The position numbers were made by a program, and so were the translations under genes. Positions 1 to 64,000 of a DNA stretch of 64,000 nt are shown in pieces (the stretch's first letter is position 1; each line of letters begins with the position of its first letter). The notes beneath the pieces were generated by a model, which had not been told where the DNA came from, made no database searches, and saw only the letters and a program-made list of their open reading frames with translations. The stretch is from Kineococcus rhizosphaerae. GTDB lineage: Bacteria; Actinomycetota; Actinomycetes; Actinomycetales; Kineococcaceae. The stretch covers positions 248,001-312,000 of the forward strand of contig NZ_PVZF01000004.1 of assembly GCF_003002055.1 (NCBI RefSeq), read 5' to 3'.

Positions 1-136
1 GCGGCGCCCCGAAGTCGGGTTCGCCGATGGACAGCCGCACGACGTGGTGCCCCCGGGCCTGCAGCGCGGCGGCCTGCGCCCCGAAGGCGAGCGCGTGGAA
101 CGGTTCGGTCGTGGCGGCGCGGGTCGACACCTTCAC
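1..136 (-). CDS. PLP-dependent class I aminotransferase, N-terminal fragment
   Basis: Only the first 45 codons lie in the window; the gene continues off the left edge. The visible protein begins VKVSTRAATTEPFHAL and carries RLSIGEPDF, the N-terminal signature of fold-type I aspartate-aminotransferase-like enzymes, which transfer amino groups with pyridoxal phosphate. The lysine and other catalytic residues are outside the window, so substrate cannot be assigned. The GTG start at 136 overlaps the TGA of the DUF3180 gene as GTGA, so it is probably the last visible member of the folate operon. An alternative is another fold-type I enzyme such as a kynurenine aminotransferase. Confidence 0.7.
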   Translation of the reverse strand, partial: MKVSTRAATTEPFHALAFGAQAAALQARGHHVVRLSIGEPDFGAP

Positions 137-600
137 GCGCGGGCTCCCGTCTGCTCGTCCTCGTCCGGGGGCACCCGGCACCAGCGTTCGACGAGCAGCC
201 CGGCGACGAGCAGCAGCACCGACACGACGACGTCGGCGACCGCCACGACCGTCTCGCTGCGGCGCGCCGCGATGTGCAGGGTCGGCAGGTAGTGCACGGT
301 CCAGCCGAGGAAGACACCCACCAGCAGGGCCCCGGCGACCGAGGCCGCCTTGGCCAGGGCGGCGGTGCGCGCCGCGCGCAGGGCGTCGATGCGGCGGGCC
401 TTGTCGCCGTCGACCCACTGCTTCACGGGCCAGCCGACGCCGAAGACCGCGACGGCGAGCAGGCCGATGGTCAACGTGGTGCGCCACATCAGGTCCGGTT
501 CGGCGTGGCCCGAGGAGACCCACACCTGCAGCCCCGACCAGGCCAGGACGGCGGCGAGGAACCCCAGCCCGGTGAGCAGCCCGGGACGCGAGGGCCTCAC
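133..600 (-). CDS. DUF3180 family membrane protein
   Basis: A 155-residue protein with four hydrophobic segments, at about residues 9-29, 42-60, 87-107 and 118-138, and short charged termini. It matches the actinobacterial DUF3180 pattern: a small integral membrane protein encoded directly downstream of folK. Its function is not known. Both ends overlap neighbours by 4 bp (GTGA with folK upstream at 597-600 and with the aminotransferase at 133-136), which implies translation from the same mRNA. The assignment rests on size, topology and context. Confidence 0.75.
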   Translation of the reverse strand: MRPSRPGLLTGLGFLAAVLAWSGLQVWVSSGHAEPDLMWRTTLTIGLLAVAVFGVGWPVKQWVDGDKARRIDALRAARTAALAKAASVAGALLVGVFLGWTVHYLPTLHIAARRSETVVAVADVVVSVLLLVAGLLVERWCRVPPDEDEQTGARA

Positions 601-1070
601 CGCGCGGTCCGGGCGAGCAGGTCCGCGACCCGGCCCTGCGGCAGCTCCGCGTCGGGGTCGAGCTCGAGCCAGGGCCCCAGGACGAACGCCCGTTCGTGGG
701 CGCGCGGGTGGGGCAGGACGAGACCGTCCTCGTCGAGCTCGACGTCGCCCCCGGAGTCCCGGTAGGCGATGACGTCGACGTCGATGGGCCGGGGCCCGTC
801 GACGACCTTCGTCGCGCGGTCCAGGCCGAGGGACGCCTCGACGGCGTGGGCCGCGGCGAGCAGGTCGTGGGGCCCGAGGCTCGTCGTCACGAGGACGACG
901 GCGTTGAGGAAGTCGGGCTGGTCGGGGACGGCGCCGACGGGCGCGGTCTCCACGATCGTCGAGACCGCGTCGACGCTGATCCCCTCGCTCGCGCGCAGGG
1001 CGTCCACCGCGGCGTGCAGCGTCGCGGCGCGGTGCCCGACGTTGGCGCCCAGGGCCAGCACGGCCCTCAC
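597..1070 (-). CDS. folK: 2-amino-4-hydroxy-6-hydroxymethyldihydropteridine diphosphokinase
   Basis: The 157-residue protein matches HPPK in length. It has the N-terminal LALGANVG strand, the central PDQPDFLNAVV segment, the GPRPIDVDVI motif (usually GPRxxDLDI) carrying the metal-binding aspartates, and the LPHPRAHERAFVL block near residue 119. It transfers pyrophosphate from ATP to the pterin before condensation by FolP. The GTG start at 1070 overlaps the folB stop, and its own stop overlaps the DUF3180 start. It lies in the fol operon in the usual actinobacterial order. Confidence 0.95.
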   Translation of the reverse strand: MRAVLALGANVGHRAATLHAAVDALRASEGISVDAVSTIVETAPVGAVPDQPDFLNAVVLVTTSLGPHDLLAAAHAVEASLGLDRATKVVDGPRPIDVDVIAYRDSGGDVELDEDGLVLPHPRAHERAFVLGPWLELDPDAELPQGRVADLLARTAR

Positions 1071-1480
1071 GAGCGGGTCCTGCGGATCACCAGTTCCACG
1101 TCGTCGAACGGGACGGGGACCGGGGCCTGCGGCTTGTGGACGACGACGTCGACCGCCTCGACGCGCCCGGAGGCGGCCAGGCAGGTGTCGGCGACGCGCT
1201 GCGCCAGCGTCTCCAGCAGGTCCACCGGGTCGCCGGCGAGGACCTGCTCGAGCTGCTGGGCGAGGGTGCCGTAGTTCACCGTGGCGGTCAGGTCGTCGCC
1301 CGCGGCGGCCTCACGGGTGTCCAGGTGCAGCGCGACGTCGAGACCGAACCGCTGCCCCAGCGCGCGCTCGGGGTCGAGGACGCCGTGGCGGCCGCGGGCG
1401 GACAGACCGCGCAGGACGATGCGGTCCAGGGCGCGGCCGCGGGCGTCGAGGACGGGACCGGCGGTGTCGAGGGAGCTCAC
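1067..1480 (-). CDS. folB: dihydroneopterin aldolase
   Basis: I chose the GTG at 1480, which forms GTGA with the folP stop, giving 137 residues; a longer reading frame exists upstream but would run into folP. The protein has the FolB signatures SARGRHGVLDPERALGQRF and VNYGTLA, and ends with a strand resembling VVVHKPQAPVPVPFDDVEL. FolB cleaves dihydroneopterin to hydroxymethyldihydropterin and glycolaldehyde, supplying FolK, which is encoded next. The family is about 120 residues, so this copy has a short N-terminal extension. Confidence 0.93.
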   Translation of the reverse strand: MSSLDTAGPVLDARGRALDRIVLRGLSARGRHGVLDPERALGQRFGLDVALHLDTREAAAGDDLTATVNYGTLAQQLEQVLAGDPVDLLETLAQRVADTCLAASGRVEAVDVVVHKPQAPVPVPFDDVELVIRRTRS

Positions 1481-2322
1481 GCGGCGCTCCCCCGTCCGGC
1501 GGCCGACCACGCGGCGGCGACCTTCACCGCGGCGACGGTGGAGGGGACGTCGTGCACCCGGACCCCCCAGACCCCCCGCGCCGCGGCCAGGGCGGAGACG
1601 GCGGCCGTCGCGGCGTCCCGGTCCGCGGGGGCGGGGACCTCGCCGCCGGCCGCCAGCAGGGACCCGAGGAAGCGCTTGCGGGAGGCGCCGACGAGCAGCG
1701 GGCAGCCCAGCGCGGCGAGCTCGTCGAGACCGGCGAGCAGCGACCAGTCGTGCTCGGCGGTCTTGGCGAAGCCCAGCCCGGGGTCCAGCACGACCCGGTC
1801 GCGGGCGACCCCGGCGGCCGTCACGGCGGCCAGGCGCCCGGCCAGCTCGGCCCGCACCTCGGCGACCGGGTCGGCGTACACGGCCAGGGAGTTCATGACG
1901 TCGGAGAACCCGCGCCAGTGGCTCAGCACGTACACGCAGTCCAGCCCGGCGACCGTGGCCGCCATGTCCTCGTCGGCCAGGCCGCCGGAGACGTCGTTGA
2001 CGACGAGCGCGCCCGCCGCGACGACCGCGCGGGCCGTGGCGGCGCGCATGGTGTCGACGCTGACGGGGACCCCCGCCGCGACCAGGCCCTCGACGACGGG
2101 CAGGACGCGGCGCAGCTCCTCGGCCGCCTCCACGCGCGTCGCGCCGGGGCGGGTGGACTCCCCGCCGACGTCGACGAGGTCGGCGCCCGCGGCGTGCAGC
2201 GCGACCCCGCGGGCCACCGCGTCCGGGTGGGCCAGGTGCCGGCCGCCGTCGGAGAACGAGTCGGGCGTGACGTTGAGGACACCCAGCACCCGCGTCGGGC
2301 CCGGGGTGAGCAGAGGGTTCAC
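1477..2322 (-). CDS. folP: dihydropteroate synthase
   Basis: The start is GTG 2322, overlapping the folE stop as GTGA, giving 281 residues, normal for DHPS; an in-frame extension upstream lies inside folE and is rejected. Visible motifs are [14 protein letters not shown] (residues 14-27), [45 protein letters not shown] and GASRKRFLG. The enzyme condenses p-aminobenzoate with hydroxymethyldihydropterin diphosphate and is the sulfonamide target. The usual MH in the mid-protein strand reads SHWRG here. It sits between folE and folB in the operon. Confidence 0.96.
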
Positions 2323-2915
2323 CGGTGCCCCGCGACGATGAGGCTCATCGCCTCGGCGCGGGTGGCGGCGTTGCGCAGCGCCCCCCGCACCGCGGACGTC
2401 ACGGTCTTCGCGCCGGGTTTGCGGACACCGCGGTACGTCATGCACGAGTGCTCGGCCTCGACGACGACGATCGCCCCGCGCGGGCGCAGGTGGTCCACGA
2501 GGGCGTCGGCGACCTGCGTCGTCAGCCGCTCCTGCAGCTGCGGGCGGCGCGCGTACACGTCGACGAGCCGCGCCAGCTTCGACAGTCCCGTCACGCGGCC
2601 GTGCTCACCCGGGATGTACCCGACGTGCGCTACCCCGTGGAAGGGCAGCAGGTGGTGCTCGCAGGTCGACTGGACCTCGATGTCCTTCACCAGCACGAGC
2701 TCGTCGTGCTCGAGGCCGAAGTCGGTGACGAGGACGTCGGCCGGTTCCAGCCAGAGCCCGGCGAACAGTTCCGTCGCGGCCTTGGCGACCCGCTGCGGGG
2801 TGTCGCGCAGGCCCTCGCGGTCCGGGTCCTCCCCGATGGCGAGGAGGAACTCCCGGACCGCGTTCTCGGCCCGCGCCCGGTCGAACGTCCCCGGGACGGG
2901 GGGAGCATCGCTCAC
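2319..2915 (-). CDS. folE: GTP cyclohydrolase I
   Basis: The start is GTG 2915 ([11 protein letters not shown]), overlapping the ftsH stop, which gives 198 residues, typical of FolE. The zinc site is visible as [10 protein letters not shown] plus the later EAEHSCM cysteine, and [21 protein letters not shown] is the conserved core. The enzyme converts GTP to dihydroneopterin triphosphate, the first step of folate synthesis. It is followed by folP, folB and folK in GTGA-coupled order, so the pathway genes are probably translated in series. Nothing in the sequence suggests a defect. Confidence 0.96.
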
Positions 2916-4897
2916 GGCTGCTCGTTCGACCCGTTCTCGTAGGTCACCGGGGTCTGGAAACCCCCGGCGTGACCGTTGAGCGAGCCCTCGTTGGGGCCCT
3001 TCACCGGCGGGATGTCGGAGACGTGCCGGCGTTCGGACGACAGCCACACCGGCCGCTGCGGGCGCTTCACCACGGGGGCGAAGATCTCCGCGAGCTCGGC
3101 CTGGTTCAGCGTCTCCTTGTCCAGCAGCGCGACGACCAGGGCGTCGAGGACGGGGCGGTGCTCGACGAGGATCTCCCACGCCTCGTCGTGCGCGGCCTCG
3201 ATGAGCCGGCGCACCTCCTCGTCGACGATCCCGGCGACGCCCTCGGAGTAGTCGCGCTCGTGCCCCATGTCGCGGCCGAGGAAGACCTCGCCCCCGCCGT
3301 TGCCGAGCTTGATCGCGCCGACGCGCTCGGACATGCCGTACTGGGTGACCATCTTGCGGGCCATCCCGGTGGCCTTCTCGATGTCGTTCGAGGCGCCCGT
3401 CGTCGGGTCGTGGAAGACGAGCTCCTCGGCGACGCGGCCGCCGAGGGCGTACGCGAGCTGGTCGAGGATCTCGTTGCGCGACGTCGAGTACTTGTCCTCG
3501 GTCGGCAGGACCATCGTGTAGCCCAGCGCGCGACCGCGCGGCAGGATCGTCACCTTGGTCACCGGGTCGGTGTTCGGCAGGGCCGCGGCCACCAGAGCGT
3601 GCCCACCCTCGTGGTACGCGGTGACCTTCAGCTCCTTCTCGCTCATCCGCCGGGTCTTCTTCTGCGGACCGGCCATGACGCGGTCGATGGCCTCGTCCAC
3701 GGCCGCGTCGTCGATGACCTTCGCGTCCGCGCGGGCCGTCAGCAGCGCGGCCTCGTTGAGCACGTTGGCCAGGTCGGCGCCGGAGAAGCCGGGCGTGCGG
3801 CGGGCCACGGAGAGCAGGTCCGTGCCGGGCGCCATGGGCTTGCCCTTGGCGTGGACCTGCAGGATCTTGTGCCGGCCCTCCATGTCGGGGGCCTCGACGG
3901 CGATCTGGCGGTCGAAGCGGCCCGGGCGCAGCAGCGCCGGGTCGAGGATGTCGGGACGGTTCGTCGCCGCGATCATGATGACGTTCGTCTTGACGTCGAA
4001 GCCGTCCATCTCGACGAGGAGCTGGTTCAGGGTCTGCTCGCGCTCGTCGTGACCGCCGCCCAGACCGGCGCCGCGGTGACGGCCGACGGCGTCGATCTCG
4101 TCGACGAAGATGATCGCGGGCGAGTTCGCCTTGGCCTGCTCGAACAGGTCGCGGACGCGGGAGGCGCCGACACCGACGAACATCTCGACGAAGTCCGACC
4201 CGGAGATCGAGTAGAACGGCACCCCGGCCTCACCGGCGACGGCGCGCGCCAGCAGCGTCTTGCCGGTGCCGGGCGGGCCGTAGAGCAGGACACCCTTGGG
4301 GATCTTGGCCCCGACGGCCTGGAACTTCTCGCGGTCGGAGAGGAACTCCTTGATCTCGTAGAGCTCCTCGACGGCCTCGTCGGCCCCGGCGACGTCGGCG
4401 AACGTCGTCTTCGGGGTGTCCTTGGTCATCATCTTGGCCTTGGACTTGCCGAAGTTCATGACCCGGCTGCCGCCGCCCTGCATCTGCGAGATGAGGAACC
4501 AGAACAGGACCAGCATCAGCAGGATCGGACCGACCGTGAACAGCAGCGACTGCAGGATCCCGGTGCTGGGCACCTCGTCGGTGACGCCGTCCGGCGGCGG
4601 GTTCTCGTTGAGCGCCTGCACGACCAGGCTGCCGCGCTGGGCGATGTAGTAGGAGCGCACGGTGGTGGCACCGTCGACCTTCTCGCCGGACTTCAGCTTC
4701 AGGTCGATGCGCTGGTTGCCGTCGGTGAGCGTGGCGCTCTGGACCTTCTCCTCCTGGATCAGCTGCAGCGCGCGGGTCGTGGAGACCTCGGCGGTGCCGC
4801 TGGAGGCGAAGAAGGAGGCGCCGATCGCGACGGCCGCGATGGCCACCACGATCCACAGCCACGGGCCGCGCACGATGCGCTTGAGAGTGTTGGGCAT
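2912..4897 (-). CDS. ftsH: ATP-dependent zinc metalloprotease FtsH
   Basis: ATG 4897 gives 661 residues ([15 protein letters not shown]). An N-terminal membrane segment (about 11-30), a short extracytoplasmic domain and a second segment (about 110-132) precede an AAA+ module with [16 protein letters not shown] and the second-region-of-homology block ending RPGRFDRQ. The peptidase motif [10 protein letters not shown] is intact. FtsH degrades membrane and unstable cytosolic proteins. The usual strong ribosome site is not obvious before the ATG. Its 3' end overlaps folE, so it may be translated into the folate genes; hpt and tilS are upstream, the standard actinobacterial order. Confidence 0.97.
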
Positions 4898-4957
4898 CAG
4901 ATGGAGGGGTCGCCCCCTGTCCCTCCTGCTCGTTCCTGACCGACGATCGACGGTACA

Positions 4958-4982
4958 CCGCGGCGGCGACACGCCGCCGCGG
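4958..4982 (-). terminator. GC-rich hairpin between hpt and ftsH
   Basis: An 11-bp perfect stem (CCGCGGCGGCG with CGCCGCCGCGG) closes a 3-nt loop about 100 bp past the hpt stop. There is no T-tract, as is common in actinobacteria, so it may be a weak terminator or a leader hairpin of ftsH. Confidence 0.45.
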
Positions 4983-5082
4983 GTCCTTGCCCGCAGGTCC
5001 TTCGGTGGTCGAACGGGTGGGAGCGGAGTGCTGTTCCGGGGTGCGGCTGCGGGTTCGCTGAGGGCGGACGCGCCGCGGCGGC

Positions 5083-5634
5083 TCAGCTGTAGACGTGCGG
5101 GGCCAGCGTCGCGACGCAGTCGAGGTTGCGGTACTTGTCCGCGAAGTCCAGCCCGTACCCGACGACGAACTCGTTGGGGATGTCGTGGCCGACGTACGCG
5201 ACGTCCACCTCGACCTTGGCGGCCTCGGGCTTGCGCAGCAGCGCGCACACCTTCACCGACGCCGGCCCGCGCGAGGACAGGTTCGCCAGCAGCCAGGACA
5301 GCGTCAGGCCGGAGTCGATGATGTCCTCCACGACCAGGACGTGGCGGCCGGAGATGTCGGTGTCGAGGTCCTTGAGGATCCGCACCACGCCGGAGCTCTT
5401 GGTGCCCGAGCCGTAGGAGCTGACAGCCATGAAGTCCATGGACAGCGGGATCTGCATGGCGCGGGACAGGTCGGCCATGACCATCGCCGCGCCCTTGAGG
5501 ACGCCGACGAGCAGGACGTCCTTGTCGGCGTAGTCGCGGTCGAGCTCGGCGGCCAGCTCGGCGACCCGGGTCGCCACCTGGTCCTTGGTCAGCAGCACGT
5601 GCTCGAGGTCGGTCCCGGCGGTCGCGGCGTCCAC
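5083..5634 (-). CDS. hpt: hypoxanthine phosphoribosyltransferase
   Basis: GTG 5634 ([15 protein letters not shown]) is preceded by GGGAG at good spacing and gives 183 residues, the family length; an upstream in-frame start at 5685 would overlap tilS. The PRPP loop reads [14 protein letters not shown], and the protein ends with the [15 protein letters not shown] block of HPRT. It salvages hypoxanthine and guanine to IMP and GMP. The 17-bp gap to tilS and conserved order tilS-hpt-ftsH suggest cotranscription with tilS. Confidence 0.95.
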
Positions 5635-5651
5635 GCAAGTTCTCCCGAGGT

Positions 5652-6671
5652 TCAGCGGTGGGGGGTGAGCACGAGCCTGCCACACGCGCGGGCGCCGCTT
5701 GCACCGCCCGGCAGGTGCACGGGCCCCTGCCCGCGCCAGCGCAGGACGAGCGCCTCGAGGGCGTCGACGTGCCCGGCGGTCAGCGCACCCGCCGGGCAGC
5801 CGGCGGCGAGCGCCGCGGAGCGCAGCCAGCGCCGGCGCAGGGCGGGCCGGGCGGCGCCGAGGTCGTCGACGGCCGCCGACCCGTCGCGGAAGGGGGTGCT
5901 CGCGGCGGCGAGCTCGTCGAGGGCGTCGGCGTCATCGCGGGCGGCGCGGGCCGTGCGGGCCAGCGCGGCGGCCACGCCCGGCCCGAGGCGGGACTCCAGG
6001 AACGGCAGCACGTCGTGCCGCACGCGGGTGCGCGTGAAGGCGGGGTCGGCGTTGGCGGGGTCCTCCCACGGCTCCAGCGCGCAGGCCGCGCGGACGACGT
6101 CGCGGGGCACCCCCAGCAGGGGGCGGTGGAAGACCCCGCGGACGGCGGGCATCCCGGCCAGCGACCGGGTGCCCGAGCCGCGGGCCAGGCCCAGCAGGAC
6201 CGTCTCGGCCTGGTCGTCCAGGGTGTGGGCCAGGAGCACGGCGACGGCGCCCTCCTGCTCGGCGACGCGTTCCAGGGCGGCGTAGCGGGCGGAGCGGGCG
6301 GCGCCCTCGGGTCCACCCGTTCGGCCCACCGCGGCCCGTTCGCAGCGGACGGGGTCCAGGCCCAGGGCGCGGCCCTGCGCGACGACGCGGGCGGCGACGG
6401 CGGCGGAGTCCGCGTGCAGGCCGTGATCGATCGTCACGAGGCCCGCGCGCTGCTCGGACCGCTGACGCATCGGTCCAGTCCTATCGTCCCGATGCGTCAA
6501 CGGTCCGGACCCGCGGGACGCCTCGGAGGCACGTTCGAAGGCGAGGGCCTCGGCGAGGGCCAGGGAGTCCGCTCCCCCGGAGCAGGCGACGAGGACGAGG
6601 CCGTCGACGTCGGCGAGCGCCCGCCGGAGCGCGACGCGGACGGCCGCGACCGCCAGGGACGGCCCCGTCAC
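5652..6671 (-). CDS. tilS: tRNA(Ile)-lysidine synthase with palindrome-encoded insert
   Basis: A 339-residue TilS. The PP-loop SGGADS is at residues 31-36, and [38 protein letters not shown] and [13 protein letters not shown] follow in normal order. TilS makes lysidine at position 34 of the CAU-anticodon tRNA-Ile using ATP and lysine. The oddity is residues about 47-74, which lengthen the segment between PP-loop helix and next strand by roughly 20 residues (including [17 protein letters not shown]). That segment is encoded by a 53-bp palindromic repeat (6455-6507). The reading frame stays open, and flanking motifs are intact, so the protein is probably functional, with an extra surface loop. 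Confidence 0.93.
6455..6507. repeat. 53-bp palindromic element, type B, inside tilS
   Basis: Arms of 19 bp (6455-6473 and 6489-6507), starting CGGACCGCTGACGCATCGG and ending with its near-complement (one G/A difference), flank a 15-nt centre. Total length is 53 bp, identical to the intergenic copies. The closest relative is the copy at 48219-48271. It encodes about residues 55-73 of TilS. Confidence 0.88.
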
Positions 6672-6675
6672 GCGC

Positions 6676-7881
6676 TCACCCGTGGACGCGCGCGACCCAG
6701 GCCGACGGGTCGGCGATCTCGGCGGGCAGCGGCAGGTGCTCGGGCGCGGTCCACACGACGTTGAGGCCGTCCCAGCCGACGGCCCCGACGACGCCGCGCA
6801 CGAAGCGTGCCCCGTCGGCGTACTGCCGGGTCTTGGCGTCGAGCCCGAGGAAGCGGCGCACGACCTGGTCGAGGGACCCGCGGCCCTTGCGGCGCTGGGT
6901 GAAGCGGGCCCGGATGGTCGCCACGGAGGGCACGACCCGGGGGCCGACGTCGTCCATCACGACGTCGGCGTGGCCTTCGAGCAGGCTCATGACGGCGACG
7001 AGCCGGCCGACGCGCTCGCGCTGGGCGGGGGTCTGCAGGAGGTCGGCGAGGCCCACGCCGGAACCGGTGGACGTGCCGCGCAGGACGTCGGGCAGCGACC
7101 GCGCGACCCCGGCGAGGCGCTCGCCGAGGTCGCGGGACTGGGACAGCAGCTCGGACGACAGGCCGCGGGCCTCGTCGGTGACCCAGCGGCGCAGCCAGGG
7201 GTGGGCGCCGAACTGCAGGCGGTGGGCCTCCTCGTGCAGGCAGACCCAGCGGCGGAAGTCGTGGGGGTCGACGTCGAGGTCGCGTTCGACCTGCACGACG
7301 TTCGGGGCCACGAGCAGCAGCCGCCCGGCGCTGCCGTCGTCGACGCCGGTGAAGGCGTCGAACTGGCCGAGGACGCGGCTGGACAGGAACGCGAGCAGGC
7401 TGCCGAGCTCGGCGCCGGTGGTGCGCCGGCCGACGGCGGTGCCCGCGCGGTCGAGCGCCCCGGGCGCGCCGGGGGTCGCCCCGGGGCGGGAGCCGACGAC
7501 GACGGGGCCCAACAGCGAGCGGAAGGCGTCGACGTTGGCGTGGGCCCAGGAGACGCGGTCGACGACGAGCGCGGGCGGCATCGGGACCGGGGAGGGCAGG
7601 TGCGCGGTCGCGGCCACCGGGCCGGCGGCCTCGGTGGCGGCCAGGCGCAGTTCGGCGACGACGTCGGTGATCTCGTCGCGGCCGAGCCTGGGGCCGGGGC
7701 GCACGAGGCGGGCGGCGACCTGGGCGGCGAGGTCGAAGTCGACGAGGTCGACGACGGGCCGCCCGTCCCGTTCCCCGCCCGGACCGTCCCCGGGGCCGTC
7801 TCCCGGGCCGTCTCCCGGGCCGTCCCCGACGCCCCGGTCCCCGCCCGGGACCTGCAGCCGTTCGTCCCCCCGTGCACGCAT
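6676..7881 (-). CDS. zinc-dependent metalloprotease / F420-associated hydrolase family (DUF2342)
   Basis: A 401-residue protein of the actinobacterial zinc-dependent metalloprotease family formerly called DUF2342. The metal site is HEEAHRLQF (an HExxH), and the second family motif SLLEGHADVVMDDVG follows about 90 residues later. The N-terminus carries a Gly-Asp-Gly-Pro repeat (about residues 19-35) encoded by 12-bp tandem copies at 7791-7825, absent from most relatives. No signal peptide is visible, so it probably acts in the cytoplasm; substrate is unknown. It is 4 bp from the tilS start and likely in the same transcript; this neighbour pair (dacB, metalloprotease, tilS, hpt, ftsH) is usual in actinobacteria. 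Confidence 0.85.
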   Translation of the reverse strand: MRARGDERLQVPGGDRGVGDGPGDGPGDGPGDGPGGERDGRPVVDLVDFDLAAQVAARLVRPGPRLGRDEITDVVAELRLAATEAAGPVAATAHLPSPVPMPPALVVDRVSWAHANVDAFRSLLGPVVVGSRPGATPGAPGALDRAGTAVGRRTTGAELGSLLAFLSSRVLGQFDAFTGVDDGSAGRLLLVAPNVVQVERDLDVDPHDFRRWVCLHEEAHRLQFGAHPWLRRWVTDEARGLSSELLSQSRDLGERLAGVARSLPDVLRGTSTGSGVGLADLLQTPAQRERVGRLVAVMSLLEGHADVVMDDVGPRVVPSVATIRARFTQRRKGRGSLDQVVRRFLGLDAKTRQYADGARFVRGVVGAVGWDGLNVVWTAPEHLPLPAEIADPSAWVARVHG

Positions 7882-7941
7882 GCCCGCACGGTACGCGGGC
7901 GGGCCGTGGGGCCGGCGGCGGGTGCAGCCGCGGGACCGGCG

Positions 7942-9453
7942 TCAGCGGCAGCCGCAGGCCGCGAGGGCGGTGGCGAAGCGGTCCTGCGCCCGGCGGGCCG
8001 TCACGGACCCGCCGGGGGTGACGCTGTCGGACATCACGGCGAAGGCCAGCAGCCGGCCGTCGGCGTCGCGCAGGAACCCGGCGAGGCTGCTGACGCCGGT
8101 GAGGGTCCCGGTCTTGGCGCGCACGACCCCGGCGGCGGCGGTGGAGTCGGGCTGGTCGTAGCGGTCGGCCAGGGTCCCGCTGACCGCCGCGACGGGCAGT
8201 CCCGCGGCGACGGCGCCGAGCTCGGGGTGCTTCCCGGCGGCGATCACGGACAGCAGCGAGGTGAGGGTGCGGGCCGGGATGCGCGCGTCGCGCCCGAGGC
8301 CGCTGGCGCCCTGGAGGTGGACGCCGGTCACGTCGACGCCGAGGGCGGCGACCTCGTCGACGACGGCGGCCGAGGCGTCGTCGAAGGTGCCCGTGCGGCC
8401 GGTGGCGAGGGCGACGCGGCGCGCGAGCACCTCCGCGAGGGTGTTGTCGCTGTCGGTGAGCATGAGCTCGACCTGCTCGGCGGTGGTGGCCGAGCTGACC
8501 GCCGCGAGCTGCTTGGCGCCCGGTTGCGCCGCGGCCCGCGCGACCGGCACCGACGAGGAACCGCTGCCCTGGTCCAGGACCGTGATGCCGTCGGCGGTGA
8601 GGGCCTGCACGAAGAGGAGGGCGGCGCCGAGGGCGGGGTCGGCGGCGCGCGGGGCGTTCTCCCCCGGCCCGAGCCTGGCCTCGTCGACGGCCAGCGGGGC
8701 GATGGGCATGACGAAGCCGGAGCCGACGTCGCCCGCGCCCCACCCCGGGGACGTGGCGGGGCCGGTGAACGAGCCGTCGTCGAGGCGGACGGCGACGCTG
8801 GTGCGGCCCGCGGCGCGCAGGGCGGCGGCGGTCTGCGCGGCGAGGTCGCCCAGCCCGGCGTGCCCGGCGACGGCCTCGGGGTCCCCGGCGCCCGCGGCGA
8901 GCAGCACGTCCCCGCCGGCGACGAGGACGACCTCGTCGGCGGTGGCCCCGGCCACGACCCGCGTGGTGGCGCGGGAGGTGTCGCCCAGGGCCCGCAGCGC
9001 GGCGACGGCGGTGAGGATCTTCGTGGTCGAGGCCGGGGTGCGGGCCACGTCGTCGGCCGAGGCCAGCAGGGTCCGGCCGGTGAGGGCGTCGACGACGCTG
9101 GCCGAGACGGACGCCCCGAGCGCCGGGTCGGTCAGCAGCGGCCCGACGGTGCCGCCGAGGACGGCGGGGTCGGGCACGGGCGCGGCCGCGTCCAGCGTCG
9201 GCAGCACGGGGACGGGGCTGGGGGCGGGCACGTTCGCGCCGGGTGCCGTCGGCAGGGGCGCGGCCGTCGGCGCCGGTGTCGTCGTCAGCGGCCCGGGGAC
9301 GGCTCCGGCGACGTCCAGCCCGGCGTACCCGCCGACCAGGACGAGCGCGGTGGCGGCGGTGACGACGGCGGCCGCGGCCTTGCGCACGCTGGTGTCTCCC
9401 CCGTCGTCCCGGTCACGCCCGGTCACGGGCGGCTGCGGCCCGGTTCGTTCCAC
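7942..9453 (-). CDS. dacB: D-alanyl-D-alanine carboxypeptidase/endopeptidase, PBP4 type
   Basis: A 503-residue peptidase S13 protein. GTG 9453 follows GGAGGGG at short spacing. A single membrane anchor (about 24-46) is followed by a Pro/Ala/Thr linker (about 53-95). The three active-site motifs are present: STTK at 142-145, SDNTLAE, and KTGT. It trims D-Ala from muropeptides outside the membrane. The ORF ends with ALAACGCR. It is divergent from ppa across 95 bp, in which TAGTGT on the minus strand is a possible -10. Known actinobacterial gene order supports the call. Confidence 0.93.
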   Translation of the reverse strand: MERTGPQPPVTGRDRDDGGDTSVRKAAAAVVTAATALVLVGGYAGLDVAGAVPGPLTTTPAPTAAPLPTAPGANVPAPSPVPVLPTLDAAAPVPDPAVLGGTVGPLLTDPALGASVSASVVDALTGRTLLASADDVARTPASTTKILTAVAALRALGDTSRATTRVVAGATADEVVLVAGGDVLLAAGAGDPEAVAGHAGLGDLAAQTAAALRAAGRTSVAVRLDDGSFTGPATSPGWGAGDVGSGFVMPIAPLAVDEARLGPGENAPRAADPALGAALLFVQALTADGITVLDQGSGSSSVPVARAAAQPGAKQLAAVSSATTAEQVELMLTDSDNTLAEVLARRVALATGRTGTFDDASAAVVDEVAALGVDVTGVHLQGASGLGRDARIPARTLTSLLSVIAAGKHPELGAVAAGLPVAAVSGTLADRYDQPDSTAAAGVVRAKTGTLTGVSSLAGFLRDADGRLLAFAVMSDSVTPGGSVTARRAQDRFATALAACGCR

Positions 9454-9548
9454 GGGCCCCTCCTGCGCGACACTAGCGCGGTCCGTCGGCCGGGAGTCCT
9501 CCGGTCGGCCGTCCCGAAGCGCAGAGCAGTGCCGAGATGAGGAGCCAC

Positions 9549-10070
9549 GTGAGCACCCCAGCCGAGTTCGACGCGACCATCGAGATCCCCAAGGGTCAGC
9601 GCAACAAGTACGAGGTCGACCACGAGTCCGGGCGCATCCGCCTGGACCGGATGCTGTTCACCTCGACCCGCTACCCGCACGACTACGGGTTCATCGAGGG
9701 CACGCTGGGTGAGGACGGGGACCCGCTGGACGTCCTCGTCATCCTCGAGGAGCCGACGTTCCCGGGCTGCCTCATCACGTGCCGCGCGATCGGCCTGTTC
9801 CACATGCGCGACGAGGCCGGCGGCGACGACAAGATCCTCGCCGTCCCCGCGGGCGACCCGCGCTGGGCGAACATCCAGGACCTGTCGGACGTGTCGGACT
9901 TCGACCGCCTGGAGATCCAGCACTTCTTCGAGACCTACAAGGACCTCGAGCCCGGCAAGAGCGTCGAGGGCGCCAACTGGGCCGGTCGTGCGGAGGCCGA
10001 GGCGGAGATCGCCGCGAGCTTCGAGCGCGCCAAGGGGACCTCGTACGAGCTGGGCGCCTCCAAGCACTGA
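9549..10070 (+). CDS. ppa: inorganic pyrophosphatase
   Basis: GTG 9549 ([16 protein letters not shown]) has GGAG just upstream and gives 173 residues; an ATG at 9537 lacks a ribosome site. The family I signature [10 protein letters not shown] is present, with [31 protein letters not shown] and [12 protein letters not shown]. It hydrolyses cytosolic PPi with Mg2+. The genome also encodes a membrane pyrophosphatase in this window (49823-52174), so PPi can be used either way. It ends 12 bp before a pair of palindromic elements. Confidence 0.97.
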
Positions 10071-10082
10071 GGCCGCGCGTTC

Positions 10083-10135
10083 CGGCACGTTGACTCCCCG
10101 GTCGCTTTGACCGGGACCGTTGAGTCAACGTGCCG
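10083..10135. repeat. 53-bp palindromic element, type A, copy 1 (hybrid arms)
   Basis: Outer arms CGGCACGTTGACTC and GAGTCAACGTGCCG are perfect, but two inner bases differ (CC on the left, TT on the right where GG would pair). The left arm looks like copies 3-5 and the right arm like copy 2. It lies between the convergent ends of ppa and the NlpC gene, where a stem could terminate both transcripts. Confidence 0.88.
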
Positions 10136-10147
10136 TTCCGCGTCTCC

Positions 10148-10200
10148 CGGCACGTTGACTCAACGGTCGCTTTGACCGGGACCGTTGAGTCAACGTGCCG
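10148..10200. repeat. 53-bp palindromic element, type A, copy 2 (perfect)
   Basis: Two 21-bp arms are perfectly complementary around an 11-nt loop (GCTTTGACCGG). It is 12 bp from copy 1 and 13 bp from the NlpC stop. Position between convergent genes suits a bidirectional terminator. Confidence 0.9.
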
Positions 10201-10213
10201 TTCGGCGTTCGGG

Positions 10214-11452
10214 TCAGCTGGGCCGGGTGCCGAACGCCATGAGGCCGGAGCGGTAGATCGACGCCGTCCGCACGTTCGCGCCGGTGTGCGGGGCCTCCAC
10301 CATCGTGCCGGGGGCGATGACCATCCCGACGTGGTGGATGGTCGAGGCGTCGGACGTGTTCGTCGCGTAGAAGACGAGGTCGCCGGGTTCGAGGTCGGCG
10401 AGGTCGACCTTGGCCTGGCCGGAGTACTGCAGCCGCGAGGAGTGCGGCAGGGCGACGCCGGCCGCGCCCCAGGCCCGCAGGGTCAGGCCGGAGCAGTCGA
10501 AGGAGTCGGGCCCGTCCGCGGCCCACAGGTAGGGCTTGCCGAGCTGGGCCAGGGCCCAGTCGACCGCGGTGTCTGCTCCCGCGGTGGGGCCCGCGGCGCG
10601 GCGCACCGACGCCGAGCCGGACGAGGGACCCGACCCCGCGCGTGACGCCGAGGCCCGGGCGGCGGCTTCGGCGGCGGCCTTGGCGGCGGCGGCCGCGGCG
10701 GCCTGCCGTTCGGCTTCGAGACCGGCCTGCCGCTGCTGCTCGAGGGCCACCGACGTCTGCTGCAGCTGCGCGAGCTGGGCGACGAGGGCGTCGTTCTCCT
10801 GCTGGGTGCTCGCGACGAGGGCGTCGGCGGTGTCGGCCGCGCGCTGCGCGGCGGTGCGGGCGGCGGCGGCCTTCGCGGTGGCGTCCTGCTGGGCCTGCCG
10901 GGCGGTGGCGGCCGCGGCGGAGGTGGAGTCGGCGAGCGCCTGGGCGTCGGCGGCGCGCTGCTGGACGTCGGCGCGGTTGCCGGTGAGGTGCTCGAGGGTG
11001 GCGCGGTTGGTGACGTAGTCGTCGACCGAGCCGGACGTGAGGGCGCTGGTCAGCGGGGAGTAGTCGTCGGAGGTGCCGCGGTAGGTCGCCGAGGCCATCC
11101 GGCCCAGGTCGACGCGGGCGACGGCGTAGGCGGCGGCGGCGCGGTCGGCGGCGGCCCGGGCGGCGTCGGCCTCGGCGGTGCGCTGCCCGAGCAGGGCGTC
11201 GGCCTCGTCGTAGTCCTCGGCGGCGACGGACAGCGCCGTCTGCGCGGCGTCGAGCTGGTCCTGCTGGGCGGTGAGCCGGGCCTGCAGCGCGTCGACCTGC
11301 GCGGCCTTGGCGGCGGCGGCGGCGTTGGCCTGGTCGACCTGGTCCTGCGAGGGGTAGACGGGGTCGGCGACCGCCGTCCCGCCGAGGGCGAGGAGCGGGA
11401 CCGAGGTGGCCATCGCCAGCAGCAGGGTGCGGCGGGTGGCACGCTCAGTCAC
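10214..11452 (-). CDS. secreted NlpC/P60 peptidoglycan hydrolase (RipA-like)
   Basis: I prefer GTG 11452 (VTERATRRTLLLAM), 8 nt after GAGGG; starts at 11458 and 11461 are too close to that site. The 412-residue product has a signal peptide (cleavage likely after ALGGTAVA), a long Ala/Gln-rich coiled coil (about 30-265), a short Ser/Gly linker and a C-terminal NlpC/P60 domain with the catalytic FDCSGL cysteine, the HHVGM histidine and a following acidic/asparagine position. Such proteins cleave D-Glu-meso-DAP bonds during division. It is divergent from the MerR gene. Confidence 0.92.
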   Translation of the reverse strand: MTERATRRTLLLAMATSVPLLALGGTAVADPVYPSQDQVDQANAAAAAKAAQVDALQARLTAQQDQLDAAQTALSVAAEDYDEADALLGQRTAEADAARAAADRAAAAYAVARVDLGRMASATYRGTSDDYSPLTSALTSGSVDDYVTNRATLEHLTGNRADVQQRAADAQALADSTSAAAATARQAQQDATAKAAAARTAAQRAADTADALVASTQQENDALVAQLAQLQQTSVALEQQRQAGLEAERQAAAAAAAKAAAEAAARASASRAGSGPSSGSASVRRAAGPTAGADTAVDWALAQLGKPYLWAADGPDSFDCSGLTLRAWGAAGVALPHSSRLQYSGQAKVDLADLEPGDLVFYATNTSDASTIHHVGMVIAPGTMVEAPHTGANVRTASIYRSGLMAFGTRPS

Positions 11453-11563
11453 GAACATCACCCTCGGTAGTCAGACGCGTCACAGCGTGAAGACTAGCCA
11501 CCCTGCACCCCGCGGGGAACACCCGAGCCCGGCGGGTCGTGACCCCGGACGACCTCACAGGAA

Positions 11564-11591
11564 CCGGCGAACGGGCGACGCGGTTCGCCGG
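11564..11591. promoter_or_regulatory. inverted repeat in the NlpC-MerR divergent region
   Basis: CCGGCGAAC and GTTCGCCGG are perfect 9-bp arms separated by 10 nt. They lie about 30 bp upstream of a possible -10 (TACGAT, 11620-11625) for the MerR gene. It could be an operator for either gene; the binding protein is unknown. Confidence 0.4.
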
Positions 11592-11680
11592 GAACACCGG
11601 AACCCCGTGGCCGCACCGTTACGATCGACTGTCGTCGCGAAGGCTCAGCGCGCCGCCACCGTCGTCGAGCAGGGGGAAAG

Positions 11681-12118
11681 ATGTCCGGACTCATGCAGAT
11701 CGGCGAGGTCGTCGAACGGGTCGGGTACAGCTTCCGCACGATCCGCTACTACGACGAGATGGGGCTGGTCAGCCCCACCCAGCGCACCCCCGGCGGCTTC
11801 CGGCTCTACACCGAGATGGACGTCTACCGGCTGCTCGTCCTCAAGCGCATGAAACCGCTCGACTTCTCCCTCGACGAGATGCGTGAGCTGCTCTCCGTGC
11901 TCGACGCCCTCGACGGCCGCATCCCCTCCGCGACGCCCCGCGAGCAGCTGTTCGCCAAGCTCGACGAGTTCCGGCAGGCCGCCGACGCCCGCGTCGAGAA
12001 GCTGCGCGACCGGCTGATGATGGCCGAGGAGTTCGCCCAGCGCCTGCGCGACGAGGCCGAGGGCCGCACCGACGGCGGCTCCCCCGCCCCCGAACCGCCC
12101 GTCCGCGAGACGGTCTGA
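11681..12118 (+). CDS. MerR family transcriptional regulator
   Basis: A 145-residue protein with an N-terminal MerR winged helix: MQIGEVVERVGYSFRTIRYYDEMGLV (residues 5-30, in two helices) followed by RTPGGFRLYTEMDVYRL. A dimerisation coiled coil occupies about 88-128. No cysteine cluster for metals is present, so the ligand is not a thiol-bound metal or is absent; it resembles the stand-alone MerR regulators common in actinobacteria. ATG 11681 follows AGGGGGAAAG. It faces away from the NlpC gene. Confidence 0.85.
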   Translation: MSGLMQIGEVVERVGYSFRTIRYYDEMGLVSPTQRTPGGFRLYTEMDVYRLLVLKRMKPLDFSLDEMRELLSVLDALDGRIPSATPREQLFAKLDEFRQAADARVEKLRDRLMMAEEFAQRLRDEAEGRTDGGSPAPEPPVRETV

Positions 12119-12153
12119 CTCAAGGCCGCGCCCCCGGCCGCCGACGAGGGGAC

Positions 12154-12450
12154 GTGGTCCGTCGCGCGCTCCCGGTCGTCGTCGCGGCCGTCCTGCTCGC
12201 CTTCGCCGCGGTCGTCCTGCTGCGCCAGCCCCCGGCGACCACCGCCGCCGGGCGCGTCACCGAGGCCCGTCCCGGCCGGGTGTGCCTGCGGACCGCCGGT
12301 CACGACGTCTGCCTGGACTCCCGGCACGTCGAGCACCTGCGGGTGGCCGGGCTGCACGCCGGCGACTGCGCCGACGTGACGTGGACCGGCGACCTCGTCG
12401 TCGCCGAGTCCCTCGTCAGCGTCGTCGCGGCGCCGTGTCAGCCCGCGTAG
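12154..12450 (+). CDS. small single-pass membrane or secreted protein, unknown
   Basis: A 98-residue protein starting at GTG 12154 behind GAGGGGAC. One hydrophobic segment (about 6-24) is followed by a small domain with four cysteines (VCLRTAGHDVCLD, GDCADVTW, final PCQPA), which could form two disulfides outside the membrane. The fold looks like a short beta-rich domain (OB-like spacing), but I do not recognise a family. Its last 13 bp overlap the 3' end of the convergent SMP-30 gene. Confidence 0.6.
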   Translation: MVRRALPVVVAAVLLAFAAVVLLRQPPATTAAGRVTEARPGRVCLRTAGHDVCLDSRHVEHLRVAGLHAGDCADVTWTGDLVVAESLVSVVAAPCQPA

Positions 12451-13310
12451 GGCAGCGCCGGCAGGCCCTTGACCCCGGGCACGTAGCGGAAGATGCTCCC
12501 CGCCGCCGGGTCGTCGTCGTCCGCGAGGTTCTCCCGCGACGTCGTGATGAACAGCTCCGAGTAGTCGTCCCCGCCGAAGGTGCACGCCGTGACCTGGCGC
12601 GCGCCCACCTCCACGACGGCGTCCAGGGTGCCGTCGGGGGCGTACCGGCGCACGGCCGACCCGCCGAACAGGCCCGTCCACACCCCGCCCTCGGCGTCCA
12701 CGGTCAGGCCGTCGGGCCGGTTCTTCCCGCTGTCGTCGTTGACCTGCGCGAACAGGCGCCGGTCGGTCAGCCCACCCTCGCGCGAGTAGTCGAAGACGTC
12801 GGTGCGTCCGGTCGGGGTGTCGTTGTAGTACGCCAGCGTCCCGTCCGGGCTCCAGCCGAGACCGTTGGAGATGGTGACCTGCCCGACGACGACCTCGACG
12901 CGCCCGTCGGCGTCGAAGCGGTACACCGACGCCCGGCCCTGCCCCTTGCCGTCGGCCTGGTCGTAGGCCATGTTCCCGGCGTAGAAGCGGCCGTCGGGGT
13001 CGCAGCCGCCCTCGTTCATCCGCAGCCGGGCGTCCGCGCTCCACAGCTCCGGCTGGGCGTGCAGGGACCCGTCGGCGTCCTCCAGCACGATGCCCCGCTC
13101 GACGGCCAGGACCGCTCCCCCGCCCACGCGGGGCCGGGTGATCGCGACGACCTCGCCGTAGTGCTTCCGCGTGGTCGAACCGTCCGCGGCCAGGGTCACG
13201 ACGTCGCCCGCGTAGAGGTCGACGAACCGCAACCCTCCCCACGTCGGTGACCAGCACGGCCCTTCGCCGTGTCCCACGAGCCGGTCGGTGATGCGCTCCG
13301 CTGCTGCCAC
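12438..13310 (-). CDS. SMP-30/gluconolactonase-like hydrolase
   Basis: A 290-residue six-bladed propeller protein. The metal-site residues of the family are recognisable: Glu in GHGEGPCW near the N-terminus, Asn in SNGLGWSPDG, and Asp in NRPDGLTVD. Family members hydrolyse sugar lactones or organophosphates with a divalent cation. No signal peptide, so cytoplasmic. GTG 13310 lies 7 nt after TAGGGT, which would make a leaderless mRNA. It is divergent from the nitroreductase/oxidase fusion; a sugar-lactone substrate is plausible but not shown. Confidence 0.85.
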   Translation of the reverse strand: MAAAERITDRLVGHGEGPCWSPTWGGLRFVDLYAGDVVTLAADGSTTRKHYGEVVAITRPRVGGGAVLAVERGIVLEDADGSLHAQPELWSADARLRMNEGGCDPDGRFYAGNMAYDQADGKGQGRASVYRFDADGRVEVVVGQVTISNGLGWSPDGTLAYYNDTPTGRTDVFDYSREGGLTDRRLFAQVNDDSGKNRPDGLTVDAEGGVWTGLFGGSAVRRYAPDGTLDAVVEVGARQVTACTFGGDDYSELFITTSRENLADDDDPAAGSIFRYVPGVKGLPALPYAG

Positions 13311-13317
13311 GCCCAGC

Positions 13318-13323
13318 ACCCTA
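13318..13323 (-). promoter_or_regulatory. candidate -10 (TAGGGT) for a leaderless SMP-30 mRNA
   Basis: TAGGGT matches the actinobacterial TANNNT -10 and is 7 nt before the GTG start, the spacing seen for leaderless transcripts. No clear -35 is present. Confidence 0.4.
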
Positions 13324-13409
13324 GTGAGGCGCGGTGCGCCGGGCCCGGGGAGGGAGGCGGCAAGTCGGCGGCAAGTGGGCCGAAGGCGCCGGCGGGCACC
13401 GTCGTCGCC

Positions 13410-15278
13410 ATGAGCACAGCACCCCTGTCCCGCCGGTTCTCCGCCCTCGCCGCGACCGCGGCCCCCGGCTCGCGCACGGCGCGCTTCGTCACCGCCGTCA
13501 GCCGCGCGCACGTCCGCGTCCACCGCGCCACCGGCGGCCGGCTCGGCGGCGCCATGGGCCCCGTCGAGATCGCACTCCTGACCACGACGGGACGGCGCAG
13601 CGGCGCACCCCGCACGAGCGCCCTGGCCTGCTTCCGGTTCCCGGAGTTCGGCGACCAGCTCGTCCTGGTCGCCTCCAACGCCGGCGCCGCGCGGCACCCG
13701 GCGTGGTTCCACAACGCCCTGGCGCACCCCGACGTCCGGCTCGAGCGCCGCGGCCGCAGCGAGGACCTGCGCGCCCGCCCCGCGACCGAGGCCGAGCGCG
13801 CCGTGCTGTGGCCGCTGGTCGTGGCGGCCGCCGACACCTACGCGGCGTACCAGGAACTCACCGACCGGCGGATCCCGCTGCTCCTGCTCGAACCCCGCCC
13901 CGCCCCCCGCACCGCGGCCGAGGGGCTGCAGCTGCTCGCCGAGCTCGGCAAGCACCTCGACGGTGACGTGCACCTGCCGGGCACACCGCGCTACGCCGAG
14001 CTCGCCGCCCCCTGGAACGTCACCGTGCCCGTCACCCCCGCCGCGGTCGTCGCCGCCCGCTCCGCCCGCGACGTCGCCGCGGCCGTCCGCACCGCCGGGT
14101 CGCTGGGCCTGACGGTCGCCGTGCAGCGCACGGGCCACGGCGCGTGCCCCGTCGACCGCGGCACGCTCCTGGTCCACACCGGTGGGCTCGACGGGTGCTC
14201 GATCGACCCCGTGGCCCGCACCGCCCGGGTGGGCGCCGGGTCGCTGTGGACCGGGGTCGTCGCCGCCGCCGCCGAGCACGGCCTGGCCGCCCCGTGCGGT
14301 TCGGCGCCGGGCGTCGGCGTCGCGGGTTTCCTCACCGGCGGCGGCCTCGGACCGCTGGCCCGCACCATCGGCCCGAGCTCGGACCTCGTGCGCGCCTTCG
14401 ACGTCGTGACCGGCGACGGGGAACTGCGGCACGTGACGCCCGAGACCGAACCGGACCTGTTCTGGGGCCTGCGCGGCGGGAAGGCGACCCTCGGGATCGT
14501 CACCGCCGTCGAGGTCGAGCTGCTGCCGATCACCGAGGTGCTCGGGGGTGCGCTGTGGTTCGCGGCCGAGCGGGCCGGAACCGTCCTGCACCGCTGGGCG
14601 CGCTGGTGCGCCGACCTGCCGACGCAGGCCACGACGTCGGTCGTCCTCGCGCAACTGCCCCCGCTGCCCGACCTGCCGCCCGCGCTCGCGGGGCGCTCGG
14701 TCGTGGGCGTCCGGTTCGTGTGGACCGGCGGGACCGGGGACGGCGAACGGCTCCTGGAACCCCTGCGCGAACTGGCCCCCGTGCTCGACACGGTCGCCGT
14801 GATGCCCTACGCCGCCATCGGTTCTGTCCACGCCGACCCCACCGACCCCGTCCCCGCGACGGAACGTTCCGGGTTGCTCACCGAACTGCCTCCGGCGGCC
14901 GTCGACGCCCTGCTCGCCGTGGCCGGCCCGGACTCCGGGACCCCGCTGCTGGCCGTGGAACTGCGCCAGCTCGGCGGGGCCGTCGCCGCCGCCCCCGCGC
15001 ACCCCAGCGCGCTGTGCCACCGTGACGCCGGTTTCACCGTCCTCACCCTCGGTCTGGCGCTGCCCGGCGCCCCCGACGCGGGCGCCGCGGGCGAGGCCGT
15101 CCTGGACGCCCTGCGGGACTGGTCGCACCCCGGGGCGCTGCCGAACTTCGCCGGCGGTGACGACCCCGCCCGGTTCGCCCGCTGCTACGACGACGAGACC
15201 CGCACCCGGCTGCGCGACCTGGGTGATCGCTACGATCGGCACCGCGTCCTGGCCACGGGACGGGTCGTCCGCGGGTAG
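13410..15278 (+). CDS. fusion: F420-type nitroreductase domain plus BBE-type FAD-linked oxidase
   Basis: One uninterrupted 622-residue frame from ATG 13410. Residues about 1-160 match the deazaflavin-dependent nitroreductase (DDN) family: EIALLTTTGRRSGAPRTS, then VASNAGAARHPAWFHNAL and a LERRGRSEDL strand. Residues about 190-622 form a PCMH-type FAD domain (AAPWNVTVPVTPAAVVAARS, RTGHG with the candidate 8-alpha-histidyl attachment His, GFLTGGGLGPLARTIG) and end in a BBE-like block (LPNFAGGDDPARFARCYDDE). The position that is usually a flavin-linking Cys (GSCP) is Ala (GSAP), so attachment would be through His only. Substrate is unknown. The downstream AfsR-like regulator is 34 bp away. Confidence 0.85.
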   Translation: MSTAPLSRRFSALAATAAPGSRTARFVTAVSRAHVRVHRATGGRLGGAMGPVEIALLTTTGRRSGAPRTSALACFRFPEFGDQLVLVASNAGAARHPAWFHNALAHPDVRLERRGRSEDLRARPATEAERAVLWPLVVAAADTYAAYQELTDRRIPLLLLEPRPAPRTAAEGLQLLAELGKHLDGDVHLPGTPRYAELAAPWNVTVPVTPAAVVAARSARDVAAAVRTAGSLGLTVAVQRTGHGACPVDRGTLLVHTGGLDGCSIDPVARTARVGAGSLWTGVVAAAAEHGLAAPCGSAPGVGVAGFLTGGGLGPLARTIGPSSDLVRAFDVVTGDGELRHVTPETEPDLFWGLRGGKATLGIVTAVEVELLPITEVLGGALWFAAERAGTVLHRWARWCADLPTQATTSVVLAQLPPLPDLPPALAGRSVVGVRFVWTGGTGDGERLLEPLRELAPVLDTVAVMPYAAIGSVHADPTDPVPATERSGLLTELPPAAVDALLAVAGPDSGTPLLAVELRQLGGAVAAAPAHPSALCHRDAGFTVLTLGLALPGAPDAGAAGEAVLDALRDWSHPGALPNFAGGDDPARFARCYDDETRTRLRDLGDRYDRHRVLATGRVVRG

Positions 15279-15312
15279 CTTCTGCCGGGTGCGTGCACCG
15301 GCGGGCGACAGG

Positions 15313-18300
15313 GTGCGGGTGTCCGTGCTCGGACCGGTCCGCGCCGAGGTCGACGGGAGGGGAGTCGACCTCGGCGGGCCAGTCCGCCGCTCGGTCCTGA
15401 CCCGCCTCGTCGCCGCGCACGGGCAGGTCGTCTCCACCGACCGGCTGCTGGAGGACCTGTGGCCGGCCGTGCCCTCGCCCACGGCCCTGGCCGCCCTGCA
15501 GGTCCACGTCTCGCACCTGCGCCGCGCCCTCGAACCCGACCGTCCCCCGCGCGCCCGGGCCGAGGTGCTCGTCAGCGCCGCCCCGGGGTACGCGCTGCGC
15601 CTGCCGCGCGCGAACGTCGACGCGTGGCGGTTCGAGGACGCCGTCGCCGCCGGGACCGACCTCGAGCACGCCCTCGCCGACGGGGCCGGTCCCCCCTACG
15701 CCGAGGTGTCCGACACCGCCTGGGCCGCACCGGAGGCCGCACGGCTCACCGAGCTGCGCCTGGGCGCGGTGGAGACCCTCGCCGCCGAGCGGCTCGGGGC
15801 CGGTGACCCCGCCGCCGTCGTCGCCCTGCTCGACCGGCACGCCGCCGAGCACCCCACCCGCGAGGAGGCCGTCCGGCTGCTGGCCCTGGGCCTGTACCGC
15901 TGCGGGCGGCAGGCCGACGCCCTGGCCGTCCTGCGTCGCACCCGCCGGCACCTGGCCGACGAGTTCGGCGTCGACCCCGGCCCGGTGCTGCGGTCCGTCG
16001 AACAGGCCGTGCTGCAGCAGGACCCGGGGTTGTGGCCGGCGGTCCCGCCGGTCCCCCGCACCGCGCGGACCGTCGAGGCGGACCCCCGCGCGCTCGTGGG
16101 CCGCGACCCCGAGCTGGCGGTGCTGACCGCGGCCGCCCGTGACGCCGCAGCCGCCGGCGAGGTCCGCGTCGTGTGGGTCGACGGCGAGGCCGGCGCGGGC
16201 AAGACGACCCTGCTCGACGCGTTCACCCGCACCCTCACCGGCTGGACCACGACGTGGGGCCGCTGCCCGGAGGTCGACGGGGCGCCGCCCGGGTGGGCCT
16301 GGCGCGAGGTCCTCGACGACCTCGGCCACACGGACCCGTTGCCGCAGAACACCTTCCACCTGGCCCGCACCGTCGCCGACCACCTCGCCGCGGTCGCTCC
16401 CGTGCTGGTCGTCCTCGACGACGCGCACCGCGCCGACGACGTCACCCGCCAGCTCCTGCGGCAGGTCGTCGACCAGCTCGACGAGACCGCGGCCGTCGTC
16501 GTCTGCGCCTACCGCGGCACCGAGGCCGGGGCCGGGCTCGGTCTCGTCCGGGCCGCGCTGGCCCCCGCCGCCGCGGCGCACCTGGACCTGGCGGGTCTGG
16601 GGCGCGAGGCCGTCGCCGCCCTCGCGCGCTCGGCCGGCGGGCGGGCGCTGGACCCCACGACCGTCGACTGGCTCACCGACCGCACCGGCGGGAACCCGCT
16701 GTTCGTCCGCGAGCTCGCCCGCCTGCTCGCCGGGCCCGGTCCGCTGGCCCCCGCCACCGGCCCGCCGACCACCGTGCCGGCCGGCATCGCGGACGTGCTG
16801 CGCGCCCGGCTCGCGCGGCTGCCCGCCGCGACGGTGGACCTGCTGCGCACCGCGGCCCTGCTCGGGCGCGAGCTCGACGTCGACGTCCTGGCCCGCGTCC
16901 TGGACGGCGTCCCGGGCGAGGCCGGAGGGGACGGAGACGGCGGGGACGCCGTGGAGGACGGGCTCGACACCGCCGTCGTGGCCGGGCTGCTGGAGGAGAC
17001 GACCCCGGGCCGCGTCCGGTTCACCCACGCCCTCGTGCGCGACGTCCTCGCCGACGACCTGCTCCCGGCCCGCCGGCGGCGCACGCACGGACGCGTCCTG
17101 GCGGTGCTGGAGGACCTCGCGCCCCACGACGTCGACGCCCTGGCCCACCACGCCCTGGCCGGGCTGACCCCCGCCACGGCGGCCCGGGCCCGCGAGCACG
17201 CCGAACGCGCCGCGACCCGCGCCGCCCGCACCTCGCCCCAGCGGGCCGCCGAGCTGCTCACCGGGGCCCTGAGCGCCCACGACCTCACCCGGGCCCCGGA
17301 CCCGGCCGTCGAGACGCGCCTGCGCTGCGCCCTCGTGGCCGCCCTCGCCGCCGCCGGCGACGCCGTGGCCGCGCGCGCCGCGCAGACCACCGCGCTGGCC
17401 CGGGCCGGCGACGACGAGCAGCTGCTGCACGCCGTCCTCACCTGCTGGGACGCCCCCCTGGTGTGGACGGTGCGCCGGGAGACCGCGGGCGACCCGCTGC
17501 GCCTGCGCCTGCTCGACCGGCTGCCCGCCCCCACCGGCCCCGCCGACGTCGTCCGCCGCGAGCACGCCCGGTTCCTGGAGCTGGAGACCTGGGACGTGCC
17601 CGCCGCGATCGCGTGCAGCGCCCGGGCCCTGGCCGCCGCCCGGCAGGCCGGCGACCCGCGGCTGCTGTGCCTGGCCCTGAACCTGCGCGGGTACGCCGCC
17701 CTCGGTCCCGACCTGGACGCCGAGCGGGGCGCGCTCGCCGACGAGCTCGTCGACCTCGCCGGCCGGCACGGCCTCGACGACTTCCTCGCCGTGGGGCTGT
17801 GGCTGCGGTTCCTGGCGCGCGCCTCCCGCGGCGACCGCGCGGGCGCCACCGCGGCGGTCGCCGAGGCCACCGCGGTCGCCGGGTCCGGGCAGCTGGGCCA
17901 CCTGCTGCTCGTGCTGTCGCTGTGGCACGCCGTCGTGGACCTCACCGACGGGCGGCTGGAGGAGGGGGCCCGCCGGTACGCCGGGGCCACCGCGGCCCTG
18001 GCGGCCGCCGGGGACGCGACGGCGCCGTACATGGCGGCCGTGGGGCGCTTCGCGACGGCCTGGCACCGCGGCCGGCCCCGCGAGGCGCTGGCGGAGGTGC
18101 GGGCCGCCGACGCCTCGGGCCGCGGCGCGACGGCCGCCCCGCTGGTGCTGTGCCTGCTCGACGCCGGCCGGCAGGAGGAGGCCCGGCGGCGCTGGGCGGC
18201 CCGGGAGCCCGTGCGCCGGGACATGCTGTGGCTGGCGCTGACCGCTCTGCACGCGCACGCCGCGGCCCGGCTCGGGGACGCCGAGGCCGCCCGCGAGCTC

Positions 18301-18408
18301 CACGCCGACCTGCTGCCGTTCGCCGGCCGGTACGCCGGGCTCGACTGCGGCACCCTGCCCGTCGGTCCCGTCGACGACACCCTGGCCGTCCTGCGCCCGC
18401 TGCTCTGA
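15313..18408 (+). CDS. AfsR/SARP-family regulator with BTAD and AAA/NTPase domains
   Basis: A 1031-residue protein from GTG 15313 (VRVSVLGPVRAEV); GTG 15289 and 15319 are alternatives. An OmpR-type winged helix (about 1-95) is followed by a BTAD helical domain (about 100-235), an NTPase with GEAGAGKTTL (about 290) and VLVVLDDAHRAD (about 365), then a long helical TPR-like C-terminal half. There is no LuxR helix-turn-helix at the end. Such proteins activate secondary-metabolism or stress genes; the adjacent oxidoreductase fusion is an obvious candidate target. Its end is 6 bp from the convergent response regulator gene. Confidence 0.88.
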   Translation: MRVSVLGPVRAEVDGRGVDLGGPVRRSVLTRLVAAHGQVVSTDRLLEDLWPAVPSPTALAALQVHVSHLRRALEPDRPPRARAEVLVSAAPGYALRLPRANVDAWRFEDAVAAGTDLEHALADGAGPPYAEVSDTAWAAPEAARLTELRLGAVETLAAERLGAGDPAAVVALLDRHAAEHPTREEAVRLLALGLYRCGRQADALAVLRRTRRHLADEFGVDPGPVLRSVEQAVLQQDPGLWPAVPPVPRTARTVEADPRALVGRDPELAVLTAAARDAAAAGEVRVVWVDGEAGAGKTTLLDAFTRTLTGWTTTWGRCPEVDGAPPGWAWREVLDDLGHTDPLPQNTFHLARTVADHLAAVAPVLVVLDDAHRADDVTRQLLRQVVDQLDETAAVVVCAYRGTEAGAGLGLVRAALAPAAAAHLDLAGLGREAVAALARSAGGRALDPTTVDWLTDRTGGNPLFVRELARLLAGPGPLAPATGPPTTVPAGIADVLRARLARLPAATVDLLRTAALLGRELDVDVLARVLDGVPGEAGGDGDGGDAVEDGLDTAVVAGLLEETTPGRVRFTHALVRDVLADDLLPARRRRTHGRVLAVLEDLAPHDVDALAHHALAGLTPATAARAREHAERAATRAARTSPQRAAELLTGALSAHDLTRAPDPAVETRLRCALVAALAAAGDAVAARAAQTTALARAGDDEQLLHAVLTCWDAPLVWTVRRETAGDPLRLRLLDRLPAPTGPADVVRREHARFLELETWDVPAAIACSARALAAARQAGDPRLLCLALNLRGYAALGPDLDAERGALADELVDLAGRHGLDDFLAVGLWLRFLARASRGDRAGATAAVAEATAVAGSGQLGHLLLVLSLWHAVVDLTDGRLEEGARRYAGATAALAAAGDATAPYMAAVGRFATAWHRGRPREALAEVRAADASGRGATAAPLVLCLLDAGRQEEARRRWAAREPVRRDMLWLALTALHAHAAARLGDAEAARELHADLLPFAGRYAGLDCGTLPVGPVDDTLAVLRPLL

Positions 18409-18414
18409 GGGGGT

Positions 18415-19101
18415 TCAGAGCGCGGGCGTCGGGTGGTAGGCCAGTTCCGGACGACCCGACCCGCCGTAGCGGGGTTCGCGCCGGGCCCGGCCCGTCGTCG
18501 TGAGGTGTTCGAGGTACCGGCGCGCCGAGACCCGGGACAACCCGGTGACCGTCGCGACCTCGGCGGCCGATAGCCCTTGTCCCGCAGGGGCTTCGCGCAG
18601 GGCGGCGACCACGGTCTGCAACGTCGGGGCCGCCACCCCGCGCGCCGGCCCGTTCGCGGTCCGCAACTGCGCCAGCGCCTCGTCGATGGCCTGCTGGTCG
18701 ATCCCGAACTCCCCCGAGGCCGCGGCGACGTCGGCCCGGAACCGCGCGTAGGCGCGCAGCCGCTCCTCCAGGGCCGCGGTGGTGAAGGGTTTCAGCAGGT
18801 ACTGCACGACGCCCATCGACAGCGCCTGGCGCACGACCGCCGGGTCGCGCGCGGCCGTCACCGCGATGACGTCGGCGGGCACCGCGGCCGCCCGCAGCGC
18901 GCGCAGGACCTGCAGCCCGTCGACGTCGGGCAGCGTCATGTCGAGCAGCACGAGGTCGACGGCGTGGGCCCCGACGGCGGCGAGGGCCTCGCGCCCGGAG
19001 TGGGCGACCGCCACGACCGCGAACCCCGGGACCCGGGCGACCTTCTCGGCGTGCCCGGCGGCCAGCAGCGGGTCGTCCTCGACGACGAGGACCCCGATCA
19101 C
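18415..19101 (-). CDS. response regulator, CitB/DcuR type
   Basis: A 228-residue regulator: receiver domain with VVEDDP acidic pocket, phospho-acceptor in DLVLLDMTLPDVDG, and the lysine in YLLKPF, then a linker and a C-terminal helix-turn-helix (GLSAAEVATVTGLSRVSARR) typical of CitB/DcuR/MalR regulators. GTG 19101 overlaps the kinase stop as GTGA. It probably responds to the adjacent kinase and controls the dicarboxylate carrier gene on the other side. Confidence 0.92.
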   Translation of the reverse strand: MIGVLVVEDDPLLAAGHAEKVARVPGFAVVAVAHSGREALAAVGAHAVDLVLLDMTLPDVDGLQVLRALRAAAVPADVIAVTAARDPAVVRQALSMGVVQYLLKPFTTAALEERLRAYARFRADVAAASGEFGIDQQAIDEALAQLRTANGPARGVAAPTLQTVVAALREAPAGQGLSAAEVATVTGLSRVSARRYLEHLTTTGRARREPRYGGSGRPELAYHPTPAL

Positions 19102-20780
19102 GGCTGCCCCACCGGCAGCTCCACGACCAGGGTCCCGCCGCCGTCGTCGAGCGTCACGGGTTCCTCGACGCGCACAGACCCCCCGTGCCGGCGCACGACC
19201 TGCCCGACGAGGGCCAGCCCCAGCCCGTGCGCACCCCCCGGCGAGAGCCGGTGCTCCTTGCGCGACCAGCCGCGCTGCATCGCCAGGTCCAGGTCGTCGG
19301 CCCGCAGCCCGGCGCCGGAGTCGGTCACGCGCACCTCCACGCGCTCGCCGACCCCCCGGATCCGGACCCGCACCCACCGCGGCCCGGGCGCCCCCAGGGC
19401 CGCCTCGACGGCGTTGTCGACGAGGTTGCCGACGACCGTCACGAGGTCGCGCGCCGGCAGCAGCCCGTCCGCGAGCGCGGTGTCGGGTTCCACCTCCAGC
19501 TCGACGCCCCGCTCGGCGGCCTGGGCGGACTTGCCGACGAGCAGCGCCGCGACGGCCGGGTCGGCGACGTCGGCGACGACGAGGTCGGTGAGCTGCTGCG
19601 CCGCAGCCAGTTCCGCAGTGGCGAACGCGACGGCCCGCTCGGGCTGGCCCTGTTCGACGAGGGTCACGACGACGTGCAGCCGGTTCGCGGACTCGTGGGC
19701 CTGGGAGCGCAGCGCGTCGGCGAGCCCGCGCACGGCGTCGAGGTCGCGGGTGAGGGCCTGCAGCTCGGTGTGGTCGCGCAGGGTGACGACGGTCCCGACG
19801 CGGCGGCCCTCCCAGTGCGCGTCGAGGCGGCTGACGACCAGGACCCGGTCGTCGGTGACCTGGACGTCGTCGACGACGTCCTCCGCCGAGTCCAGGAGCC
19901 GTTGCAGCGCAGGGGGCACGTCGAGGGTCCCGTCCTCGCGCGTGGGCAGCAGGCGGCGGGCCTCGTCGTTGACGACGCGCTGGCGGCCGGCGGGGTCGAC
20001 GACGACGAGCCCTTCGCGCAGGGAGTGCAGGACGGCGTCGTTGACCTCCCACAGCCGGGTGAGGTCGGCCGGTTCGAGGCCGTGGGTGCGGCGGCGGACC
20101 CAGCGCGACAGCAGCCACGACCCGGCCACCGACAGCCCCAGCGCCAGGGCGAGGGCGGCGACGAGGACGGGCAGCCGGTCGAGCAGGTCCTGGGTGACCG
20201 AGCGGGTGGCGACCCCGACGGCGACGGCGCCCACGACCGCCCCGTCGTCCCCGCGGACCGGCAGCACGGCGCGCACGGACGGGCCGAGGGTCCCCGTGTA
20301 GGTCTCCACGACGCGGCCCCCGGCGAGGGCCTCGTCGGCGTGCCCGACGAACGGCTGGCCGATGCGGGCGGGGTCGGGGTGCGTCCAGCGGATCTTGTCG
20401 CGGTCCATGACGGTGATGAAGTAGACGCCCGTGGCCCGGCGGACGGCCTCGACGTGCGCGTCGATCGCGGCCCGGTCGGCGCTGGCGGGGTCGGCCAGGC
20501 CGTCGCGGACGTCGGGGGACTGCGCGACGGCGGCGGCGACGTCGGTGACCTCGACGGTCGCGTCGCGGCGGGTGTCGGTGCGCAGCTGCCAGCCCAGGGC
20601 CGCGGTGGCGCCGACGACGACGACCAGGACGACGAGCAGCTGCAGGACGAGGACGCGCGAGGCCAGCGTCCAGTGCCGTTCACGGCGCCCGCGCCGTCCG
20701 CGCGGGCGTCCGGGCGGTCGTCCCGGGACGTGAACGAAACGACCGGAAGCAGACGACTTCGACGTCGACGTGACCACCAT
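19098..20780 (-). CDS. sensor histidine kinase, CitA/DcuS type
   Basis: From ATG 20780 the product is 560 residues (GTG 20777 and 20783 are also possible). Two membrane segments (about 42-63 and 203-225) bracket an extracytoplasmic PAS-like sensor (GVYFITVMDRDKIRWTHPD, QPFVGHADEAL), the form that binds citrate or C4-dicarboxylates. A cytoplasmic PAS, the dimerisation helix with RSQAHESANRLH (His362 candidate phospho-acceptor), and an ATPase domain (NLVDNAVEAA, DSGAGL, GLGLALV) follow. Divergent from dctA by 46 bp, which supports dicarboxylate sensing. Confidence 0.92.
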   Translation of the reverse strand: MVVTSTSKSSASGRFVHVPGRPPGRPRGRRGRRERHWTLASRVLVLQLLVVLVVVVGATAALGWQLRTDTRRDATVEVTDVAAAVAQSPDVRDGLADPASADRAAIDAHVEAVRRATGVYFITVMDRDKIRWTHPDPARIGQPFVGHADEALAGGRVVETYTGTLGPSVRAVLPVRGDDGAVVGAVAVGVATRSVTQDLLDRLPVLVAALALALGLSVAGSWLLSRWVRRRTHGLEPADLTRLWEVNDAVLHSLREGLVVVDPAGRQRVVNDEARRLLPTREDGTLDVPPALQRLLDSAEDVVDDVQVTDDRVLVVSRLDAHWEGRRVGTVVTLRDHTELQALTRDLDAVRGLADALRSQAHESANRLHVVVTLVEQGQPERAVAFATAELAAAQQLTDLVVADVADPAVAALLVGKSAQAAERGVELEVEPDTALADGLLPARDLVTVVGNLVDNAVEAALGAPGPRWVRVRIRGVGERVEVRVTDSGAGLRADDLDLAMQRGWSRKEHRLSPGGAHGLGLALVGQVVRRHGGSVRVEEPVTLDDGGGTLVVELPVGQP

Positions 20781-20826
20781 CACCCAGCACCGCTCCCGCC
20801 GTCGCGACCACCCACGAGAGGGTCCC

Positions 20827-22176
20827 ATGAGCACTGTCGCTCAGAAGCACACGCGAGACCGCACGCACTTCCTCTACATCGCCGTCATCGTGGCGGTGGG
20901 CCTGGGCATCGCCGTGGGCCTGCTGTTCCCCGACGTGGGCAAGGAGCTCAAGCCGCTGGGGACCGGGTTCGTGAACCTGGTCCGGATGATGATCGCCCCG
21001 GTCATCTTCTGCACCATCGTGCTCGGCATCGGGTCGGTCCGGGCCGCGGCGCAGGTCGGCCGCGTCGGCGGCACGGCCCTGCTGTACTTCCTGGCGATGA
21101 GCGGGTTCGCGCTCGTCATCGGCCTGCTCGTCGGCAACGTGCTGCCGGTGACCGACCTGCAGCTCACCGACGACCTGCGCGGGCAGGGCGCCCAGCTCGC
21201 CGAGAAGGCCCACGAGAGCGGCGGCTCGGTCGACTTCCTGCTCGGGATCATCCCGACGTCGCTGTTCTCGGCCCTGACCGACGGGTCCGTGCTGGAGGCG
21301 CTGTTCGTGGCGCTGCTCGTCGGGTTCGCGCTGCAGGGCCTCGGCGAGACGGGGCAGCGGGCGCTGCGGGCGATCGAGACGGTCAAGAAGGTCGTCTTCA
21401 AGGTCCTCGCGATGGTCATGTGGGCCGCGCCCGTCGGGGCGTTCGGCGCGATCGCGGCCGTCGTCGGCGAGACCGGGGTCGACGCCCTGAAGGCGCTGGC
21501 CACGGTGATGGTCGGGTTCTACCTGACCTGCGCCGTGTTCGTGTTGGTCGTGCTGGGGCTCGTGCTGCGCGTCGTCGCGAAGCTGAACATCTTCAAGGTC
21601 CTGCGCTACACGGCCCGCGAGATCCTGCTCATCGTCTCCACGTCGAGCTCGGAGACGGCGCTGCCGCGGCTCATCGCCAAGATGGAGCACGCCGGGGTCT
21701 CGAAGTCGACCGTCGGGATCACCGTCCCGACGGGGTACTCCTTCAACCTCGACGGCACCGCGATCTACCTGACGATGGCCTCGCTGTTCATCGCCAACTC
21801 CCTCGGGCAGCCCATGTCGGTGGGCCAGCAGGTCTCGCTGCTGCTGTTCATGGTCATCGCCTCCAAGGGGGCCGCGGGCGTCTCCGGCGCCGGGCTGGCG
21901 ACCCTCGCCGGCGGCCTGGCCTCGCACAAGCCCGCGCTGCTGGACGGGGTCGGGCTCATCGTCGGCATCGACCGGTTCATGTCCGAGGCGCGCGCGGTGA
22001 CGAACTTCATCGGCAACACCGTCGGGACCCTGGTCATCGCGACGTGGAGCCGGACGCTGGACCGCGAGCAGCTCACCGAGGTGCTCGCCGGCCGCCGCCC
22101 GTTCGACGAGACGTCGATGGACCCGGCGAACGAGGCGGTCACGGACGTGCGCGCGGAGTCCCGCGTCCCCGCCTGA
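20827..22176 (+). CDS. dctA: C4-dicarboxylate:cation symporter (DAACS family)
   Basis: A 449-residue carrier starting at ATG 20827, 4 nt after GAGAGGG. It has about eight hydrophobic helices plus the two re-entrant loop signatures: STSSSETALPRLIAKM and the TVPTGYSFNLDGTAIYLTM block, with the substrate-binding Arg region in GIDRFMSEARAVTNFIGN. Imports succinate, fumarate or malate with cations; glutamate carriers share this fold, so that is the alternative. Divergent from the CitA-like kinase and likely induced by it. It ends at a strong hairpin. Confidence 0.94.
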   Translation: MSTVAQKHTRDRTHFLYIAVIVAVGLGIAVGLLFPDVGKELKPLGTGFVNLVRMMIAPVIFCTIVLGIGSVRAAAQVGRVGGTALLYFLAMSGFALVIGLLVGNVLPVTDLQLTDDLRGQGAQLAEKAHESGGSVDFLLGIIPTSLFSALTDGSVLEALFVALLVGFALQGLGETGQRALRAIETVKKVVFKVLAMVMWAAPVGAFGAIAAVVGETGVDALKALATVMVGFYLTCAVFVLVVLGLVLRVVAKLNIFKVLRYTAREILLIVSTSSSETALPRLIAKMEHAGVSKSTVGITVPTGYSFNLDGTAIYLTMASLFIANSLGQPMSVGQQVSLLLFMVIASKGAAGVSGAGLATLAGGLASHKPALLDGVGLIVGIDRFMSEARAVTNFIGNTVGTLVIATWSRTLDREQLTEVLAGRRPFDETSMDPANEAVTDVRAESRVPA

Positions 22177-22184
22177 GCGGTTCC

Positions 22185-22228
22185 CTGAGGGCCGTGGCCG
22201 GTGCGCTCGCACCGGCCGCGGCCCTCAG
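22185..22228. terminator. bidirectional hairpin terminator between dctA and metX
   Basis: A 19-bp stem with one G-T wobble (CTGAGGGCCG side and CGGCCCTCAG side) and a 6-nt loop lies between converging genes. The metX stop codon (22225-22227) is inside the right arm. Confidence 0.8.
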
Positions 22229-23448
22229 CGGCGTCCGAGGGCCAGCGTCTCGGCCACGAGCGGGGCGATCTGGTCGGCCTCCAGCAGGAACCCGTCGTGC
22301 CCGGACGTCGAGCGCACGACGCGCAGCCCGCCGACGGCGGCGGGGGCCGCCTCGACGATGCGCCGGGAGTCGGCCACCGGGTAGAGCCGGTCGGAGTCGA
22401 CGGCGACGACGACCAGGGGCGTCGTGATCGCCGCGAGCGCCACGTCGGTGCCCCCGCGCCCGAGGCCGACGTCCCAGGTGTTCATGGCGTCGGTGAGCGC
22501 GACGTAGGAACCGGCGTCGAAGCGGCGCACGAGCTTGTCGGCGTGGTGGTCGAGGTAGCTCTGGACGGCGTAGCGGCCCGGCTCGGTCGGGGACAGCGGG
22601 TCCTCGCCGAACTGGGCTTCGCGGCCGAAGCGCAGGTCGAGCTCGGCCGCGGTCCGGTACGACAGGTGCGCCAGGCGCCGGGCCAGGCCGAGGCCGGTGT
22701 GCGGGCCCTGCCCGTCGGGGGCGGAGTGGTAGTCCCCGCCGCGCCAGCCGGGGTCGGAGACGATGGCGGTGATCTGGGCGCTCTGGCCGCCGATCTGGTC
22801 GGCCGTGGCGGCCGCGGCGGAGGCCAGGACGAGCGCGGCGCCGACGCGGCCGGGGTGCGCCGCGGCCCACTCCAGGGACCGCATGCCGCCCATGGAGCCG
22901 CCGAGGACGGCCGCGAACCGGGCGACGCCGAGGTGGTCGGCCAGGCGCGCCTCGGCGGCGACCTGGTCGGCGACGGTGAGCCGCGGGAACGCCGAGCCCC
23001 ACGGCCGCGTCGTGCCCGGCCGGTGCGACGAGGGGCCCGTGGAGCCCTGGCAGCCGCCGACGACGTTGGCCGCCACGACGAACCACTCGTCGGTGTCGAG
23101 GGCCTTGCCGGGGCCGACGAGGGCGGACCACCACCCGGCGGTGGGGTGCCCGGGACCGGCCTCGCCGGTGACGTGGGTGTCGCCGGTGAGGGCGTGCTCG
23201 ACGAGGACGGCGTTGGAGGCGTCGGCGTTCAGCGTCCCCCACGTCTCGTAGGCCAGGCGGACCTGCGGGAGGAGACCGCCGAGCTGCAGAGGGAGGTCGC
23301 CGACGTCGGCGAACCGCCGGTGCCCGGCGGGGTCGCCCTCGCGCCAGCCGCCCGACGCCGGGGGCGGGGCCGGGCGGAAGGCCCGCGCCACCTGTCCCGG
23401 GACCTCGGACGCCAGATCCTGACCCGCACCCACGTCGACGACCACCAC
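22225..23448 (-). CDS. metX: homoserine O-acetyltransferase
   Basis: A 407-residue alpha/beta hydrolase-fold acyltransferase. The nucleophile is in GGSMGGMRSLEW, and NAVLVEHALTGDTHV, AANVVGGCQGSTGP and TSGHDGFLLE carry the oxyanion, family and Asp/His segments. It acetylates (or succinylates) homoserine for direct sulfhydrylation. GTG 23448 is preceded by GGAG with very short spacing, so 23445 is an alternative. It lies 49 bp after metY, which uses its product. Confidence 0.93.
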   Translation of the reverse strand: MVVVDVGAGQDLASEVPGQVARAFRPAPPPASGGWREGDPAGHRRFADVGDLPLQLGGLLPQVRLAYETWGTLNADASNAVLVEHALTGDTHVTGEAGPGHPTAGWWSALVGPGKALDTDEWFVVAANVVGGCQGSTGPSSHRPGTTRPWGSAFPRLTVADQVAAEARLADHLGVARFAAVLGGSMGGMRSLEWAAAHPGRVGAALVLASAAAATADQIGGQSAQITAIVSDPGWRGGDYHSAPDGQGPHTGLGLARRLAHLSYRTAAELDLRFGREAQFGEDPLSPTEPGRYAVQSYLDHHADKLVRRFDAGSYVALTDAMNTWDVGLGRGGTDVALAAITTPLVVVAVDSDRLYPVADSRRIVEAAPAAVGGLRVVRSTSGHDGFLLEADQIAPLVAETLALGRR

Positions 23449-23497
23449 TCCTGCTCGATCCCCCGCTCGGCTTCCCAGTGTCCCTGACGTGCGCGGG

Positions 23498-24844
23498 TCA
23501 GGCGGACGCGCTGGTCGACGCCGGGGCCGACGCCGAGGCGGCGGCCGCGAAGCCGAGCTCGAGGTCGGCGAGGATGTCGTCGACGTTCTCCACGCCCACG
23601 GCGAGGCGGACCAGGCCGGGGGTGACGCCGGAGGCGGCCTGCTCCTGCGGGGTGAGCTGGCTGTGGGTCGTCGAGGCGGGGTGGATGACCAGGGAGCGGA
23701 CGTCGCCGATGTTGGCGACGTGGCTGTGCAGCCGCAGCGCCTCGACGAAGGCCTTCCCGGCGGGCAGGCCGCCGGCGATCTCGAAGGCCAGGACGGCTCC
23801 GGACCCCTTCGGGGCGTACTTGCGCGCCTGCGCGTGCCAGGGCGAGGACGGCAGCGAGGCCCAGTTCACCGACAGGACGTCGTCGCGGCCCTCGAGGAAC
23901 CGGGCGACCTTCCCGGCGTTCTCGACGTGCCGCTCCATGCGCAGCGACAGCGTCTCCAGGCCCTGGGCGATGAGGAAGGCGTTGAAGGGCGCGACGGCGG
24001 GGCCGAGGTCGCGCAGGAGCTGGACGCGCAGCTTGATGAGGTAGGCCAGCGGGCCGACGGCGTCGGTGAAGACGACGCCGTGGTAGCTGGGGTCGGGCGT
24101 GGTCAGGCCGGGGAAGCGGTCGGAGGCGGCCCAGTCGAAGCGGCCGGAGTCGACGACGGCGCCGGCGACGGAGGTGCCGTGCCCGCCGAGGTACTTCGTC
24201 GCCGAGTGCACGACGACGTCCGCGCCGTGCTCGAAGGGGCGGATCAGGTAGGGCGTGGCGATGGTGTTGTCGACGACCAGCGGGACGCCGTGCTCGTGGG
24301 CGACGCCCGCGACGGTCTCGATGTCGAGGACGTCGCCGGCGGGGTTGGAGATCGTCTCGCCGTAGAACAGCTTGGTCTCGGGGCGCACGGCCGCGGCCCA
24401 GCTGGCGGCGTCGTCGGGGTCGGCGACGAAGGACACGGTGATGCCCATCTTGGGCAGCGTGTGGTGGAAGAGGTTGTACGTCCCGCCGTACAGGCGCGGG
24501 CTGGAGACGACGTGGTCGCCGGCGGAGGCGATGTTGAGGATCGCCAGCGTCTCGGCGGCCTGGCCGGAGGCGACGAGCAGGGCCCCGACGCCGCCCTCGA
24601 GCGCGGCGATGCGCTGCTCGACGGTGTCCTGCGTCGGGTTCATGATCCGCGTGTAGATGTTGCCGAGCTCGGCCAGGCCGAACAGCGCGGCGGCGTGGTC
24701 GGTGTCGCGGAACTGGTAGCTGGTGGTCTGGTAGATCGGCAGCGCACGGGCCCCGGTCGCGGGGTCGGGCGTCTGGCCGGCGTGGACCTGGAGGGTCTCG
24801 AACTTCCAGGCAGCAGCGGGTTCGGGGGTGGCGTCGGTGCTCAC
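23498..24844 (-). CDS. metY: O-acetylhomoserine sulfhydrylase
   Basis: A 448-residue PLP enzyme of the Cys/Met metabolism family. Seen: [20 protein letters not shown] near the N-terminus, [10 protein letters not shown], and the Schiff-base lysine in [14 protein letters not shown]. The length and ETLQVHAGQ start favour MetY over cystathionine synthase (MetB). It joins sulfide and O-acetylhomoserine into homocysteine. GTG 24844 follows AAGGA at 6 nt. A 335-bp region upstream holds a palindrome and a small ORF but no recognised SAM riboswitch. Confidence 0.93.
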
Positions 24845-24884
24845 GGGGGGTCCTTCGGGTCGACGGGTTCGGGGTCGGGCACGC

Positions 24885-25070
24885 CTAGGGGCGCCGACAC
24901 AGCCCGTCGAAGAGGTAGGCGCGTCGGCTCGGCCAGAACGGGTCGAGCACGACCAGCGTCGGGAGCACGTTCCGATGGTGCCGCCGCGGTGTTCCCCGGG
25001 GCAACTCGCCCGTGGGGACGATCACCGGACGGGACGCACCAAGATCCACTGAGAGTGTTCTCGCGAACAC
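24885..25070 (-). CDS. possible small upstream ORF (61 codons) of metY
   Basis: GTG 25070 opens a 61-residue frame ending TAG at 24885, 41 bp before metY, with a C-terminal half VVLDPFWPSRRAYLFDGL that looks protein-like (few Arg/Pro shadows, aromatic residues). There is no strong ribosome site, and part overlaps the palindrome at 25055-25070. It could be a leader peptide for metY or chance. I do not recognise it. Rest of 24845-25179 shows no other gene. Confidence 0.25.
   Translation of the reverse strand: MFARTLSVDLGASRPVIVPTGELPRGTPRRHHRNVLPTLVVLDPFWPSRRAYLFDGLCRRP
25055..25070. promoter_or_regulatory. palindrome GTGTTC-N4-GAACAC upstream of metY
   Basis: A perfect 6+4+6 palindrome in the 335-bp divergent region between metY and the next plus-strand gene, 211 bp before the metY start. 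Candidate operator; it does not match the LexA box order (GAAC first) or the McbR box. Confidence 0.4.
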
Positions 25071-25179
25071 GCGACGAAATCACGAGGAGCGTGGCAGGCT
25101 GACCCCGCAACTCTGTGCGATGACTTGATCACGTTCAGCAGCACCCTAGGGCACCTACTACTCATCACGTGGAGCGTCG

Positions 25180-25533
25180 ATGGACGACCAGAGCACCCCC
25201 GCGGGCACCCCCGTCGCCGACGAGAGCCTGCAGGTCATCCGCTGGGACACTCCCTCGTGGGCCTCCCGCGGCCTGGAGGTCGAGGGCGGCTGGCTGCACA
25301 GCTTCGAGGCGCGCGTCGTCCCGCTCGAGGGCGACGAGGGCGCCGAGCGCCCCTGCCCGGTGCGCCTGGAGTCGACGGACCTCACCTACGCCGAGAACGG
25401 GCAGACCGTCCTGCGCCGCTTCGGTCCCCGCGTCTTCATCGGCGACATCGCCCAGCTGTCGCTGCCCGAGGCCCAGCGCCTCGTCGCCGCACTGTCCGAG
25501 GTCATCGAGCGCGCCGCGGGCGAGCGCGCCTGA
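25180..25533 (+). CDS. conserved-looking hypothetical protein
   Basis: A 117-residue acidic protein with no membrane segment or signal. ATG 25180 follows GGAG at 6 nt. A beta-rich N-terminal half (VIRWDTPSWASRGLEVEGGW, in two strands) ends in a helix SLPEAQRLVAALSEVIERA, an arrangement seen in small actinobacterial proteins of unknown role. No function can be proposed. It precedes two palindromic elements and a dehydrogenase on the same strand; the 186-bp gap and palindromes argue against a shared operon. Confidence 0.7.
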   Translation: MDDQSTPAGTPVADESLQVIRWDTPSWASRGLEVEGGWLHSFEARVVPLEGDEGAERPCPVRLESTDLTYAENGQTVLRRFGPRVFIGDIAQLSLPEAQRLVAALSEVIERAAGERA

Positions 25534-25555
25534 CGCTGCCCCTGTCGCCCCGTAG

Positions 25556-25608
25556 CGGCACGTTGACTCCCCGGTCCCGGTGAAAGAGACCGGGGAGTCA
25601 GCGTGCCG
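25556..25608. repeat. 53-bp palindromic element, type A, copy 3
   Basis: 21-bp arms with one mismatch around the 11-nt loop CCGGTGAAAGA. Starts CGGCACGTTGACTC and ends with TGCCG. It begins 22 bp after the stop of the hypothetical gene, so it may terminate it. Confidence 0.9.
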
Positions 25609-25630
25609 CAACAGGTGTGGGCACCGGCGG

Positions 25631-25683
25631 GGGCACGTTGACTCCCCGGTCCCGGTGAAAGAGCCCCGGGAGGCAACGTGCCG
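25631..25683. repeat. 53-bp palindromic element, type A, copy 4 (degenerate right arm)
   Basis: Same 11-nt loop as copy 3, but the right arm has at least three changes and the first base is G. Directly oriented 22 bp after copy 3, suggesting tandem duplication followed by decay. Confidence 0.82.
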
Positions 25684-25719
25684 AAACGGGCGGCCCGCCT
25701 GGGCCGGTACGTTGCGCCC

Positions 25720-26730
25720 ATGACGCAACGCACCGGCCGCGCCGTCCAGATCACCGAGCCCGGCACCCTCGAACTCCTCGACGCCCCCGCGGCCGAACCC
25801 GGCCCCGGCCAGGCGCTGGTCCAGGTCGCCTACTGCGGCATCTGCGGGTCCGACCGCGAGGTCTTCGCCGGGACCCGGCCCGCGGAGTTCGTCCGCTACC
25901 CCGTCGTCCCAGGGCACGAGTGGTCCGGCACCGTGGCGGCGGTCGGCCCGGGCGTGCCGGAGTCCCTCGTCGGGCGCGGGGTCGTCGGCCAGGGCATCCG
26001 CACCGCCGAGGGCACCCCCGCCTCCCTGGAGGGCGACACCGAGGGCTGGCCGCAGGAGTACGAGGAGACCGGCTTCACCCTCCCCGGCGGCTGGTCGACG
26101 TGGCTGACGCTGCCCGCGCGCTACCTGCACGTGCTGCCCGAGGGCGCCGACCTGCGCGCGGCCGCCGGCATCGAGCCCGCGGCGTGCGTGGCCGAGGCCG
26201 TCCTGCTCGCCGACGTCTCGGCCGGGTCCAAGGTCGCCGTCGTCGGCGCGGGGACCCTGGGCCTGCTGGCCGTGCAGCTGCTGAAGGGTGCCGGCTGCGA
26301 GGTGACCGTCGTGCACCACAACGACGAGCGCCGGGAGCTGGCCACCACGTGCGGGGCCGCGCACTACACCGGTGACGCCACGACGCTGGGCGCCACGTTC
26401 GACGCCGTGATCGAGGCCGCGGGCGTGCCCGGCATCGCCCGCACCGCCGTCCGCCTCGCCCGCCGGGGCGGGCGCGTCGTCCTGACAGGCATCCCCGCGC
26501 AGGACGCCGACGACCTGTCCTCGCTGGAGCTGGTCAGCCGCAACGTGCACGTCCTGACCGTCTTCGGCGCCCCGACGCGGGCGTGGGCGTACGCCGTCCG
26601 CGCGTTCTCCGCCGGCGTCCTGGACCCCACCCCGCTCATCACGCACGAGTTCGACCTCACCGACGCGCAGGCGGCCCTCGACGAGCTCGCCGCCCGCCGC
26701 GGCGCGCTGAAGGTCCTTCTGAAGCCCTGA
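25720..26730 (+). CDS. medium-chain zinc-type alcohol/sorbitol dehydrogenase
   Basis: ATG 25720 (MTQRTGRAVQITEPG) gives 336 residues; an earlier in-frame GTG lies inside the palindromic element and is rejected. The catalytic zinc residues are in YCGICGSDREV and the GHEWSG motif, and the Rossmann loop is VAVVGAGTLGLLAVQLL. The four-cysteine structural zinc lobe that normally follows GHE is missing, as in some reductases of this superfamily. NAD(P)-dependent alcohol or polyol oxidation is likely; substrate unknown. It stands alone between repeats and a hairpin. Confidence 0.88.
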   Translation: MTQRTGRAVQITEPGTLELLDAPAAEPGPGQALVQVAYCGICGSDREVFAGTRPAEFVRYPVVPGHEWSGTVAAVGPGVPESLVGRGVVGQGIRTAEGTPASLEGDTEGWPQEYEETGFTLPGGWSTWLTLPARYLHVLPEGADLRAAAGIEPAACVAEAVLLADVSAGSKVAVVGAGTLGLLAVQLLKGAGCEVTVVHHNDERRELATTCGAAHYTGDATTLGATFDAVIEAAGVPGIARTAVRLARRGGRVVLTGIPAQDADDLSSLELVSRNVHVLTVFGAPTRAWAYAVRAFSAGVLDPTPLITHEFDLTDAQAALDELAARRGALKVLLKP

Positions 26731-26740
26731 GGTTCTAGAC

Positions 26741-26770
26741 GCGGACCCCCTGCCGTTCTAGGGGATCCGC
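26741..26770 (+). terminator. imperfect hairpin after the dehydrogenase
   Basis: GCGGACCCC pairs with GGGGATCCGC (one bulged A) around an 11-nt loop 11 bp past the stop. No T-run. Direct copies of GTTCTAG flank the left side. Confidence 0.45.
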
Positions 26771-26834
26771 GGCAGACGGGTGGTTCCGGCCGCCGGCGCT
26801 CAACCAGCGCGGTGGCCGGGACGACGACGGCCAC

Positions 26835-29504
26835 GTGACCGCTGCGCGCACCGACACCCCCCGCCCGCGACGCCGCGCGCCCGGCCGCAGCCGCCCCCTG
26901 CAGAACACGCTCCTGGCCCTCGTCCTCGTCCCCGTCGTCGGGCTCGGCGCCACGGCCGGGCTCGGCGTCGTGGACCGGCTCGCCCGCGCCCGCGGCGCCG
27001 AGACGGCCCTGGCCGAGGTCCGGGCCGCCGTCGCCCTCGGCGACGTCCGCAGCGCCGTCGGCCAGGAGGTCGTCCCCGCCCTCGGCGCGGCCTCCCTGTC
27101 CCGGCCCGACGGCCGGGACCCCGTCGCCGGGTCCGACCTGCTCGCCGAGCTGCGCGGCACGACGGCGCTGGGTGACAGCGAACGGGTCACCGACCGAGCC
27201 GTGCTCGCCGCCCGCACCGACGCGGGCGCCGACCTGGACGGCTTCCCGGCCCGCCTGACCCAGGCCCGCACGCTGACGGGCACGGACGCCGACACGGGGC
27301 TGGCGCTGTACGGCGACCTGCTCGACGAGCTGACCACGGCCGTCAACGCGCACCTGCGCGCCGCGCGCCGGCTCGGCCTGGAAGGCGACCTGGCCACCGC
27401 GCTCACCGACCTGCAGCGCGTCTCGCGGGCCGGGGCGCTGGCCAGCCAGGAGACCACCTCCTACCTGAGCGCGGTCCTGCCCGCGCAGACGGGGCGGCGC
27501 GACGACTTCCTGCGCACCTGGGGCGGCTACCAGCAGGCCTCGACCGACGTCCTGACGAGCACGACCCCGGGGGTGGCGGCGGCCTGGTCCGAGGCCACCG
27601 GCTCGGCCGCGGTCCGGCGGCTGGACCAGGTCCTGGGCCACGCCGCCCTGACCGGCGCGCCGCCGTCGGCGGCGGACCTGTCGACCGTCGGGCAGGGCGC
27701 GGCGGCCCGCGACCAGGCCCTCAGCGACGTCCTGGCCGACGCGGCCGGGGTCGTCGTCGAGCTGGCCCAGCAGCAGGCGGACCGGGACCGGGCCGACCTG
27801 GACCGGCTGCTCGTGCTCAGCGGTGCGCTCGTCGCGGCGACCCTGGCGGGGACGCTGCTCGTGCGGCGCGAGATCGCCCGGCCGCTGAACCGGCTCGCGG
27901 CGCAGTCGCGCGCGGTCGCCGCCGGCGAGCTCGTCGACGTCGACGAGCTGGGTCCGACGGAGGTCCGCGTCGTCGCGCAGGGCCTGTCCGCGGCCGTCGA
28001 CAGCCTGCGCCGCGTCCGGGCGCAGGCCGACGCGATCGCCGCGGGCGACCTGGACTGCGAGGTCGTGCGCACCGCGGTGCCGGGCCCCCTGGGCGAGGTC
28101 GTGCACGCCTCGGTGACGCAGGTCCTGGCCGCCTTCCACGAGCGCGAGCGCCTGCGGGCCGACCTGGCCCACCAGGCGGCGCACGACGCGCTGACGGAAC
28201 TGCCCAACCGGGCCGAGACCCTCGTCCTGACCGGCCGGGCCCTGCACCGCGCCGCGCGGCAGTTCGGGCGGGTGGGTCTGCTGTTCGTCGACCTGGACCA
28301 CTTCAAGGCCGTCAACGACAGCTTCGGGCACGCCGCGGGGGACGCGCTGCTGCGCACGGTCGCGACCCGCATGCACGAGACGGTGCGCGGCGGGGACGTC
28401 GTGTGCCGCCTCGGCGGGGACGAGTTCGTCGTCCTCGTCGAGGGCGTGGAGGACGAGAAGGGGCTCGTGGACCTCGCCGAGCGGCTCATCGTCGCCGTCA
28501 GCGCGCCGGTGGCGCTGACGGGTCTGCCGCAGGCCCAGCACGTGCGGGTGGGGGCCAGCGTCGGGGTCGCCGTCAGCACCCCCGGGGCGCTGGACGCCGA
28601 ACGGCTCGTCCGGGACGCCGACGCGGCCGTCTACCGCGCCAAGGCCGCCGGCCGGGGCGTCGTGGAGGTGTTCGACGACGAGCTGCGCGCCGAGCTCGCG
28701 GCCCGCACGGAGCTGGAGCACGCCCTGCGCCACGGGCTGGAGACGGGTGAGCTCGTCCTCTACTACCAGCCCGTCCTGGACCTGGAGACGGGCCGGACCA
28801 AGAGCGTCGAGGCGCTGGTGCGCTGGCAGCGGCCCGGGCACGGGCTGGTGCCGCCGGACGCGTTCATCCCCGTCGCCGAGGCGTCCTCCCTCGTGTGCGA
28901 CCTGGGGCGCTGGGCGCTGGCGGAGGCGACGGCGCAGCTGGTCCGCTGGGACGCCGAGGGCGGCCACCGCGCGGGGCTGGAGGTGGCGGTGAACATCTCG
29001 GGGCGCCACCTGGCGCAGGCGCACCTGCTGGACGACGTCACCGACGCCCTGGCGGACTCCGGGATCGCCCCGTCGCGGCTGACCGTGGAGATCACCGAGA
29101 CCGTCCTGGTCGACGAACCCCTCGCGCTGGAGCACCTGCGCTCGTTGCGCGAGCTGGGGGTGCGGGTCGCGATCGACGACTTCGGGACGGGGTACACCTC
29201 GATCGGGCAGCTGTCGCGGCTGCCCGTCGACGTCCTGAAGATCGACCGCAGCTTCGTGTCCTCGGGCGACGCGGGGCACACCGAGCTCGTGAAGCTGCTC
29301 ATCAGCGCGGCGCACAGCTTCTCCCTCGGGGTCGTCGCCGAGGGGGTCGAGGAGGACACGCAGCTGTCGGCGCTGCTGGCCGCCTCGTGCGACGCCGCGC
29401 AGGGGTACCTGTTCGCCCGGCCCGTCCCGGCCGCCGACCTGCCGGCGGCGGAGGTGCCGGTGGCGGCCGACGCCGTCGCCATCGCCGCCGAGCCCGGGGC
29501 GTGA
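26835..29504 (+). CDS. membrane-bound diguanylate cyclase/phosphodiesterase (GGDEF-EAL)
   Basis: An 889-residue protein. Membrane segments at about 24-46 and 324-342 enclose an extracytoplasmic helical sensor of roughly 280 residues; a HAMP-like linker follows. GGDEF (RLGGDEFVVL, about 526) and EAL (VEALVRW, about 657) domains are both intact, the latter with NISGRHL, TVEITETVL, IDDFGTGYTS and AEGVEE. It can make or break c-di-GMP; net direction cannot be read from sequence. GTG 26835 lacks a strong ribosome site. The EAL-HDOD protein at 30.8 kb is another possible partner. Confidence 0.93.
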   Translation: MTAARTDTPRPRRRAPGRSRPLQNTLLALVLVPVVGLGATAGLGVVDRLARARGAETALAEVRAAVALGDVRSAVGQEVVPALGAASLSRPDGRDPVAGSDLLAELRGTTALGDSERVTDRAVLAARTDAGADLDGFPARLTQARTLTGTDADTGLALYGDLLDELTTAVNAHLRAARRLGLEGDLATALTDLQRVSRAGALASQETTSYLSAVLPAQTGRRDDFLRTWGGYQQASTDVLTSTTPGVAAAWSEATGSAAVRRLDQVLGHAALTGAPPSAADLSTVGQGAAARDQALSDVLADAAGVVVELAQQQADRDRADLDRLLVLSGALVAATLAGTLLVRREIARPLNRLAAQSRAVAAGELVDVDELGPTEVRVVAQGLSAAVDSLRRVRAQADAIAAGDLDCEVVRTAVPGPLGEVVHASVTQVLAAFHERERLRADLAHQAAHDALTELPNRAETLVLTGRALHRAARQFGRVGLLFVDLDHFKAVNDSFGHAAGDALLRTVATRMHETVRGGDVVCRLGGDEFVVLVEGVEDEKGLVDLAERLIVAVSAPVALTGLPQAQHVRVGASVGVAVSTPGALDAERLVRDADAAVYRAKAAGRGVVEVFDDELRAELAARTELEHALRHGLETGELVLYYQPVLDLETGRTKSVEALVRWQRPGHGLVPPDAFIPVAEASSLVCDLGRWALAEATAQLVRWDAEGGHRAGLEVAVNISGRHLAQAHLLDDVTDALADSGIAPSRLTVEITETVLVDEPLALEHLRSLRELGVRVAIDDFGTGYTSIGQLSRLPVDVLKIDRSFVSSGDAGHTELVKLLISAAHSFSLGVVAEGVEEDTQLSALLAASCDAAQGYLFARPVPAADLPAAEVPVAADAVAIAAEPGA

Positions 29505-29516
29505 GGCGCCGCCGGT

Positions 29517-30113
29517 TCAGCGGGCCCGCAGCCGCCGCACCAGGCTGACGACGCCGGAGGCGGCCAACCCGAACGCGACGGCCGCGACCACGCTCACCCA
29601 CGGCCGGTCGCTGACCCCGCGACCGGCCAGCCCCAGCAGCGCGTACGCCAGCGCCCAGCACACCGCGGGCACGACGTTCGCGACGGCGAAGCGCACCACG
29701 GGGTACTCGGTGGCCGCCGCCGCGGCCAGCACGGGGATCCGCGCCCCCGGCAGCAACCGGGACGTCACGAGCGTCCCGACGTCGTGCCGGGACAACCGCT
29801 CCCCCAGCTCGTCGAGGTGGCCGTGCGCCTCCGCGCGCCGCTGCAGCCGGCGGCCGAGCCGCGTGTGCGCCCCGCGCAGCAGCAGCGTGTAGAGCACGAC
29901 GTCGGCCACGTAGGCCGCGGCCGCCCCGACCACGACGACCTCGCCGAGGGAGACCCACGAGCGGTGGTGCCCGAGCGCCGCCATCGCCGAGACGACCGCG
30001 CCCGTGGGCAGGACCGGCAGCAGTGCCCCCAGGACCACGGCGGCGAGCAGCACGCACAGGGCCCAGAGCCAGTTGTCGGCGTGGGCGGTCGGGTTCAGCA
30101 GGTCGGTCAGCAC
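29517..30113 (-). CDS. DedA/VTT-family membrane protein
   Basis: A 198-residue protein with about five hydrophobic stretches and the DedA core: TSRLLPGARIPVLAAAAATE (usually FxRFxPGxR) and an early acidic loop reduced to GALLPVLPTGAV. DedA proteins act as undecaprenyl phosphate or lipid scramblases and affect proton motive force. GTG 30113 is preceded by a GGGGG stretch. It converges with the GGDEF-EAL gene (12-bp gap) and diverges from the W/P-rich gene across 133 bp. Confidence 0.82.
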   Translation of the reverse strand: MLTDLLNPTAHADNWLWALCVLLAAVVLGALLPVLPTGAVVSAMAALGHHRSWVSLGEVVVVGAAAAYVADVVLYTLLLRGAHTRLGRRLQRRAEAHGHLDELGERLSRHDVGTLVTSRLLPGARIPVLAAAAATEYPVVRFAVANVVPAVCWALAYALLGLAGRGVSDRPWVSVVAAVAFGLAASGVVSLVRRLRAR

Positions 30114-30246
30114 GGTGCCCCCAGCTTGTCAGGGGCGGTCGCCGACCGTGAGGGCACCTCACGCGGGGCGCCCGTCCCGCGTCCGTACCGGTGACGTCGG
30201 GGCTTCGGGCGCCGTCCGCCGCGCGCAGCTTCCTACAGTCCGGGAC

Positions 30247-30642
30247 GTGAGGTTCAACCCGCCGCCGAACTGGCCGCACGCGAACTCCGCGTGGATCCCG
30301 CCGGCCGACTGGGCACCCGAACCCGAGTGGGGCCCGGTGCCGGCGGGCTGGCCGCTGCTCGTGGAGGACGAGGCCAGCCGGCGCCGGCGCGCCGGCGCCC
30401 TGCTCCTGGGGGCGCTCGCCGGGTTCGTCGCCGGTGCGCTGGTCGTCGTGGCGCTCGACCTGGTCCGCGTCCTCGTCCTCGGGGCCGGACCGCTGCGCGA
30501 CCTGCAGCACGGCCTCGAGCTCGTCGTCCCCTGGGGCACGGCCGCGGCCGGTGGCGCGCTGAACCTGCGCGCCTGCCGGCGGCGGGCCGCCGAACGCGCG
30601 GCGCGGATCGTCGACCTGGCGCGCGACCGGCTCGGCCGCTGA
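30247..30642 (+). CDS. small Trp/Pro-rich two-pass membrane protein
   Basis: GTG 30247 (VRFNPPPNWPHANSAW) gives 131 residues. The N-terminal 40 residues carry the actinobacterial pattern PPPNWP...WIPPADW...EWGPVPAGWPLL, followed by two hydrophobic segments (about 54-76 and 92-108) and a basic end. The W/P motif is common to otherwise unrelated actinobacterial membrane proteins and may bind proteins or lipids; role unknown. Between DedA and the EAL-HDOD gene. The next 170 bp contain nothing clear. Confidence 0.68.
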   Translation: MRFNPPPNWPHANSAWIPPADWAPEPEWGPVPAGWPLLVEDEASRRRRAGALLLGALAGFVAGALVVVALDLVRVLVLGAGPLRDLQHGLELVVPWGTAAAGGALNLRACRRRAAERAARIVDLARDRLGR

Positions 30643-30812
30643 GGCTCCCGGGCCGGACAGGTGCGTCCCCGGGCGGGGCCCCGGTGGCCGGGCCGCCGAT
30701 CACCCTGATGCCGTAGTCAGGCCGTCGGCCGCGCGTCCGATGCTCCACCGTCGGAGGACGCCGGCGCGCTGAGCGCGGACGCCGCAGCTCCCCGGCGGAG
30801 GAGGAGACGGGC

Positions 30813-32234
30813 ATGTCCGGTCAGCGCGTGGTCGAGGCCGCACCGGTGCGGGGGGGCGGCGCGCACGCCGACGCGGGCGACGGTGCGGGGTCCGCGGTGG
30901 ACGCGGCCTGGGTCGGTCTGCAGGCGATCTGCACCGGTCAGGGCGAGGTGTACGGGTACGAGCTGCTGCACCGCACCGGGGCGGCGAACCGCACCTGGCT
31001 GGTGGGCGAGAACGAGCAGGAACGAGCCACCGCCCAGGTCATCGCGGCCACCTTCGGGGCGTTCGGCACCGAGGAGCTGGCCGCGGGCCGCCGCCTGTTC
31101 CTCAACCTGACGCGCTCGTTCGTCACCGGGCAGCTGCCGTTGCCCTTCTCCCCCGAGGGGGTGGTGCTGGAGCTGCTGGAGACCGTCGACGTCGACCGCC
31201 GGGTGCTGCAGGGGCTGGAGGCGCTGAAGCAGCGCGGGTTCGCCCTGGCCCTCGACGACTTCGACGGCGAGGAGTGGCGGATCCCCGCCGTGGCCCTGGT
31301 CGACTACGTCAAGATCGACGTGCAGGTCAGCGGGGACCGCCTGCCGGAGGTCGTCGCCCTGGTCCGGCGGGTGAACCCGGCCGCTGTCGTGGTCGCCGAG
31401 CGGGTGGAGACGCAGGAGCAGTTCCAGGTGTGCCGCCGGCTGGGCATCGAGCTGTTCCAGGGGTACCTGCTGCACCGTCCCGACGTCCTGGCCCAGCCGG
31501 TGCTCAGCGCCTCGCACCTGACCTGCGTGCGGTTGATCGCGTCGCTGTCGGACCGCGAGGTGGCGCTCAGCCGGGTCGTGGACCTGCTGTCGGCCGACCC
31601 GGGCCTGAGCACGCGGATCCTGAAGACGGTCAGCTCGGCCGCCTACGCCCCGGCCGGGGGCATCACCTCCCTGCACCAGGCGGTGGTGATGCTGGGCCCG
31701 CGCGAGCTGCGTCACTGGGCGGTGCTGGTGCTGCTGGCCGGGCCCGGGTCGGTGCAGGTCCCCGAGCAGACCCTGACGTGGATCTTCGCCCGCGCCGAGG
31801 CGTGCCGGCTGCTGACCCCGACCGACCCCGAGGCGGCCTCCACCGTGGGGCTGCTGTCGGCGGCGGCGCAGGCGCTGCGCTTCGACGTGAGCCGGATCAC
31901 CGAGGGGTGCGCGCTGCAGCCGGCCATCCGGCAGGCGCTGCTGGACGGGGCCGGGCCCCTGGGAGCCGTCCTCGAAGCCGTCCGCCGGCACGAGGGCGCC
32001 CTCCACGAGCGGACCGCCGTCGAGCCCGGGACCTCCCGGCCCGGTGCTGCACGCCCGGCCGGCCTCCGGGGCCCGGCCCTCCCGACGGCCACCGGGACCG
32101 GCTCCGGTGGCGTGCCGGTGCCCGCCTTCCCCGGGGCCCTGCGCCCCGCGGCGGTCTCCGCGGCCTACCTGCGCGCCCACGTCGCGGCAGCGGCGAAGGT
32201 CGCCGCGCTGAACGGCCGGGCCGTCCAGCCGTGA
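30813..32234 (+). CDS. EAL-HDOD signalling protein (YuxH-like)
   Basis: A 473-residue protein from ATG 30813 behind GGAGGAGGAG. The EAL domain (about 35-235) is degenerate: EAL is YELLHR and the metal-binding loop reads LDDFDGEEW, so phosphodiesterase activity is unlikely. An HDOD domain (about 240-400; SADPGLSTRILKTVSSAAY, LGPRELRHWAVLVLL) follows, then a low-complexity Pro/Ala tail. Such proteins bind c-di-GMP or scaffold signalling. A hairpin overlapping its stop (32233-32240 with 32266-32273, 8 bp) may end transcription. Confidence 0.9.
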   Translation: MSGQRVVEAAPVRGGGAHADAGDGAGSAVDAAWVGLQAICTGQGEVYGYELLHRTGAANRTWLVGENEQERATAQVIAATFGAFGTEELAAGRRLFLNLTRSFVTGQLPLPFSPEGVVLELLETVDVDRRVLQGLEALKQRGFALALDDFDGEEWRIPAVALVDYVKIDVQVSGDRLPEVVALVRRVNPAAVVVAERVETQEQFQVCRRLGIELFQGYLLHRPDVLAQPVLSASHLTCVRLIASLSDREVALSRVVDLLSADPGLSTRILKTVSSAAYAPAGGITSLHQAVVMLGPRELRHWAVLVLLAGPGSVQVPEQTLTWIFARAEACRLLTPTDPEAASTVGLLSAAAQALRFDVSRITEGCALQPAIRQALLDGAGPLGAVLEAVRRHEGALHERTAVEPGTSRPGAARPAGLRGPALPTATGTGSGGVPVPAFPGALRPAAVSAAYLRAHVAAAAKVAALNGRAVQP

Positions 32235-32374
32235 CGGTGGCGCAGGGCGCCTCCGGGGCCGGACCCCACCGTCGCGACCTGCACCGGACGGGACGGGCCG
32301 ACCGGTGGGCGCTCGCCGTGACCCATCGGTGGTCGTCCCCGCGGTGGGGGCACGGAACCGGGCCGTGAACGACG

Positions 32375-32420
32375 GAACCGCAGGCCCTCGACCCCTTGCG
32401 GGGCCGCTGACCTGCGGTTC
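32375..32420 (-). terminator. hairpin downstream of tRNA-Thr
   Basis: Perfect 10-bp arms GAACCGCAGG and CCTGCGGTTC, with further pairing in the loop, start 5 bp beyond the tRNA 3' end. Confidence 0.6.
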
Positions 32421-32424
32421 TGCG

Positions 32425-32501
32425 TGGAGCCGCCTCGGGGAATCGAACCCCGGACCTACGCTTTACGAGAGCGTCGCTCTGGCCGACTGAGCTAAGGCGG
32501 C
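32425..32501 (-). tRNA. tRNA-Thr(CGT)
   Basis: Acceptor GCCGCCT pairs with AGGCGGC; D, anticodon (ACGCT/AGCGT) and T arms (with GTTCGATTCC) fold as a full cloverleaf. The anticodon loop CTCGTAA reads CGT, decoding ACG. The 3' CCA is encoded. tRNA-Thr near the tmk-holB region is common in actinobacteria, but here about 8 kb separates them. Confidence 0.96.
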
Positions 32502-32593
32502 ACTTCTGGTGGTGCAGCACCCTCTCGGGTACGGACAGTGAGCCTACAGGACGTCGGGGGGTCCTCTCACCACGGCGGACGGCCGGCAGGTTT

Positions 32594-32646
32594 CGGCACG
32601 TTGACTCCTCGGTCCCGTTCAACGGGACCGGGGAGTCAACGTGCCG
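32594..32646. repeat. 53-bp palindromic element, type A, copy 5, overlapping a gene end
   Basis: 21-bp arms with one wobble-type mismatch and the loop CCGTTCAACGG, which is itself self-complementary, so the stem can extend. The TGA stop of the flavoprotein gene (32636-32638) lies in the right arm. Confidence 0.9.
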
Positions 32647-33595
32647 CCCGCGCCGTCTCCACCGCCGCGCGGGCGTCGGCCAGCACCAGGTCACCGTTGA
32701 TCGCCGCCCCGGCGAGCACCCCGGCGCCGGTCGAGGCGGCGACCATCGCCCCCGGGTCGGCGACGTTCCCCGCCGCCCACACCCCGGGGACGTCCGTGGC
32801 GCCGCCGGTCGAGGTGGGCACGAACTCGCCCATCGCGTTCTGCGCGAGCTGCCCGCCGAGCTGGGCGAACACCTCGGCCCGGGCGCGGAAGAACGGGGTG
32901 ACGACGAGGGCGTGGACCGCGACCTCCTCGGAGCCCACCTCGGAGCCCACCTCGACCCGCAGGTCGCCGTCGGCACCCCCGACGCGACGCACGGTCCCGG
33001 TGCGCACGGTGATCCCGAGGGCCCGGAACTGCTCGGCGGTCTCGGCGGGCACCGTCAGGTCCTGCACGAACAGCGTCACGCGGGGCGTCAGCTGCCGGAA
33101 CAGCAGGGCCTGGTGCAGCGCGGACGGGCGGGACCCGAGGACCCCGACGTGCTGCCCGCGCACCTCCCAGCCGTGGCAGAAGGGGCAGTGCAGGACGCTG
33201 CGACCCCAGGACTCCCGCACGCCGGGGACGTCGGGGAGCTCGTCGAGGAGTCCCGTCGCCAGCAGCAGGCGCCGGGCGCGCACGACCGCGCCGCCGAGGA
33301 GCTCGACCACGAACCCGGCGTCGTCGCGGCGCGCGAGCACGGCCCGGTCGTCGAGGAACCGGACGCCGTACCCCTCGGCCTCGCGACGTCCCGCGGCGAG
33401 CAGGTCCCGCGGCGCGGTCCCCTCACGACCCAGCACGTTGTGGGCGTGGTCGGCCGGGGCGTTGCGGGGTTGACCCGCGTCGACGACGACCACGGACCGC
33501 AGAGAGCGGGCGAGGGCGACCGCCCCGGCCAGCCCCGCCGCCCCTCCCCCGAGGACGCCGACGTCGCACGCGACATCGCGAGGGACGGCGCTCAC
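32636..33595 (-). CDS. thioredoxin-reductase-like FAD/NAD(P) oxidoreductase
   Basis: GTG 33595 (VSAVPRDVACDVGVLGGG) overlaps the methyltransferase stop as GTGA, giving 319 residues. FAD-binding GGGAAGLAGAVALAR, the redox motif CPFCHGWE and the GVWAAGNVADP C-terminal FAD segment are present. This CPxCHGWE type is thioredoxin-reductase-like but usually of unknown physiological partner. A 12-bp duplication (32929-32952) gives EVGSEVGSEE. Its last two codons and stop come from palindromic element copy 5. Confidence 0.88.
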   Translation of the reverse strand: MSAVPRDVACDVGVLGGGAAGLAGAVALARSLRSVVVVDAGQPRNAPADHAHNVLGREGTAPRDLLAAGRREAEGYGVRFLDDRAVLARRDDAGFVVELLGGAVVRARRLLLATGLLDELPDVPGVRESWGRSVLHCPFCHGWEVRGQHVGVLGSRPSALHQALLFRQLTPRVTLFVQDLTVPAETAEQFRALGITVRTGTVRRVGGADGDLRVEVGSEVGSEEVAVHALVVTPFFRARAEVFAQLGGQLAQNAMGEFVPTSTGGATDVPGVWAAGNVADPGAMVAASTGAGVLAGAAINGDLVLADARAAVETARAAR

Positions 33596-34317
33596 CGGGC
33601 GGTCCACACCGCACGGGTGGCCCGGGGGCGCAGGTCGAGCTCGCCGGCCAGCAGGGCGGCGAGCGCGTCGGGGTCGGCGCCGGGCATCTGGGCGTAGCGG
33701 GGCAGCCACAGCCGGGCGTACTCCTCGGCCTGCGCCGAGGCGTCGGCCTCGATCGTGAGGTCCTGCCGCTGCACGGCGAAACCGGCGGCCCGCAGGGCGG
33801 GCGTCCAGTCGGGGTGGTGGTTCCAGCCGGCGGCGAGGGCGGCCTCGCGTCCGCGGGTCTCGGCCGGGGCGTCGGTGAACGCCGGCAGGCCTTCGAGCTC
33901 GACGACGGCGAGGGTGCCGCCGGGGGCCAGGGCCGCGCGGATCCCGGTGAGCAACCGGGCGGGGTCGGCGACGTGGTGCAGCGACGACGCCGCCCAGACG
34001 AGGTCCACGTCCCCGACGTCGGGGAACCCGGCGTCGAGGTCGGCCTCGCGGGTCGCGAACCCCTGGTGGCGCAGGTGGTCGAGCATCCTCGGGTCGCGGT
34101 CGACGGCCAGGAGGTCGGCGTCGGGGAACCGCTCGCGCAGCAGCCGGCTGCCGGCACCCGTCCCGGCGCCCAGGTCGACGACCCGGCGCGGGGCGAGGGG
34201 GCCGAGCGCGTCGAGGACGGCGGACAGCTGCGGCGCGAAGACGAGGGCGTCGAGGTCGAGGACCCGCCGGTGGCCGCCGTGGCGGTGGTCGTGGTCGTGG
34301 TGCTGGTCGTGGCCCAT
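33592..34317 (-). CDS. class I SAM-dependent methyltransferase with His-rich N-terminus
   Basis: A 241-residue protein from ATG 34317. The first 17 residues are MGHDQHHDHDHRHGGHR, a likely metal-binding tail. Motif I is VVDLGAGTGAGSRLL, followed by LLAVDRDPRM, DLVWAASSLHHV and a GGTLAVVELEG strand; substrate unknown. It overlaps the flavoprotein gene and is divergent from an XRE-cupin regulator, so the pair is probably controlled by it. A start at 34353 would overlap the regulator promoter. Confidence 0.87.
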   Translation of the reverse strand: MGHDQHHDHDHRHGGHRRVLDLDALVFAPQLSAVLDALGPLAPRRVVDLGAGTGAGSRLLRERFPDADLLAVDRDPRMLDHLRHQGFATREADLDAGFPDVGDVDLVWAASSLHHVADPARLLTGIRAALAPGGTLAVVELEGLPAFTDAPAETRGREAALAAGWNHHPDWTPALRAAGFAVQRQDLTIEADASAQAEEYARLWLPRYAQMPGADPDALAALLAGELDLRPRATRAVWTAR

Positions 34318-34352
34318 GCGGTCCACGGTAGGTCCCTCGTGCGTCACGGGCA

Positions 34353-34376
34353 TAGACTCTTGCGCGTGGAGCAAGA
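34353..34376 (+). promoter_or_regulatory. -10 (TAGACT) and inverted repeat over the XRE-cupin start
   Basis: TAGACT (34353-34358) is 7 nt before GTG 34366, consistent with a leaderless mRNA. TCTTGC-N7-GCAAGA (34358-34376) is a perfect inverted repeat covering the -10 edge and start codon, suiting autorepression and control of the divergent methyltransferase. Confidence 0.5.
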
Positions 34377-34926
34377 TGTCGACACCCTCATCCGCCGACG
34401 GATCCGGGGCTTGCGGCTGGCCCGGGGCTGGTCCCTGGACAACCTCGCGGCCCGCTGCTTCCTCAGCCCGTCGACGCTGAGCAGGCTGGAGACCGGCGGC
34501 CGGCGCATCGCACTGGACCAGCTCGTCCCCATCGCCCGCGCCCTCGACACCACCCTCGACGACCTCGTGGCGACCGCCGAGGACGAGGACGTCCTCCTGC
34601 GCCCCGAACCCGGGCACCGTCCCGGCGTCACGACCTGGCTGCTCTCGCGCGAACGCGCCGTCGCCGGGCAGACGGTGGCGAAGATGCGCTTCGGCGGAGC
34701 CCTCTCGGACGAACCGGCGGTGCACCCCGGCCGCGAGTGGTTCACCGTGCTGTCCGGCCGCGCGCGTCTCGAACTCGGCGACCGCGTCGTCGACGTCGAA
34801 CCGGGCCAGGCCGCGGAGTTCTCCACGATGGTCCCGCACCGCCTCAGCGCCGCGCCCGGGACGGGAGAGGTGGAGATCCTGTCGATCTTCGACCGCGACG
34901 GCGAACGCGCCCACCTGCACGGCTGA
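34366..34926 (+). CDS. XRE-cupin transcriptional regulator
   Basis: A 186-residue protein: an XRE helix-turn-helix (about 5-62; GLRLARGWSLDNLAARCF and STLSRLETGGRRI) and a C-terminal cupin (about 105-178; HPGREWFTVLSGRARLELG and VPHRLSA). The cupin carries some metal-ligand type His and Glu, so a ligand or metal signal is plausible. GTG 34366 is used because of promoter spacing. Divergent from the methyltransferase-flavoprotein pair. Confidence 0.9.
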   Translation: MEQDVDTLIRRRIRGLRLARGWSLDNLAARCFLSPSTLSRLETGGRRIALDQLVPIARALDTTLDDLVATAEDEDVLLRPEPGHRPGVTTWLLSRERAVAGQTVAKMRFGGALSDEPAVHPGREWFTVLSGRARLELGDRVVDVEPGQAAEFSTMVPHRLSAAPGTGEVEILSIFDRDGERAHLHG

Positions 34927-35053
34927 CCCGTCCCGGACCCCGACGGCACGGCCTGCGGACCTCCAGGGGGAACTGCTCCGCCCGGGGGGTGTCGTCCCTG
35001 CAGACGGGTGACACGGCAGAAGGTTCTCGCCGGCACGGACCGACGAGGACTGC

Positions 35054-38000
35054 ATGAGCCGTTCCGCGCACCGATCCGCCCTCGGGCTGCCGCGTCCCCT
35101 CGCGTGGGCCGCCGCCACGACCGCTGTGCTCGCCGCGGGGAGCTGCCTGGTGGGGCTGGCCTCGCCGGCCCACGCCGCCGGCCCGGCGACGCCGGTCGAC
35201 TCCGCGACGTCGACGCTGGTGAACCCCGAGCTCGACGTCGACGGGAACGCCCCCGTCGCCGGCATCGGCGCTCCGCAGACCGTCGTCGCCCCGGGCGGCA
35301 CGACGAGCCTGTCCGGGACGATCATGCGCTACGAGGAGTCCACCGACGGCGACGACTCCGGTGCCCACGAGAACCTCGCCACGCTGCTGTTCAGCCCCGA
35401 GCACGGCCTGGTGCGGCTCGAAGGCGCCCAGGCCGAAGCCCTGCCGACCGACGCGCAGGTCACGGTGCAGGTCAAGAGCGCCGACCGCACCGACGCCGTC
35501 GAGGTCGTCGGTGTCCAGCTCGCGCAGGGCGCGTCCGTGGCGGCCGCCTCAGGCGCCGCGTCGGTGCAGCACGTCACGATGGCGTTCATCGCCCCCAAGG
35601 GCGCCGCGCAGAGCAGCGAGTACGGGCCCGCCGACGCCGCAGCCCTCGTCGACAAGGTCAGCACCTACTGGTCCACCCAGACCGGGAACCGCGTCAGCGT
35701 CACCCTCGACAGGACCGTCGACTGGTCGACCAGCACCGCCACCTGCGCCGCGCCGCAGGACCTGTGGAACGCCGCGGTCGCCTCGACCGGCTTCACGGCC
35801 GGCCCCGACCAGCACCTCGTCGTCGTCCTGCCGCGCGGGATCAGCGGCTGCTCCTACGGACTGGGCACCATCGGCAACGGCGTCGGCTCCGGTGGCCTGG
35901 TCTACGTCAGCGACACCTCGCAGTCGGTCCTCGCCCACGAGCTCGGCCACAACTTCGGCCTCGGACACGCCAACGCCGTGTACCCGGCCATCGGGAAGTC
36001 GACGGACGTGCAGTACAGCAGCAGCACCAAGTGGACCGCGAACGGCAGCCAGTACCAGGAGTACGGCGACGTCATGGACGTCATGGGGTACTCCGACCCC
36101 ACGGACACCATCGGCACGGGCAGCCTGTCCGGCGCGCACCGCGCGGCCATGGGCGACCTGTTCGCCGACGAGGTCACCACCGTCAGCAGCACGGGCGACG
36201 TCGTCCTGCGGCCGCTGGGCGCCACGAGCGGCGCCGAGGCCAAGGTCGCGAAGATCGTCAACGGCGGCGCGGAGTACTACCTCGAGTACCGCAAGGCCGT
36301 CGGGGCCGACGCCACGACCTTCACCGACCGCCGCAACCCGGCGGAGGGCGTGCGCATCACGCGCGTCGACCCCGCCTCCGGCGGGAAGGCGTCCGTCGTC
36401 GTGGACACCAGCCCCTCCGGCACGAAGAACGACTGGGACTGGGGCCTGAAGCAGGGCCAGACGTTCTCCACCGGCGACGGGCGACTGCACTTCACCGTGT
36501 CCTCGCTGGCCGGCGGCCTCGCCACGGTCGAGGTCACGTTCGGCAACCTGCCCGGAACCGGACCCGTCGTCACCGTCCCCGGCACGCCCAAGATCACCGG
36601 TCTGACCCGCTCGGGTGCGCAGGAGATCACCGTGAAGTTCGCGGCCTCCACCGACAAGGGCGGTGCGACGTCCCTCACCGGGTTCGAGGTCGTCCCGTAC
36701 GTCGACGGCGTCGCCGACCCCGGTTCCGCGGTCACCACCGCCGGGACGGCGACGACGGCGACGTTCCCGAACCTCGTGCCGGGCAAGAAGTACAGCTTCG
36801 TCGTCCGGTCGCAGAACTCCGCCGGCTGGAGCTCGGCCTCCTCCCGGACCTCCGACGTCCTCGTCCCGCTGCCGCTGACGCGACCCGGCGCGCCCACGGG
36901 CGTGACGGTCGCCGCCACCGGGTCGGACGCGAAGGTGACCTTCACCGCCCCGACGGACACCGGCAACACGGTCCTCAAGGCCTACAGGATCGTGCCCGTC
37001 GTCGACGGCGAGCAGCGCGACGCCTCCGCCCGGACCGTGGCCGGGAACGTCACCACGGCCACCTTCACGGGGCTGGTCGGCAAGGTCACCTTCCGCGTCT
37101 CGGCCCAGAACTCGGTGGGCTGGTCCGACGCCTCCGCCGATTCCGGCGAGCACGACTTCGGCACCGGTGTCCCGGGCGCCCCGGGGGTTCCGACCGTCGT
37201 CACGGGCGGCACGTCCGCCTCCGCCGCGACGATCACCGTGAAGTGGGCGGCACCGACCCTGAAGGGCGCCGCCGCGCTCAGCGGCTACGTCGTCACCCCC
37301 TCGGTCGGCGGGGTCGCCCAGACGCCAGTGAGCGTCTCGGCCTCGACGACGTCGTGGACGCAGAAGGCTCCGCGACTCGGCGAGGACTACACGTTCACCG
37401 TCGCGGCGAAGAACTCGTACGGCGTCGGCGAGGTGGCCACCACCGCGTCCGCGGCCAACGTCGCCTTCCGGCCCGCGGCCGTCACCGCGGTCGCCGTCAC
37501 GGGCGTGGACAAGGGCAACCTCAAGGGCACCACCGCCACCGTGACGTGGAAGGCCCCGGCCACCGACAACGGCCGGGCCGTCACCGGCTACACCGTCACC
37601 GCGTACGCGGCGGGCAAGGTCGTCGGCACCGTCGCGGCCGCCGCGGACGCGCTCGGCGCCGACGTCACGGGTCTCACGCTGGGCACGAGCTACACGTTCG
37701 GCGTCGTCGCGACCAACACCGAGGGCGACTCGCCCGTCGCCAGGAGCGCGGCCGTCAAGGCCGTCGACGTGCCCGCCGCCCCGACGGCCGTCACGGCCAC
37801 CGTCGCCGGCTCGGCCGCCGCGGGCGCCACGGTGACGGTGACGTGGAAGGCGCCGACCGTCGTCAACGGGGCCCCGGTGTCCAAGTACGTCGTCACCCCG
37901 GTGGTGGACGGGGTGGCGCAGGCCCCGGTGGAGGCCAAGGGCACGTCCCTGGTGGTGAAGAACGTCGCGCTCGGGTCGCCGGTGACCTTCACCGTCGCCG

Positions 38001-38902
38001 CGGTCAACGTCGCGGGGACGGGTGCCGCCTCGAGCGCCAGCGAGGCGAGGACCCCGGCCTTCGCCCCGACGGCCGTCACCGCCGTGACCACCGCCTACAC
38101 CGGCTCGGGCACCACCGCCGGGGTGAGCTGGACGGCTCCCAAGACGGGGGGGTCGGACCTGCTGCCGTACACCGTGACGGCCTACCTGGGCGGCAAGGTC
38201 GCCCGGACCACCACCGTGGCCGCCGACGCCACGTCGGCCGAGTTCACCGGGCTGACGGCCGGGTCCAGCTACGTCTTCGGCGTCAAGGCCGCGAACTCGA
38301 TCGGCTCGGCCGCCGAGGTGAAGTCGAAGGCGCTCGCCGTCGTCGACGTCCCCGCGCAGGTCGCGACCGTGACCGTCGTCCGCGGCGGCACCGCGGCCCG
38401 GCCGACGGTCACCGTGAGCTGGAAGGCTCCCACCACCGGCGGGTCCGCCATCACGGGCTACGAGCTGACCCCGCTCGACGGGACGTCCGGGACCGCCACG
38501 ACCGTGAAGTCGACGAGCTTCACCGTGCCGGGCGTGCAGCTCGGAGGCACCTACGGCTACCGGGTCACAGCCGTCAACGCCAAGGGGAAGGCGCCGGTGT
38601 CGGACGACAGCGCGACGGTCACCGTCGCCTACCTCCCGGGGGTGGTGCTCACCCCCGCGACCGCCCTCACCGCCACGAGCGCCACCGTGACCTGGACCGC
38701 GCCTGCGGACTCCGGCTCGGCCGTCACGGGGTACGTCGTGACGCCGTACGCGAACGGCCGGGCTCAGGCGACGCTGCAGGCCACCGGCACCACCGTCACG
38801 GTCGACGACCTGACCGCAGGTTCGTGGACCTTCGGGGTCCGTGCGGTCAACGGCGTCGGGACCGGCGCCGAGGTCACGACGAAAGCCGTGGTCGTGCGCT
38901 GA
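35054..38902 (+). CDS. secreted metzincin-type protease with eight FN3 domains
   Basis: A 1282-residue exported protein. Signal peptide with cleavage near SPAHA-A; a propeptide-like region with AAPQDL cysteine; zinc motif HELGHNFGLGH at about 295-305 and Met-turn DVMDVMGY at about 339, a gametolysin/M11-like arrangement. Residues about 507-1282 hold eight fibronectin type III repeats, each with a ...W(K/T)AP... and ...Y.V.P/A.. pattern. No sortase motif or anchor at the end, so it is likely released. ATG 35054 follows GAGG. It ends 3 bp before the convergent lipoprotein hydrolase. Confidence 0.9.
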   Translation: MSRSAHRSALGLPRPLAWAAATTAVLAAGSCLVGLASPAHAAGPATPVDSATSTLVNPELDVDGNAPVAGIGAPQTVVAPGGTTSLSGTIMRYEESTDGDDSGAHENLATLLFSPEHGLVRLEGAQAEALPTDAQVTVQVKSADRTDAVEVVGVQLAQGASVAAASGAASVQHVTMAFIAPKGAAQSSEYGPADAAALVDKVSTYWSTQTGNRVSVTLDRTVDWSTSTATCAAPQDLWNAAVASTGFTAGPDQHLVVVLPRGISGCSYGLGTIGNGVGSGGLVYVSDTSQSVLAHELGHNFGLGHANAVYPAIGKSTDVQYSSSTKWTANGSQYQEYGDVMDVMGYSDPTDTIGTGSLSGAHRAAMGDLFADEVTTVSSTGDVVLRPLGATSGAEAKVAKIVNGGAEYYLEYRKAVGADATTFTDRRNPAEGVRITRVDPASGGKASVVVDTSPSGTKNDWDWGLKQGQTFSTGDGRLHFTVSSLAGGLATVEVTFGNLPGTGPVVTVPGTPKITGLTRSGAQEITVKFAASTDKGGATSLTGFEVVPYVDGVADPGSAVTTAGTATTATFPNLVPGKKYSFVVRSQNSAGWSSASSRTSDVLVPLPLTRPGAPTGVTVAATGSDAKVTFTAPTDTGNTVLKAYRIVPVVDGEQRDASARTVAGNVTTATFTGLVGKVTFRVSAQNSVGWSDASADSGEHDFGTGVPGAPGVPTVVTGGTSASAATITVKWAAPTLKGAAALSGYVVTPSVGGVAQTPVSVSASTTSWTQKAPRLGEDYTFTVAAKNSYGVGEVATTASAANVAFRPAAVTAVAVTGVDKGNLKGTTATVTWKAPATDNGRAVTGYTVTAYAAGKVVGTVAAAADALGADVTGLTLGTSYTFGVVATNTEGDSPVARSAAVKAVDVPAAPTAVTATVAGSAAAGATVTVTWKAPTVVNGAPVSKYVVTPVVDGVAQAPVEAKGTSLVVKNVALGSPVTFTVAAVNVAGTGAASSASEARTPAFAPTAVTAVTTAYTGSGTTAGVSWTAPKTGGSDLLPYTVTAYLGGKVARTTTVAADATSAEFTGLTAGSSYVFGVKAANSIGSAAEVKSKALAVVDVPAQVATVTVVRGGTAARPTVTVSWKAPTTGGSAITGYELTPLDGTSGTATTVKSTSFTVPGVQLGGTYGYRVTAVNAKGKAPVSDDSATVTVAYLPGVVLTPATALTATSATVTWTAPADSGSAVTGYVVTPYANGRAQATLQATGTTVTVDDLTAGSWTFGVRAVNGVGTGAEVTTKAVVVR

Positions 38903-38905
38903 CGC

Positions 38906-40474
38906 TCACGCGCCGCAGGTCGTCCCCTCGGCGGGTTCGGTGCCGCTGACCAGGTAGGTGTCCACGGCGTCGTCGATGCACGACGACCCCGTCGCGTACG
39001 CGGTGTGGCCGTCGCCGTCGTAGGTCAGCAACCGGCCCGAGGACAGTTCCGCCGCCAGGCTCTTGGCCCACGCGTACGGCGTCGCGGGGTCGCGCGTGGT
39101 GCCGACGACGACGATCGGGCCGGCCCCCTCGGCGTGGACCTGCCGCGCCTCGCCGACGGGGGCCACGGGCCAGTTCGTGCACGCCAGACCGCCCCAGGCC
39201 AGGAACGGCCCGAACGTCGGGGAGTCCTGCGCGAACCGCGCGACGGTGGCCGCGACCTGCGGCTCGGTCTCGGCGTCGTCGCGGTCGAGGCAGTTCACGG
39301 CGTAGATGACGGTCGTGGAGTTGTCCGCGTAGGTGCCGTTCGCCGACCGGTGGGCGTAGGCGTCGGCGAGCGCCAGCATCGCCGACCCGTCCCCGGCGAA
39401 GGCCTTCGTCAGCGCCGCCGACAGCTGCGGCCACAGCTGCGTCGCGTACAGGGGGTAGGCCACCGCGAGGTACCCCAGGCCCTGCACGAGCGGGCGGGCG
39501 GTCCCCGTGGGCAGCGGGTCCGCGTCGAGGCCGGCGAGGAACCGCCGGACCTGGGCGACCCCGTCGTCGACGGTGCCGGTGAGCGGGCAGTCCTTCCCGC
39601 CCAGGCAGTCCTGCACGTACGAACGCAGCGCGACCTCGAACCCGGCGGCCTGCCCGGCGTTGACCTGCTCGCTGGACAGGGCGGGGTCGATGGCCCCGTC
39701 GAGGACGAACCGCCCGACCCGCTGCGGGAACTGCTCGGCGTACCAGGCCCCCAGGTAGGTGCCGTAGCTCTTGCCGAGGTAGCTGAGCTTGTCGTCGCCG
39801 AGCGCGGCGCGCAGCACGTCCATGTCCTTGGCCGCGGACACGGTGTCGACGTGCGCGGCCAGGGCGCCCGAGGCGGCGCACCCCTTCCCGAGCTCGGTGG
39901 TCCGCGCGCTCAGGGCCTGCACCTCGGCCGGGTCGTCGGGGGTGGGGTCGGTCGCCAGGAACTCGTCGACCTGGGCGTCGGTCAGGCACTGCAGGGGGTC
40001 GGACTCCCCCACCCCCCGCGGGTCGAAACCGACGACGTCGAAGTGGTCGCGCACGTCCTGGGCCACGACGTCCTTCGCGGCCCGCGCGTACTCCACGCCC
40101 GAGGCGCCCGGCCCGCCGGGGTTCAGGACGAGGGACCCGAGGCGGTCGGACCCCGTCGCCGCGGTGCGCAGCCGCACGACGGCCAGCGAGGCCGTCGGCC
40201 CGGACGGGTCGGCGTAGTCGACGGGCACGGTCAGCTGGGTGCACTGGAAACCGCCCGAGCAGTCGGCCCACTGCAGCCGCTGGCCGTAGAAGGCCGCGAG
40301 CGCCGGGTCCGTCGCGTTCTCGCTCGCGACGGCCCGCGCGGTGCCGACGGGCGCCGGGTCCGGGCTCGCACCGCGCAGCGCAGAGCACCCGGTCAGCGCC
40401 AGGGTCAGCACGGCGAGGGAGCTGACGACGCGGAGGGGGGTACGCATGGTGAGGCTCACGGTACGTGACGTCAC
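38906..40474 (-). CDS. lipoprotein alpha/beta hydrolase (tripeptidyl aminopeptidase-like)
   Basis: A 522-residue protein with lipobox LTGC (Cys30), an alpha/beta hydrolase core (LNPGGPGASG, DVVGFDPRGVGES, nucleophile in GKSYGTYLG) and a C-terminal TAP-like domain with GTTRDPATPYAW and GDGHTAY carrying Asp and His. Such enzymes release N-terminal tripeptides or act as esterases outside the membrane. GTG 40474 overlaps the holB stop; ATG 40447 is the other candidate and starts right at the signal peptide. The holB-hydrolase pairing recurs in actinobacteria. Confidence 0.9.
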   Translation of the reverse strand: MTSRTVSLTMRTPLRVVSSLAVLTLALTGCSALRGASPDPAPVGTARAVASENATDPALAAFYGQRLQWADCSGGFQCTQLTVPVDYADPSGPTASLAVVRLRTAATGSDRLGSLVLNPGGPGASGVEYARAAKDVVAQDVRDHFDVVGFDPRGVGESDPLQCLTDAQVDEFLATDPTPDDPAEVQALSARTTELGKGCAASGALAAHVDTVSAAKDMDVLRAALGDDKLSYLGKSYGTYLGAWYAEQFPQRVGRFVLDGAIDPALSSEQVNAGQAAGFEVALRSYVQDCLGGKDCPLTGTVDDGVAQVRRFLAGLDADPLPTGTARPLVQGLGYLAVAYPLYATQLWPQLSAALTKAFAGDGSAMLALADAYAHRSANGTYADNSTTVIYAVNCLDRDDAETEPQVAATVARFAQDSPTFGPFLAWGGLACTNWPVAPVGEARQVHAEGAGPIVVVGTTRDPATPYAWAKSLAAELSSGRLLTYDGDGHTAYATGSSCIDDAVDTYLVSGTEPAEGTTCGA

Positions 40475-41637
40475 TGCCCGGACTGGGCGGGGCGCAGGCT
40501 CAGCGCGAGCGCCTCGATCGCCAGCAGCGGGGCGACGTTCTGCGCGAGCCGTTCGCGGGCGAGCTGCACGGCGTCGGCGCGCCGCAGCGTCTCCTCCGGG
40601 CTCGAGGCCTCGGCCATCGCCCGCACGTCGGCGGTCATGTCGGAGTTCACGAGCTCGACGGGCGCCCCGACCTGCACGACGAGGACGTCGCGCAGCAACC
40701 CGAGGAGGTCGACGAGGGAGCGGTCCAGGACGTCCGTCTGGTGCCGGCGGGCCCGGCGCTTCTGGTCCTCCTCCAGCTGGCGGACCTGGGCGCGGACGGC
40801 GGGCGGGACCGTCGTGGACCCCTCGGCCCCCAGCGCGCGCAGCAGGTCGGCCTTCTCCCGGGCGTCGCGCTCGGTCGTGGAGGACCCGGCCTCCTCGGCG
40901 GCGACCTCGACGAGCTCACCGGCGGCGACGACCGCGTCCCCGACGCCGCGCACGCGCCGGGGCAGCCGCAGCACCTCCCGGCGGCGGATGCGGGCCCCCT
41001 CGTCGTGGGCCAGCCGCCGGGCCAGGCCGACGTGCGACTGCGCGGCGCGGGCGGCGAAGGCGGCCATCGCGGGGTCGACGCCGTCGCGGCGCACGAGCAG
41101 CTCGGCGACGGCGTCGGCCGGGGGGACGCGCAGCGGGACGTGCCGCGAGCGCGAGCGGATGGTCGGCAGGACGTCGTCGACCGCGGGTGCGCACAGCAGC
41201 CAGACGGTCTGGGCCGGCGGCTCCTCGATGGTCTTCAGCAGCACGTTCCCCGAGGTGGGGTTGAGGCGGTCGGCGTCCTCGACGACGACGACGCGCCAGC
41301 GGGCCACGGACGGACGGCGCTGGGCGGTGGCGATGAGCGGCTCGACGTCCTCGCGGCGGATCTGCATGTGCTCGGTGCTGAAGACGGTGACGTCGGCGTG
41401 CGAGCCGGCGAGCGCCGTCCGGCAGCCGCTGCACCGGCCGCAGCCGATCTCGGCCGGGTCCTCGCAGGCCAGGGCCGCGGCGAAGGCGCGGGCGGCGGTG
41501 GAGCGGCCCGAGCCGGGCGGCCCGGTGAGCAGCCACGCGTGGGTCATGCCCGTCGTGCCGTCGCGGGCGGCGCGCGCGGCGCGGGTCAGCACCGCGACGG
41601 CGGGACCCTGCCCGACGACGTCGTCCCAGACGCTCAC
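40471..41637 (-). CDS. holB: DNA polymerase III delta' subunit
   Basis: A 388-residue clamp-loader subunit from GTG 41637, behind GCAGGAGGC. AAA+ region: LLTGPPGSGRSTAARA (the P-loop lysine is Arg, as expected for a non-hydrolysing delta'), zinc cysteines CGRCSGC, VVVEDADRL and NVLLKTIEEPP. The C-terminal third is Arg/Ala-rich helices. Its start overlaps the stop of a 39-codon mini-ORF in a duplicated junction with tmk. Confidence 0.94.
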   Translation of the reverse strand: MSVWDDVVGQGPAVAVLTRAARAARDGTTGMTHAWLLTGPPGSGRSTAARAFAAALACEDPAEIGCGRCSGCRTALAGSHADVTVFSTEHMQIRREDVEPLIATAQRRPSVARWRVVVVEDADRLNPTSGNVLLKTIEEPPAQTVWLLCAPAVDDVLPTIRSRSRHVPLRVPPADAVAELLVRRDGVDPAMAAFAARAAQSHVGLARRLAHDEGARIRRREVLRLPRRVRGVGDAVVAAGELVEVAAEEAGSSTTERDAREKADLLRALGAEGSTTVPPAVRAQVRQLEEDQKRRARRHQTDVLDRSLVDLLGLLRDVLVVQVGAPVELVNSDMTADVRAMAEASSPEETLRRADAVQLARERLAQNVAPLLAIEALALSLRPAQSGQ

Positions 41638-41674
41638 GCTGCCTCCTGCTCGCTCGGTCGGCCCGCCCGGGTCG
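41631..41674. repeat. 44-bp direct repeat, copy over the holB start
   Basis: Identical 44-bp segment at 41631-41674 and 41747-41790, 116 bp apart. Each carries the minus-strand ribosome site and start GCAGGAGGCAGC-GTGAGCG, so the holB start region is duplicated upstream of itself. Confidence 0.92.
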
Positions 41675-41753
41675 GCGGCTGCGCACCGACCCGCACACGA
41701 CTGCGTCGCAGCGTCCCGGCGCCCCAGCCCCCGACGCGGCCCTCCTCGCTCAC
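41634..41753 (-). CDS. mini-ORF 2 (39 codons) between tmk and holB
   Basis: GTG 41753 with a good ribosome site (GGAGG, 6 nt) opens a 39-residue frame (VSEEGRVGGWGAG... ending RAGRPSEQEAA) whose TGA overlaps the holB GTG as GTGA. Its C-terminus is identical to that of mini-ORF 1. It probably serves to deliver ribosomes to holB rather than encode a functional protein. Arises from the 116-bp duplication. Confidence 0.45.
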   Translation of the reverse strand: MSEEGRVGGWGAGTLRRSRVRVGAQPPTRAGRPSEQEAA

Positions 41754-41790
41754 GCTGCCTCCTGCTCGCTCGGTCGGCCCGCCCGGGTCG
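41747..41790. repeat. 44-bp direct repeat, upstream copy
   Basis: Second copy of the repeat over the holB start; here the start motif opens mini-ORF 2. Confidence 0.92.
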
Positions 41791-41806
41791 TCCACGTCAC
41801 GCTCAC
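41750..41806 (-). CDS. mini-ORF 1 (18 codons) after tmk
   Basis: GTG 41806 overlaps the tmk stop as GTGA and opens VSVTWTTRAGRPSEQEAA, whose TGA in turn overlaps the GTG of mini-ORF 2. It completes an uninterrupted coupled chain from tmk to holB. Function as a peptide is doubtful. Confidence 0.4.
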   Translation of the reverse strand: MSVTWTTRAGRPSEQEAA

Positions 41807-43881
41807 CGGGTCGTGGCCTCCGTCTTGACGGGCGCGGGGAGCAGGGGCGCGAGGTGCTCGCGCAGCTTGGCCTGCACCACCTCGGCGGTGGTCGTGGCGT
41901 CCAGGACGAGGTAGCGCTGCGGCGCGCGGGCGGCCAGCAGGAGGAACTGCTCGCGGACGCGGGCGTGGAAGGCCTGCGACTCCGCCTCCACCCGGTCGTC
42001 GGCCGCGCGGCCGGACCGGCGCCGGGCCGCGGTGACGGGGTCGACGTCGAGGACGACCGTCAGGTCCGGCAGCAGCCCCTCGGTGGCCCACCGGGACAAC
42101 CGCTCGACCTCACCGGCCGGCAGGTCGCGGCCGGCGCCCTGGTAGGCCAGGGAGGAGTCGACGTACCGGTCGGTGAGGACGACGGCGCCCCGCTGCAGGC
42201 CGGGGCGGACGACCTCGGCGACGTGCTGGGCCCGGTCGGCGGCGAACAGCAGGGCCTCGGCGCGCGGGCTGAGCGCCGCGCCGTCGCGGTGCTCCAGCAG
42301 CACGGCCCGCAGCTGACGGCCGGTGGTGGTGCCGCCGGGCTCGCGGGTCACGACGGCCTCGTGGCCCAGGCCCTCCAGCCAGGCCGCCAGCAGGGTGGCC
42401 TGGGTGGTCTTGCCGGACCCGTCCCCGCCCTCCAGGGCCACGAAGAACCCGCCGGTCCCGCGCACGGCGGGTTCCTCGGCGACCTCGCCCCGGCGCCTCC
42501 AGGCCTGGGCCAGGTCGGCGCGCAGGCTCGTCCCGCGCCGGTCGTCCATCTGCCGGAAGGCCACGACGCCGGCGACGGTGGTGACGACCCCGGCCAGGAC
42601 CATCGCCAGCGCCGACCCGGCGTAGGTCACCGACCAGTGGGCGCTGGGCGCGAAGGTGCGCTCACCCAGGGCGTTCGCCACCCAGGGGGCGACGAGCATG
42701 ACGAGGATGATGACGACGCGGGTGCTGGACCCGACGAACGAGAACGTCCGGCCGCGGACGTCGTCGTCGACCTCCAGACCGAGCAGCGTGTACGCCGAGA
42801 CGTACGCGAGCCCGGTGAACAGCCCGAGGGCCACCACGCACAGGGCCGACACGACGATCTGGTCCACGAGCGCGACGAGCACGAGGGACACCCCGGCCAG
42901 CGACAGCGCGAGCCCGAAGGTGCGGCGGCGGCTGAAGCCGGCCAGCCAGCGCGGCCCCTGCCAGACCCCGAGGGCGACGCCGGCGAACACGGCCATCACG
43001 ACGACGCCGTAGCCGGGGTCCCCCGCCCCCAGGCTGGTGACGAAGGCGCGCCCGAGCCCGAGGACGACCCCGCCCGCGGCGAAGGCCGTGAGCATGCCGA
43101 GGACGAGCCCGCGCAGCAGCGGGGAGGTCCCGACGAACCGCCAGCCCTCGACGATGTCGCGGCCCAGGGTGGGCGCGAGCCCGCCCTCGCGCGGGCGCAC
43201 CTCGCGCGGGGGGATGTCCAGGCGCCAGATGACGGCCGCGGCGACCAGGAACGTCAGGGCGTTGACGTACATCGCCAGGGAGGACTGCCCGCCGGCGAGG
43301 AAGGGCAGGACGTTGTCGAGGATCCCGGTCAGCAGGGTCAGGAGGATGAAGGCGAGCCCGGCGACGGGCGCCGACCCGTAGGTGGCGACCAGGCTGATCT
43401 GGTTGGCGACCTCCAGCCGGTTGCGCGGCACGAGGTTCGGGACGGTCGCGTCCTTGGCCGGCCCCCAGAAGAGGGTGACGAGCTCGATGAGCAGCGTCGC
43501 CGCGAACAGCCAGGTGAGGTTCCCGACCAGGGGGATGGAGGCGAACAGCGCGAACCGCAGCACGTCCCCGACGACCATCGTCAGCCGCCGGTCGAGCCGG
43601 TCGGCCAGGGCGCCGGCGAGCGGCCCCAGCAGGGCCGCGGGCGCCAGCTGCAGGATGAAGACGGTCGAGACGGCGACGCTCGTCTGCGTCGCGTCCCCGA
43701 CCGTCAGGCTCGCCGCCGTCCCCAGCTTGGCGAGCATCCCGAGCCAGTCGCCGAAGCTGGAGAGCATGAGCGAGAGCCACATGCGCCGGAAGTCGGGGTA
43801 GTCGCGCAGCAGCGCCCTGACGTCGTGGTCGGGTGCAGCCGACCCCGGCGAGGTGGCGGAGGCGGCTGCGGGGCGGGTCAC
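41803..43881 (-). CDS. tmk: MFS transporter-like domain fused to thymidylate kinase
   Basis: A 692-residue fusion from GTG 43881 (GTGA with the acyltransferase stop). Residues about 25-450 resemble a major facilitator (twelve hydrophobic segments, GPLAGALADRLDRR). Residues about 475-692 are a complete thymidylate kinase: P-loop FFVALEGGDGSGKTT, DR motif VLTDRYVDSSLAYQG, and the LID-like TAARRRSGRAADD. It makes dTDP from dTMP. The same fusion is known in Streptomyces and relatives, so it is not novel, but the transporter role is unexplained. Confidence 0.93.
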   Translation of the reverse strand: MTRPAAASATSPGSAAPDHDVRALLRDYPDFRRMWLSLMLSSFGDWLGMLAKLGTAASLTVGDATQTSVAVSTVFILQLAPAALLGPLAGALADRLDRRLTMVVGDVLRFALFASIPLVGNLTWLFAATLLIELVTLFWGPAKDATVPNLVPRNRLEVANQISLVATYGSAPVAGLAFILLTLLTGILDNVLPFLAGGQSSLAMYVNALTFLVAAAVIWRLDIPPREVRPREGGLAPTLGRDIVEGWRFVGTSPLLRGLVLGMLTAFAAGGVVLGLGRAFVTSLGAGDPGYGVVVMAVFAGVALGVWQGPRWLAGFSRRRTFGLALSLAGVSLVLVALVDQIVVSALCVVALGLFTGLAYVSAYTLLGLEVDDDVRGRTFSFVGSSTRVVIILVMLVAPWVANALGERTFAPSAHWSVTYAGSALAMVLAGVVTTVAGVVAFRQMDDRRGTSLRADLAQAWRRRGEVAEEPAVRGTGGFFVALEGGDGSGKTTQATLLAAWLEGLGHEAVVTREPGGTTTGRQLRAVLLEHRDGAALSPRAEALLFAADRAQHVAEVVRPGLQRGAVVLTDRYVDSSLAYQGAGRDLPAGEVERLSRWATEGLLPDLTVVLDVDPVTAARRRSGRAADDRVEAESQAFHARVREQFLLLAARAPQRYLVLDATTTAEVVQAKLREHLAPLLPAPVKTEATTR

Positions 43882-45083
43882 GACGTCAGGGTAGAGGCCT
43901 CGTCGGACAGCGCCGCACGCTCGGGGGCGGCCTGGGGGCGGGGTGCCGGGACGACCGGGCGGGGCGCCGCGCGCCGTTCCGCCCACCGCGTCACGGACAG
44001 CAACGGGCGCTCCACCACGGCGTGCGCCAGCAGGCCCGCGACCTGGCACGCGAGGAAGACGGCGACCACGACGACGACCTGCAGCGCCGTCCCGGCCGCG
44101 CCGCCGGGTCGCGGCAGGACCCGGCCCAGCACGATCGCGGCGACGGTGACGAGCGGCACGTGCACGAGGTACAGGGAGTAGGAGGCGTCCCCGAGGCGGC
44201 CCAGCAGCGCGGGGACCCGCAGCCGCCCCTCCTGCTCCAGGACGGCCAGGCCGCTGACGGCGAGGGCGGCCCCCGTCCCCAGCGCGAGCGCCGAGGTCAG
44301 GCCCGTGGCGGTCAGGGGCCCGCGCAGCGCCAGGTCGACCCAGCTCACGACGAGCACGGCGAGCCCGCCGCCCAGCAGCACCGCTCCGCGCCCGCCCGCC
44401 CGGCCGCTGACGAGGAACCACCCCGCCAGGACGCCGAGCCCGAACTCGAGGTTGATCGGGTTCGCGGCGACCTGCAGCCACGGGGAAGCGCCGGCCGGGA
44501 CGAGGAACCCGCCGACGAGGACGGCCGCCAGCCAGCCGGCGAGCACGGCCCGGGCCGCCCACCGCCCGGCGCGCCCGGCCAGAAGGGACAGCGCGAAGAC
44601 GAGGTAGAAGCCCATCTCGTGGACCAGGGTCCAGCCCACGAGCAGCAGCGCCTCACCCCGCTGCGGCAGCAGCGCGAAGCTCGCGAGCAGGCTGGTGGGT
44701 TCGCCGTTGCCGTGCACGAGGCCGGGGGCGGCCAGGACGACGGCCAGCAGGACGAGGGAGACGGCCCAGTACAGCGGGTAGACGCGGCTGGCGCGGCGCC
44801 ACGCGAAGCGGGCCACCGAGGGCCGCGGGGCGCCGGCGAAGAGCGCACCGCCGGCGGTGACGGCCATGACGAAGCCGCTGAGGACGAAGAAGAGGTCGAC
44901 CCCGGACTGCGCCGGCCACCAGACGGGCTGCAGGAGGGAGGTGCCGAACACCTTGTGCTCGAAGGCCGTCGGGCCGCCGAGGTGGACGAGGACGATCAGC
45001 GAGGCGGCGACGGCGCGCACGGCCTGCAGGCTCGTCAACCGGCCGACGGGGCGCGGCTGCGGGCGGCGGGTCATCTGGGTCAC
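43878..45083 (-). CDS. acyltransferase 3 family membrane protein (OafA-like)
   Basis: A 401-residue protein with about ten hydrophobic helices. Family features are LTSLQAVRAVAASLIVLVH with the catalytic His, SGFVMAV, RRASRVYPLYW and VHVPLVTV near the end. These proteins O-acylate extracellular sugars or peptidoglycan. No SGNH domain is attached. GTG 45083 and ATG 45074 are both possible starts. Its stop overlaps the tmk start, linking it unusually to DNA precursor synthesis. Confidence 0.88.
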   Translation of the reverse strand: MTQMTRRPQPRPVGRLTSLQAVRAVAASLIVLVHLGGPTAFEHKVFGTSLLQPVWWPAQSGVDLFFVLSGFVMAVTAGGALFAGAPRPSVARFAWRRASRVYPLYWAVSLVLLAVVLAAPGLVHGNGEPTSLLASFALLPQRGEALLLVGWTLVHEMGFYLVFALSLLAGRAGRWAARAVLAGWLAAVLVGGFLVPAGASPWLQVAANPINLEFGLGVLAGWFLVSGRAGGRGAVLLGGGLAVLVVSWVDLALRGPLTATGLTSALALGTGAALAVSGLAVLEQEGRLRVPALLGRLGDASYSLYLVHVPLVTVAAIVLGRVLPRPGGAAGTALQVVVVVAVFLACQVAGLLAHAVVERPLLSVTRWAERRAAPRPVVPAPRPQAAPERAALSDEASTLTS

Positions 45084-45153
45084 GAGGAGCGACCCTGGCC
45101 GGACCCACCCGACGGCCGGGGCCGATCGCGGTCACGTCACCCGGAAGCCCAGC

Positions 45154-45182
45154 GAGGTTCGACGCAGCGTGCGTCGAACCTC
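45154..45182 (-). terminator. hairpin terminator downstream of topA
   Basis: A perfect 13-bp stem (GAGGTTCGACGCA and TGCGTCGAACCTC) with a 3-nt loop, 23 bp past the topA stop and before the acyltransferase start. Confidence 0.75.
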
Positions 45183-45204
45183 ACCGGGTGTGCTTCGTCG
45201 GGGC

Positions 45205-48027
45205 TCAGGCCTCGGCGGCGGCCGTCTTCTTGGCCGGGGCCCGCTTCGCCGTCGTCTTCTTGGCCGTCGTCTTCTTCGCGGCGGCCTTCTTCGCGGTCTT
45301 CTTGACCGGCCCCTTCGCGCGCTTCTCGGCGAGCAGCTCGGCGGCGCGTTCCAGCGTCACCGTCTCGGGGTCGTCGTCCTTGCGCAGCGTGGCGTTGGTG
45401 GTGCCGTCGGTCGCGTACGGCCCGAACCGGCCGTCCTTGATCACGACGGGCTGGCCGGACTCGGGGTCGGGGCCGAGCTCCTTGAGCGGGGGCTTGGCCA
45501 CCGCCCCGCGCCGCGTCTTGGGCTGGGCGTAGATCGCCAGCGCCTCGGGCAGCGTGATGGAGAAGATCTGGTCCTCGGACTCCAGGGAACGCGAGTCCGT
45601 GCCCTTCTTCAGGTACGGGCCGTAGCGGCCGTTCTGCGCGGTGATCTCGTCACCGGACTCGGGGTCGGCACCGACCACGCGCGGCAGCGACAGCAGCTGC
45701 AGGGCCTGCTCCAGGGTGACGGTGTCGACCGACATGTCCTTGAACAGCGAGCCCGTGCGGGGCTTGGCCTTGGCGGCCTTCTTGGCGGCGCGCTTCTTCG
45801 GCGCCCCCTCCGCGACCGGCTCGGGCGCGGGCTCGTCCTCGACGAGCTCGGTGACGTACGGGCCGTAGCGCCCGACGCGCGCCACGACCGTGCGGCCCGT
45901 CTCCGGGTCCTGGCCGAGGACGTTGTCGCCCTCGGACTGCGTCGTGAGCAGCTCGTACGCCTTGTCGACGGTCATCTCGTCGGGGGCGATGTCCTCGGGC
46001 ACGCTCGCCTTGAGCAGCTCGCCGGTCTCGCGGTCCGGGCCCTCCAGGTAGGGGCCGTAGCGCCCCACGCGCAGGACGATGCCCTCCCCGATCGGGACGG
46101 TCGAGATCTCGCGGGCGTCGATCGCCCCGAGGTCGTCGGCCAGGCCCTTGATGCCGTCGAGCTCGGCCGAACCGTCCCCCGCGGGGGCGTCCGGGCCGCC
46201 GGCGACGGCGCTGGTGGTCGGCCCGTCGGCGCCGAAGTAGAACTTCGTCAGCCAGTCGACGCGTTCGGCCTCCCCGCGGCTGATCGCGTCGAGGTCGTTC
46301 TCCATCTCGGCGGTGAAGTCGTAGTCGACGAGCTTGGGGAAGTGCTCCTCCAGCAGCCGCGTCACGGCGAACGCCAGCCAGCTCGGCACCAGGGCCGAGC
46401 CCTTGTACCAGACGTACCCGCGGTCGACGATGGTCGAGATGATCGACTGGAACGTCGAGGGGCGCCCGATCCCCTTCTCCTCCAGCGTCTTGATGAGGCT
46501 GGCCTCGGTGTAGCGCGCCGGCGGCGTCGTCTCGTGCCCGTCGGCGGCCAGGTCGCGGGCCGTGAGCGCGTCGCCCGCCACCACCTGCGGCAGGCGGCGG
46601 TCCTCGTCGCCGGAGCCCTCGTCGTCGCGGGTCGCGTCGCGGCCCTCCTCGTAGGCGGCGAGGAACCCGCGGAACGTGATGATCGTGCCCGAGGCCGAGA
46701 ACTCGACGTCACGGCCGTCGGCCGTCGTCGCCCCCAGCCGGACGGTGGCGGTGGTCCCGCGGGCGTCGTGCATCTGGGAGGCGACGGTCCGCTTCCAGAT
46801 GAGGTCGTAGAGGCGGAACTCGTCGCCGCGCAGCTCGCCGGAGACCTGCGCCGGGGTGCGGAAGTTCTCCCCCGCCGGGCGGATCGCCTCGTGGCCCTCC
46901 TGCGCGTTCTTCGCCTTCGACGTGTAGTTGCGCGGGGCGTCCGGCACGTACTCGGGCCCGTACAGCTCACGGGCCTGCGACCGGGCCGCGGCCAGCGCCT
47001 GCGCCGACAGCTGGATCGAGTCGGTGCGCATGTAGGTGATGTAGCCGCGCTCGTACAGGCCCTGCGCGGTCCGCATGGTCTGCCGGGCGTTCAGCCGCAG
47101 CTTGCGGGAGGCCTCCTGCTGCAGCGTGGAGGTGATGAACGGCGCCGCCGGGCGCCGCGTGTACGGCTTCTCCTCGACCCCGCGGACGGCGAAGTCGGCG
47201 TCCTGCAGCCCCGCGACGATGGCCTGCGCGGCCGCGACGTCGAGGTGGGCGACGTTCTGCGTCTTCAGCGTGCCGTCGTCGTTGAAGTCGCGGCCCGAGG
47301 CCACGCGCCTGCCCTCGACCTGCGACAGCTTCGCGGCGAACGCGCTGTCGCCCTCGGGCTGGAAGGTCCCGGTGATGTCGGCGTAGCCGGCGGCGACGAA
47401 CGCCATCCGCTCGCGCTCGCGCTCGACGCACAGCCGGGTCGCCACCGACTGCACGCGGCCGGCGGACAGGCCCGCGCGGACCTTGCGCCATAGCACCGGC
47501 GACAGCTCGTAGCCGTAGAGGCGGTCCAGGATGCGGCGGGTCTCCTGGGCGTCGACGAGCCGGTCGTCGATGTCGCGCAGCTCCTGCACGGCCTGCTGGA
47601 TGGCCTCGCGGGTGATCTCGCCGAAGACCATGCGGCGGTAAGGGATGCGGGGTTCGAGGGCCTGCACGAGGTGCCAGGCGATGGCCTCGCCCTCGCGGTC
47701 GCGGTCGGTGGCGAGGATGAGCTCGTCGGCGTCCTTGAGGGCGCGCTTGAGCTCGGAGACCTTCTTCTTCTTGTCGTTGTCGACGACGTAGTAGGGCTCG
47801 AAGCCGTGGTCGACGTCGACCGCGAACTTGGCGAAGGGGCCCTTCTTCATGTCCTCGGGCAGCTGCGAGGGCTGCGGCAGGTCGCGGATGTGGCCGACGG
47901 AGGCCTCCACCACGTACCCGGGACCGAGGTAGTTGGAGATGTTCTTGACCTTGTTCGGCGACTCGACGATCACCAGCCGGCGCAGTCCGTCTCCGGACGA
48001 CTCGGTTGCCTGGGACTTGCCCGCCAC
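45205..48027 (-). CDS. topA: DNA topoisomerase I
   Basis: A 940-residue type IA topoisomerase. TOPRIM begins LVIVESPNKVKNI with ATDRDREGEAIAWH; the catalytic tyrosine is in GYITYMRTDS (about 330). Instead of zinc fingers, the C-terminal part has about four GRYGPYL repeats, then a Lys/Ala-rich tail (KKTAKKAAAKKTT), as in mycobacteria and streptomycetes. It relaxes negative supercoils. GTG 48027 is used, with AGGA upstream. topA-tmk-holB proximity is standard in actinobacteria. Confidence 0.97.
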   Translation of the reverse strand: MAGKSQATESSGDGLRRLVIVESPNKVKNISNYLGPGYVVEASVGHIRDLPQPSQLPEDMKKGPFAKFAVDVDHGFEPYYVVDNDKKKKVSELKRALKDADELILATDRDREGEAIAWHLVQALEPRIPYRRMVFGEITREAIQQAVQELRDIDDRLVDAQETRRILDRLYGYELSPVLWRKVRAGLSAGRVQSVATRLCVERERERMAFVAAGYADITGTFQPEGDSAFAAKLSQVEGRRVASGRDFNDDGTLKTQNVAHLDVAAAQAIVAGLQDADFAVRGVEEKPYTRRPAAPFITSTLQQEASRKLRLNARQTMRTAQGLYERGYITYMRTDSIQLSAQALAAARSQARELYGPEYVPDAPRNYTSKAKNAQEGHEAIRPAGENFRTPAQVSGELRGDEFRLYDLIWKRTVASQMHDARGTTATVRLGATTADGRDVEFSASGTIITFRGFLAAYEEGRDATRDDEGSGDEDRRLPQVVAGDALTARDLAADGHETTPPARYTEASLIKTLEEKGIGRPSTFQSIISTIVDRGYVWYKGSALVPSWLAFAVTRLLEEHFPKLVDYDFTAEMENDLDAISRGEAERVDWLTKFYFGADGPTTSAVAGGPDAPAGDGSAELDGIKGLADDLGAIDAREISTVPIGEGIVLRVGRYGPYLEGPDRETGELLKASVPEDIAPDEMTVDKAYELLTTQSEGDNVLGQDPETGRTVVARVGRYGPYVTELVEDEPAPEPVAEGAPKKRAAKKAAKAKPRTGSLFKDMSVDTVTLEQALQLLSLPRVVGADPESGDEITAQNGRYGPYLKKGTDSRSLESEDQIFSITLPEALAIYAQPKTRRGAVAKPPLKELGPDPESGQPVVIKDGRFGPYATDGTTNATLRKDDDPETVTLERAAELLAEKRAKGPVKKTAKKAAAKKTTAKKTTAKRAPAKKTAAAEA

Positions 48028-48218
48028 TGGTCCTGCCTCTCACCTTCGGATCGCTGCCCCGGGCGCCGCTTCCCGACCCCCCGGTCGTCACGCCCTGTCG
48101 AGCACTCTCGCACGCCGCCCCGCCACCGTGTGCACCGGCGACCGTGCTGATCGTGCGCGAACAATGTGCCACGCCGCGCCGCCCGGGACGCAACCGGCGG
48201 GGGTCGGGGCGCCGGGTC

Positions 48219-48271
48219 CGGACCGTTGACGCATCGGTACGAACCTTTCGCACCGATGCGTCAACGGTCCG
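48219..48271. repeat. 53-bp palindromic element, type B, intergenic
   Basis: Two perfect 20-bp arms (starting CGGACCGTTGACGCATCGG) around a 13-nt centre. It lies 11 bp beyond the stop of the methyltransferase gene (minus strand) and may terminate it. The rest of 48028-48282 shows no clear gene. Confidence 0.92.
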
Positions 48272-48282
48272 CCAGGGACACC

Positions 48283-49803
48283 TCAGGGCAGCAGCAGGAA
48301 CCCGTCCTCCACCAGCGAGCGCACCCGCGGGTACAGCCGCGCCCGGACGTCGCCGACGGCCTCCTCGCCCAGCACCGCGAGCCCGGCGGTGATCTGCCCC
48401 ACCGTCAGCTCCCCGTCGCAGGCCCCGACGAGCCCGGCGAGGTCGCCGTCGACCTGGGCGACGCGGCGCAGGCCGCCGCCCTGGCGCAGCAGCACAATGC
48501 GCGGGTCGGGGTCGCCGGGGGTGTGGAAGCGCTCGTCGGTGACGTCGGGGGCGACCCGCAGCGTCAGCTCGCCCGGGTCGTCCACCGCCGCGAGCCGGTC
48601 GTGGGCGGCCAGCCCCGCGGCGAAGACCTCCCCGAGCGGGTCGGACAGGGCGGCGAGGTTCTCCTCGAACCGCCGCAGCGGCGCACCGTCGCGCGCCGGC
48701 CGGCGCAGGGTGACGACGCCGAAGCCGACGCCGGTGACCCCGCGCGCGGCGAAGTCGTCGAGCCAGGCGGTGTACAGCTCGTCGAAGCGCGGCCCCGGGC
48801 GCTGCCCGCCGTCGCGGATCCACGTCTCGGCGTACAGCGCGGGGTCGGCGACCTCGCGCTGGACGACCCACGCGTCCAGCCCGGTGCCCTCCAGCCAGGA
48901 CTCCACCCGCTGCGACCAGCTCTGCCCGTCGTGCAGCTCCCAGTTGCCCAGCAGCTGCGCGACGCCGCCGGGTTCCAGGACCGACCCGACCGACCCGACG
49001 AGCCGCGCGACGAGGGAGTCGCCCGGCATCCCGCCGTCGCGGTACTCGTAGGTGGGGACGGCGTCGGTGCGCGGGGTGATGACGAACGGCGGGTTGGACA
49101 CGACCAGCCCGAACCGCTCCCCCTCCTCGACCGGCTCGAGCAGCGAGCCGTGCCGCAGGTCGAGGGCCACCTCGTTGAGCGCGGCGTTGACGGCCGCGAG
49201 GTCCAGGGCCCGCTCGGAGGTGTCCGTCGCGGTGACGCGGCGGGCGTGCCGCGAGGCGTGCAGCGCCTGGATCCCGCAGCCGGTGCCGACGTCGAGGACC
49301 CGGTCCACGGGCGTGCGCACGGTCGCCGAGGCCAGGGTCAGCGAGGCGCCGCCGACGCCGAGGACGTGGTCGGCGGACAGCTCGTGGCCGGTGGCGAGCT
49401 CGCCGAGGTCGCTGACGAGCCACCAGTGCGCGACCCCCCCACCGTCGGACAGGGCGTCGTCCACGGAGTACGGCCGCAGGTCCACCAGGGGCCGCACCTC
49501 GTCCCCGGGGGCCGACCCGGCGGCCGCGACCAGCCCGAGGGCCGCCGCACCCGCCGTCCCCGTGCGGGGCAGCGCCGCGTCGAGCTCGGCGCGGGTGACG
49601 GCCTGCCCGAGCGTCGCGCACCGCAGCAGCACGGCGGCGGGTTCGCGCGAACCGGCCGTCGCCCGCAGCGCGGGCAACGGCTGTTCGCGGTCCAGGGCCG
49701 CCGAGGCGACGTCGCCGACGAGCTCACCGACCCCGTCGACCGTGTAGTTCGCCGCGCGCAGGTCCTCGCGCAGACCGGCGAGGAGTTCTCTGGGATCGCT
49801 CAC
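48283..49803 (-). CDS. class I methyltransferase, DUF7059/PrmC-like
   Basis: A 506-residue protein: an N-terminal helical domain (about 1-130), a Rossmann methyltransferase with VLDVGTGCGIQALHA (169-183) and the N6/N5-methylase motif SNPPFV (236-241), then a long C-terminal domain of unknown role. The NPPF motif means it methylates a planar amide or amine nitrogen, for example in protein or nucleic acid. This architecture is common in actinobacteria next to topA/hppA-type loci. Confidence 0.88.
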   Translation of the reverse strand: MSDPRELLAGLREDLRAANYTVDGVGELVGDVASAALDREQPLPALRATAGSREPAAVLLRCATLGQAVTRAELDAALPRTGTAGAAALGLVAAAGSAPGDEVRPLVDLRPYSVDDALSDGGGVAHWWLVSDLGELATGHELSADHVLGVGGASLTLASATVRTPVDRVLDVGTGCGIQALHASRHARRVTATDTSERALDLAAVNAALNEVALDLRHGSLLEPVEEGERFGLVVSNPPFVITPRTDAVPTYEYRDGGMPGDSLVARLVGSVGSVLEPGGVAQLLGNWELHDGQSWSQRVESWLEGTGLDAWVVQREVADPALYAETWIRDGGQRPGPRFDELYTAWLDDFAARGVTGVGFGVVTLRRPARDGAPLRRFEENLAALSDPLGEVFAAGLAAHDRLAAVDDPGELTLRVAPDVTDERFHTPGDPDPRIVLLRQGGGLRRVAQVDGDLAGLVGACDGELTVGQITAGLAVLGEEAVGDVRARLYPRVRSLVEDGFLLLP

Positions 49804-49822
49804 GCGGGGCGAGTCTGCCAGT

Positions 49823-52174
49823 TCAGGGCAGTCGCCCGGCTCCCTGGTCGGTGCGCAGGTCCACGTTCGTGGCCGGGTCCGCCGGGCCGGTGGGGGCGGC
49901 CATGTCGACGCGGCGCACCTTGCTGGACACGACGGCCGCGACGATCACGACGACCGCCACGAGGGCGATGCCGTAGCGCAACCAGGCGTTGGCGTCCGCC
50001 CCGACGGTCAGGGTCACGACCGCGGGGGCCACCAGCAGCGCCACGAGGTTCATCACCTTGATGAGCGGGTTGATGGCCGGCCCGGCGGTGTCCTTGAACG
50101 GGTCCCCGACGGTGTCGCCGATGACGGTCGCGGCGTGCGCGTCCGACCCCTTGCCCCCGTGCAGGCCGTCCTCGACGAGCTTCTTGGCGTTGTCCCACGC
50201 GCCGCCGGCGTTGGCCAGGAACACGGCCATGAGCACCCCGGCCCCGATCGCCCCGCCGAGGAACCCGGCCAGCGGCGCGACCCCGAGGCCGAACCCGACG
50301 GCGATGGGCGAGAACGCGGCGAGCAGGCCGGGGGTGGCCAGTTCGCGCAGCGCGTCCCGGGTGCACAGGTCGACGACGCGCCCGTGGTCGGGCTGCTCGG
50401 TGCCGTCCATGATCCCGGGGTGGTCGGCGAACTGCTTGCGGACCTCCAGGACGACGGCGCCGGCCGAGCGGCCGACCGCGTTGATCGCCAGGCCGGCGAA
50501 GAGGAACACGACGGCCGCACCCAGCAGCACCCCGACCAGGGTCGTGGGGGTGGAGATCCGGAAGTCGGCCAGCGTGCTCGTCACGTACGCCGAGGGCTGA
50601 GCGATGGCGACCGCGACCTCCGAGATCCGGTTCGTCACGGCGTCCTGGTAGGAACCGAACAACGCCGTCGCCGCCAGCACGGCCGTCGCGATGGCGATGC
50701 CCTTGGTCACGGCCTTGGTGGTGTTCCCGACCGCGTCCAGCTCGGTGAGGACCGCGGCCCCCTCGCCGTCGACGTCGCCGCTCATCTCGGCGATGCCCTG
50801 CGCGTTGTCGCTGACGGGCCCGAAGGTGTCCATCGCGACGATGACGCCGACCGTGGTCAGCAACCCGCACCCGGCGAGGGCGACGAGGAACATGGCCAGC
50901 GCGAGGACGCCGCCGGCGAGCACGAACGCGAAGAACACGGCACCGGCGATGACCAGGGTCGTGTAGACGGCCGACTCCAGCCCGAGGCCGATCCCGGACA
51001 GGACGACCGTCGCGGCCCCGGTCACCGAGGACCCCGCGACGTCCCTCGTGGGTTTCCCCTCGGTGCCCGTGTAGTGGCCGGTGAGGAAGAGGATGAGCAC
51101 GGCCAGCAGGATCCCGAGGAACACCGCGGCGAAGGCGATCAGCCGCGGGTCGCCGTTGAGCGAGGCGATCGTGGTCGAGGCCCCCTGCAGCTCGGAGAAG
51201 CGGCTGGGCAGGAACGCGAAGCAGGCGATCGCGGTGCCGACGAGGGCGACGACGGCCGAGAGGTAGAAGCCGTTCTGGATCGAGGTCAGGCCGCTGACCC
51301 CGGGCCGGGCCCGGACCAGCACGACCCCCAGGGCCGCGGTGATCGCCCCGATCGCGGGGACCAGCAACGGCAGGACCAGGCCGTCCTCCCCGATGGCGGC
51401 GCTGCCGAGGATGACGGCCGCGACGATCGTCACGGCGTAGGACTCGAACAGGTCGGCCGCCATCCCGGCGCAGTCGCCCACGTTGTCGCCCACGTTGTCG
51501 GCGATCGTGGCGGGGTTGCGCGGGTCGTCCTCGGGGATGCCCTGCTCGATCTTGCCGACGAGGTCGGCCCCGACGTCGGCGGCCTTGGTGAAGATGCCGC
51601 CGCCCACGCGCATGAACATGGCCAGCAGCGCCGCGCCGAAACCGAAACCCTCCAGGACCGTGGGGGCGTCGGGGCCGAAGGCGAGGACCGCGACGGAGGC
51701 CCCGAGCAGACCGAGGCCCACGGTGGTCATGCCGACGACGCCGCCGGTGCGGAACGCGATCCGCATGCCCTCCTCGCGCCCGCCGGAGGCGTTGCGCGCG
51801 GCCGCGGCGACGCGCACGTTCGCGCGCACGGCCAGCGACATCCCCAGGTAGCCGATGGCGGAGGAGAATCCGGCCCCGACGACGAAGGCGACGCTGCGCG
51901 CCGCGCGCAGGTCCCAGCCGTCCGCGGGCAGCGCCAGCAGCAGGATCAGGACGGCGACGGCGAACCAGGCCAGGGTCCGGAACTGCCGGCGCAGGTAGGC
52001 CGAGGCGCCGCTCTGGACGGCGCCCGCGATGGCCTGCATGCGTTCGGTCCCCTCGCCCGCGGCGAGGACCTGTCGTCGGAAGACGTAGGCGGCGGCCAGG
52101 GCCAGGACGGAGATGATCGCGACGGCGACAGCGATCCCCTGGGCGGAACTCGACAGGCTCTCGGGCACGGGCAC
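49823..52174 (-). CDS. hppA: membrane-bound H+-translocating pyrophosphatase, K+-independent type
   Basis: A 783-residue protein with about sixteen hydrophobic segments. Catalytic signatures: GGGIFTKAADVGADLVGK, DNVGDNVGDCAGMAADLFES and DTVGDPFKDTAGPAINPLIK. The K+-dependence position reads GNTTKA (Lys), so the enzyme is K+-independent and pumps H+. It conserves energy from PPi, complementing the soluble Ppa. GTG 52174 follows GAGGAGGAC. Confidence 0.95.
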   Translation of the reverse strand: MPVPESLSSSAQGIAVAVAIISVLALAAAYVFRRQVLAAGEGTERMQAIAGAVQSGASAYLRRQFRTLAWFAVAVLILLLALPADGWDLRAARSVAFVVGAGFSSAIGYLGMSLAVRANVRVAAAARNASGGREEGMRIAFRTGGVVGMTTVGLGLLGASVAVLAFGPDAPTVLEGFGFGAALLAMFMRVGGGIFTKAADVGADLVGKIEQGIPEDDPRNPATIADNVGDNVGDCAGMAADLFESYAVTIVAAVILGSAAIGEDGLVLPLLVPAIGAITAALGVVLVRARPGVSGLTSIQNGFYLSAVVALVGTAIACFAFLPSRFSELQGASTTIASLNGDPRLIAFAAVFLGILLAVLILFLTGHYTGTEGKPTRDVAGSSVTGAATVVLSGIGLGLESAVYTTLVIAGAVFFAFVLAGGVLALAMFLVALAGCGLLTTVGVIVAMDTFGPVSDNAQGIAEMSGDVDGEGAAVLTELDAVGNTTKAVTKGIAIATAVLAATALFGSYQDAVTNRISEVAVAIAQPSAYVTSTLADFRISTPTTLVGVLLGAAVVFLFAGLAINAVGRSAGAVVLEVRKQFADHPGIMDGTEQPDHGRVVDLCTRDALRELATPGLLAAFSPIAVGFGLGVAPLAGFLGGAIGAGVLMAVFLANAGGAWDNAKKLVEDGLHGGKGSDAHAATVIGDTVGDPFKDTAGPAINPLIKVMNLVALLVAPAVVTLTVGADANAWLRYGIALVAVVVIVAAVVSSKVRRVDMAAPTGPADPATNVDLRTDQGAGRLP

Positions 52175-52283
52175 ACGTCCTCCTCGACGGTGATGACCTC
52201 GTCCAGCAGCGTAGGGCAGTGCCCTCGGGACTGCTACACGCCGCGATCACCCGTCCACCGGAGGTGGTGGTCGCCGGTCCGGG

Positions 52284-52715
52284 TCAGAAGGCCCGGGCCC
52301 CCACGGCGTCACCCGAGGAGAGTTTCCAGCTGAGCCGGAGCCCACCCGACGTACCGGCCTGACCGCTGGAATCGGCCATGCCCGCCATCAGCGCGAGCGA
52401 CAGCGGGTCCTCCGTGGCCAACGGGCCGGGCCCGGCGACCAGGGGCTCGCCGTGCACGTCGCACTGCACGACGGTCACGTCGAGGCCGTCCCGGTCGTCG
52501 CACAACCTCATGTCGACGAGCCCGACCGCCGGTCCCGCCGCCGTCTGCAGGGCACCGCCGGCGACGGCGCGGGCGCACGCCTCACCGATCGCGATGCGGA
52601 TCTCGTCGAGCTGGTCCTCCCCGAAACCGGCCCGCCGGGCCACCGAGACGGCGACGAGCCGCGCGGTGCGCACGTGCTCGGCCATCGGCGAGAACCGCAG
52701 GGTGACGGTGGGCAC
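52284..52715 (-). CDS. anti-sigma-factor-like HATPase domain protein, degenerate
   Basis: GTG 52715 (VPTVTLRFSPMAEHVRTARL) gives 143 residues. It has the SpoIIAB/RsbW layout (helix DEIRIAIGEACARAV, strand, C-terminal GLRLSWKL), but the N-box asparagine is Arg (EACARAV rather than EAxxNAV) and no DxGxG ATP-lid is visible. It therefore likely binds a sigma factor or partner without kinase activity. Directly downstream of the STAS gene (35-bp gap), so a partner-switching pair is likely. Confidence 0.72.
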   Translation of the reverse strand: MPTVTLRFSPMAEHVRTARLVAVSVARRAGFGEDQLDEIRIAIGEACARAVAGGALQTAAGPAVGLVDMRLCDDRDGLDVTVVQCDVHGEPLVAGPGPLATEDPLSLALMAGMADSSGQAGTSGGLRLSWKLSSGDAVGARAF

Positions 52716-52750
52716 GGTCGGGGGTACCTCGTTCCGATCAGGGGTGGAGC

Positions 52751-53119
52751 TCAGGACGTGGCGTTGGCCTCGTCGGACGTCGCCGAGGCCGCGATGGCGT
52801 CGGCCACGGTGTCGTGGATCGGGAAGACCTTCGTCAGGCCCGTGATGCGGAAGACCTTCAGGATCTTCTCCCGCTGGCACACCAGGTGCAACGAGCCGTC
52901 GTGCGACCGGACGCGCTTGAGGCCGCCGACCAGGACGCCGAGACCGGTGGAGTCGAGGAACTCGACGCCCTCCATGTCGACGACCAGGTGGTGGTGGCCG
53001 GCCCCGACGAGTTCGTTGAGCCGCTCGCGCAGGGTGGGCGCGGTGTAGACGTCGATCTCGCCGGACACCTCGACGACGGTCCGGCCGCTCTCCTCGCGGC
53101 TGGTCACCGACAGGTCCAC
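52751..53119 (-). CDS. STAS-domain anti-sigma factor antagonist
   Basis: GTG 53119 ([18 protein letters not shown]) with GGAGGGG 6 nt upstream gives 122 residues, the SpoIIAA/RsbV length. The phosphorylatable serine is in [13 protein letters not shown]. In this family, the serine is phosphorylated by a cognate kinase and dephosphorylated by a PP2C phosphatase; the neighbour lacks the kinase residues, so the kinase must be elsewhere. Followed by the HATPase-like gene and hppA. Confidence 0.93.
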
Positions 53120-53320
53120 TGGGACCCCTCCTCGCTGCTGGTCTGCTGCTCGCGGTCGCGCGCAGGTGCGTGCGGTGGCTTGTCCACCCCGTGCGTGTGC
53201 TGTTCTCACGAGGGTCACGCGCGGTGCCCTCCCTGGCATTCAACCATTGCGCTGCGTGAGCGGCCTGTCCAGCGTCGGCGACCGGCGCCACCACCGACCC
53301 CAGGGGCGACACTGTCCGGC

Positions 53321-55744
53321 GTGAGTCCGCACGAGCACGAGGTGAGCCGCGACGGGGACGCGCCCCGCTGGCAGCGCCTCCTCGACGCCGGGACCCGCGG
53401 CGACCGCGTGCGCCACGTCGAGCTGCTGCCCGCGCGCTCCGGCGTGCGGCTGCCCTGGCCCGCCTGGGCCGACCCCGCCGTCGTCGAGGCCCTGCAGCGC
53501 GGCACGGGTGGTCTGCCCTGGCGCCACCAGGTGCGGGCCGCCGAGTCCGTGCGCGCCGGCCGCTCCACCGTCCTGTCCGCCGGGACGGCCTCGGGCAAGT
53601 CCCTGGGCTTCCAGCTGCCGGTCCTCACCGCCCTGCGCGAGACCGCCCGCACCTCGCCCAACGGCAAGGGCGCCACCGCCCTCTACCTGTCCCCCACCAA
53701 GGCGCTGGCGGCCGACCAGGACGCGCGGCTGCGAGCGTTGAAGCTCGACGCACCGGTCACCAGCACCTACGACGGGGACACCCCGCCGGAGGTGCGCCGG
53801 TGGATCCGCGAGCACGCGGCGCTGGTCCTGACGAACGTCGACATGCTGCACCGCTCGGTCCTGCCCGGCCACGAGCACTGGGCGAGCTTCCTGCGCCGCC
53901 TGCGGTTCGTCGTGGTCGACGAGCTGCACACCTACCGGGGCGTGTTCGGCTCGCACGCCGCCGCCGTCCTGCGCCGGTTGCGCCGCCTCGCCGCCCGCTA
54001 CGGCGCCGACCCCGTCTTCGTCCTCGCCTCGGCCACCGTCGCCGAACCGGCCACGACGGCCCGCCGGCTGACGGGTCTGGACGTGCACGCCGTCACCGAG
54101 GACGCCTCCGCCCGCCCCGCCGTGTCCGTGGCCCTGTGGGAACCGCCGCTGCGCCCCGCCGGTGGCGAGCGGGGCGCGAAGGGCGAACGCCGCACGGCCA
54201 CGGCCGAGGCGTCCGACCTGCTCGGCGACCTCGTGCTGGAGGGGGTGCGCACACTCGCGTTCGTCCGCAGCCGCACGGGCGCCGAGTCGGTCGCCGCGGG
54301 CGCGCGCCGCCGGCTGGCCGACGTCGACCCCGACCTCGCGGGCCGGGTCGTGGCCTACCGCGGCGGGTACCTGCCCGAGGACCGGCGCGTCCTGGAGGAG
54401 GGGCTGCGCACGGGCCGCGTCGTCGGCATGGCGACGACGAACGCCCTCGAGCTCGGCGTCGACGTCGCCGGGCTCGACGCCGTCCTGGTGGCCGGCTGGC
54501 CGGGGACCCGCGCCTCGTTCTGGCAGCAGATCGGCCGCGCGGGCCGGCGCGGGAACCCCGCCCTCGGCGTGCTCGTCTCCCGCGACGACCCGCTGGACAC
54601 CTACCTGGTCCACCACCCCGAGGCGTTGTTCGGCGCCGGGGTCGAGGCCACCGTCCTGGACCCCGACAACGCCTACGTCCTGGCCCCGCACCTGGCCGCG
54701 GCGGCCCAGGAACTGCCGCTGACCGAGGCCGACCTCGACCTGTTCGGTCCCGTCGCCGGCGACGTCGTGGACCTCCTCGTCCGGCGGGACATGCTGCGCC
54801 GCAGGGCGAACGGTTGGTACTGGACGCGCCGGGACCGGGCCGTCGACCTCACCGACCTGCGCGGGGCGGGCGGCAGCGTCCGGATCGTCGAGGACGTCAC
54901 GGCCCGGATCCTGGGGACGGTGGAGGCGAGTTCGGCCGACTCCGCCGTCCACGAGGGCGCGGTGCACGTCCACCAGGGCCGCACCTACCTCGTCGACCGG
55001 CTCGACCTGGACGAACTCGTCGCCGTCGTGCACCTCGAACCCGACCCGGGGTACACGACCCACGCGCGCTCGGCCTCCGAGGTGCGGGTCCTGGCCGTCG
55101 ACTCCAGCCGGCGGGCGGGCCCGGTCCAGGTCGCCGCCGGGGTCGTGGAGGTGACGAGCCGGGTGACGGGCTTCCTGCGCCGCAAGGTCGGCAGCGGGAC
55201 CGTGCTCGGCGAGCAGCCCCTCGACCTGCCCGAGCGCCGGCTGCGGACCCGCGCGGTGTGGTGGACCCTCGACGAGGACGCCGCCGAGGCGGTGCTGGGC
55301 GACGTGACGCGACTGCCCGGCGCGCTGCACGCCGCCGAGCACGCCGCCATCGGGTTGCTGCCCCTGCTCGCGACGTGCGACCGCTGGGACCTCGGCGGGC
55401 TGTCGACGGCCCTGCACCCCGACACCGGGCTGCCCACGGTGTTCGTCCACGACGCCGTCCCCGGCGGGGCCGGTTTCGCCGACCGCGGCCACGAGCGGGT
55501 CGCCGACTGGCTGCGCGCCACCCGCGACGCGGTGCGGGCCTGCGCGTGCGAGGACGGCTGCCCCGCATGCGTGCAGTCGCCCAAGTGCGGCAACGGGAAC
55601 GAACCCCTCGACAAGGCCGGGGCGCTGGGGCTGCTCGACGTGCTCGTGACCGCCGTCGAGACCCCCGACCGGACCACCGACCGCTCCACCGACCGGACGA
55701 CCGACCCGCGACCGGCTCACCCCGCCTCCCCCGAGGTGGCCTGA
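53321..55744 (+). CDS. DEAD/DEAH-box helicase with C-terminal DUF1998 zinc domain (MrfA-like)
   Basis: An 807-residue helicase from GTG 53321. Motif I is SAGTASGKSLG (87-97), motif II DELH (about 200), SATVAEP, ELGVDVAG and QQIGRAGRRG motifs follow. The C-terminal four-cysteine cluster CACEDGCPACVQSPKC marks the MrfA/YprA group, involved in repair of mitomycin damage in Bacillus; Rv3649 is the mycobacterial homologue. The last 28 bp overlap the convergent TadE-like gene. Short DRTTDRSTDRTTD tail is low complexity. Confidence 0.93.
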   Translation: MSPHEHEVSRDGDAPRWQRLLDAGTRGDRVRHVELLPARSGVRLPWPAWADPAVVEALQRGTGGLPWRHQVRAAESVRAGRSTVLSAGTASGKSLGFQLPVLTALRETARTSPNGKGATALYLSPTKALAADQDARLRALKLDAPVTSTYDGDTPPEVRRWIREHAALVLTNVDMLHRSVLPGHEHWASFLRRLRFVVVDELHTYRGVFGSHAAAVLRRLRRLAARYGADPVFVLASATVAEPATTARRLTGLDVHAVTEDASARPAVSVALWEPPLRPAGGERGAKGERRTATAEASDLLGDLVLEGVRTLAFVRSRTGAESVAAGARRRLADVDPDLAGRVVAYRGGYLPEDRRVLEEGLRTGRVVGMATTNALELGVDVAGLDAVLVAGWPGTRASFWQQIGRAGRRGNPALGVLVSRDDPLDTYLVHHPEALFGAGVEATVLDPDNAYVLAPHLAAAAQELPLTEADLDLFGPVAGDVVDLLVRRDMLRRRANGWYWTRRDRAVDLTDLRGAGGSVRIVEDVTARILGTVEASSADSAVHEGAVHVHQGRTYLVDRLDLDELVAVVHLEPDPGYTTHARSASEVRVLAVDSSRRAGPVQVAAGVVEVTSRVTGFLRRKVGSGTVLGEQPLDLPERRLRTRAVWWTLDEDAAEAVLGDVTRLPGALHAAEHAAIGLLPLLATCDRWDLGGLSTALHPDTGLPTVFVHDAVPGGAGFADRGHERVADWLRATRDAVRACACEDGCPACVQSPKCGNGNEPLDKAGALGLLDVLVTAVETPDRTTDRSTDRTTDPRPAHPASPEVA

Positions 55745-56106
55745 CCGGCGCGCGCCGACGCCCGCGCGGCCCCGAACCGCCCGGCCACCCCGGCCGGGCG
55801 GACGAGCGCGGTCACCGCGACCGTCCCGTCGCCGGCGACCGCGCACGCGCTCAGCTCGGCCCCCTGCGCCGCCGCCACCGTCGCGGCCCGGGCGCACGGT
55901 CGCCCCGCCGCCCGGCCCACGACGACGTCCGCGGCCGCGAGGGCCGCGAGGTCGGCGGCCGCCTCCGCCCGGTGGCGGGCGACGACCGCCGAGGCCAGCG
56001 CGAGGACGAGCAGCAGGGCCGACAGCAGGGCGGCGCAGGTCCCCACGGCGAGCACGCTGCCGCTGCCCTCCTCCCCGCCACCGGGCACGGCGGTCACGAC
56101 GGTCAC
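55717..56106 (-). CDS. TadE-like / Rv3654c family secreted protein
   Basis: GTG 56106 (GTGA with the upstream TadE gene) gives 129 residues. A hydrophobic helix (about 18-45, SVLAVGTCAALLSALLLVLA) is preceded by a prepilin-like EEGSGSV, then an Ala-rich helix ADLAALAAADVV and two cysteines. This is the pattern of TadG/Rv3654c-type minor pseudopilins. Its 3' end overlaps the helicase gene by 28 bp. Last gene of the Tad operon. Confidence 0.78.
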   Translation of the reverse strand: MTVVTAVPGGGEEGSGSVLAVGTCAALLSALLLVLALASAVVARHRAEAAADLAALAAADVVVGRAAGRPCARAATVAAAQGAELSACAVAGDGTVAVTALVRPAGVAGRFGAARASARAGQATSGEAG

Positions 56107-56450
56107 GACTCGGCCGCCGCCGTGGCCGACCCCCGGGCGAGCACGGTGCCCCCGACCGGTCCGGCGATGCGCTGGCGGGAACTGACCTCGACGGTCACGG
56201 AGGACCCCGCGACCCGCACGGAGACCTCCGCGCCGCGGGGCCCGGCCGCACGCGCCGCCCACCGGACGACGTCGGGACCCTCCCCGCGGGCCGCGGCCCG
56301 GGCCCCGGCCCGGGCCGCGTCGACGCACTGGACCTGGGCCACGACGACCCGCACCGCCCCGGTCCCCAGGGCGAGGAGGACGACGACGGTGGGCAGCAGC
56401 AGCGCGAACTCCGCCGTCACCGAGCCCCCGTCGCGCGGACGCCGGCTCAC
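56103..56450 (-). CDS. TadE family pilus assembly protein
   Basis: GTG 56450 gives 115 residues. The TadE signature GSVTAEFALLLPTVVVLLAL (about 10-29) contains the conserved Glu of the prepilin-type helix; a short extracytoplasmic domain follows. Overlaps DUF4244 upstream and the Rv3654c-like gene downstream by GTGA. Homologous position to Rv3655c in M. tuberculosis. Predicted minor pilin. Confidence 0.85.
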   Translation of the reverse strand: MSRRPRDGGSVTAEFALLLPTVVVLLALGTGAVRVVVAQVQCVDAARAGARAAARGEGPDVVRWAARAAGPRGAEVSVRVAGSSVTVEVSSRQRIAGPVGGTVLARGSATAAAES

Positions 56451-56701
56451 CCCAGCGACAGGCCCTGGCGGACGATCCCCAGGAGCATCTCCCGGACCTC
56501 GTCGCTGCGCAGGATGACGATGAGCAGTCCCGCGAAACCGCACGCGGCCAGGGTGGCCATCGCGTACTCCGCGGTCGCCATCCCGGCGTCGGGACCCGGT
56601 TCCGGCACGACCGGCGGCTCCTGCGGAACCCCTTCGCGAACCCGTCCGGGAACCTGCCCGGGAACCTGCCCGGGAACCTGCCCGGGAACCTCGTCCTGCA
56701 T
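56447..56701 (-). CDS. Flp pilin-like DUF4244 protein
   Basis: ATG 56701 behind GGAGGAACG gives 84 residues. A proline-rich N-terminus (VPGQ repeated, from 12-bp tandem copies) precedes GMATAEYAMATLAACGFAGL, the Flp-type TAEYA prepilin motif with conserved Glu/Tyr. Likely the major pilin of this Tad-like system. It begins a second transcription unit, 147 bp after tadC. Repeat-encoded extension is unusual for the family. Confidence 0.85.
   Translation of the reverse strand: MQDEVPGQVPGQVPGQVPGRVREGVPQEPPVVPEPGPDAGMATAEYAMATLAACGFAGLLIVILRSDEVREMLLGIVRQGLSLG
56648..56691. repeat. 12-bp tandem repeat in the pilin gene
   Basis: About 3.7 copies of GGGAACCTGCCC, in frame, encoding the VPGQ repeat. 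Copy number would be expected to vary by slippage. Confidence 0.9.
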
Positions 56702-56790
56702 CGTTCCTCCTCCTCGTCGACGACCCGGGAACCCCCGGCCCGCAAGCACTCTCACCGTCCTGGACCGTCACCGGGCGACGTCGCGCCCCG

Positions 56791-56841
56791 CCTGTGGACG
56801 ACACGCCGCCGGCGGGGTCCTGTGGATGCGGCGACGTCACG
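56791..56841. promoter_or_regulatory. shared Tad-locus module, copy upstream of the pilin gene
   Basis: Begins CCTGTGGACGACACGCCG, contains a second TGTGGA, and ends GTCACG. It closely resembles 60361-60410 upstream of ssd. Lies between tadC and the pilin gene, 90 bp before the pilin start. Contains DnaA-box-like and GACAC motifs. Confidence 0.55.
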
Positions 56842-56848
56842 ACGGGCG

Positions 56849-57433
56849 TCACGACAGCACCTGCCCCGCGAGCGTCAGCACCACCGGGACCACACCCAGC
56901 AGCAGGAACGCGGGCAGCGTGCACAACCCCAGGGGCAGCACGAGCCGCGCGGCGAGCCGGCCGGCCGCGGCCTCGGCCTCCCAGCGGCGCCGGGCCCGGC
57001 GCGACGTCGCCGCCGACGCCAGCAGGGTCGCGGCGGGAGCCCCCGTCCGCGCCGACAGCAGGAGGGGTTCGGCCAGGTCGTCCCAGGTGCCGTGCCCGGC
57101 CAGGACCTCGGCGAACTCGGCCGGGTCCGCGCCCCAGGACAACCGCACCGCGGCCCGGCGCAGCACGGCGTCCTCGGCGAACCCCTCGGCGGCCAGGGCG
57201 TCCAGGGCCGCTTCCAGGGCCCGCCCGGGCGGCAGCCCGGCGCCCACGGCCGCCGCGACGAGGTCGCACACGAGCGCGACGTCGGGTGCAGGCGGTCCCC
57301 CCGGGTCCCGACGGCGCAGCCGCACCCGGCGCCGTGCCGGACGAGCCGACCGCGCCCGCACGCCCCCCGCGACCAGGACGGCCGCCCCGAGCAGCACCCC
57401 GACCCCCACCCCGGCGCCCACCCCGGCGCTCAC
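56849..57433 (-). CDS. tadC: TadC-like type II secretion F-domain protein
   Basis: GTG 57433 (GTGA with tadB) gives 194 residues, shorter than classic TadC. An initial membrane helix (about 2-22), a cytoplasmic F-domain (VALVCDLVAAAVGAGLPPGR, RLSWGADPAEFAEVL) and a final hydrophobic pair ending in LGVVPVVLTLAGQVLS. Inner-membrane platform of the pilus machine with TadB. Corresponds to Rv3657c. Confidence 0.82.
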   Translation of the reverse strand: MSAGVGAGVGVGVLLGAAVLVAGGVRARSARPARRRVRLRRRDPGGPPAPDVALVCDLVAAAVGAGLPPGRALEAALDALAAEGFAEDAVLRRAAVRLSWGADPAEFAEVLAGHGTWDDLAEPLLLSARTGAPAATLLASAATSRRARRRWEAEAAAGRLAARLVLPLGLCTLPAFLLLGVVPVVLTLAGQVLS

Positions 57434-58008
57434 CCCGCGGCCCGCTCGGCCGCGGCCACCAGCCGAGCGCTCCACCACCGGCCCGCGCACAGCAGCACGC
57501 CCCCGGCCACGGCGCACAGCCGGCCCGGCGCCGAGCCGAGCAGCGCCACCCACGGCGGGGCTCCCAGCGCCGCGCCCAGGACGAGCCCGAGCAGCGGCAG
57601 CGCGGAGACCGTGCGGGCGCTGACCCGGGCCCCGGCCAGGGCCGTGCGGACGGCGGCCCGGGCCGCGGCGTCGGCGCGCACCCCGCCCGCGCAGGCGTCG
57701 AGCGCCTCGGCGGCCGGCGCGCCCGTCACCGTCACGAGCCGCCACACGGCACGGACGTCCGCCGGGGCGTCCGCCCCGCCACCGGCGTGCTGCCAGGCGC
57801 TCGCGGGGGCCACCCCCGCCCGCAGCAGGGCGGCGGCGCGTTCGGCCGTGCGCGCCCCGGCCGTCCCGTCGTCCCGCGTGTCCCGCCGACCCGCCCGGGG
57901 CCGCGGCCGGGTCCACCGGGACCGGGCGCGGCGCAGCCCGGGACCGGGCCGGACCAGCGCCGCGGCCAGCAGCAGCGCGGCCACCGGCAGCCCCTCCGCC
58001 GGGCTCAC
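57430..58008 (-). CDS. tadB: TadB-like type II secretion F-domain protein
   Basis: GTG 58008 (GTGA with tadA) gives 192 residues. A first hydrophobic helix (VAALLLAAALV), an F-domain (RTAERAAALLRAGVAPASAW), and two more hydrophobic segments near the end. Much shorter than proteobacterial TadB but typical of the actinobacterial form (Rv3658c). Platform protein. Confidence 0.8.
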   Translation of the reverse strand: MSPAEGLPVAALLLAAALVRPGPGLRRARSRWTRPRPRAGRRDTRDDGTAGARTAERAAALLRAGVAPASAWQHAGGGADAPADVRAVWRLVTVTGAPAAEALDACAGGVRADAAARAAVRTALAGARVSARTVSALPLLGLVLGAALGAPPWVALLGSAPGRLCAVAGGVLLCAGRWWSARLVAAAERAAG

Positions 58009-59183
58009 GGGGCGCACCGGCCCGCTCGCGACGGCCCGGTCCGGGCCACGAGCCGGTTCAGCCCGGGCCCGGCGCGGACCCCGGAGGAGGTCCGCACGAG
58101 CGCGGGCAGGACGACCGCCCGGCCGCGGTCGGCGGTGACCACGCCCACCTCGCCGACCCCGCGCCGGCCGTCGACGCGGTCGACGTGGACGACGACGTCG
58201 ACCCCGGCCAGCACCTGCGCGTCGACGACGGCCGGCCCCACGCCCGCGGTGGCGGCCAGGGCGTGCAGCCGCACGGGCACGTCGGCGGCCGCGTTGGCGT
58301 GCAGCGTGCCCGCCCCGCCGGAGTGCCCGGTGTTCAGGGCGGCGAGCAGGTCGCGGACCTCCGCTCCGCGGCACTCGCCCACGACGAGCCGGTCGGGCCG
58401 CATCCGCAGCGCCTGCCGCACGAGGTCGTCGAGCCCCACGGTGCCGCGACCCTCGACGTTGCCGTGCCGCGCCTCCAGCCGCACGACGTGGGGGTGGTCG
58501 GGCCGCAGCTCCCCCGAGTCCTCCACCACGACGATCCGCTCGTCCGCCGGGACCAGCCCCAGCAGGGCCTGCAGCAGCGTCGTCTTGCCGCTGCCCGTGC
58601 CGCCGCTGACGAGGAAGGACAGCCGCCGGGCGACGACGGCGCGCAGCACCTCGCCCAGCTCGGCGGGCACCGCTCCTGAGGACTCGAGCTCCTCGAGGCC
58701 GAGGCGCCGCACGGCCGGCACCCGCAGGCTCAGGTGCGTGCCGTCGGGGGCCAGCGGGGGCAGCACGGCGTGCAGCCGGGTCCCGTCGGGCAGCCGGGCG
58801 TCGACGAACGGGCTGGCCTCGTCGAGGCGCCGTCCGGCACCGGCGGCGAGCCGGACCGCGAGCGCCCGCACCTCGCTCTCGCCGTCCAGGACGAGGTCGT
58901 GGCGACGCAGCCCGTGGCCGTCGTCGACCCAGACCTGCCCGCCGCCGTTGACGAGGACGTCGGTCGTCCCGGCGACGTCGAGCAGGGGTTGCAGCCGTCC
59001 GGCTCCGGCCAGGGCGGCCCCGACGGCGTCGAGCAGCCGCAGCAGGTCGGCCGCGCCGAGCACGACCCCCTCGACGCGGGCCGCCGCGGCCACGGCCTGC
59101 GGGTCGGGGACGCGGGCCTCCAGCGCGAGCCGGTCGCGGACGCGGCCGACGATGCCGGCGAACTCCTCCTCGGCCAGCCTCAC
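58005..59183 (-). CDS. tadA: TadA/CpaF secretion ATPase
   Basis: A 392-residue ATPase. Walker A SGGTGSGKTT (193-202), Asp-box/Walker B region IVVVEDSGELRPDHPHVVRL and VGECRGAEVRDLL, and His-box GTLHAN. It powers pilus assembly. GTG 59183 overlaps the ssd stop. Corresponds to Rv3659c. Confidence 0.94.
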   Translation of the reverse strand: MRLAEEEFAGIVGRVRDRLALEARVPDPQAVAAAARVEGVVLGAADLLRLLDAVGAALAGAGRLQPLLDVAGTTDVLVNGGGQVWVDDGHGLRRHDLVLDGESEVRALAVRLAAGAGRRLDEASPFVDARLPDGTRLHAVLPPLAPDGTHLSLRVPAVRRLGLEELESSGAVPAELGEVLRAVVARRLSFLVSGGTGSGKTTLLQALLGLVPADERIVVVEDSGELRPDHPHVVRLEARHGNVEGRGTVGLDDLVRQALRMRPDRLVVGECRGAEVRDLLAALNTGHSGGAGTLHANAAADVPVRLHALAATAGVGPAVVDAQVLAGVDVVVHVDRVDGRRGVGEVGVVTADRGRAVVLPALVRTSSGVRAGPGLNRLVARTGPSRAGRCAP

Positions 59184-60286
59184 GCCGGGGTCCAGTCGCG
59201 GGCGCAGGACATCGCGAACACCCGCAGGCTGCTGCGGCGGCCACCGGGGACCCCCTCACCGAGTTCGAGGCGGGTGTCGAGGTCGCGGTCGGGGCGCAGG
59301 ACCCCGGCCAGCGGGGCTCCGGCGACGTCGGCGACGTCCTCGGGGTCCGGTCCGGCCCCGACGTCGCGCACGACGAGCCGCACCGGGGTCGCGGTGGTCC
59401 GGCGCAGGTCGTCGAGGACGGCGCTGGCGGCCGCGGCCCCGCGGGTGGTGCCGGGGGTGACGAGGAGGACCTCGTCGCAGGCGCCGAGCACGGGCCCGAG
59501 CCCGTCGAGGACGCCGCGGGGCAGGTCGAGGACGGTCGCGGCGAAGGTGCGGCGGGCGGCGTCGACGACGGTCCACAGCTGGGCGGGGTCGGGTCCGGAC
59601 GCCGCGCGGCGGTCGGTCGCCAGGAGCCTGAGCCCCGCGCCGAGGTCGACGGCCGAGCGCAGCGCCCGGGGTCCCAGCCGTCCCTCGACGCCGGCGAGGT
59701 CGCCCCAGCGCAGTCCCGGCAGGGCGTCGGCCCCCACGAGGAGGTCCAGCCCGCCCGAGCGCGGGTCGGCGTCGAGCAGGAGGCAGTCGCCGGTGGTCTC
59801 GGCGAGCGCCCGGGCGAGCCCGGCGGCCAGGACGCTGGCCCCCGCCCCTCCCGTGCCGCCCACGACGGCGACGGTCCGGCCGCGGCCCCCGGGCCCGTCG
59901 GCGACGTCGGAGAGGCGCTCCAGCAGCCACTCCTGCGCCTCGGGCAGGACGACGGCGTGGTCGGGGCGGGCGGTGGACGCCCGCTGCCACCAGGGCGCGG
60001 GCACGGGGGCCCGGCCCACGACGACGTACTGGGCTCCGCCGCGGCGGGCGGCGTCGGCGTCGGCGGGGTCCGCGTCGACGCCGGCGAGGACGAGCCGGAC
60101 CTCGTCCCCGTCCGTGGCGCCGGTCCGCCGCAGGACGCACCCGGCGGCGGCGGCCAGCCGGGTGACGGCGGTGGCGAGCTCCTCGTCGCCGGTGAGCAGC
60201 ACGACGACGCCGGGGGCGTCGGCACGGCCGGGGGCGGGCACGGGACGTCGGGCGCGGCGGGTCTGGTCCTGGTGGCGCACGGGCAC
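59180..60286 (-). CDS. ssd: Ssd/CpaE-like MinD-family ATPase
   Basis: GTG 60286 behind AGGAGCCGACC gives 368 residues. An N-terminal receiver-like domain (about 25-110) lacks an evident phospho-aspartate; a MinD-like ATPase follows with VAVVGGTGGAGASVLAAGL (a deviant Walker A lacking the usual KGG lysine arrangement), DADPRSGGLDLLVG. Rv3660c (Ssd) is a septum-site regulator; CpaE localises pili. Starts the Tad operon. Confidence 0.87.
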   Translation of the reverse strand: MPVRHQDQTRRARRPVPAPGRADAPGVVVLLTGDEELATAVTRLAAAAGCVLRRTGATDGDEVRLVLAGVDADPADADAARRGGAQYVVVGRAPVPAPWWQRASTARPDHAVVLPEAQEWLLERLSDVADGPGGRGRTVAVVGGTGGAGASVLAAGLARALAETTGDCLLLDADPRSGGLDLLVGADALPGLRWGDLAGVEGRLGPRALRSAVDLGAGLRLLATDRRAASGPDPAQLWTVVDAARRTFAATVLDLPRGVLDGLGPVLGACDEVLLVTPGTTRGAAAASAVLDDLRRTTATPVRLVVRDVGAGPDPEDVADVAGAPLAGVLRPDRDLDTRLELGEGVPGGRRSSLRVFAMSCARDWTPA

Positions 60287-60360
60287 GGTCGGCTCCTCAC
60301 GGGGTCGGGGAGGACCACCGTGGGGGCGGTGCGGGGGCCGGCGTCGCGCCGTGGTGAGCA

Positions 60361-60410
60361 CCTGTGGACGACACGCCGTGGCCGGCGTCTGTGGACACCG
60401 CGGCGTCACG
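60361..60410. promoter_or_regulatory. shared Tad-locus module, copy upstream of ssd
   Basis: Begins CCTGTGGACGACACGCCG and ends GTCACG, with a central TGTGGACACCG. It lies 75 bp before the ssd start. A third TGTGGACGAC is at about 60432. The remainder of 60287-60678 holds two hairpins (60459-60493 and a smaller one near 60499-60521) and no gene. Confidence 0.55.
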
Positions 60411-60458
60411 GGGACGCGGGCCGACGGGGGGTGTGGACGACGTCCGGAGGGGAAAGGA

Positions 60459-60493
60459 GGACGGCCCCCGCTGGGGGGGAGCGGGGGCCGTCC
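60459..60493 (-). terminator. strong hairpin downstream of the PBP gene
   Basis: Perfect 14-bp stem (GGACGGCCCCCGCT and AGCGGGGGCCGTCC) with a G7 loop; on the minus strand followed by TCCTTTCC. It would separate the PBP gene from ssd, or sit in an ssd leader. Confidence 0.7.
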
Positions 60494-60678
60494 ACGGTCC
60501 GGCTCGGGGGGGATGAGCCGGGTCCGCATGTAGCCCACAGGGCGTACTGCAACATCCTCACCCCTGGTGGGGTGCGTTGGCAATTCCTTCGAGGGATCGA
60601 GCGGAGATTTCGTGCCCGTGCGCGCCCGCGTCGCAGGGTTCCTGCACGGGACCTGCACAGGGAAGACCCCGGGTCGGC

Positions 60679-62721
60679 TCAGCCGGGGGCGTCGGGGCCT
60701 CCGGCGTACCCGCCGGCGGCGGCCAGGCGCCGCAGGAAGTCCGCCGCGATCGGTGCGGCGACGGTCCCCCCGCTCACGCCGTCGGTGACGAACACCGCGA
60801 ACGCCAGCCCGTCCTGGTAGCCGATCGTCCACGCGTGCGTGGCCGGGGGGACGGCCGTGCCGTACTCGGCGGTCCCCGTCTTGGCGTGCACGGGCCCACC
60901 GGGGACGGCGGCGAGCACGGTCGCCGTCCCCGCGGTGACGACGTCGCGCATCAGCCCGTCGAGCGTCGTCAGCAGGGCCGGGTCGGCGGCCGTCGCCGGG
61001 GCCGACGGTTCGGCCTGCGCGGGGTCCAGGACGACCGTGGGCCGGCGCAACCCGCCCGCGGCGACCGACGCCGCGGCGACGGCCATCGCCAGCGGCGAGA
61101 CGAGGGTGCGCCCCTGCCCGAAGCTCGCCGCCGCCAGGTCGACCTTCGACTCGGCGGGCGGGACGTCACCGGCGAACGCGTCCACGCCGGGGGCCCACTC
61201 GGCCCCCACGCCCAGTTCCGCCGCCGCCCGGGGCAGGTCGTCGTCGCCCAGCCGGGGGCTGAGGCTCGCGAACGCGGTGTTGCAGGACCGGGCGAAGTCC
61301 GTGCGGAACGGCACGTCGCCGAACGCCTCGTCCTCGAAGTTGGAGAACGACCTCCCGTCGACGGTGTACGTCGGGGTGCAGGGCACGTCCTCCCCCACGT
61401 CCAGCCCGTTCGCCAGCAGGGCCAGCGTCGTGACGACCTTGAACGTCGACCCCGGAGGGAACCGGCCCGTGAGCGCGCGGTCCCCGCCGTCGACGGGGAA
61501 GTTGGAGACCGCGACGACGTCTCCCGTCGCGACGTCGACGGCGACGAGGGCGGCCGGCGCCGGACTGGCCGCGAGGGCGTCGTCGGCGCTCGTCTGGACA
61601 CCTGCGTCGAGCGTCGTCGTCACGGTCCGCCCGGGTGCGGGCGCGACGCGGAACAGTTCCGCGGAGGTGGCGGCCGTTCCGCCCTGGGCGCGCACGACGA
61701 TCCCGACCCGGCCCGCGAGCCGGTCGTCGAAGGTCTTCTGCAGACCCGACAACCCCGCCAGGTCGCCCGCCGCGTACCGGCCCGCCGAGCCCTGCACGAC
61801 CTCGGCGGTGACCTGTCCCACGCTCCCGAGCAGGGCGCGGGCGAAACCCCGGGTCGGCGCCAGCGGCAGGGTGGATTCGGCGAAGACCGCACCGGGGACG
61901 GGCTGCAGCTGACTGCGCTGGGCGTCGTAGTCGCTGCGCCGCAACGTGATGACTTCGACGAAGGCGTCGGGTGAGGCCTGCTGGATCCGGGTTGCCAGCG
62001 CAGCCGGGTCCAGCCCTAGGAGCGCGCCGAGGGAGTTCGCCGTCGCGACGGGGTCGGTGGTGCGCGAGGGCTGGACACCCACCCGGACGACGGGGGTCGC
62101 GGTCACGACGGGGGATCCGTCCCGCCCCAGCACGTCGGCGCGCGGGGGCGCGTCGCGCTCCAGGGCGAAGGTGGCCCCGGACGCCAGCGCGGGGTGCACG
62201 AGCGCGGGTTCCCACACCGGGCGCCAGGACCCGTCCTGCTGCCGCCGCAGACCGGCCGTCGTGGTGTACCGGAACAGGGCGCCGTCCGGGGCGCCGAGGT
62301 GGGCGCCGAGGTCGAACGCGACCTCCAGCACGGCGCTCGCCCGTCCGCGGTCGGCGGCCGCGGTGTCCACGGACACGACGCGCACGGTCGGCGTCACGGC
62401 CGACAGGCCCGCGGTCAGCCGGGCGTACTCGCCGGGCAGGTCGGCGGGCAGGGCCCCGGTGGCGGCGACGAAGGCGACGTCGCCCGGCGTCCCGGCGGAC
62501 CAGGCCGCGGCCAGGGCCCGTGCGGCGGCGTCCGCACCGTCGGCGGGGTCCGGGCGGGAGAGCCACCACCAGGCGCTGCCGCCCAGACCGGCCGCCACGA
62601 CCGCCGAGCTGGCCACCAGGGCCCGGCGGCGCAGACGTCCGCGCTGGTCAGGGGACCGGGACGGGTCGGGCGGCCCCGGGGTGGAGGACGGGTTCGACGG
62701 CTCGTCGGCGTTGTCACTCAT
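60679..62721 (-). CDS. class B penicillin-binding protein with MecA-like N-terminal domain
   Basis: ATG 62721 (MSDNADEPSNPSS) gives 680 residues; a GTG at 62739 is an alternative. A Pro/Ser-rich cytoplasmic tail, a membrane anchor (about 36-57), an NTF2-like MecA_N domain (about 65-190), a dimerisation region and a transpeptidase with STFK (about 420), SCN and KTGTAEYG. It cross-links peptidoglycan; the NTF2 domain is shared with MecA (PBP2a) but beta-lactam response cannot be read from sequence. No ribosome site is evident; a palindrome overlaps the ATG. Confidence 0.92.
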   Translation of the reverse strand: MSDNADEPSNPSSTPGPPDPSRSPDQRGRLRRRALVASSAVVAAGLGGSAWWWLSRPDPADGADAAARALAAAWSAGTPGDVAFVAATGALPADLPGEYARLTAGLSAVTPTVRVVSVDTAAADRGRASAVLEVAFDLGAHLGAPDGALFRYTTTAGLRRQQDGSWRPVWEPALVHPALASGATFALERDAPPRADVLGRDGSPVVTATPVVRVGVQPSRTTDPVATANSLGALLGLDPAALATRIQQASPDAFVEVITLRRSDYDAQRSQLQPVPGAVFAESTLPLAPTRGFARALLGSVGQVTAEVVQGSAGRYAAGDLAGLSGLQKTFDDRLAGRVGIVVRAQGGTAATSAELFRVAPAPGRTVTTTLDAGVQTSADDALAASPAPAALVAVDVATGDVVAVSNFPVDGGDRALTGRFPPGSTFKVVTTLALLANGLDVGEDVPCTPTYTVDGRSFSNFEDEAFGDVPFRTDFARSCNTAFASLSPRLGDDDLPRAAAELGVGAEWAPGVDAFAGDVPPAESKVDLAAASFGQGRTLVSPLAMAVAAASVAAGGLRRPTVVLDPAQAEPSAPATAADPALLTTLDGLMRDVVTAGTATVLAAVPGGPVHAKTGTAEYGTAVPPATHAWTIGYQDGLAFAVFVTDGVSGGTVAAPIAADFLRRLAAAGGYAGGPDAPG

Positions 62722-62729
62722 CGTGAGTG
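62715..62729. promoter_or_regulatory. palindrome CACTCA-TCG-TGAGTG over the PBP start codon
   Basis: Perfect 6-bp arms around 3 nt, covering the ATG. Candidate operator or translation-control stem; short enough to be chance. Confidence 0.3.
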
Positions 62730-62767
62730 ATGCTCGCACGCGGCGGGCTGCTAACCTGCAGTGCGTT

Positions 62768-62856
62768 GGAGGCGTCGCATAGTGGCCTAGTGCGCCCGCC
62801 TGCTAAGCGGGTTGGGGGTTAACACCCCCTCGCGGGTTCAAATCCCGCCGCCTCCG
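62768..62856 (+). tRNA. tRNA-Ser(GCT)
   Basis: 89 nt class II tRNA: acceptor GGAGGCG/CGCCTCC, anticodon loop CTGCTAA (GCT, decoding AGC/AGU), a long variable arm GGGGGTTAACACCCCC and T-arm GTTCAAATC. G73 is present; CCA is not encoded. Confidence 0.96.
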
Positions 62857-62862
62857 CCGGAC

Positions 62863-62897
62863 GAGGGCCCCGGTCGCACACCGCGACCGGGGCCCTC
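62863..62897 (+). terminator. terminator after tRNA-Ser
   Basis: Perfect 15-bp stem (GAGGGCCCCGGTCGC) with loop ACACC, then TGTCGTTCC. Confidence 0.85.
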
Positions 62898-63001
62898 TGT
62901 CGTTCCCCGGGCAGGGCAGAGGCGTTGCGCCGCAATCGATTGGTGACGACGGCCGAAGCCCGCTACAGTAGTCGTCAACGGCGCACCGCGGTGCGCCGGA
63001 C

Positions 63002-63074
63002 GCGCCCGTAGCTCAACGGATAGAGCATCTGACTACGGATCAGAAGGTTAGGGGTTCGAATCCCTTCGGGCGCA
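63002..63074 (+). tRNA. tRNA-Arg(ACG)
   Basis: 73 nt: acceptor GCGCCCG/CGGGCGC with A73, anticodon loop CTACGGA (ACG, wobble inosine expected, decoding CGU/CGC/CGA), T-arm GTTCGAATC. CCA not encoded. Confidence 0.96.
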
Positions 63075-63086
63075 CACCGCACGACG

Positions 63087-63114
63087 AGAGGCCCCCGGTT
63101 CGCCGGGGGCCTCT
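63087..63114 (+). terminator. terminator after tRNA-Arg
   Basis: 12-bp stem AGAGGCCCCCGG with a TTCG tetraloop, followed by TCTCGTTCC. Confidence 0.88.
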
Positions 63115-63825
63115 TCTCGTTCCGCCCCCGCCCCCGCCGACGGCCGGGCGGCCCGGACGACGCCCCGGGCGAGCCGGCCACCCGTGGCGCGGGGCACCCC
63201 CTCCCGGACCCCGCCACCGGACCCCGCCGCCGGAGCGGGACCTCGGGCGCCCGGCGCGGACGCCCACCAGGGGGCCCGGTCGGGGAGCCGATCCGGAAGC
63301 AGACAGCAGGCCCACCCGGAAGCCGACGGGAGGCCCACCCGGAAGCCGACGGGAGGCCGCCCCGGAATGCCGGACGGCGAGAACGCACCACCGGACCGGG
63401 CCGCGGAGAATGCCGGCGGAACCCGCGCTCGGCACCGCCCCGAACTCCCGCCGCGAGTTCGTCGTGAACTCCTGCGCGAACCCCTCGCGGACCCGCGCGG
63501 TGGAGTTCACCGGGAACGCGTCCCGCGCCCCGGGAGCGGAGAGGACGCTGGAGCCCCGAAGCCGCCGCGACCCGCACCGGAGCCCGCAACCGCACCGTGA
63601 ACCAGCGTGAACCGCCGCCGTGAACCGCCTCCGGGGAGGGCGCCCGGAGAACCGCGTTCCCGGGCAGTTCCCACCGGTTCCGCACACTGTTCTCGGACGG
63701 TGATAGCGCGAGAACAGCGTGAACAGGTGAACTCGTCAGAGAATCCATGGTTCGATGCGCGAACTCTCACGGAACTGTGGTTTCATTGCTTCAGCATTGT
63801 CCAGCCACTTCCCCGGGAGCCCAGC
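63115..63825. other. 711-bp gene-free region rich in repeats and GTGAAC motifs
   Basis: No credible gene. The first part is Pro/Arg-coding low complexity with 23-bp repeats. From 63464 to 63732, GTGAAC or its complement occurs seven times (for example 63464, 63597, 63607, 63620, 63719, 63727), and CTGTTCTCG/CGAGAACAG (63687-63717) is a 9-bp inverted repeat with 13-nt spacer. Likely regulatory region of the next gene. Confidence 0.5.
63309..63354. repeat. two 23-bp tandem repeats
   Basis: Unit starts GGCCCACCCGGAAGCCGACG; a third, decayed copy follows and weaker ones precede. Confidence 0.85.
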
Positions 63826-64000
63826 ATGGCAAGTCACGACGTTGCACTGAAGGTGGCCACCGAACTGCCCGTCGGTGCCGTCGACCTCGAGATCCCCGTC
63901 AAGCGGAACGGTCGCAAGATCGGCACCTTCACGGTGAACGCGAACGGTGTCTCGTGGAACCCGGCGACCGCGAAGGCCGCCACCAACGTGTCGTGGGAGG
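63826..64000 (+). CDS. small conserved protein of unknown function, 5' fragment
   Basis: ATG 63826 follows GGGAG at 7 nt; 58 codons are visible before the window ends. The beta-rich sequence (VDLEIPVKRNGRKIGTF, then ANGVSWNPATAKAATNVSWE) resembles a widespread family of small bacterial proteins containing an E.xV...G..IG.. and ...W....W pattern, whose function is unknown. Completion of the gene lies outside the window. Confidence 0.6.
   Translation, partial: MASHDVALKVATELPVGAVDLEIPVKRNGRKIGTFTVNANGVSWNPATAKAATNVSWE

Follow-up and report, generated by a model that had tools for sequence, protein, structure and literature searches.

A palindrome of a REP-like family lies in frame inside tilS of Kineococcus rhizosphaerae, and the family is associated with a predicted AbiEi-nuclease gene

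The tilS gene of Kineococcus rhizosphaerae, encoding tRNA(Ile)-lysidine synthetase, contains in its reading frame a 53-bp palindrome belonging to a dispersed family, and this family is associated with a partner gene whose product is predicted to combine an AbiEi-like part with a nuclease-like domain of the Vsr/EDxHD type. Palindromes and partner probably constitute a two-part REP-like system, in which the insert in tilS is one copy of the type B palindrome, presumably mobilised like the rest of the family. The features of the 64,000-nucleotide stretch analysed (the window) and the two partner genes of this genome, q1 and q2, are listed in Table 1.

Table 1. tilS, the palindromes of the window and the two partner genes
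Feature	Position	Strand	Basis
tilS, tRNA(Ile)-lysidine synthetase, 339 aa	5652..6671	-	PF01171 and PF09179 matches; single match in genome
Type B 53-bp palindrome, in frame inside tilS, residues 56-72	6455..6507	-	repeat-family match; absent from tilS of relatives examined
Type A palindrome between convergent genes	10083..10135	.	pattern match
Type A palindrome, 12 bp from the 10083..10135 element	10148..10200	.	pattern match
Type A palindrome between tandem genes	25556..25608	.	pattern match and alignment to congeners
Type A palindrome, 22 bp from the 25556..25608 element	25631..25683	.	pattern match and alignment
Type A palindrome; neighbouring ORF ends at TGA within the element	32594..32646	.	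pattern match
Second type B palindrome of the window, 85% identical, intergenic	48219..48271	.	pattern match and alignment to congeners
q1, 315 aa	L091:2464-3411		two type B copies either side
q2, 310 aa	L092:2715-3647		two type A copies either side

The 339 codons of tilS are uninterrupted in the ORF list of the window. A first-pass annotation of this DNA had placed a palindrome within the coding sequence, between the PP-loop helix and the DHGL strand, and on both points it was right. The imperfect type B palindrome starts at nucleotide 165 of the coding sequence and is read in frame; three of its six reading frames are free of stop codons, that of tilS being one of them. In the AF2 model of TilS (mean pLDDT 93.4), residues ~54-74 form a lower-confidence coil (block means 73 and 66 over residues 51-70) located between helix 34-53 and strand 75-82. 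The modelled region is compatible with a tolerated surface loop, and TilS may have kept its activity. The annotation also held that about 20 residues had been added with the frame kept; the frame is indeed kept, while the element itself encodes 17 whole residues.

The arm of this palindrome, CGGACCGTTGACGCATCGG, has four matches in the window with up to three mismatches, as compared to a mean of 0.11 and a maximum of 2 in 100 shuffles. In the whole 5.61-Mb genome it has 17 forward and 18 reverse matches at the same tolerance, and the reversed control pattern has 0 and 0. The tilS copy agrees with another type B copy at up to 45 of 53 bases; other copies, whose presence elsewhere in the genome the first-pass annotation had treated as decisive, thus form a dispersed family.

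None of the 29 relatives inspected, the best-scoring among 55 other genomes with a tilS match, has the insert in tilS, a comparison that the same annotation had proposed for close relatives; at the 80 further tilS loci the palindrome arm, with up to three mismatches, is likewise absent. Counted from SGGxDS to DH, the protein has 53 residues here, 27-40 in the 28 relatives measured (31 in 21 of the 28) and 27-42 at the 80 further loci, all of which are shorter than here. The TilS loop is therefore 13-26 residues shorter in the 28 relatives, and it exceeds the mode by 22 residues and that of the relative with the best tilS match (G008) by 26. Since the element encodes 17 residues and the loop is 22-26 residues longer, part of the extra length represents loop variation or a flanking change. 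In the alignment of tilS with five congeners, the palindrome falls in a gap. Ordinary divergence of the loop, with a likeness to the repeat that arose by chance, could appeal to this variation in length between the two motifs (27-42 residues among relatives), but it is already contradicted by the agreement of up to 45 of the 53 bases with a further type B copy and by the four arm matches in the window where shuffling gives 0.11; its probability is negligible.

The coding-strand junctions read CGCGGGTC-(53 bp)-AGCAGC, and GGTCCG is present at both ends of the insert, so that the frame would be kept without further change if ...GGGTCCGAGCAG... had gained a net 51 nt. The first-pass annotation argued that, 53 not being a multiple of three, the event must have included extra bases; its requirement for a net insert divisible by three stands, and that for extra bases does not, because the shared GGTCCG permits 51 nt. 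The 51-nt solution is one candidate among several, 54 or 66 nt being likewise possible, given that loop length varies among relatives.

The dispersed family numbers at least 63 copies in this genome, a lower bound, as the copies were taken from regions picked by pattern matches and those elsewhere were missed; seven low-scoring rows of 70 candidates had been removed before this count. It comprises 38 copies of type A (CGGCACGTTGACTC...), 16 of type B and nine hybrids. Stem changes in type A are often compensated, A-T being replaced by C-G at the 11th base of the arm in 9 of the 38 copies. In the hybrids, half of a type A element is joined to a second module, TTGTCCGGCGCTG[C/G]GCGC[C/T]GGCTCCATCC, which is itself a small hairpin; all nine matches of this module (up to three mismatches) fall within hybrids, for example at G000:C9:96310-96376 and G000:C14:131797-131863 (G000 being this genome). 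The close type A pairs at 10083-10200 and 25556-25683 are spaced 65 and 75 bp from start to start, respectively. A TGA inside the arm ends the neighbouring ORF at 32594-32646 and at eight other type A or hybrid copies. A different long palindrome, GAGACCGGTCTC...GAGACCGGTCTC, was found among the pattern matches at G000:C2:106288-106333. No GTAG or CGTC tag at the hairpin foot stands out by eye in the listed flanks, and an Rfam search of window positions 5600-11000 yielded no family, only a sub-threshold guanidine-II match at 8919-8961.

According to a simple codon-usage gene caller, 34 of the 63 copies lie between tandem and 27 between convergent genes, one between divergent genes and one, that of tilS, inside a gene; the intergenic gaps of at least 53 bp in the window comprise 13 tandem, 3 convergent and 8 divergent ones. 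Most intergenic copies (49/62) overlap a stop codon or lie within 30 bp of one. In the congeners G008, G005 and G006, none of 55 copies is located in a gene (29 convergent, 23 tandem, 2 divergent and 1 at a locus edge); the loci scanned for in-gene copies (23 in G008, 14 in G005 and 17 in G006) are a subset of the pattern matches, and the copies of G001 were left unclassified. The family thus consists of extragenic palindromes and behaves like REPs, the tilS insertion being a rare exception. A habit of in-gene insertion like that of the Rickettsia elements, put forward in the first-pass annotation, is not borne out: with one in-gene copy in 63 here and none in 55 in the three relatives, the rest lie behind genes, and the further in-gene copies sought in this genome amount to none besides tilS.

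The location of nearly all copies behind genes, between tandem or convergent ORFs, together with the compensated stem changes (A-T to C-G in 9 of 38 type A copies), would also suit lineage-specific intrinsic terminators. The AbiEi-like gene would then merely be situated near a hairpin, and the tilS copy would be a terminator-like sequence carried in by chance. Such an explanation is unlikely, as near-identical 53-bp copies that differ by species are unexpected of terminators, as are the palindromes on both sides of the partner gene, upstream of its start included, and the rarity of the palindromes in congeners lacking this gene; moreover, strong termination midway through tilS should be harmful.

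The REP-like reading is consistent with differences among congeners at orthologous intergenic places. At the place aligned with the region next to 10083, G008, G001 and G006 each carry their own palindrome and G005 a more degenerate inverted repeat. The place at 25556 is occupied by a palindrome in G001 and G006, none being seen in G008, G005 and G007, and that at 48219 by other palindromes in G001, G005 and G006 and by none in G008. No target site duplication was found at the aligned places, where no junction was resolved to the base. Most elements of G008 (L306-L325, L353, L354) have on their left a run of G and two further bases, and on their right two bases and then a run of C, frequently GGGGTT and AACCCC; these borders may belong to the element itself or represent a target rule. 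Insertion into pre-existing hairpins was considered and is not claimed: pairing between flanks exceeds that of shuffled ones mainly at -1 to -3 (type A, G008), with no clear excess farther out.

Two pairs of palindromes about 1.1 kb apart each enclose one gene, and these genes, q1 and q2, are homologous. They are the only close members in this genome; a third match (G000_C7) is 28% identical and has no palindrome pair in its flanks. The flanks of 22 homologues were examined (20 regions and the two own ones), of which 21 entered the flank tests, G000_C7 being dropped. Palindromes were called on both sides of 13 homologues, on one side of six and on neither side of two (G015 and G033); those on the two sides of the G009 homologue are mutually unlike. 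In most cases the upstream palindrome lies roughly 100-240 bp before the start of the partner gene. The match between the upstream and downstream flanks of the same gene exceeds all 20 mismatched pairings in 19 of 21 homologues, including G015 and G033; flanks are compared directly in this test, and their palindromic nature is no part of the score. The exceptions are G005_C5, which ties with the null (36 = 36), and G009, with 13 against a null maximum of 15. Scores of 17 or more were obtained for 20/21 homologues and 3/166 control genes, and scores of 22 or more for 18/21 and 0/166, the controls being ordinary genes of this genus only, taken from congener tracts that had been selected as syntenic to the window.

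Partner proteins with type-A-like neighbours (G000_C2, G006_C13, G008, G001_51 and G005_C5) are 61-80% identical to each other and those with type-B-like neighbours (G000_C15, G006_C5 and G001_46) 61-67%, while identity across the two groups is 47-53%. By eye, palindrome type follows the clade of the partner gene across species.

Within the genus, the palindrome pattern occurs 49 times in this genome, 26 times in G008, 22 in G006, 18 in G005 and 29 in G001, all of which have a close partner gene (controls 4, 2, 0, 0 and 1), as opposed to 2, 0, 1, 1, 1 and 0 times in G002, G003, G004, G007, G009 and G010, which have none (controls 0-2). Were the genomes independent, this split of five against six congeners would be expected by chance once in 462 cases; being related, they are not independent. 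Three of the six genomes without a close gene are fragmented drafts (500-1060 contigs), and the search patterns were written from palindromes beside the gene in gene-bearing genomes, so that gene-free genomes may hold other palindromes. The tie between gene and palindrome is accordingly to be taken as an association, in which related genomes do not count as independent points. The second arm type, found beside the second gene clade, has forward/reverse counts of 7/8 in G006, 3/6 in G005 and 7/11 in G001, and 0-1 per strand in the other eight congeners. The remote homologue of G009 is 26% identical to q2 and 54-58% identical to the second clade; this genome has no clear palindrome excess (1 versus control 0) and no match of the second arm type.

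Outside the genus, flank palindromes are in excess in G080 (37/34, control 5/2) and G093 (32/38, control 6/7), and are near control levels in G018 (15/11 versus 7/13), G036 (7/8 versus 11/11) and G052 (5/7 versus 12/7), as well as in G007 and G001. In G067, which has remote homologues only, the counts are 18/13 against a control of 4/8, the listed rows all having two mismatches. The arm of G042 has counts of 11/18 versus 0/0 for its control, and of 0-1 per strand in G025, G057, G098, G001 and G007. Counted from the gene alone, at E <= 1e-20, the partner profile has matches in 177 of the 296 class genomes; up to 12 matches of this AbiEi-nuclease profile occur in some of them (G224, G154, G170 and others). 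A single plasmid record, from Rhodococcus ruber, carries a partner homologue (31.9%).

The q1 and q2 genes have no Pfam match at 0.01 and no NCBIfam match at 1, and a search of one of the two proteins against PDB sequences gave no match at 1. Among 21 partner homologues, weak Pfam matches were obtained to AbiEi_4 (11/21) and to the MTES_1575 REase (2/21), and the PADLOC AbiEi model PDLC02249 matches all 21. In the AF2 model of q2 (pLDDT 90.4), residues 7-199 resemble the AbiEi antitoxin 6y8q_A (Z 12.2, rmsd 5.8 over 184 residues), and residues 204-308 resemble the catalytic domain of the homing endonuclease I-Bth0305I, 3r3p_A (Z 13.3, rmsd 2.0 over 96); the C-terminal domain is also similar to 3hrl (Z 12.9) and Vsr, 1cw0_A (Z 11.7). 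The partner is thus predicted from its model to comprise an AbiEi-like part and a Vsr/EDxHD-type nuclease-like domain. Residues E207, D239 and H257 are invariant across the 21 sequences, as we assume an EDxHD active site would require. By inspection, no AbiEii toxin gene was noticed among the ORFs flanking the two own copies. The 1.1-kb palindrome pairs had also been considered as composite transposons with a known transposase, a possibility rejected because the genes enclosed are those of the AbiEi-nuclease partner.

Both predicted halves suit a 53-bp palindrome, since the target on which EDxHD enzymes form dimers measures nearly 60 bp (PMC3943268) and AbiEi antitoxins are described as binding inverted repeats and autoregulating their expression (PMC7319586). 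By analogy, autoregulatory binding of inverted repeats could account for part of the arrangement. Taken further, the partner would be an AbiEi-type autoregulator or a defence nuclease, the flanking palindromes its operators and the dispersed copies selected decoy or self-marking sites. This proposal, which shares with ours the AbiEi literature and the PADLOC matches in 21/21 homologues, appears improbable: an operator has no need of a further copy after the stop codon of the gene that it controls, promoters are avoided by the family (one divergent location in 63), and the presence of different palindromes or none at orthologous intergenic places is better explained by the turnover of mobile DNA.

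As an enzyme for mobile REP-like palindromes, a RAYT was also considered. The Y1 (RAYT) transposase family PF01797, the sole transposase family covered, has no match in this 99.99% complete genome, and the same search was positive in 5 of 14 control genomes; mobilisation by a RAYT was rejected on this ground. The palindromes might instead be MITEs of an ordinary insertion sequence, or RAYT REPs whose enzyme was missed or lost, with the AbiEi-nuclease gene as a passenger. Their placement and copy number do resemble those of GTAG/CGTC REPs (PMC3733652); the confinement of the search to PF01797 also leaves room for other transposases. Nevertheless, we hold this to be quite improbable in view of the negative PF01797 result with its positive controls, and because the pairing of palindrome type with gene in several genera would have no cause if the gene were a passenger.

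In the two-part system that we favour, type B would be a lineage-specific REP-like family that normally settles just behind stop codons. Each palindrome type would have one copy of the partner gene, bounded by two palindromes of that type. The AbiEi-like part should bind the palindrome and the Vsr/EDxHD-type domain should cut DNA, and the partner, probably dimerised on the palindrome, would cut at palindromes or target sites, after which repair or replication could copy the palindrome to new places, with a preference for the 3' ends of genes. A type B copy may have entered tilS by a frame-preserving event, in a loop tolerant of length change. We lean slightly towards a broader view, namely that Actinobacteria possess an undescribed class of REP-like systems in which an AbiEi-like reader fused to an EDxHD cutter replaces the RAYT. 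Every copy of the gene would drive a palindrome type of its own, turnover at shared 3' intergenic places would be fast from one species to the next, and some palindromes would be written in frame into proteins such as TilS. REP palindromes are known to occur with RAYT transposases, and CGTC REPs appear in a 2013 survey without a dedicated transposase (PMC3733652). If our view is true, the presence of an unrelated partner of homing-endonuclease-like type in a REP-like system would point to more than one origin of this lifestyle, and the partner would provide an enzyme to test; with profile matches in 177/296 genomes of the class, the system could be widespread. The tilS copy would be a natural experiment on whether an important protein can survive the entry of such DNA.

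Among known systems, REP/REPIN sequences with their RAYT (TnpA-REP) are alike in being short palindromes present in tens of copies, mostly behind tandem or convergent genes, with a partner gene flanked by palindromes and with occasional in-gene copies (PMC3733652). They differ in size, REPs being 20-40 bp and the palindrome described here ~53 bp (PMC3733652). They differ also in the partner, which here has an AbiEi-like part and an EDxHD/Vsr-type fold in place of a Y1 protein; with PF01797 absent from the genome, the arrangement is not filed as RAYT-REP. In-gene REPs are known in several species, with inserts of 20-30 aa (PMC3733652), so that the tilS insertion alone is a further case of a known kind. 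The analogy with Rickettsia palindromic elements, drawn in the first-pass annotation, is partly apt: these elements also place palindromic DNA in frame in a conserved protein gene, but they are ~150 bp long and enter genes repeatedly, with 44 gene insertions in R. conorii, compared with one of 63 copies here (PMC10969869).

On the side of the partner, the EDxHD homing endonuclease I-Bth0305I and Vsr share the predicted fold of its C-terminal domain, and the dimer target of EDxHD enzymes, nearly 60 bp, is close to the length of the palindrome (PMC3943268). Unlike I-Bth0305I, the partner has an AbiEi-like N terminus and is encoded by a free-standing ORF between palindromes, and what it would spread is a small palindrome and not a group I intron. 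The AbiEi antitoxins of type IV systems share the N-terminal fold and the PADLOC AbiEi models, and, in their setting, the binding of inverted repeats (PMC7319586), while the partner differs from them by its fusion to a nuclease-like domain. Searches of listings of the open-licence literature returned no paper in which AbiEi or homing-endonuclease genes are described as partners of REP-like palindromes, and it is the partner that appears to be new in this REP-like system.
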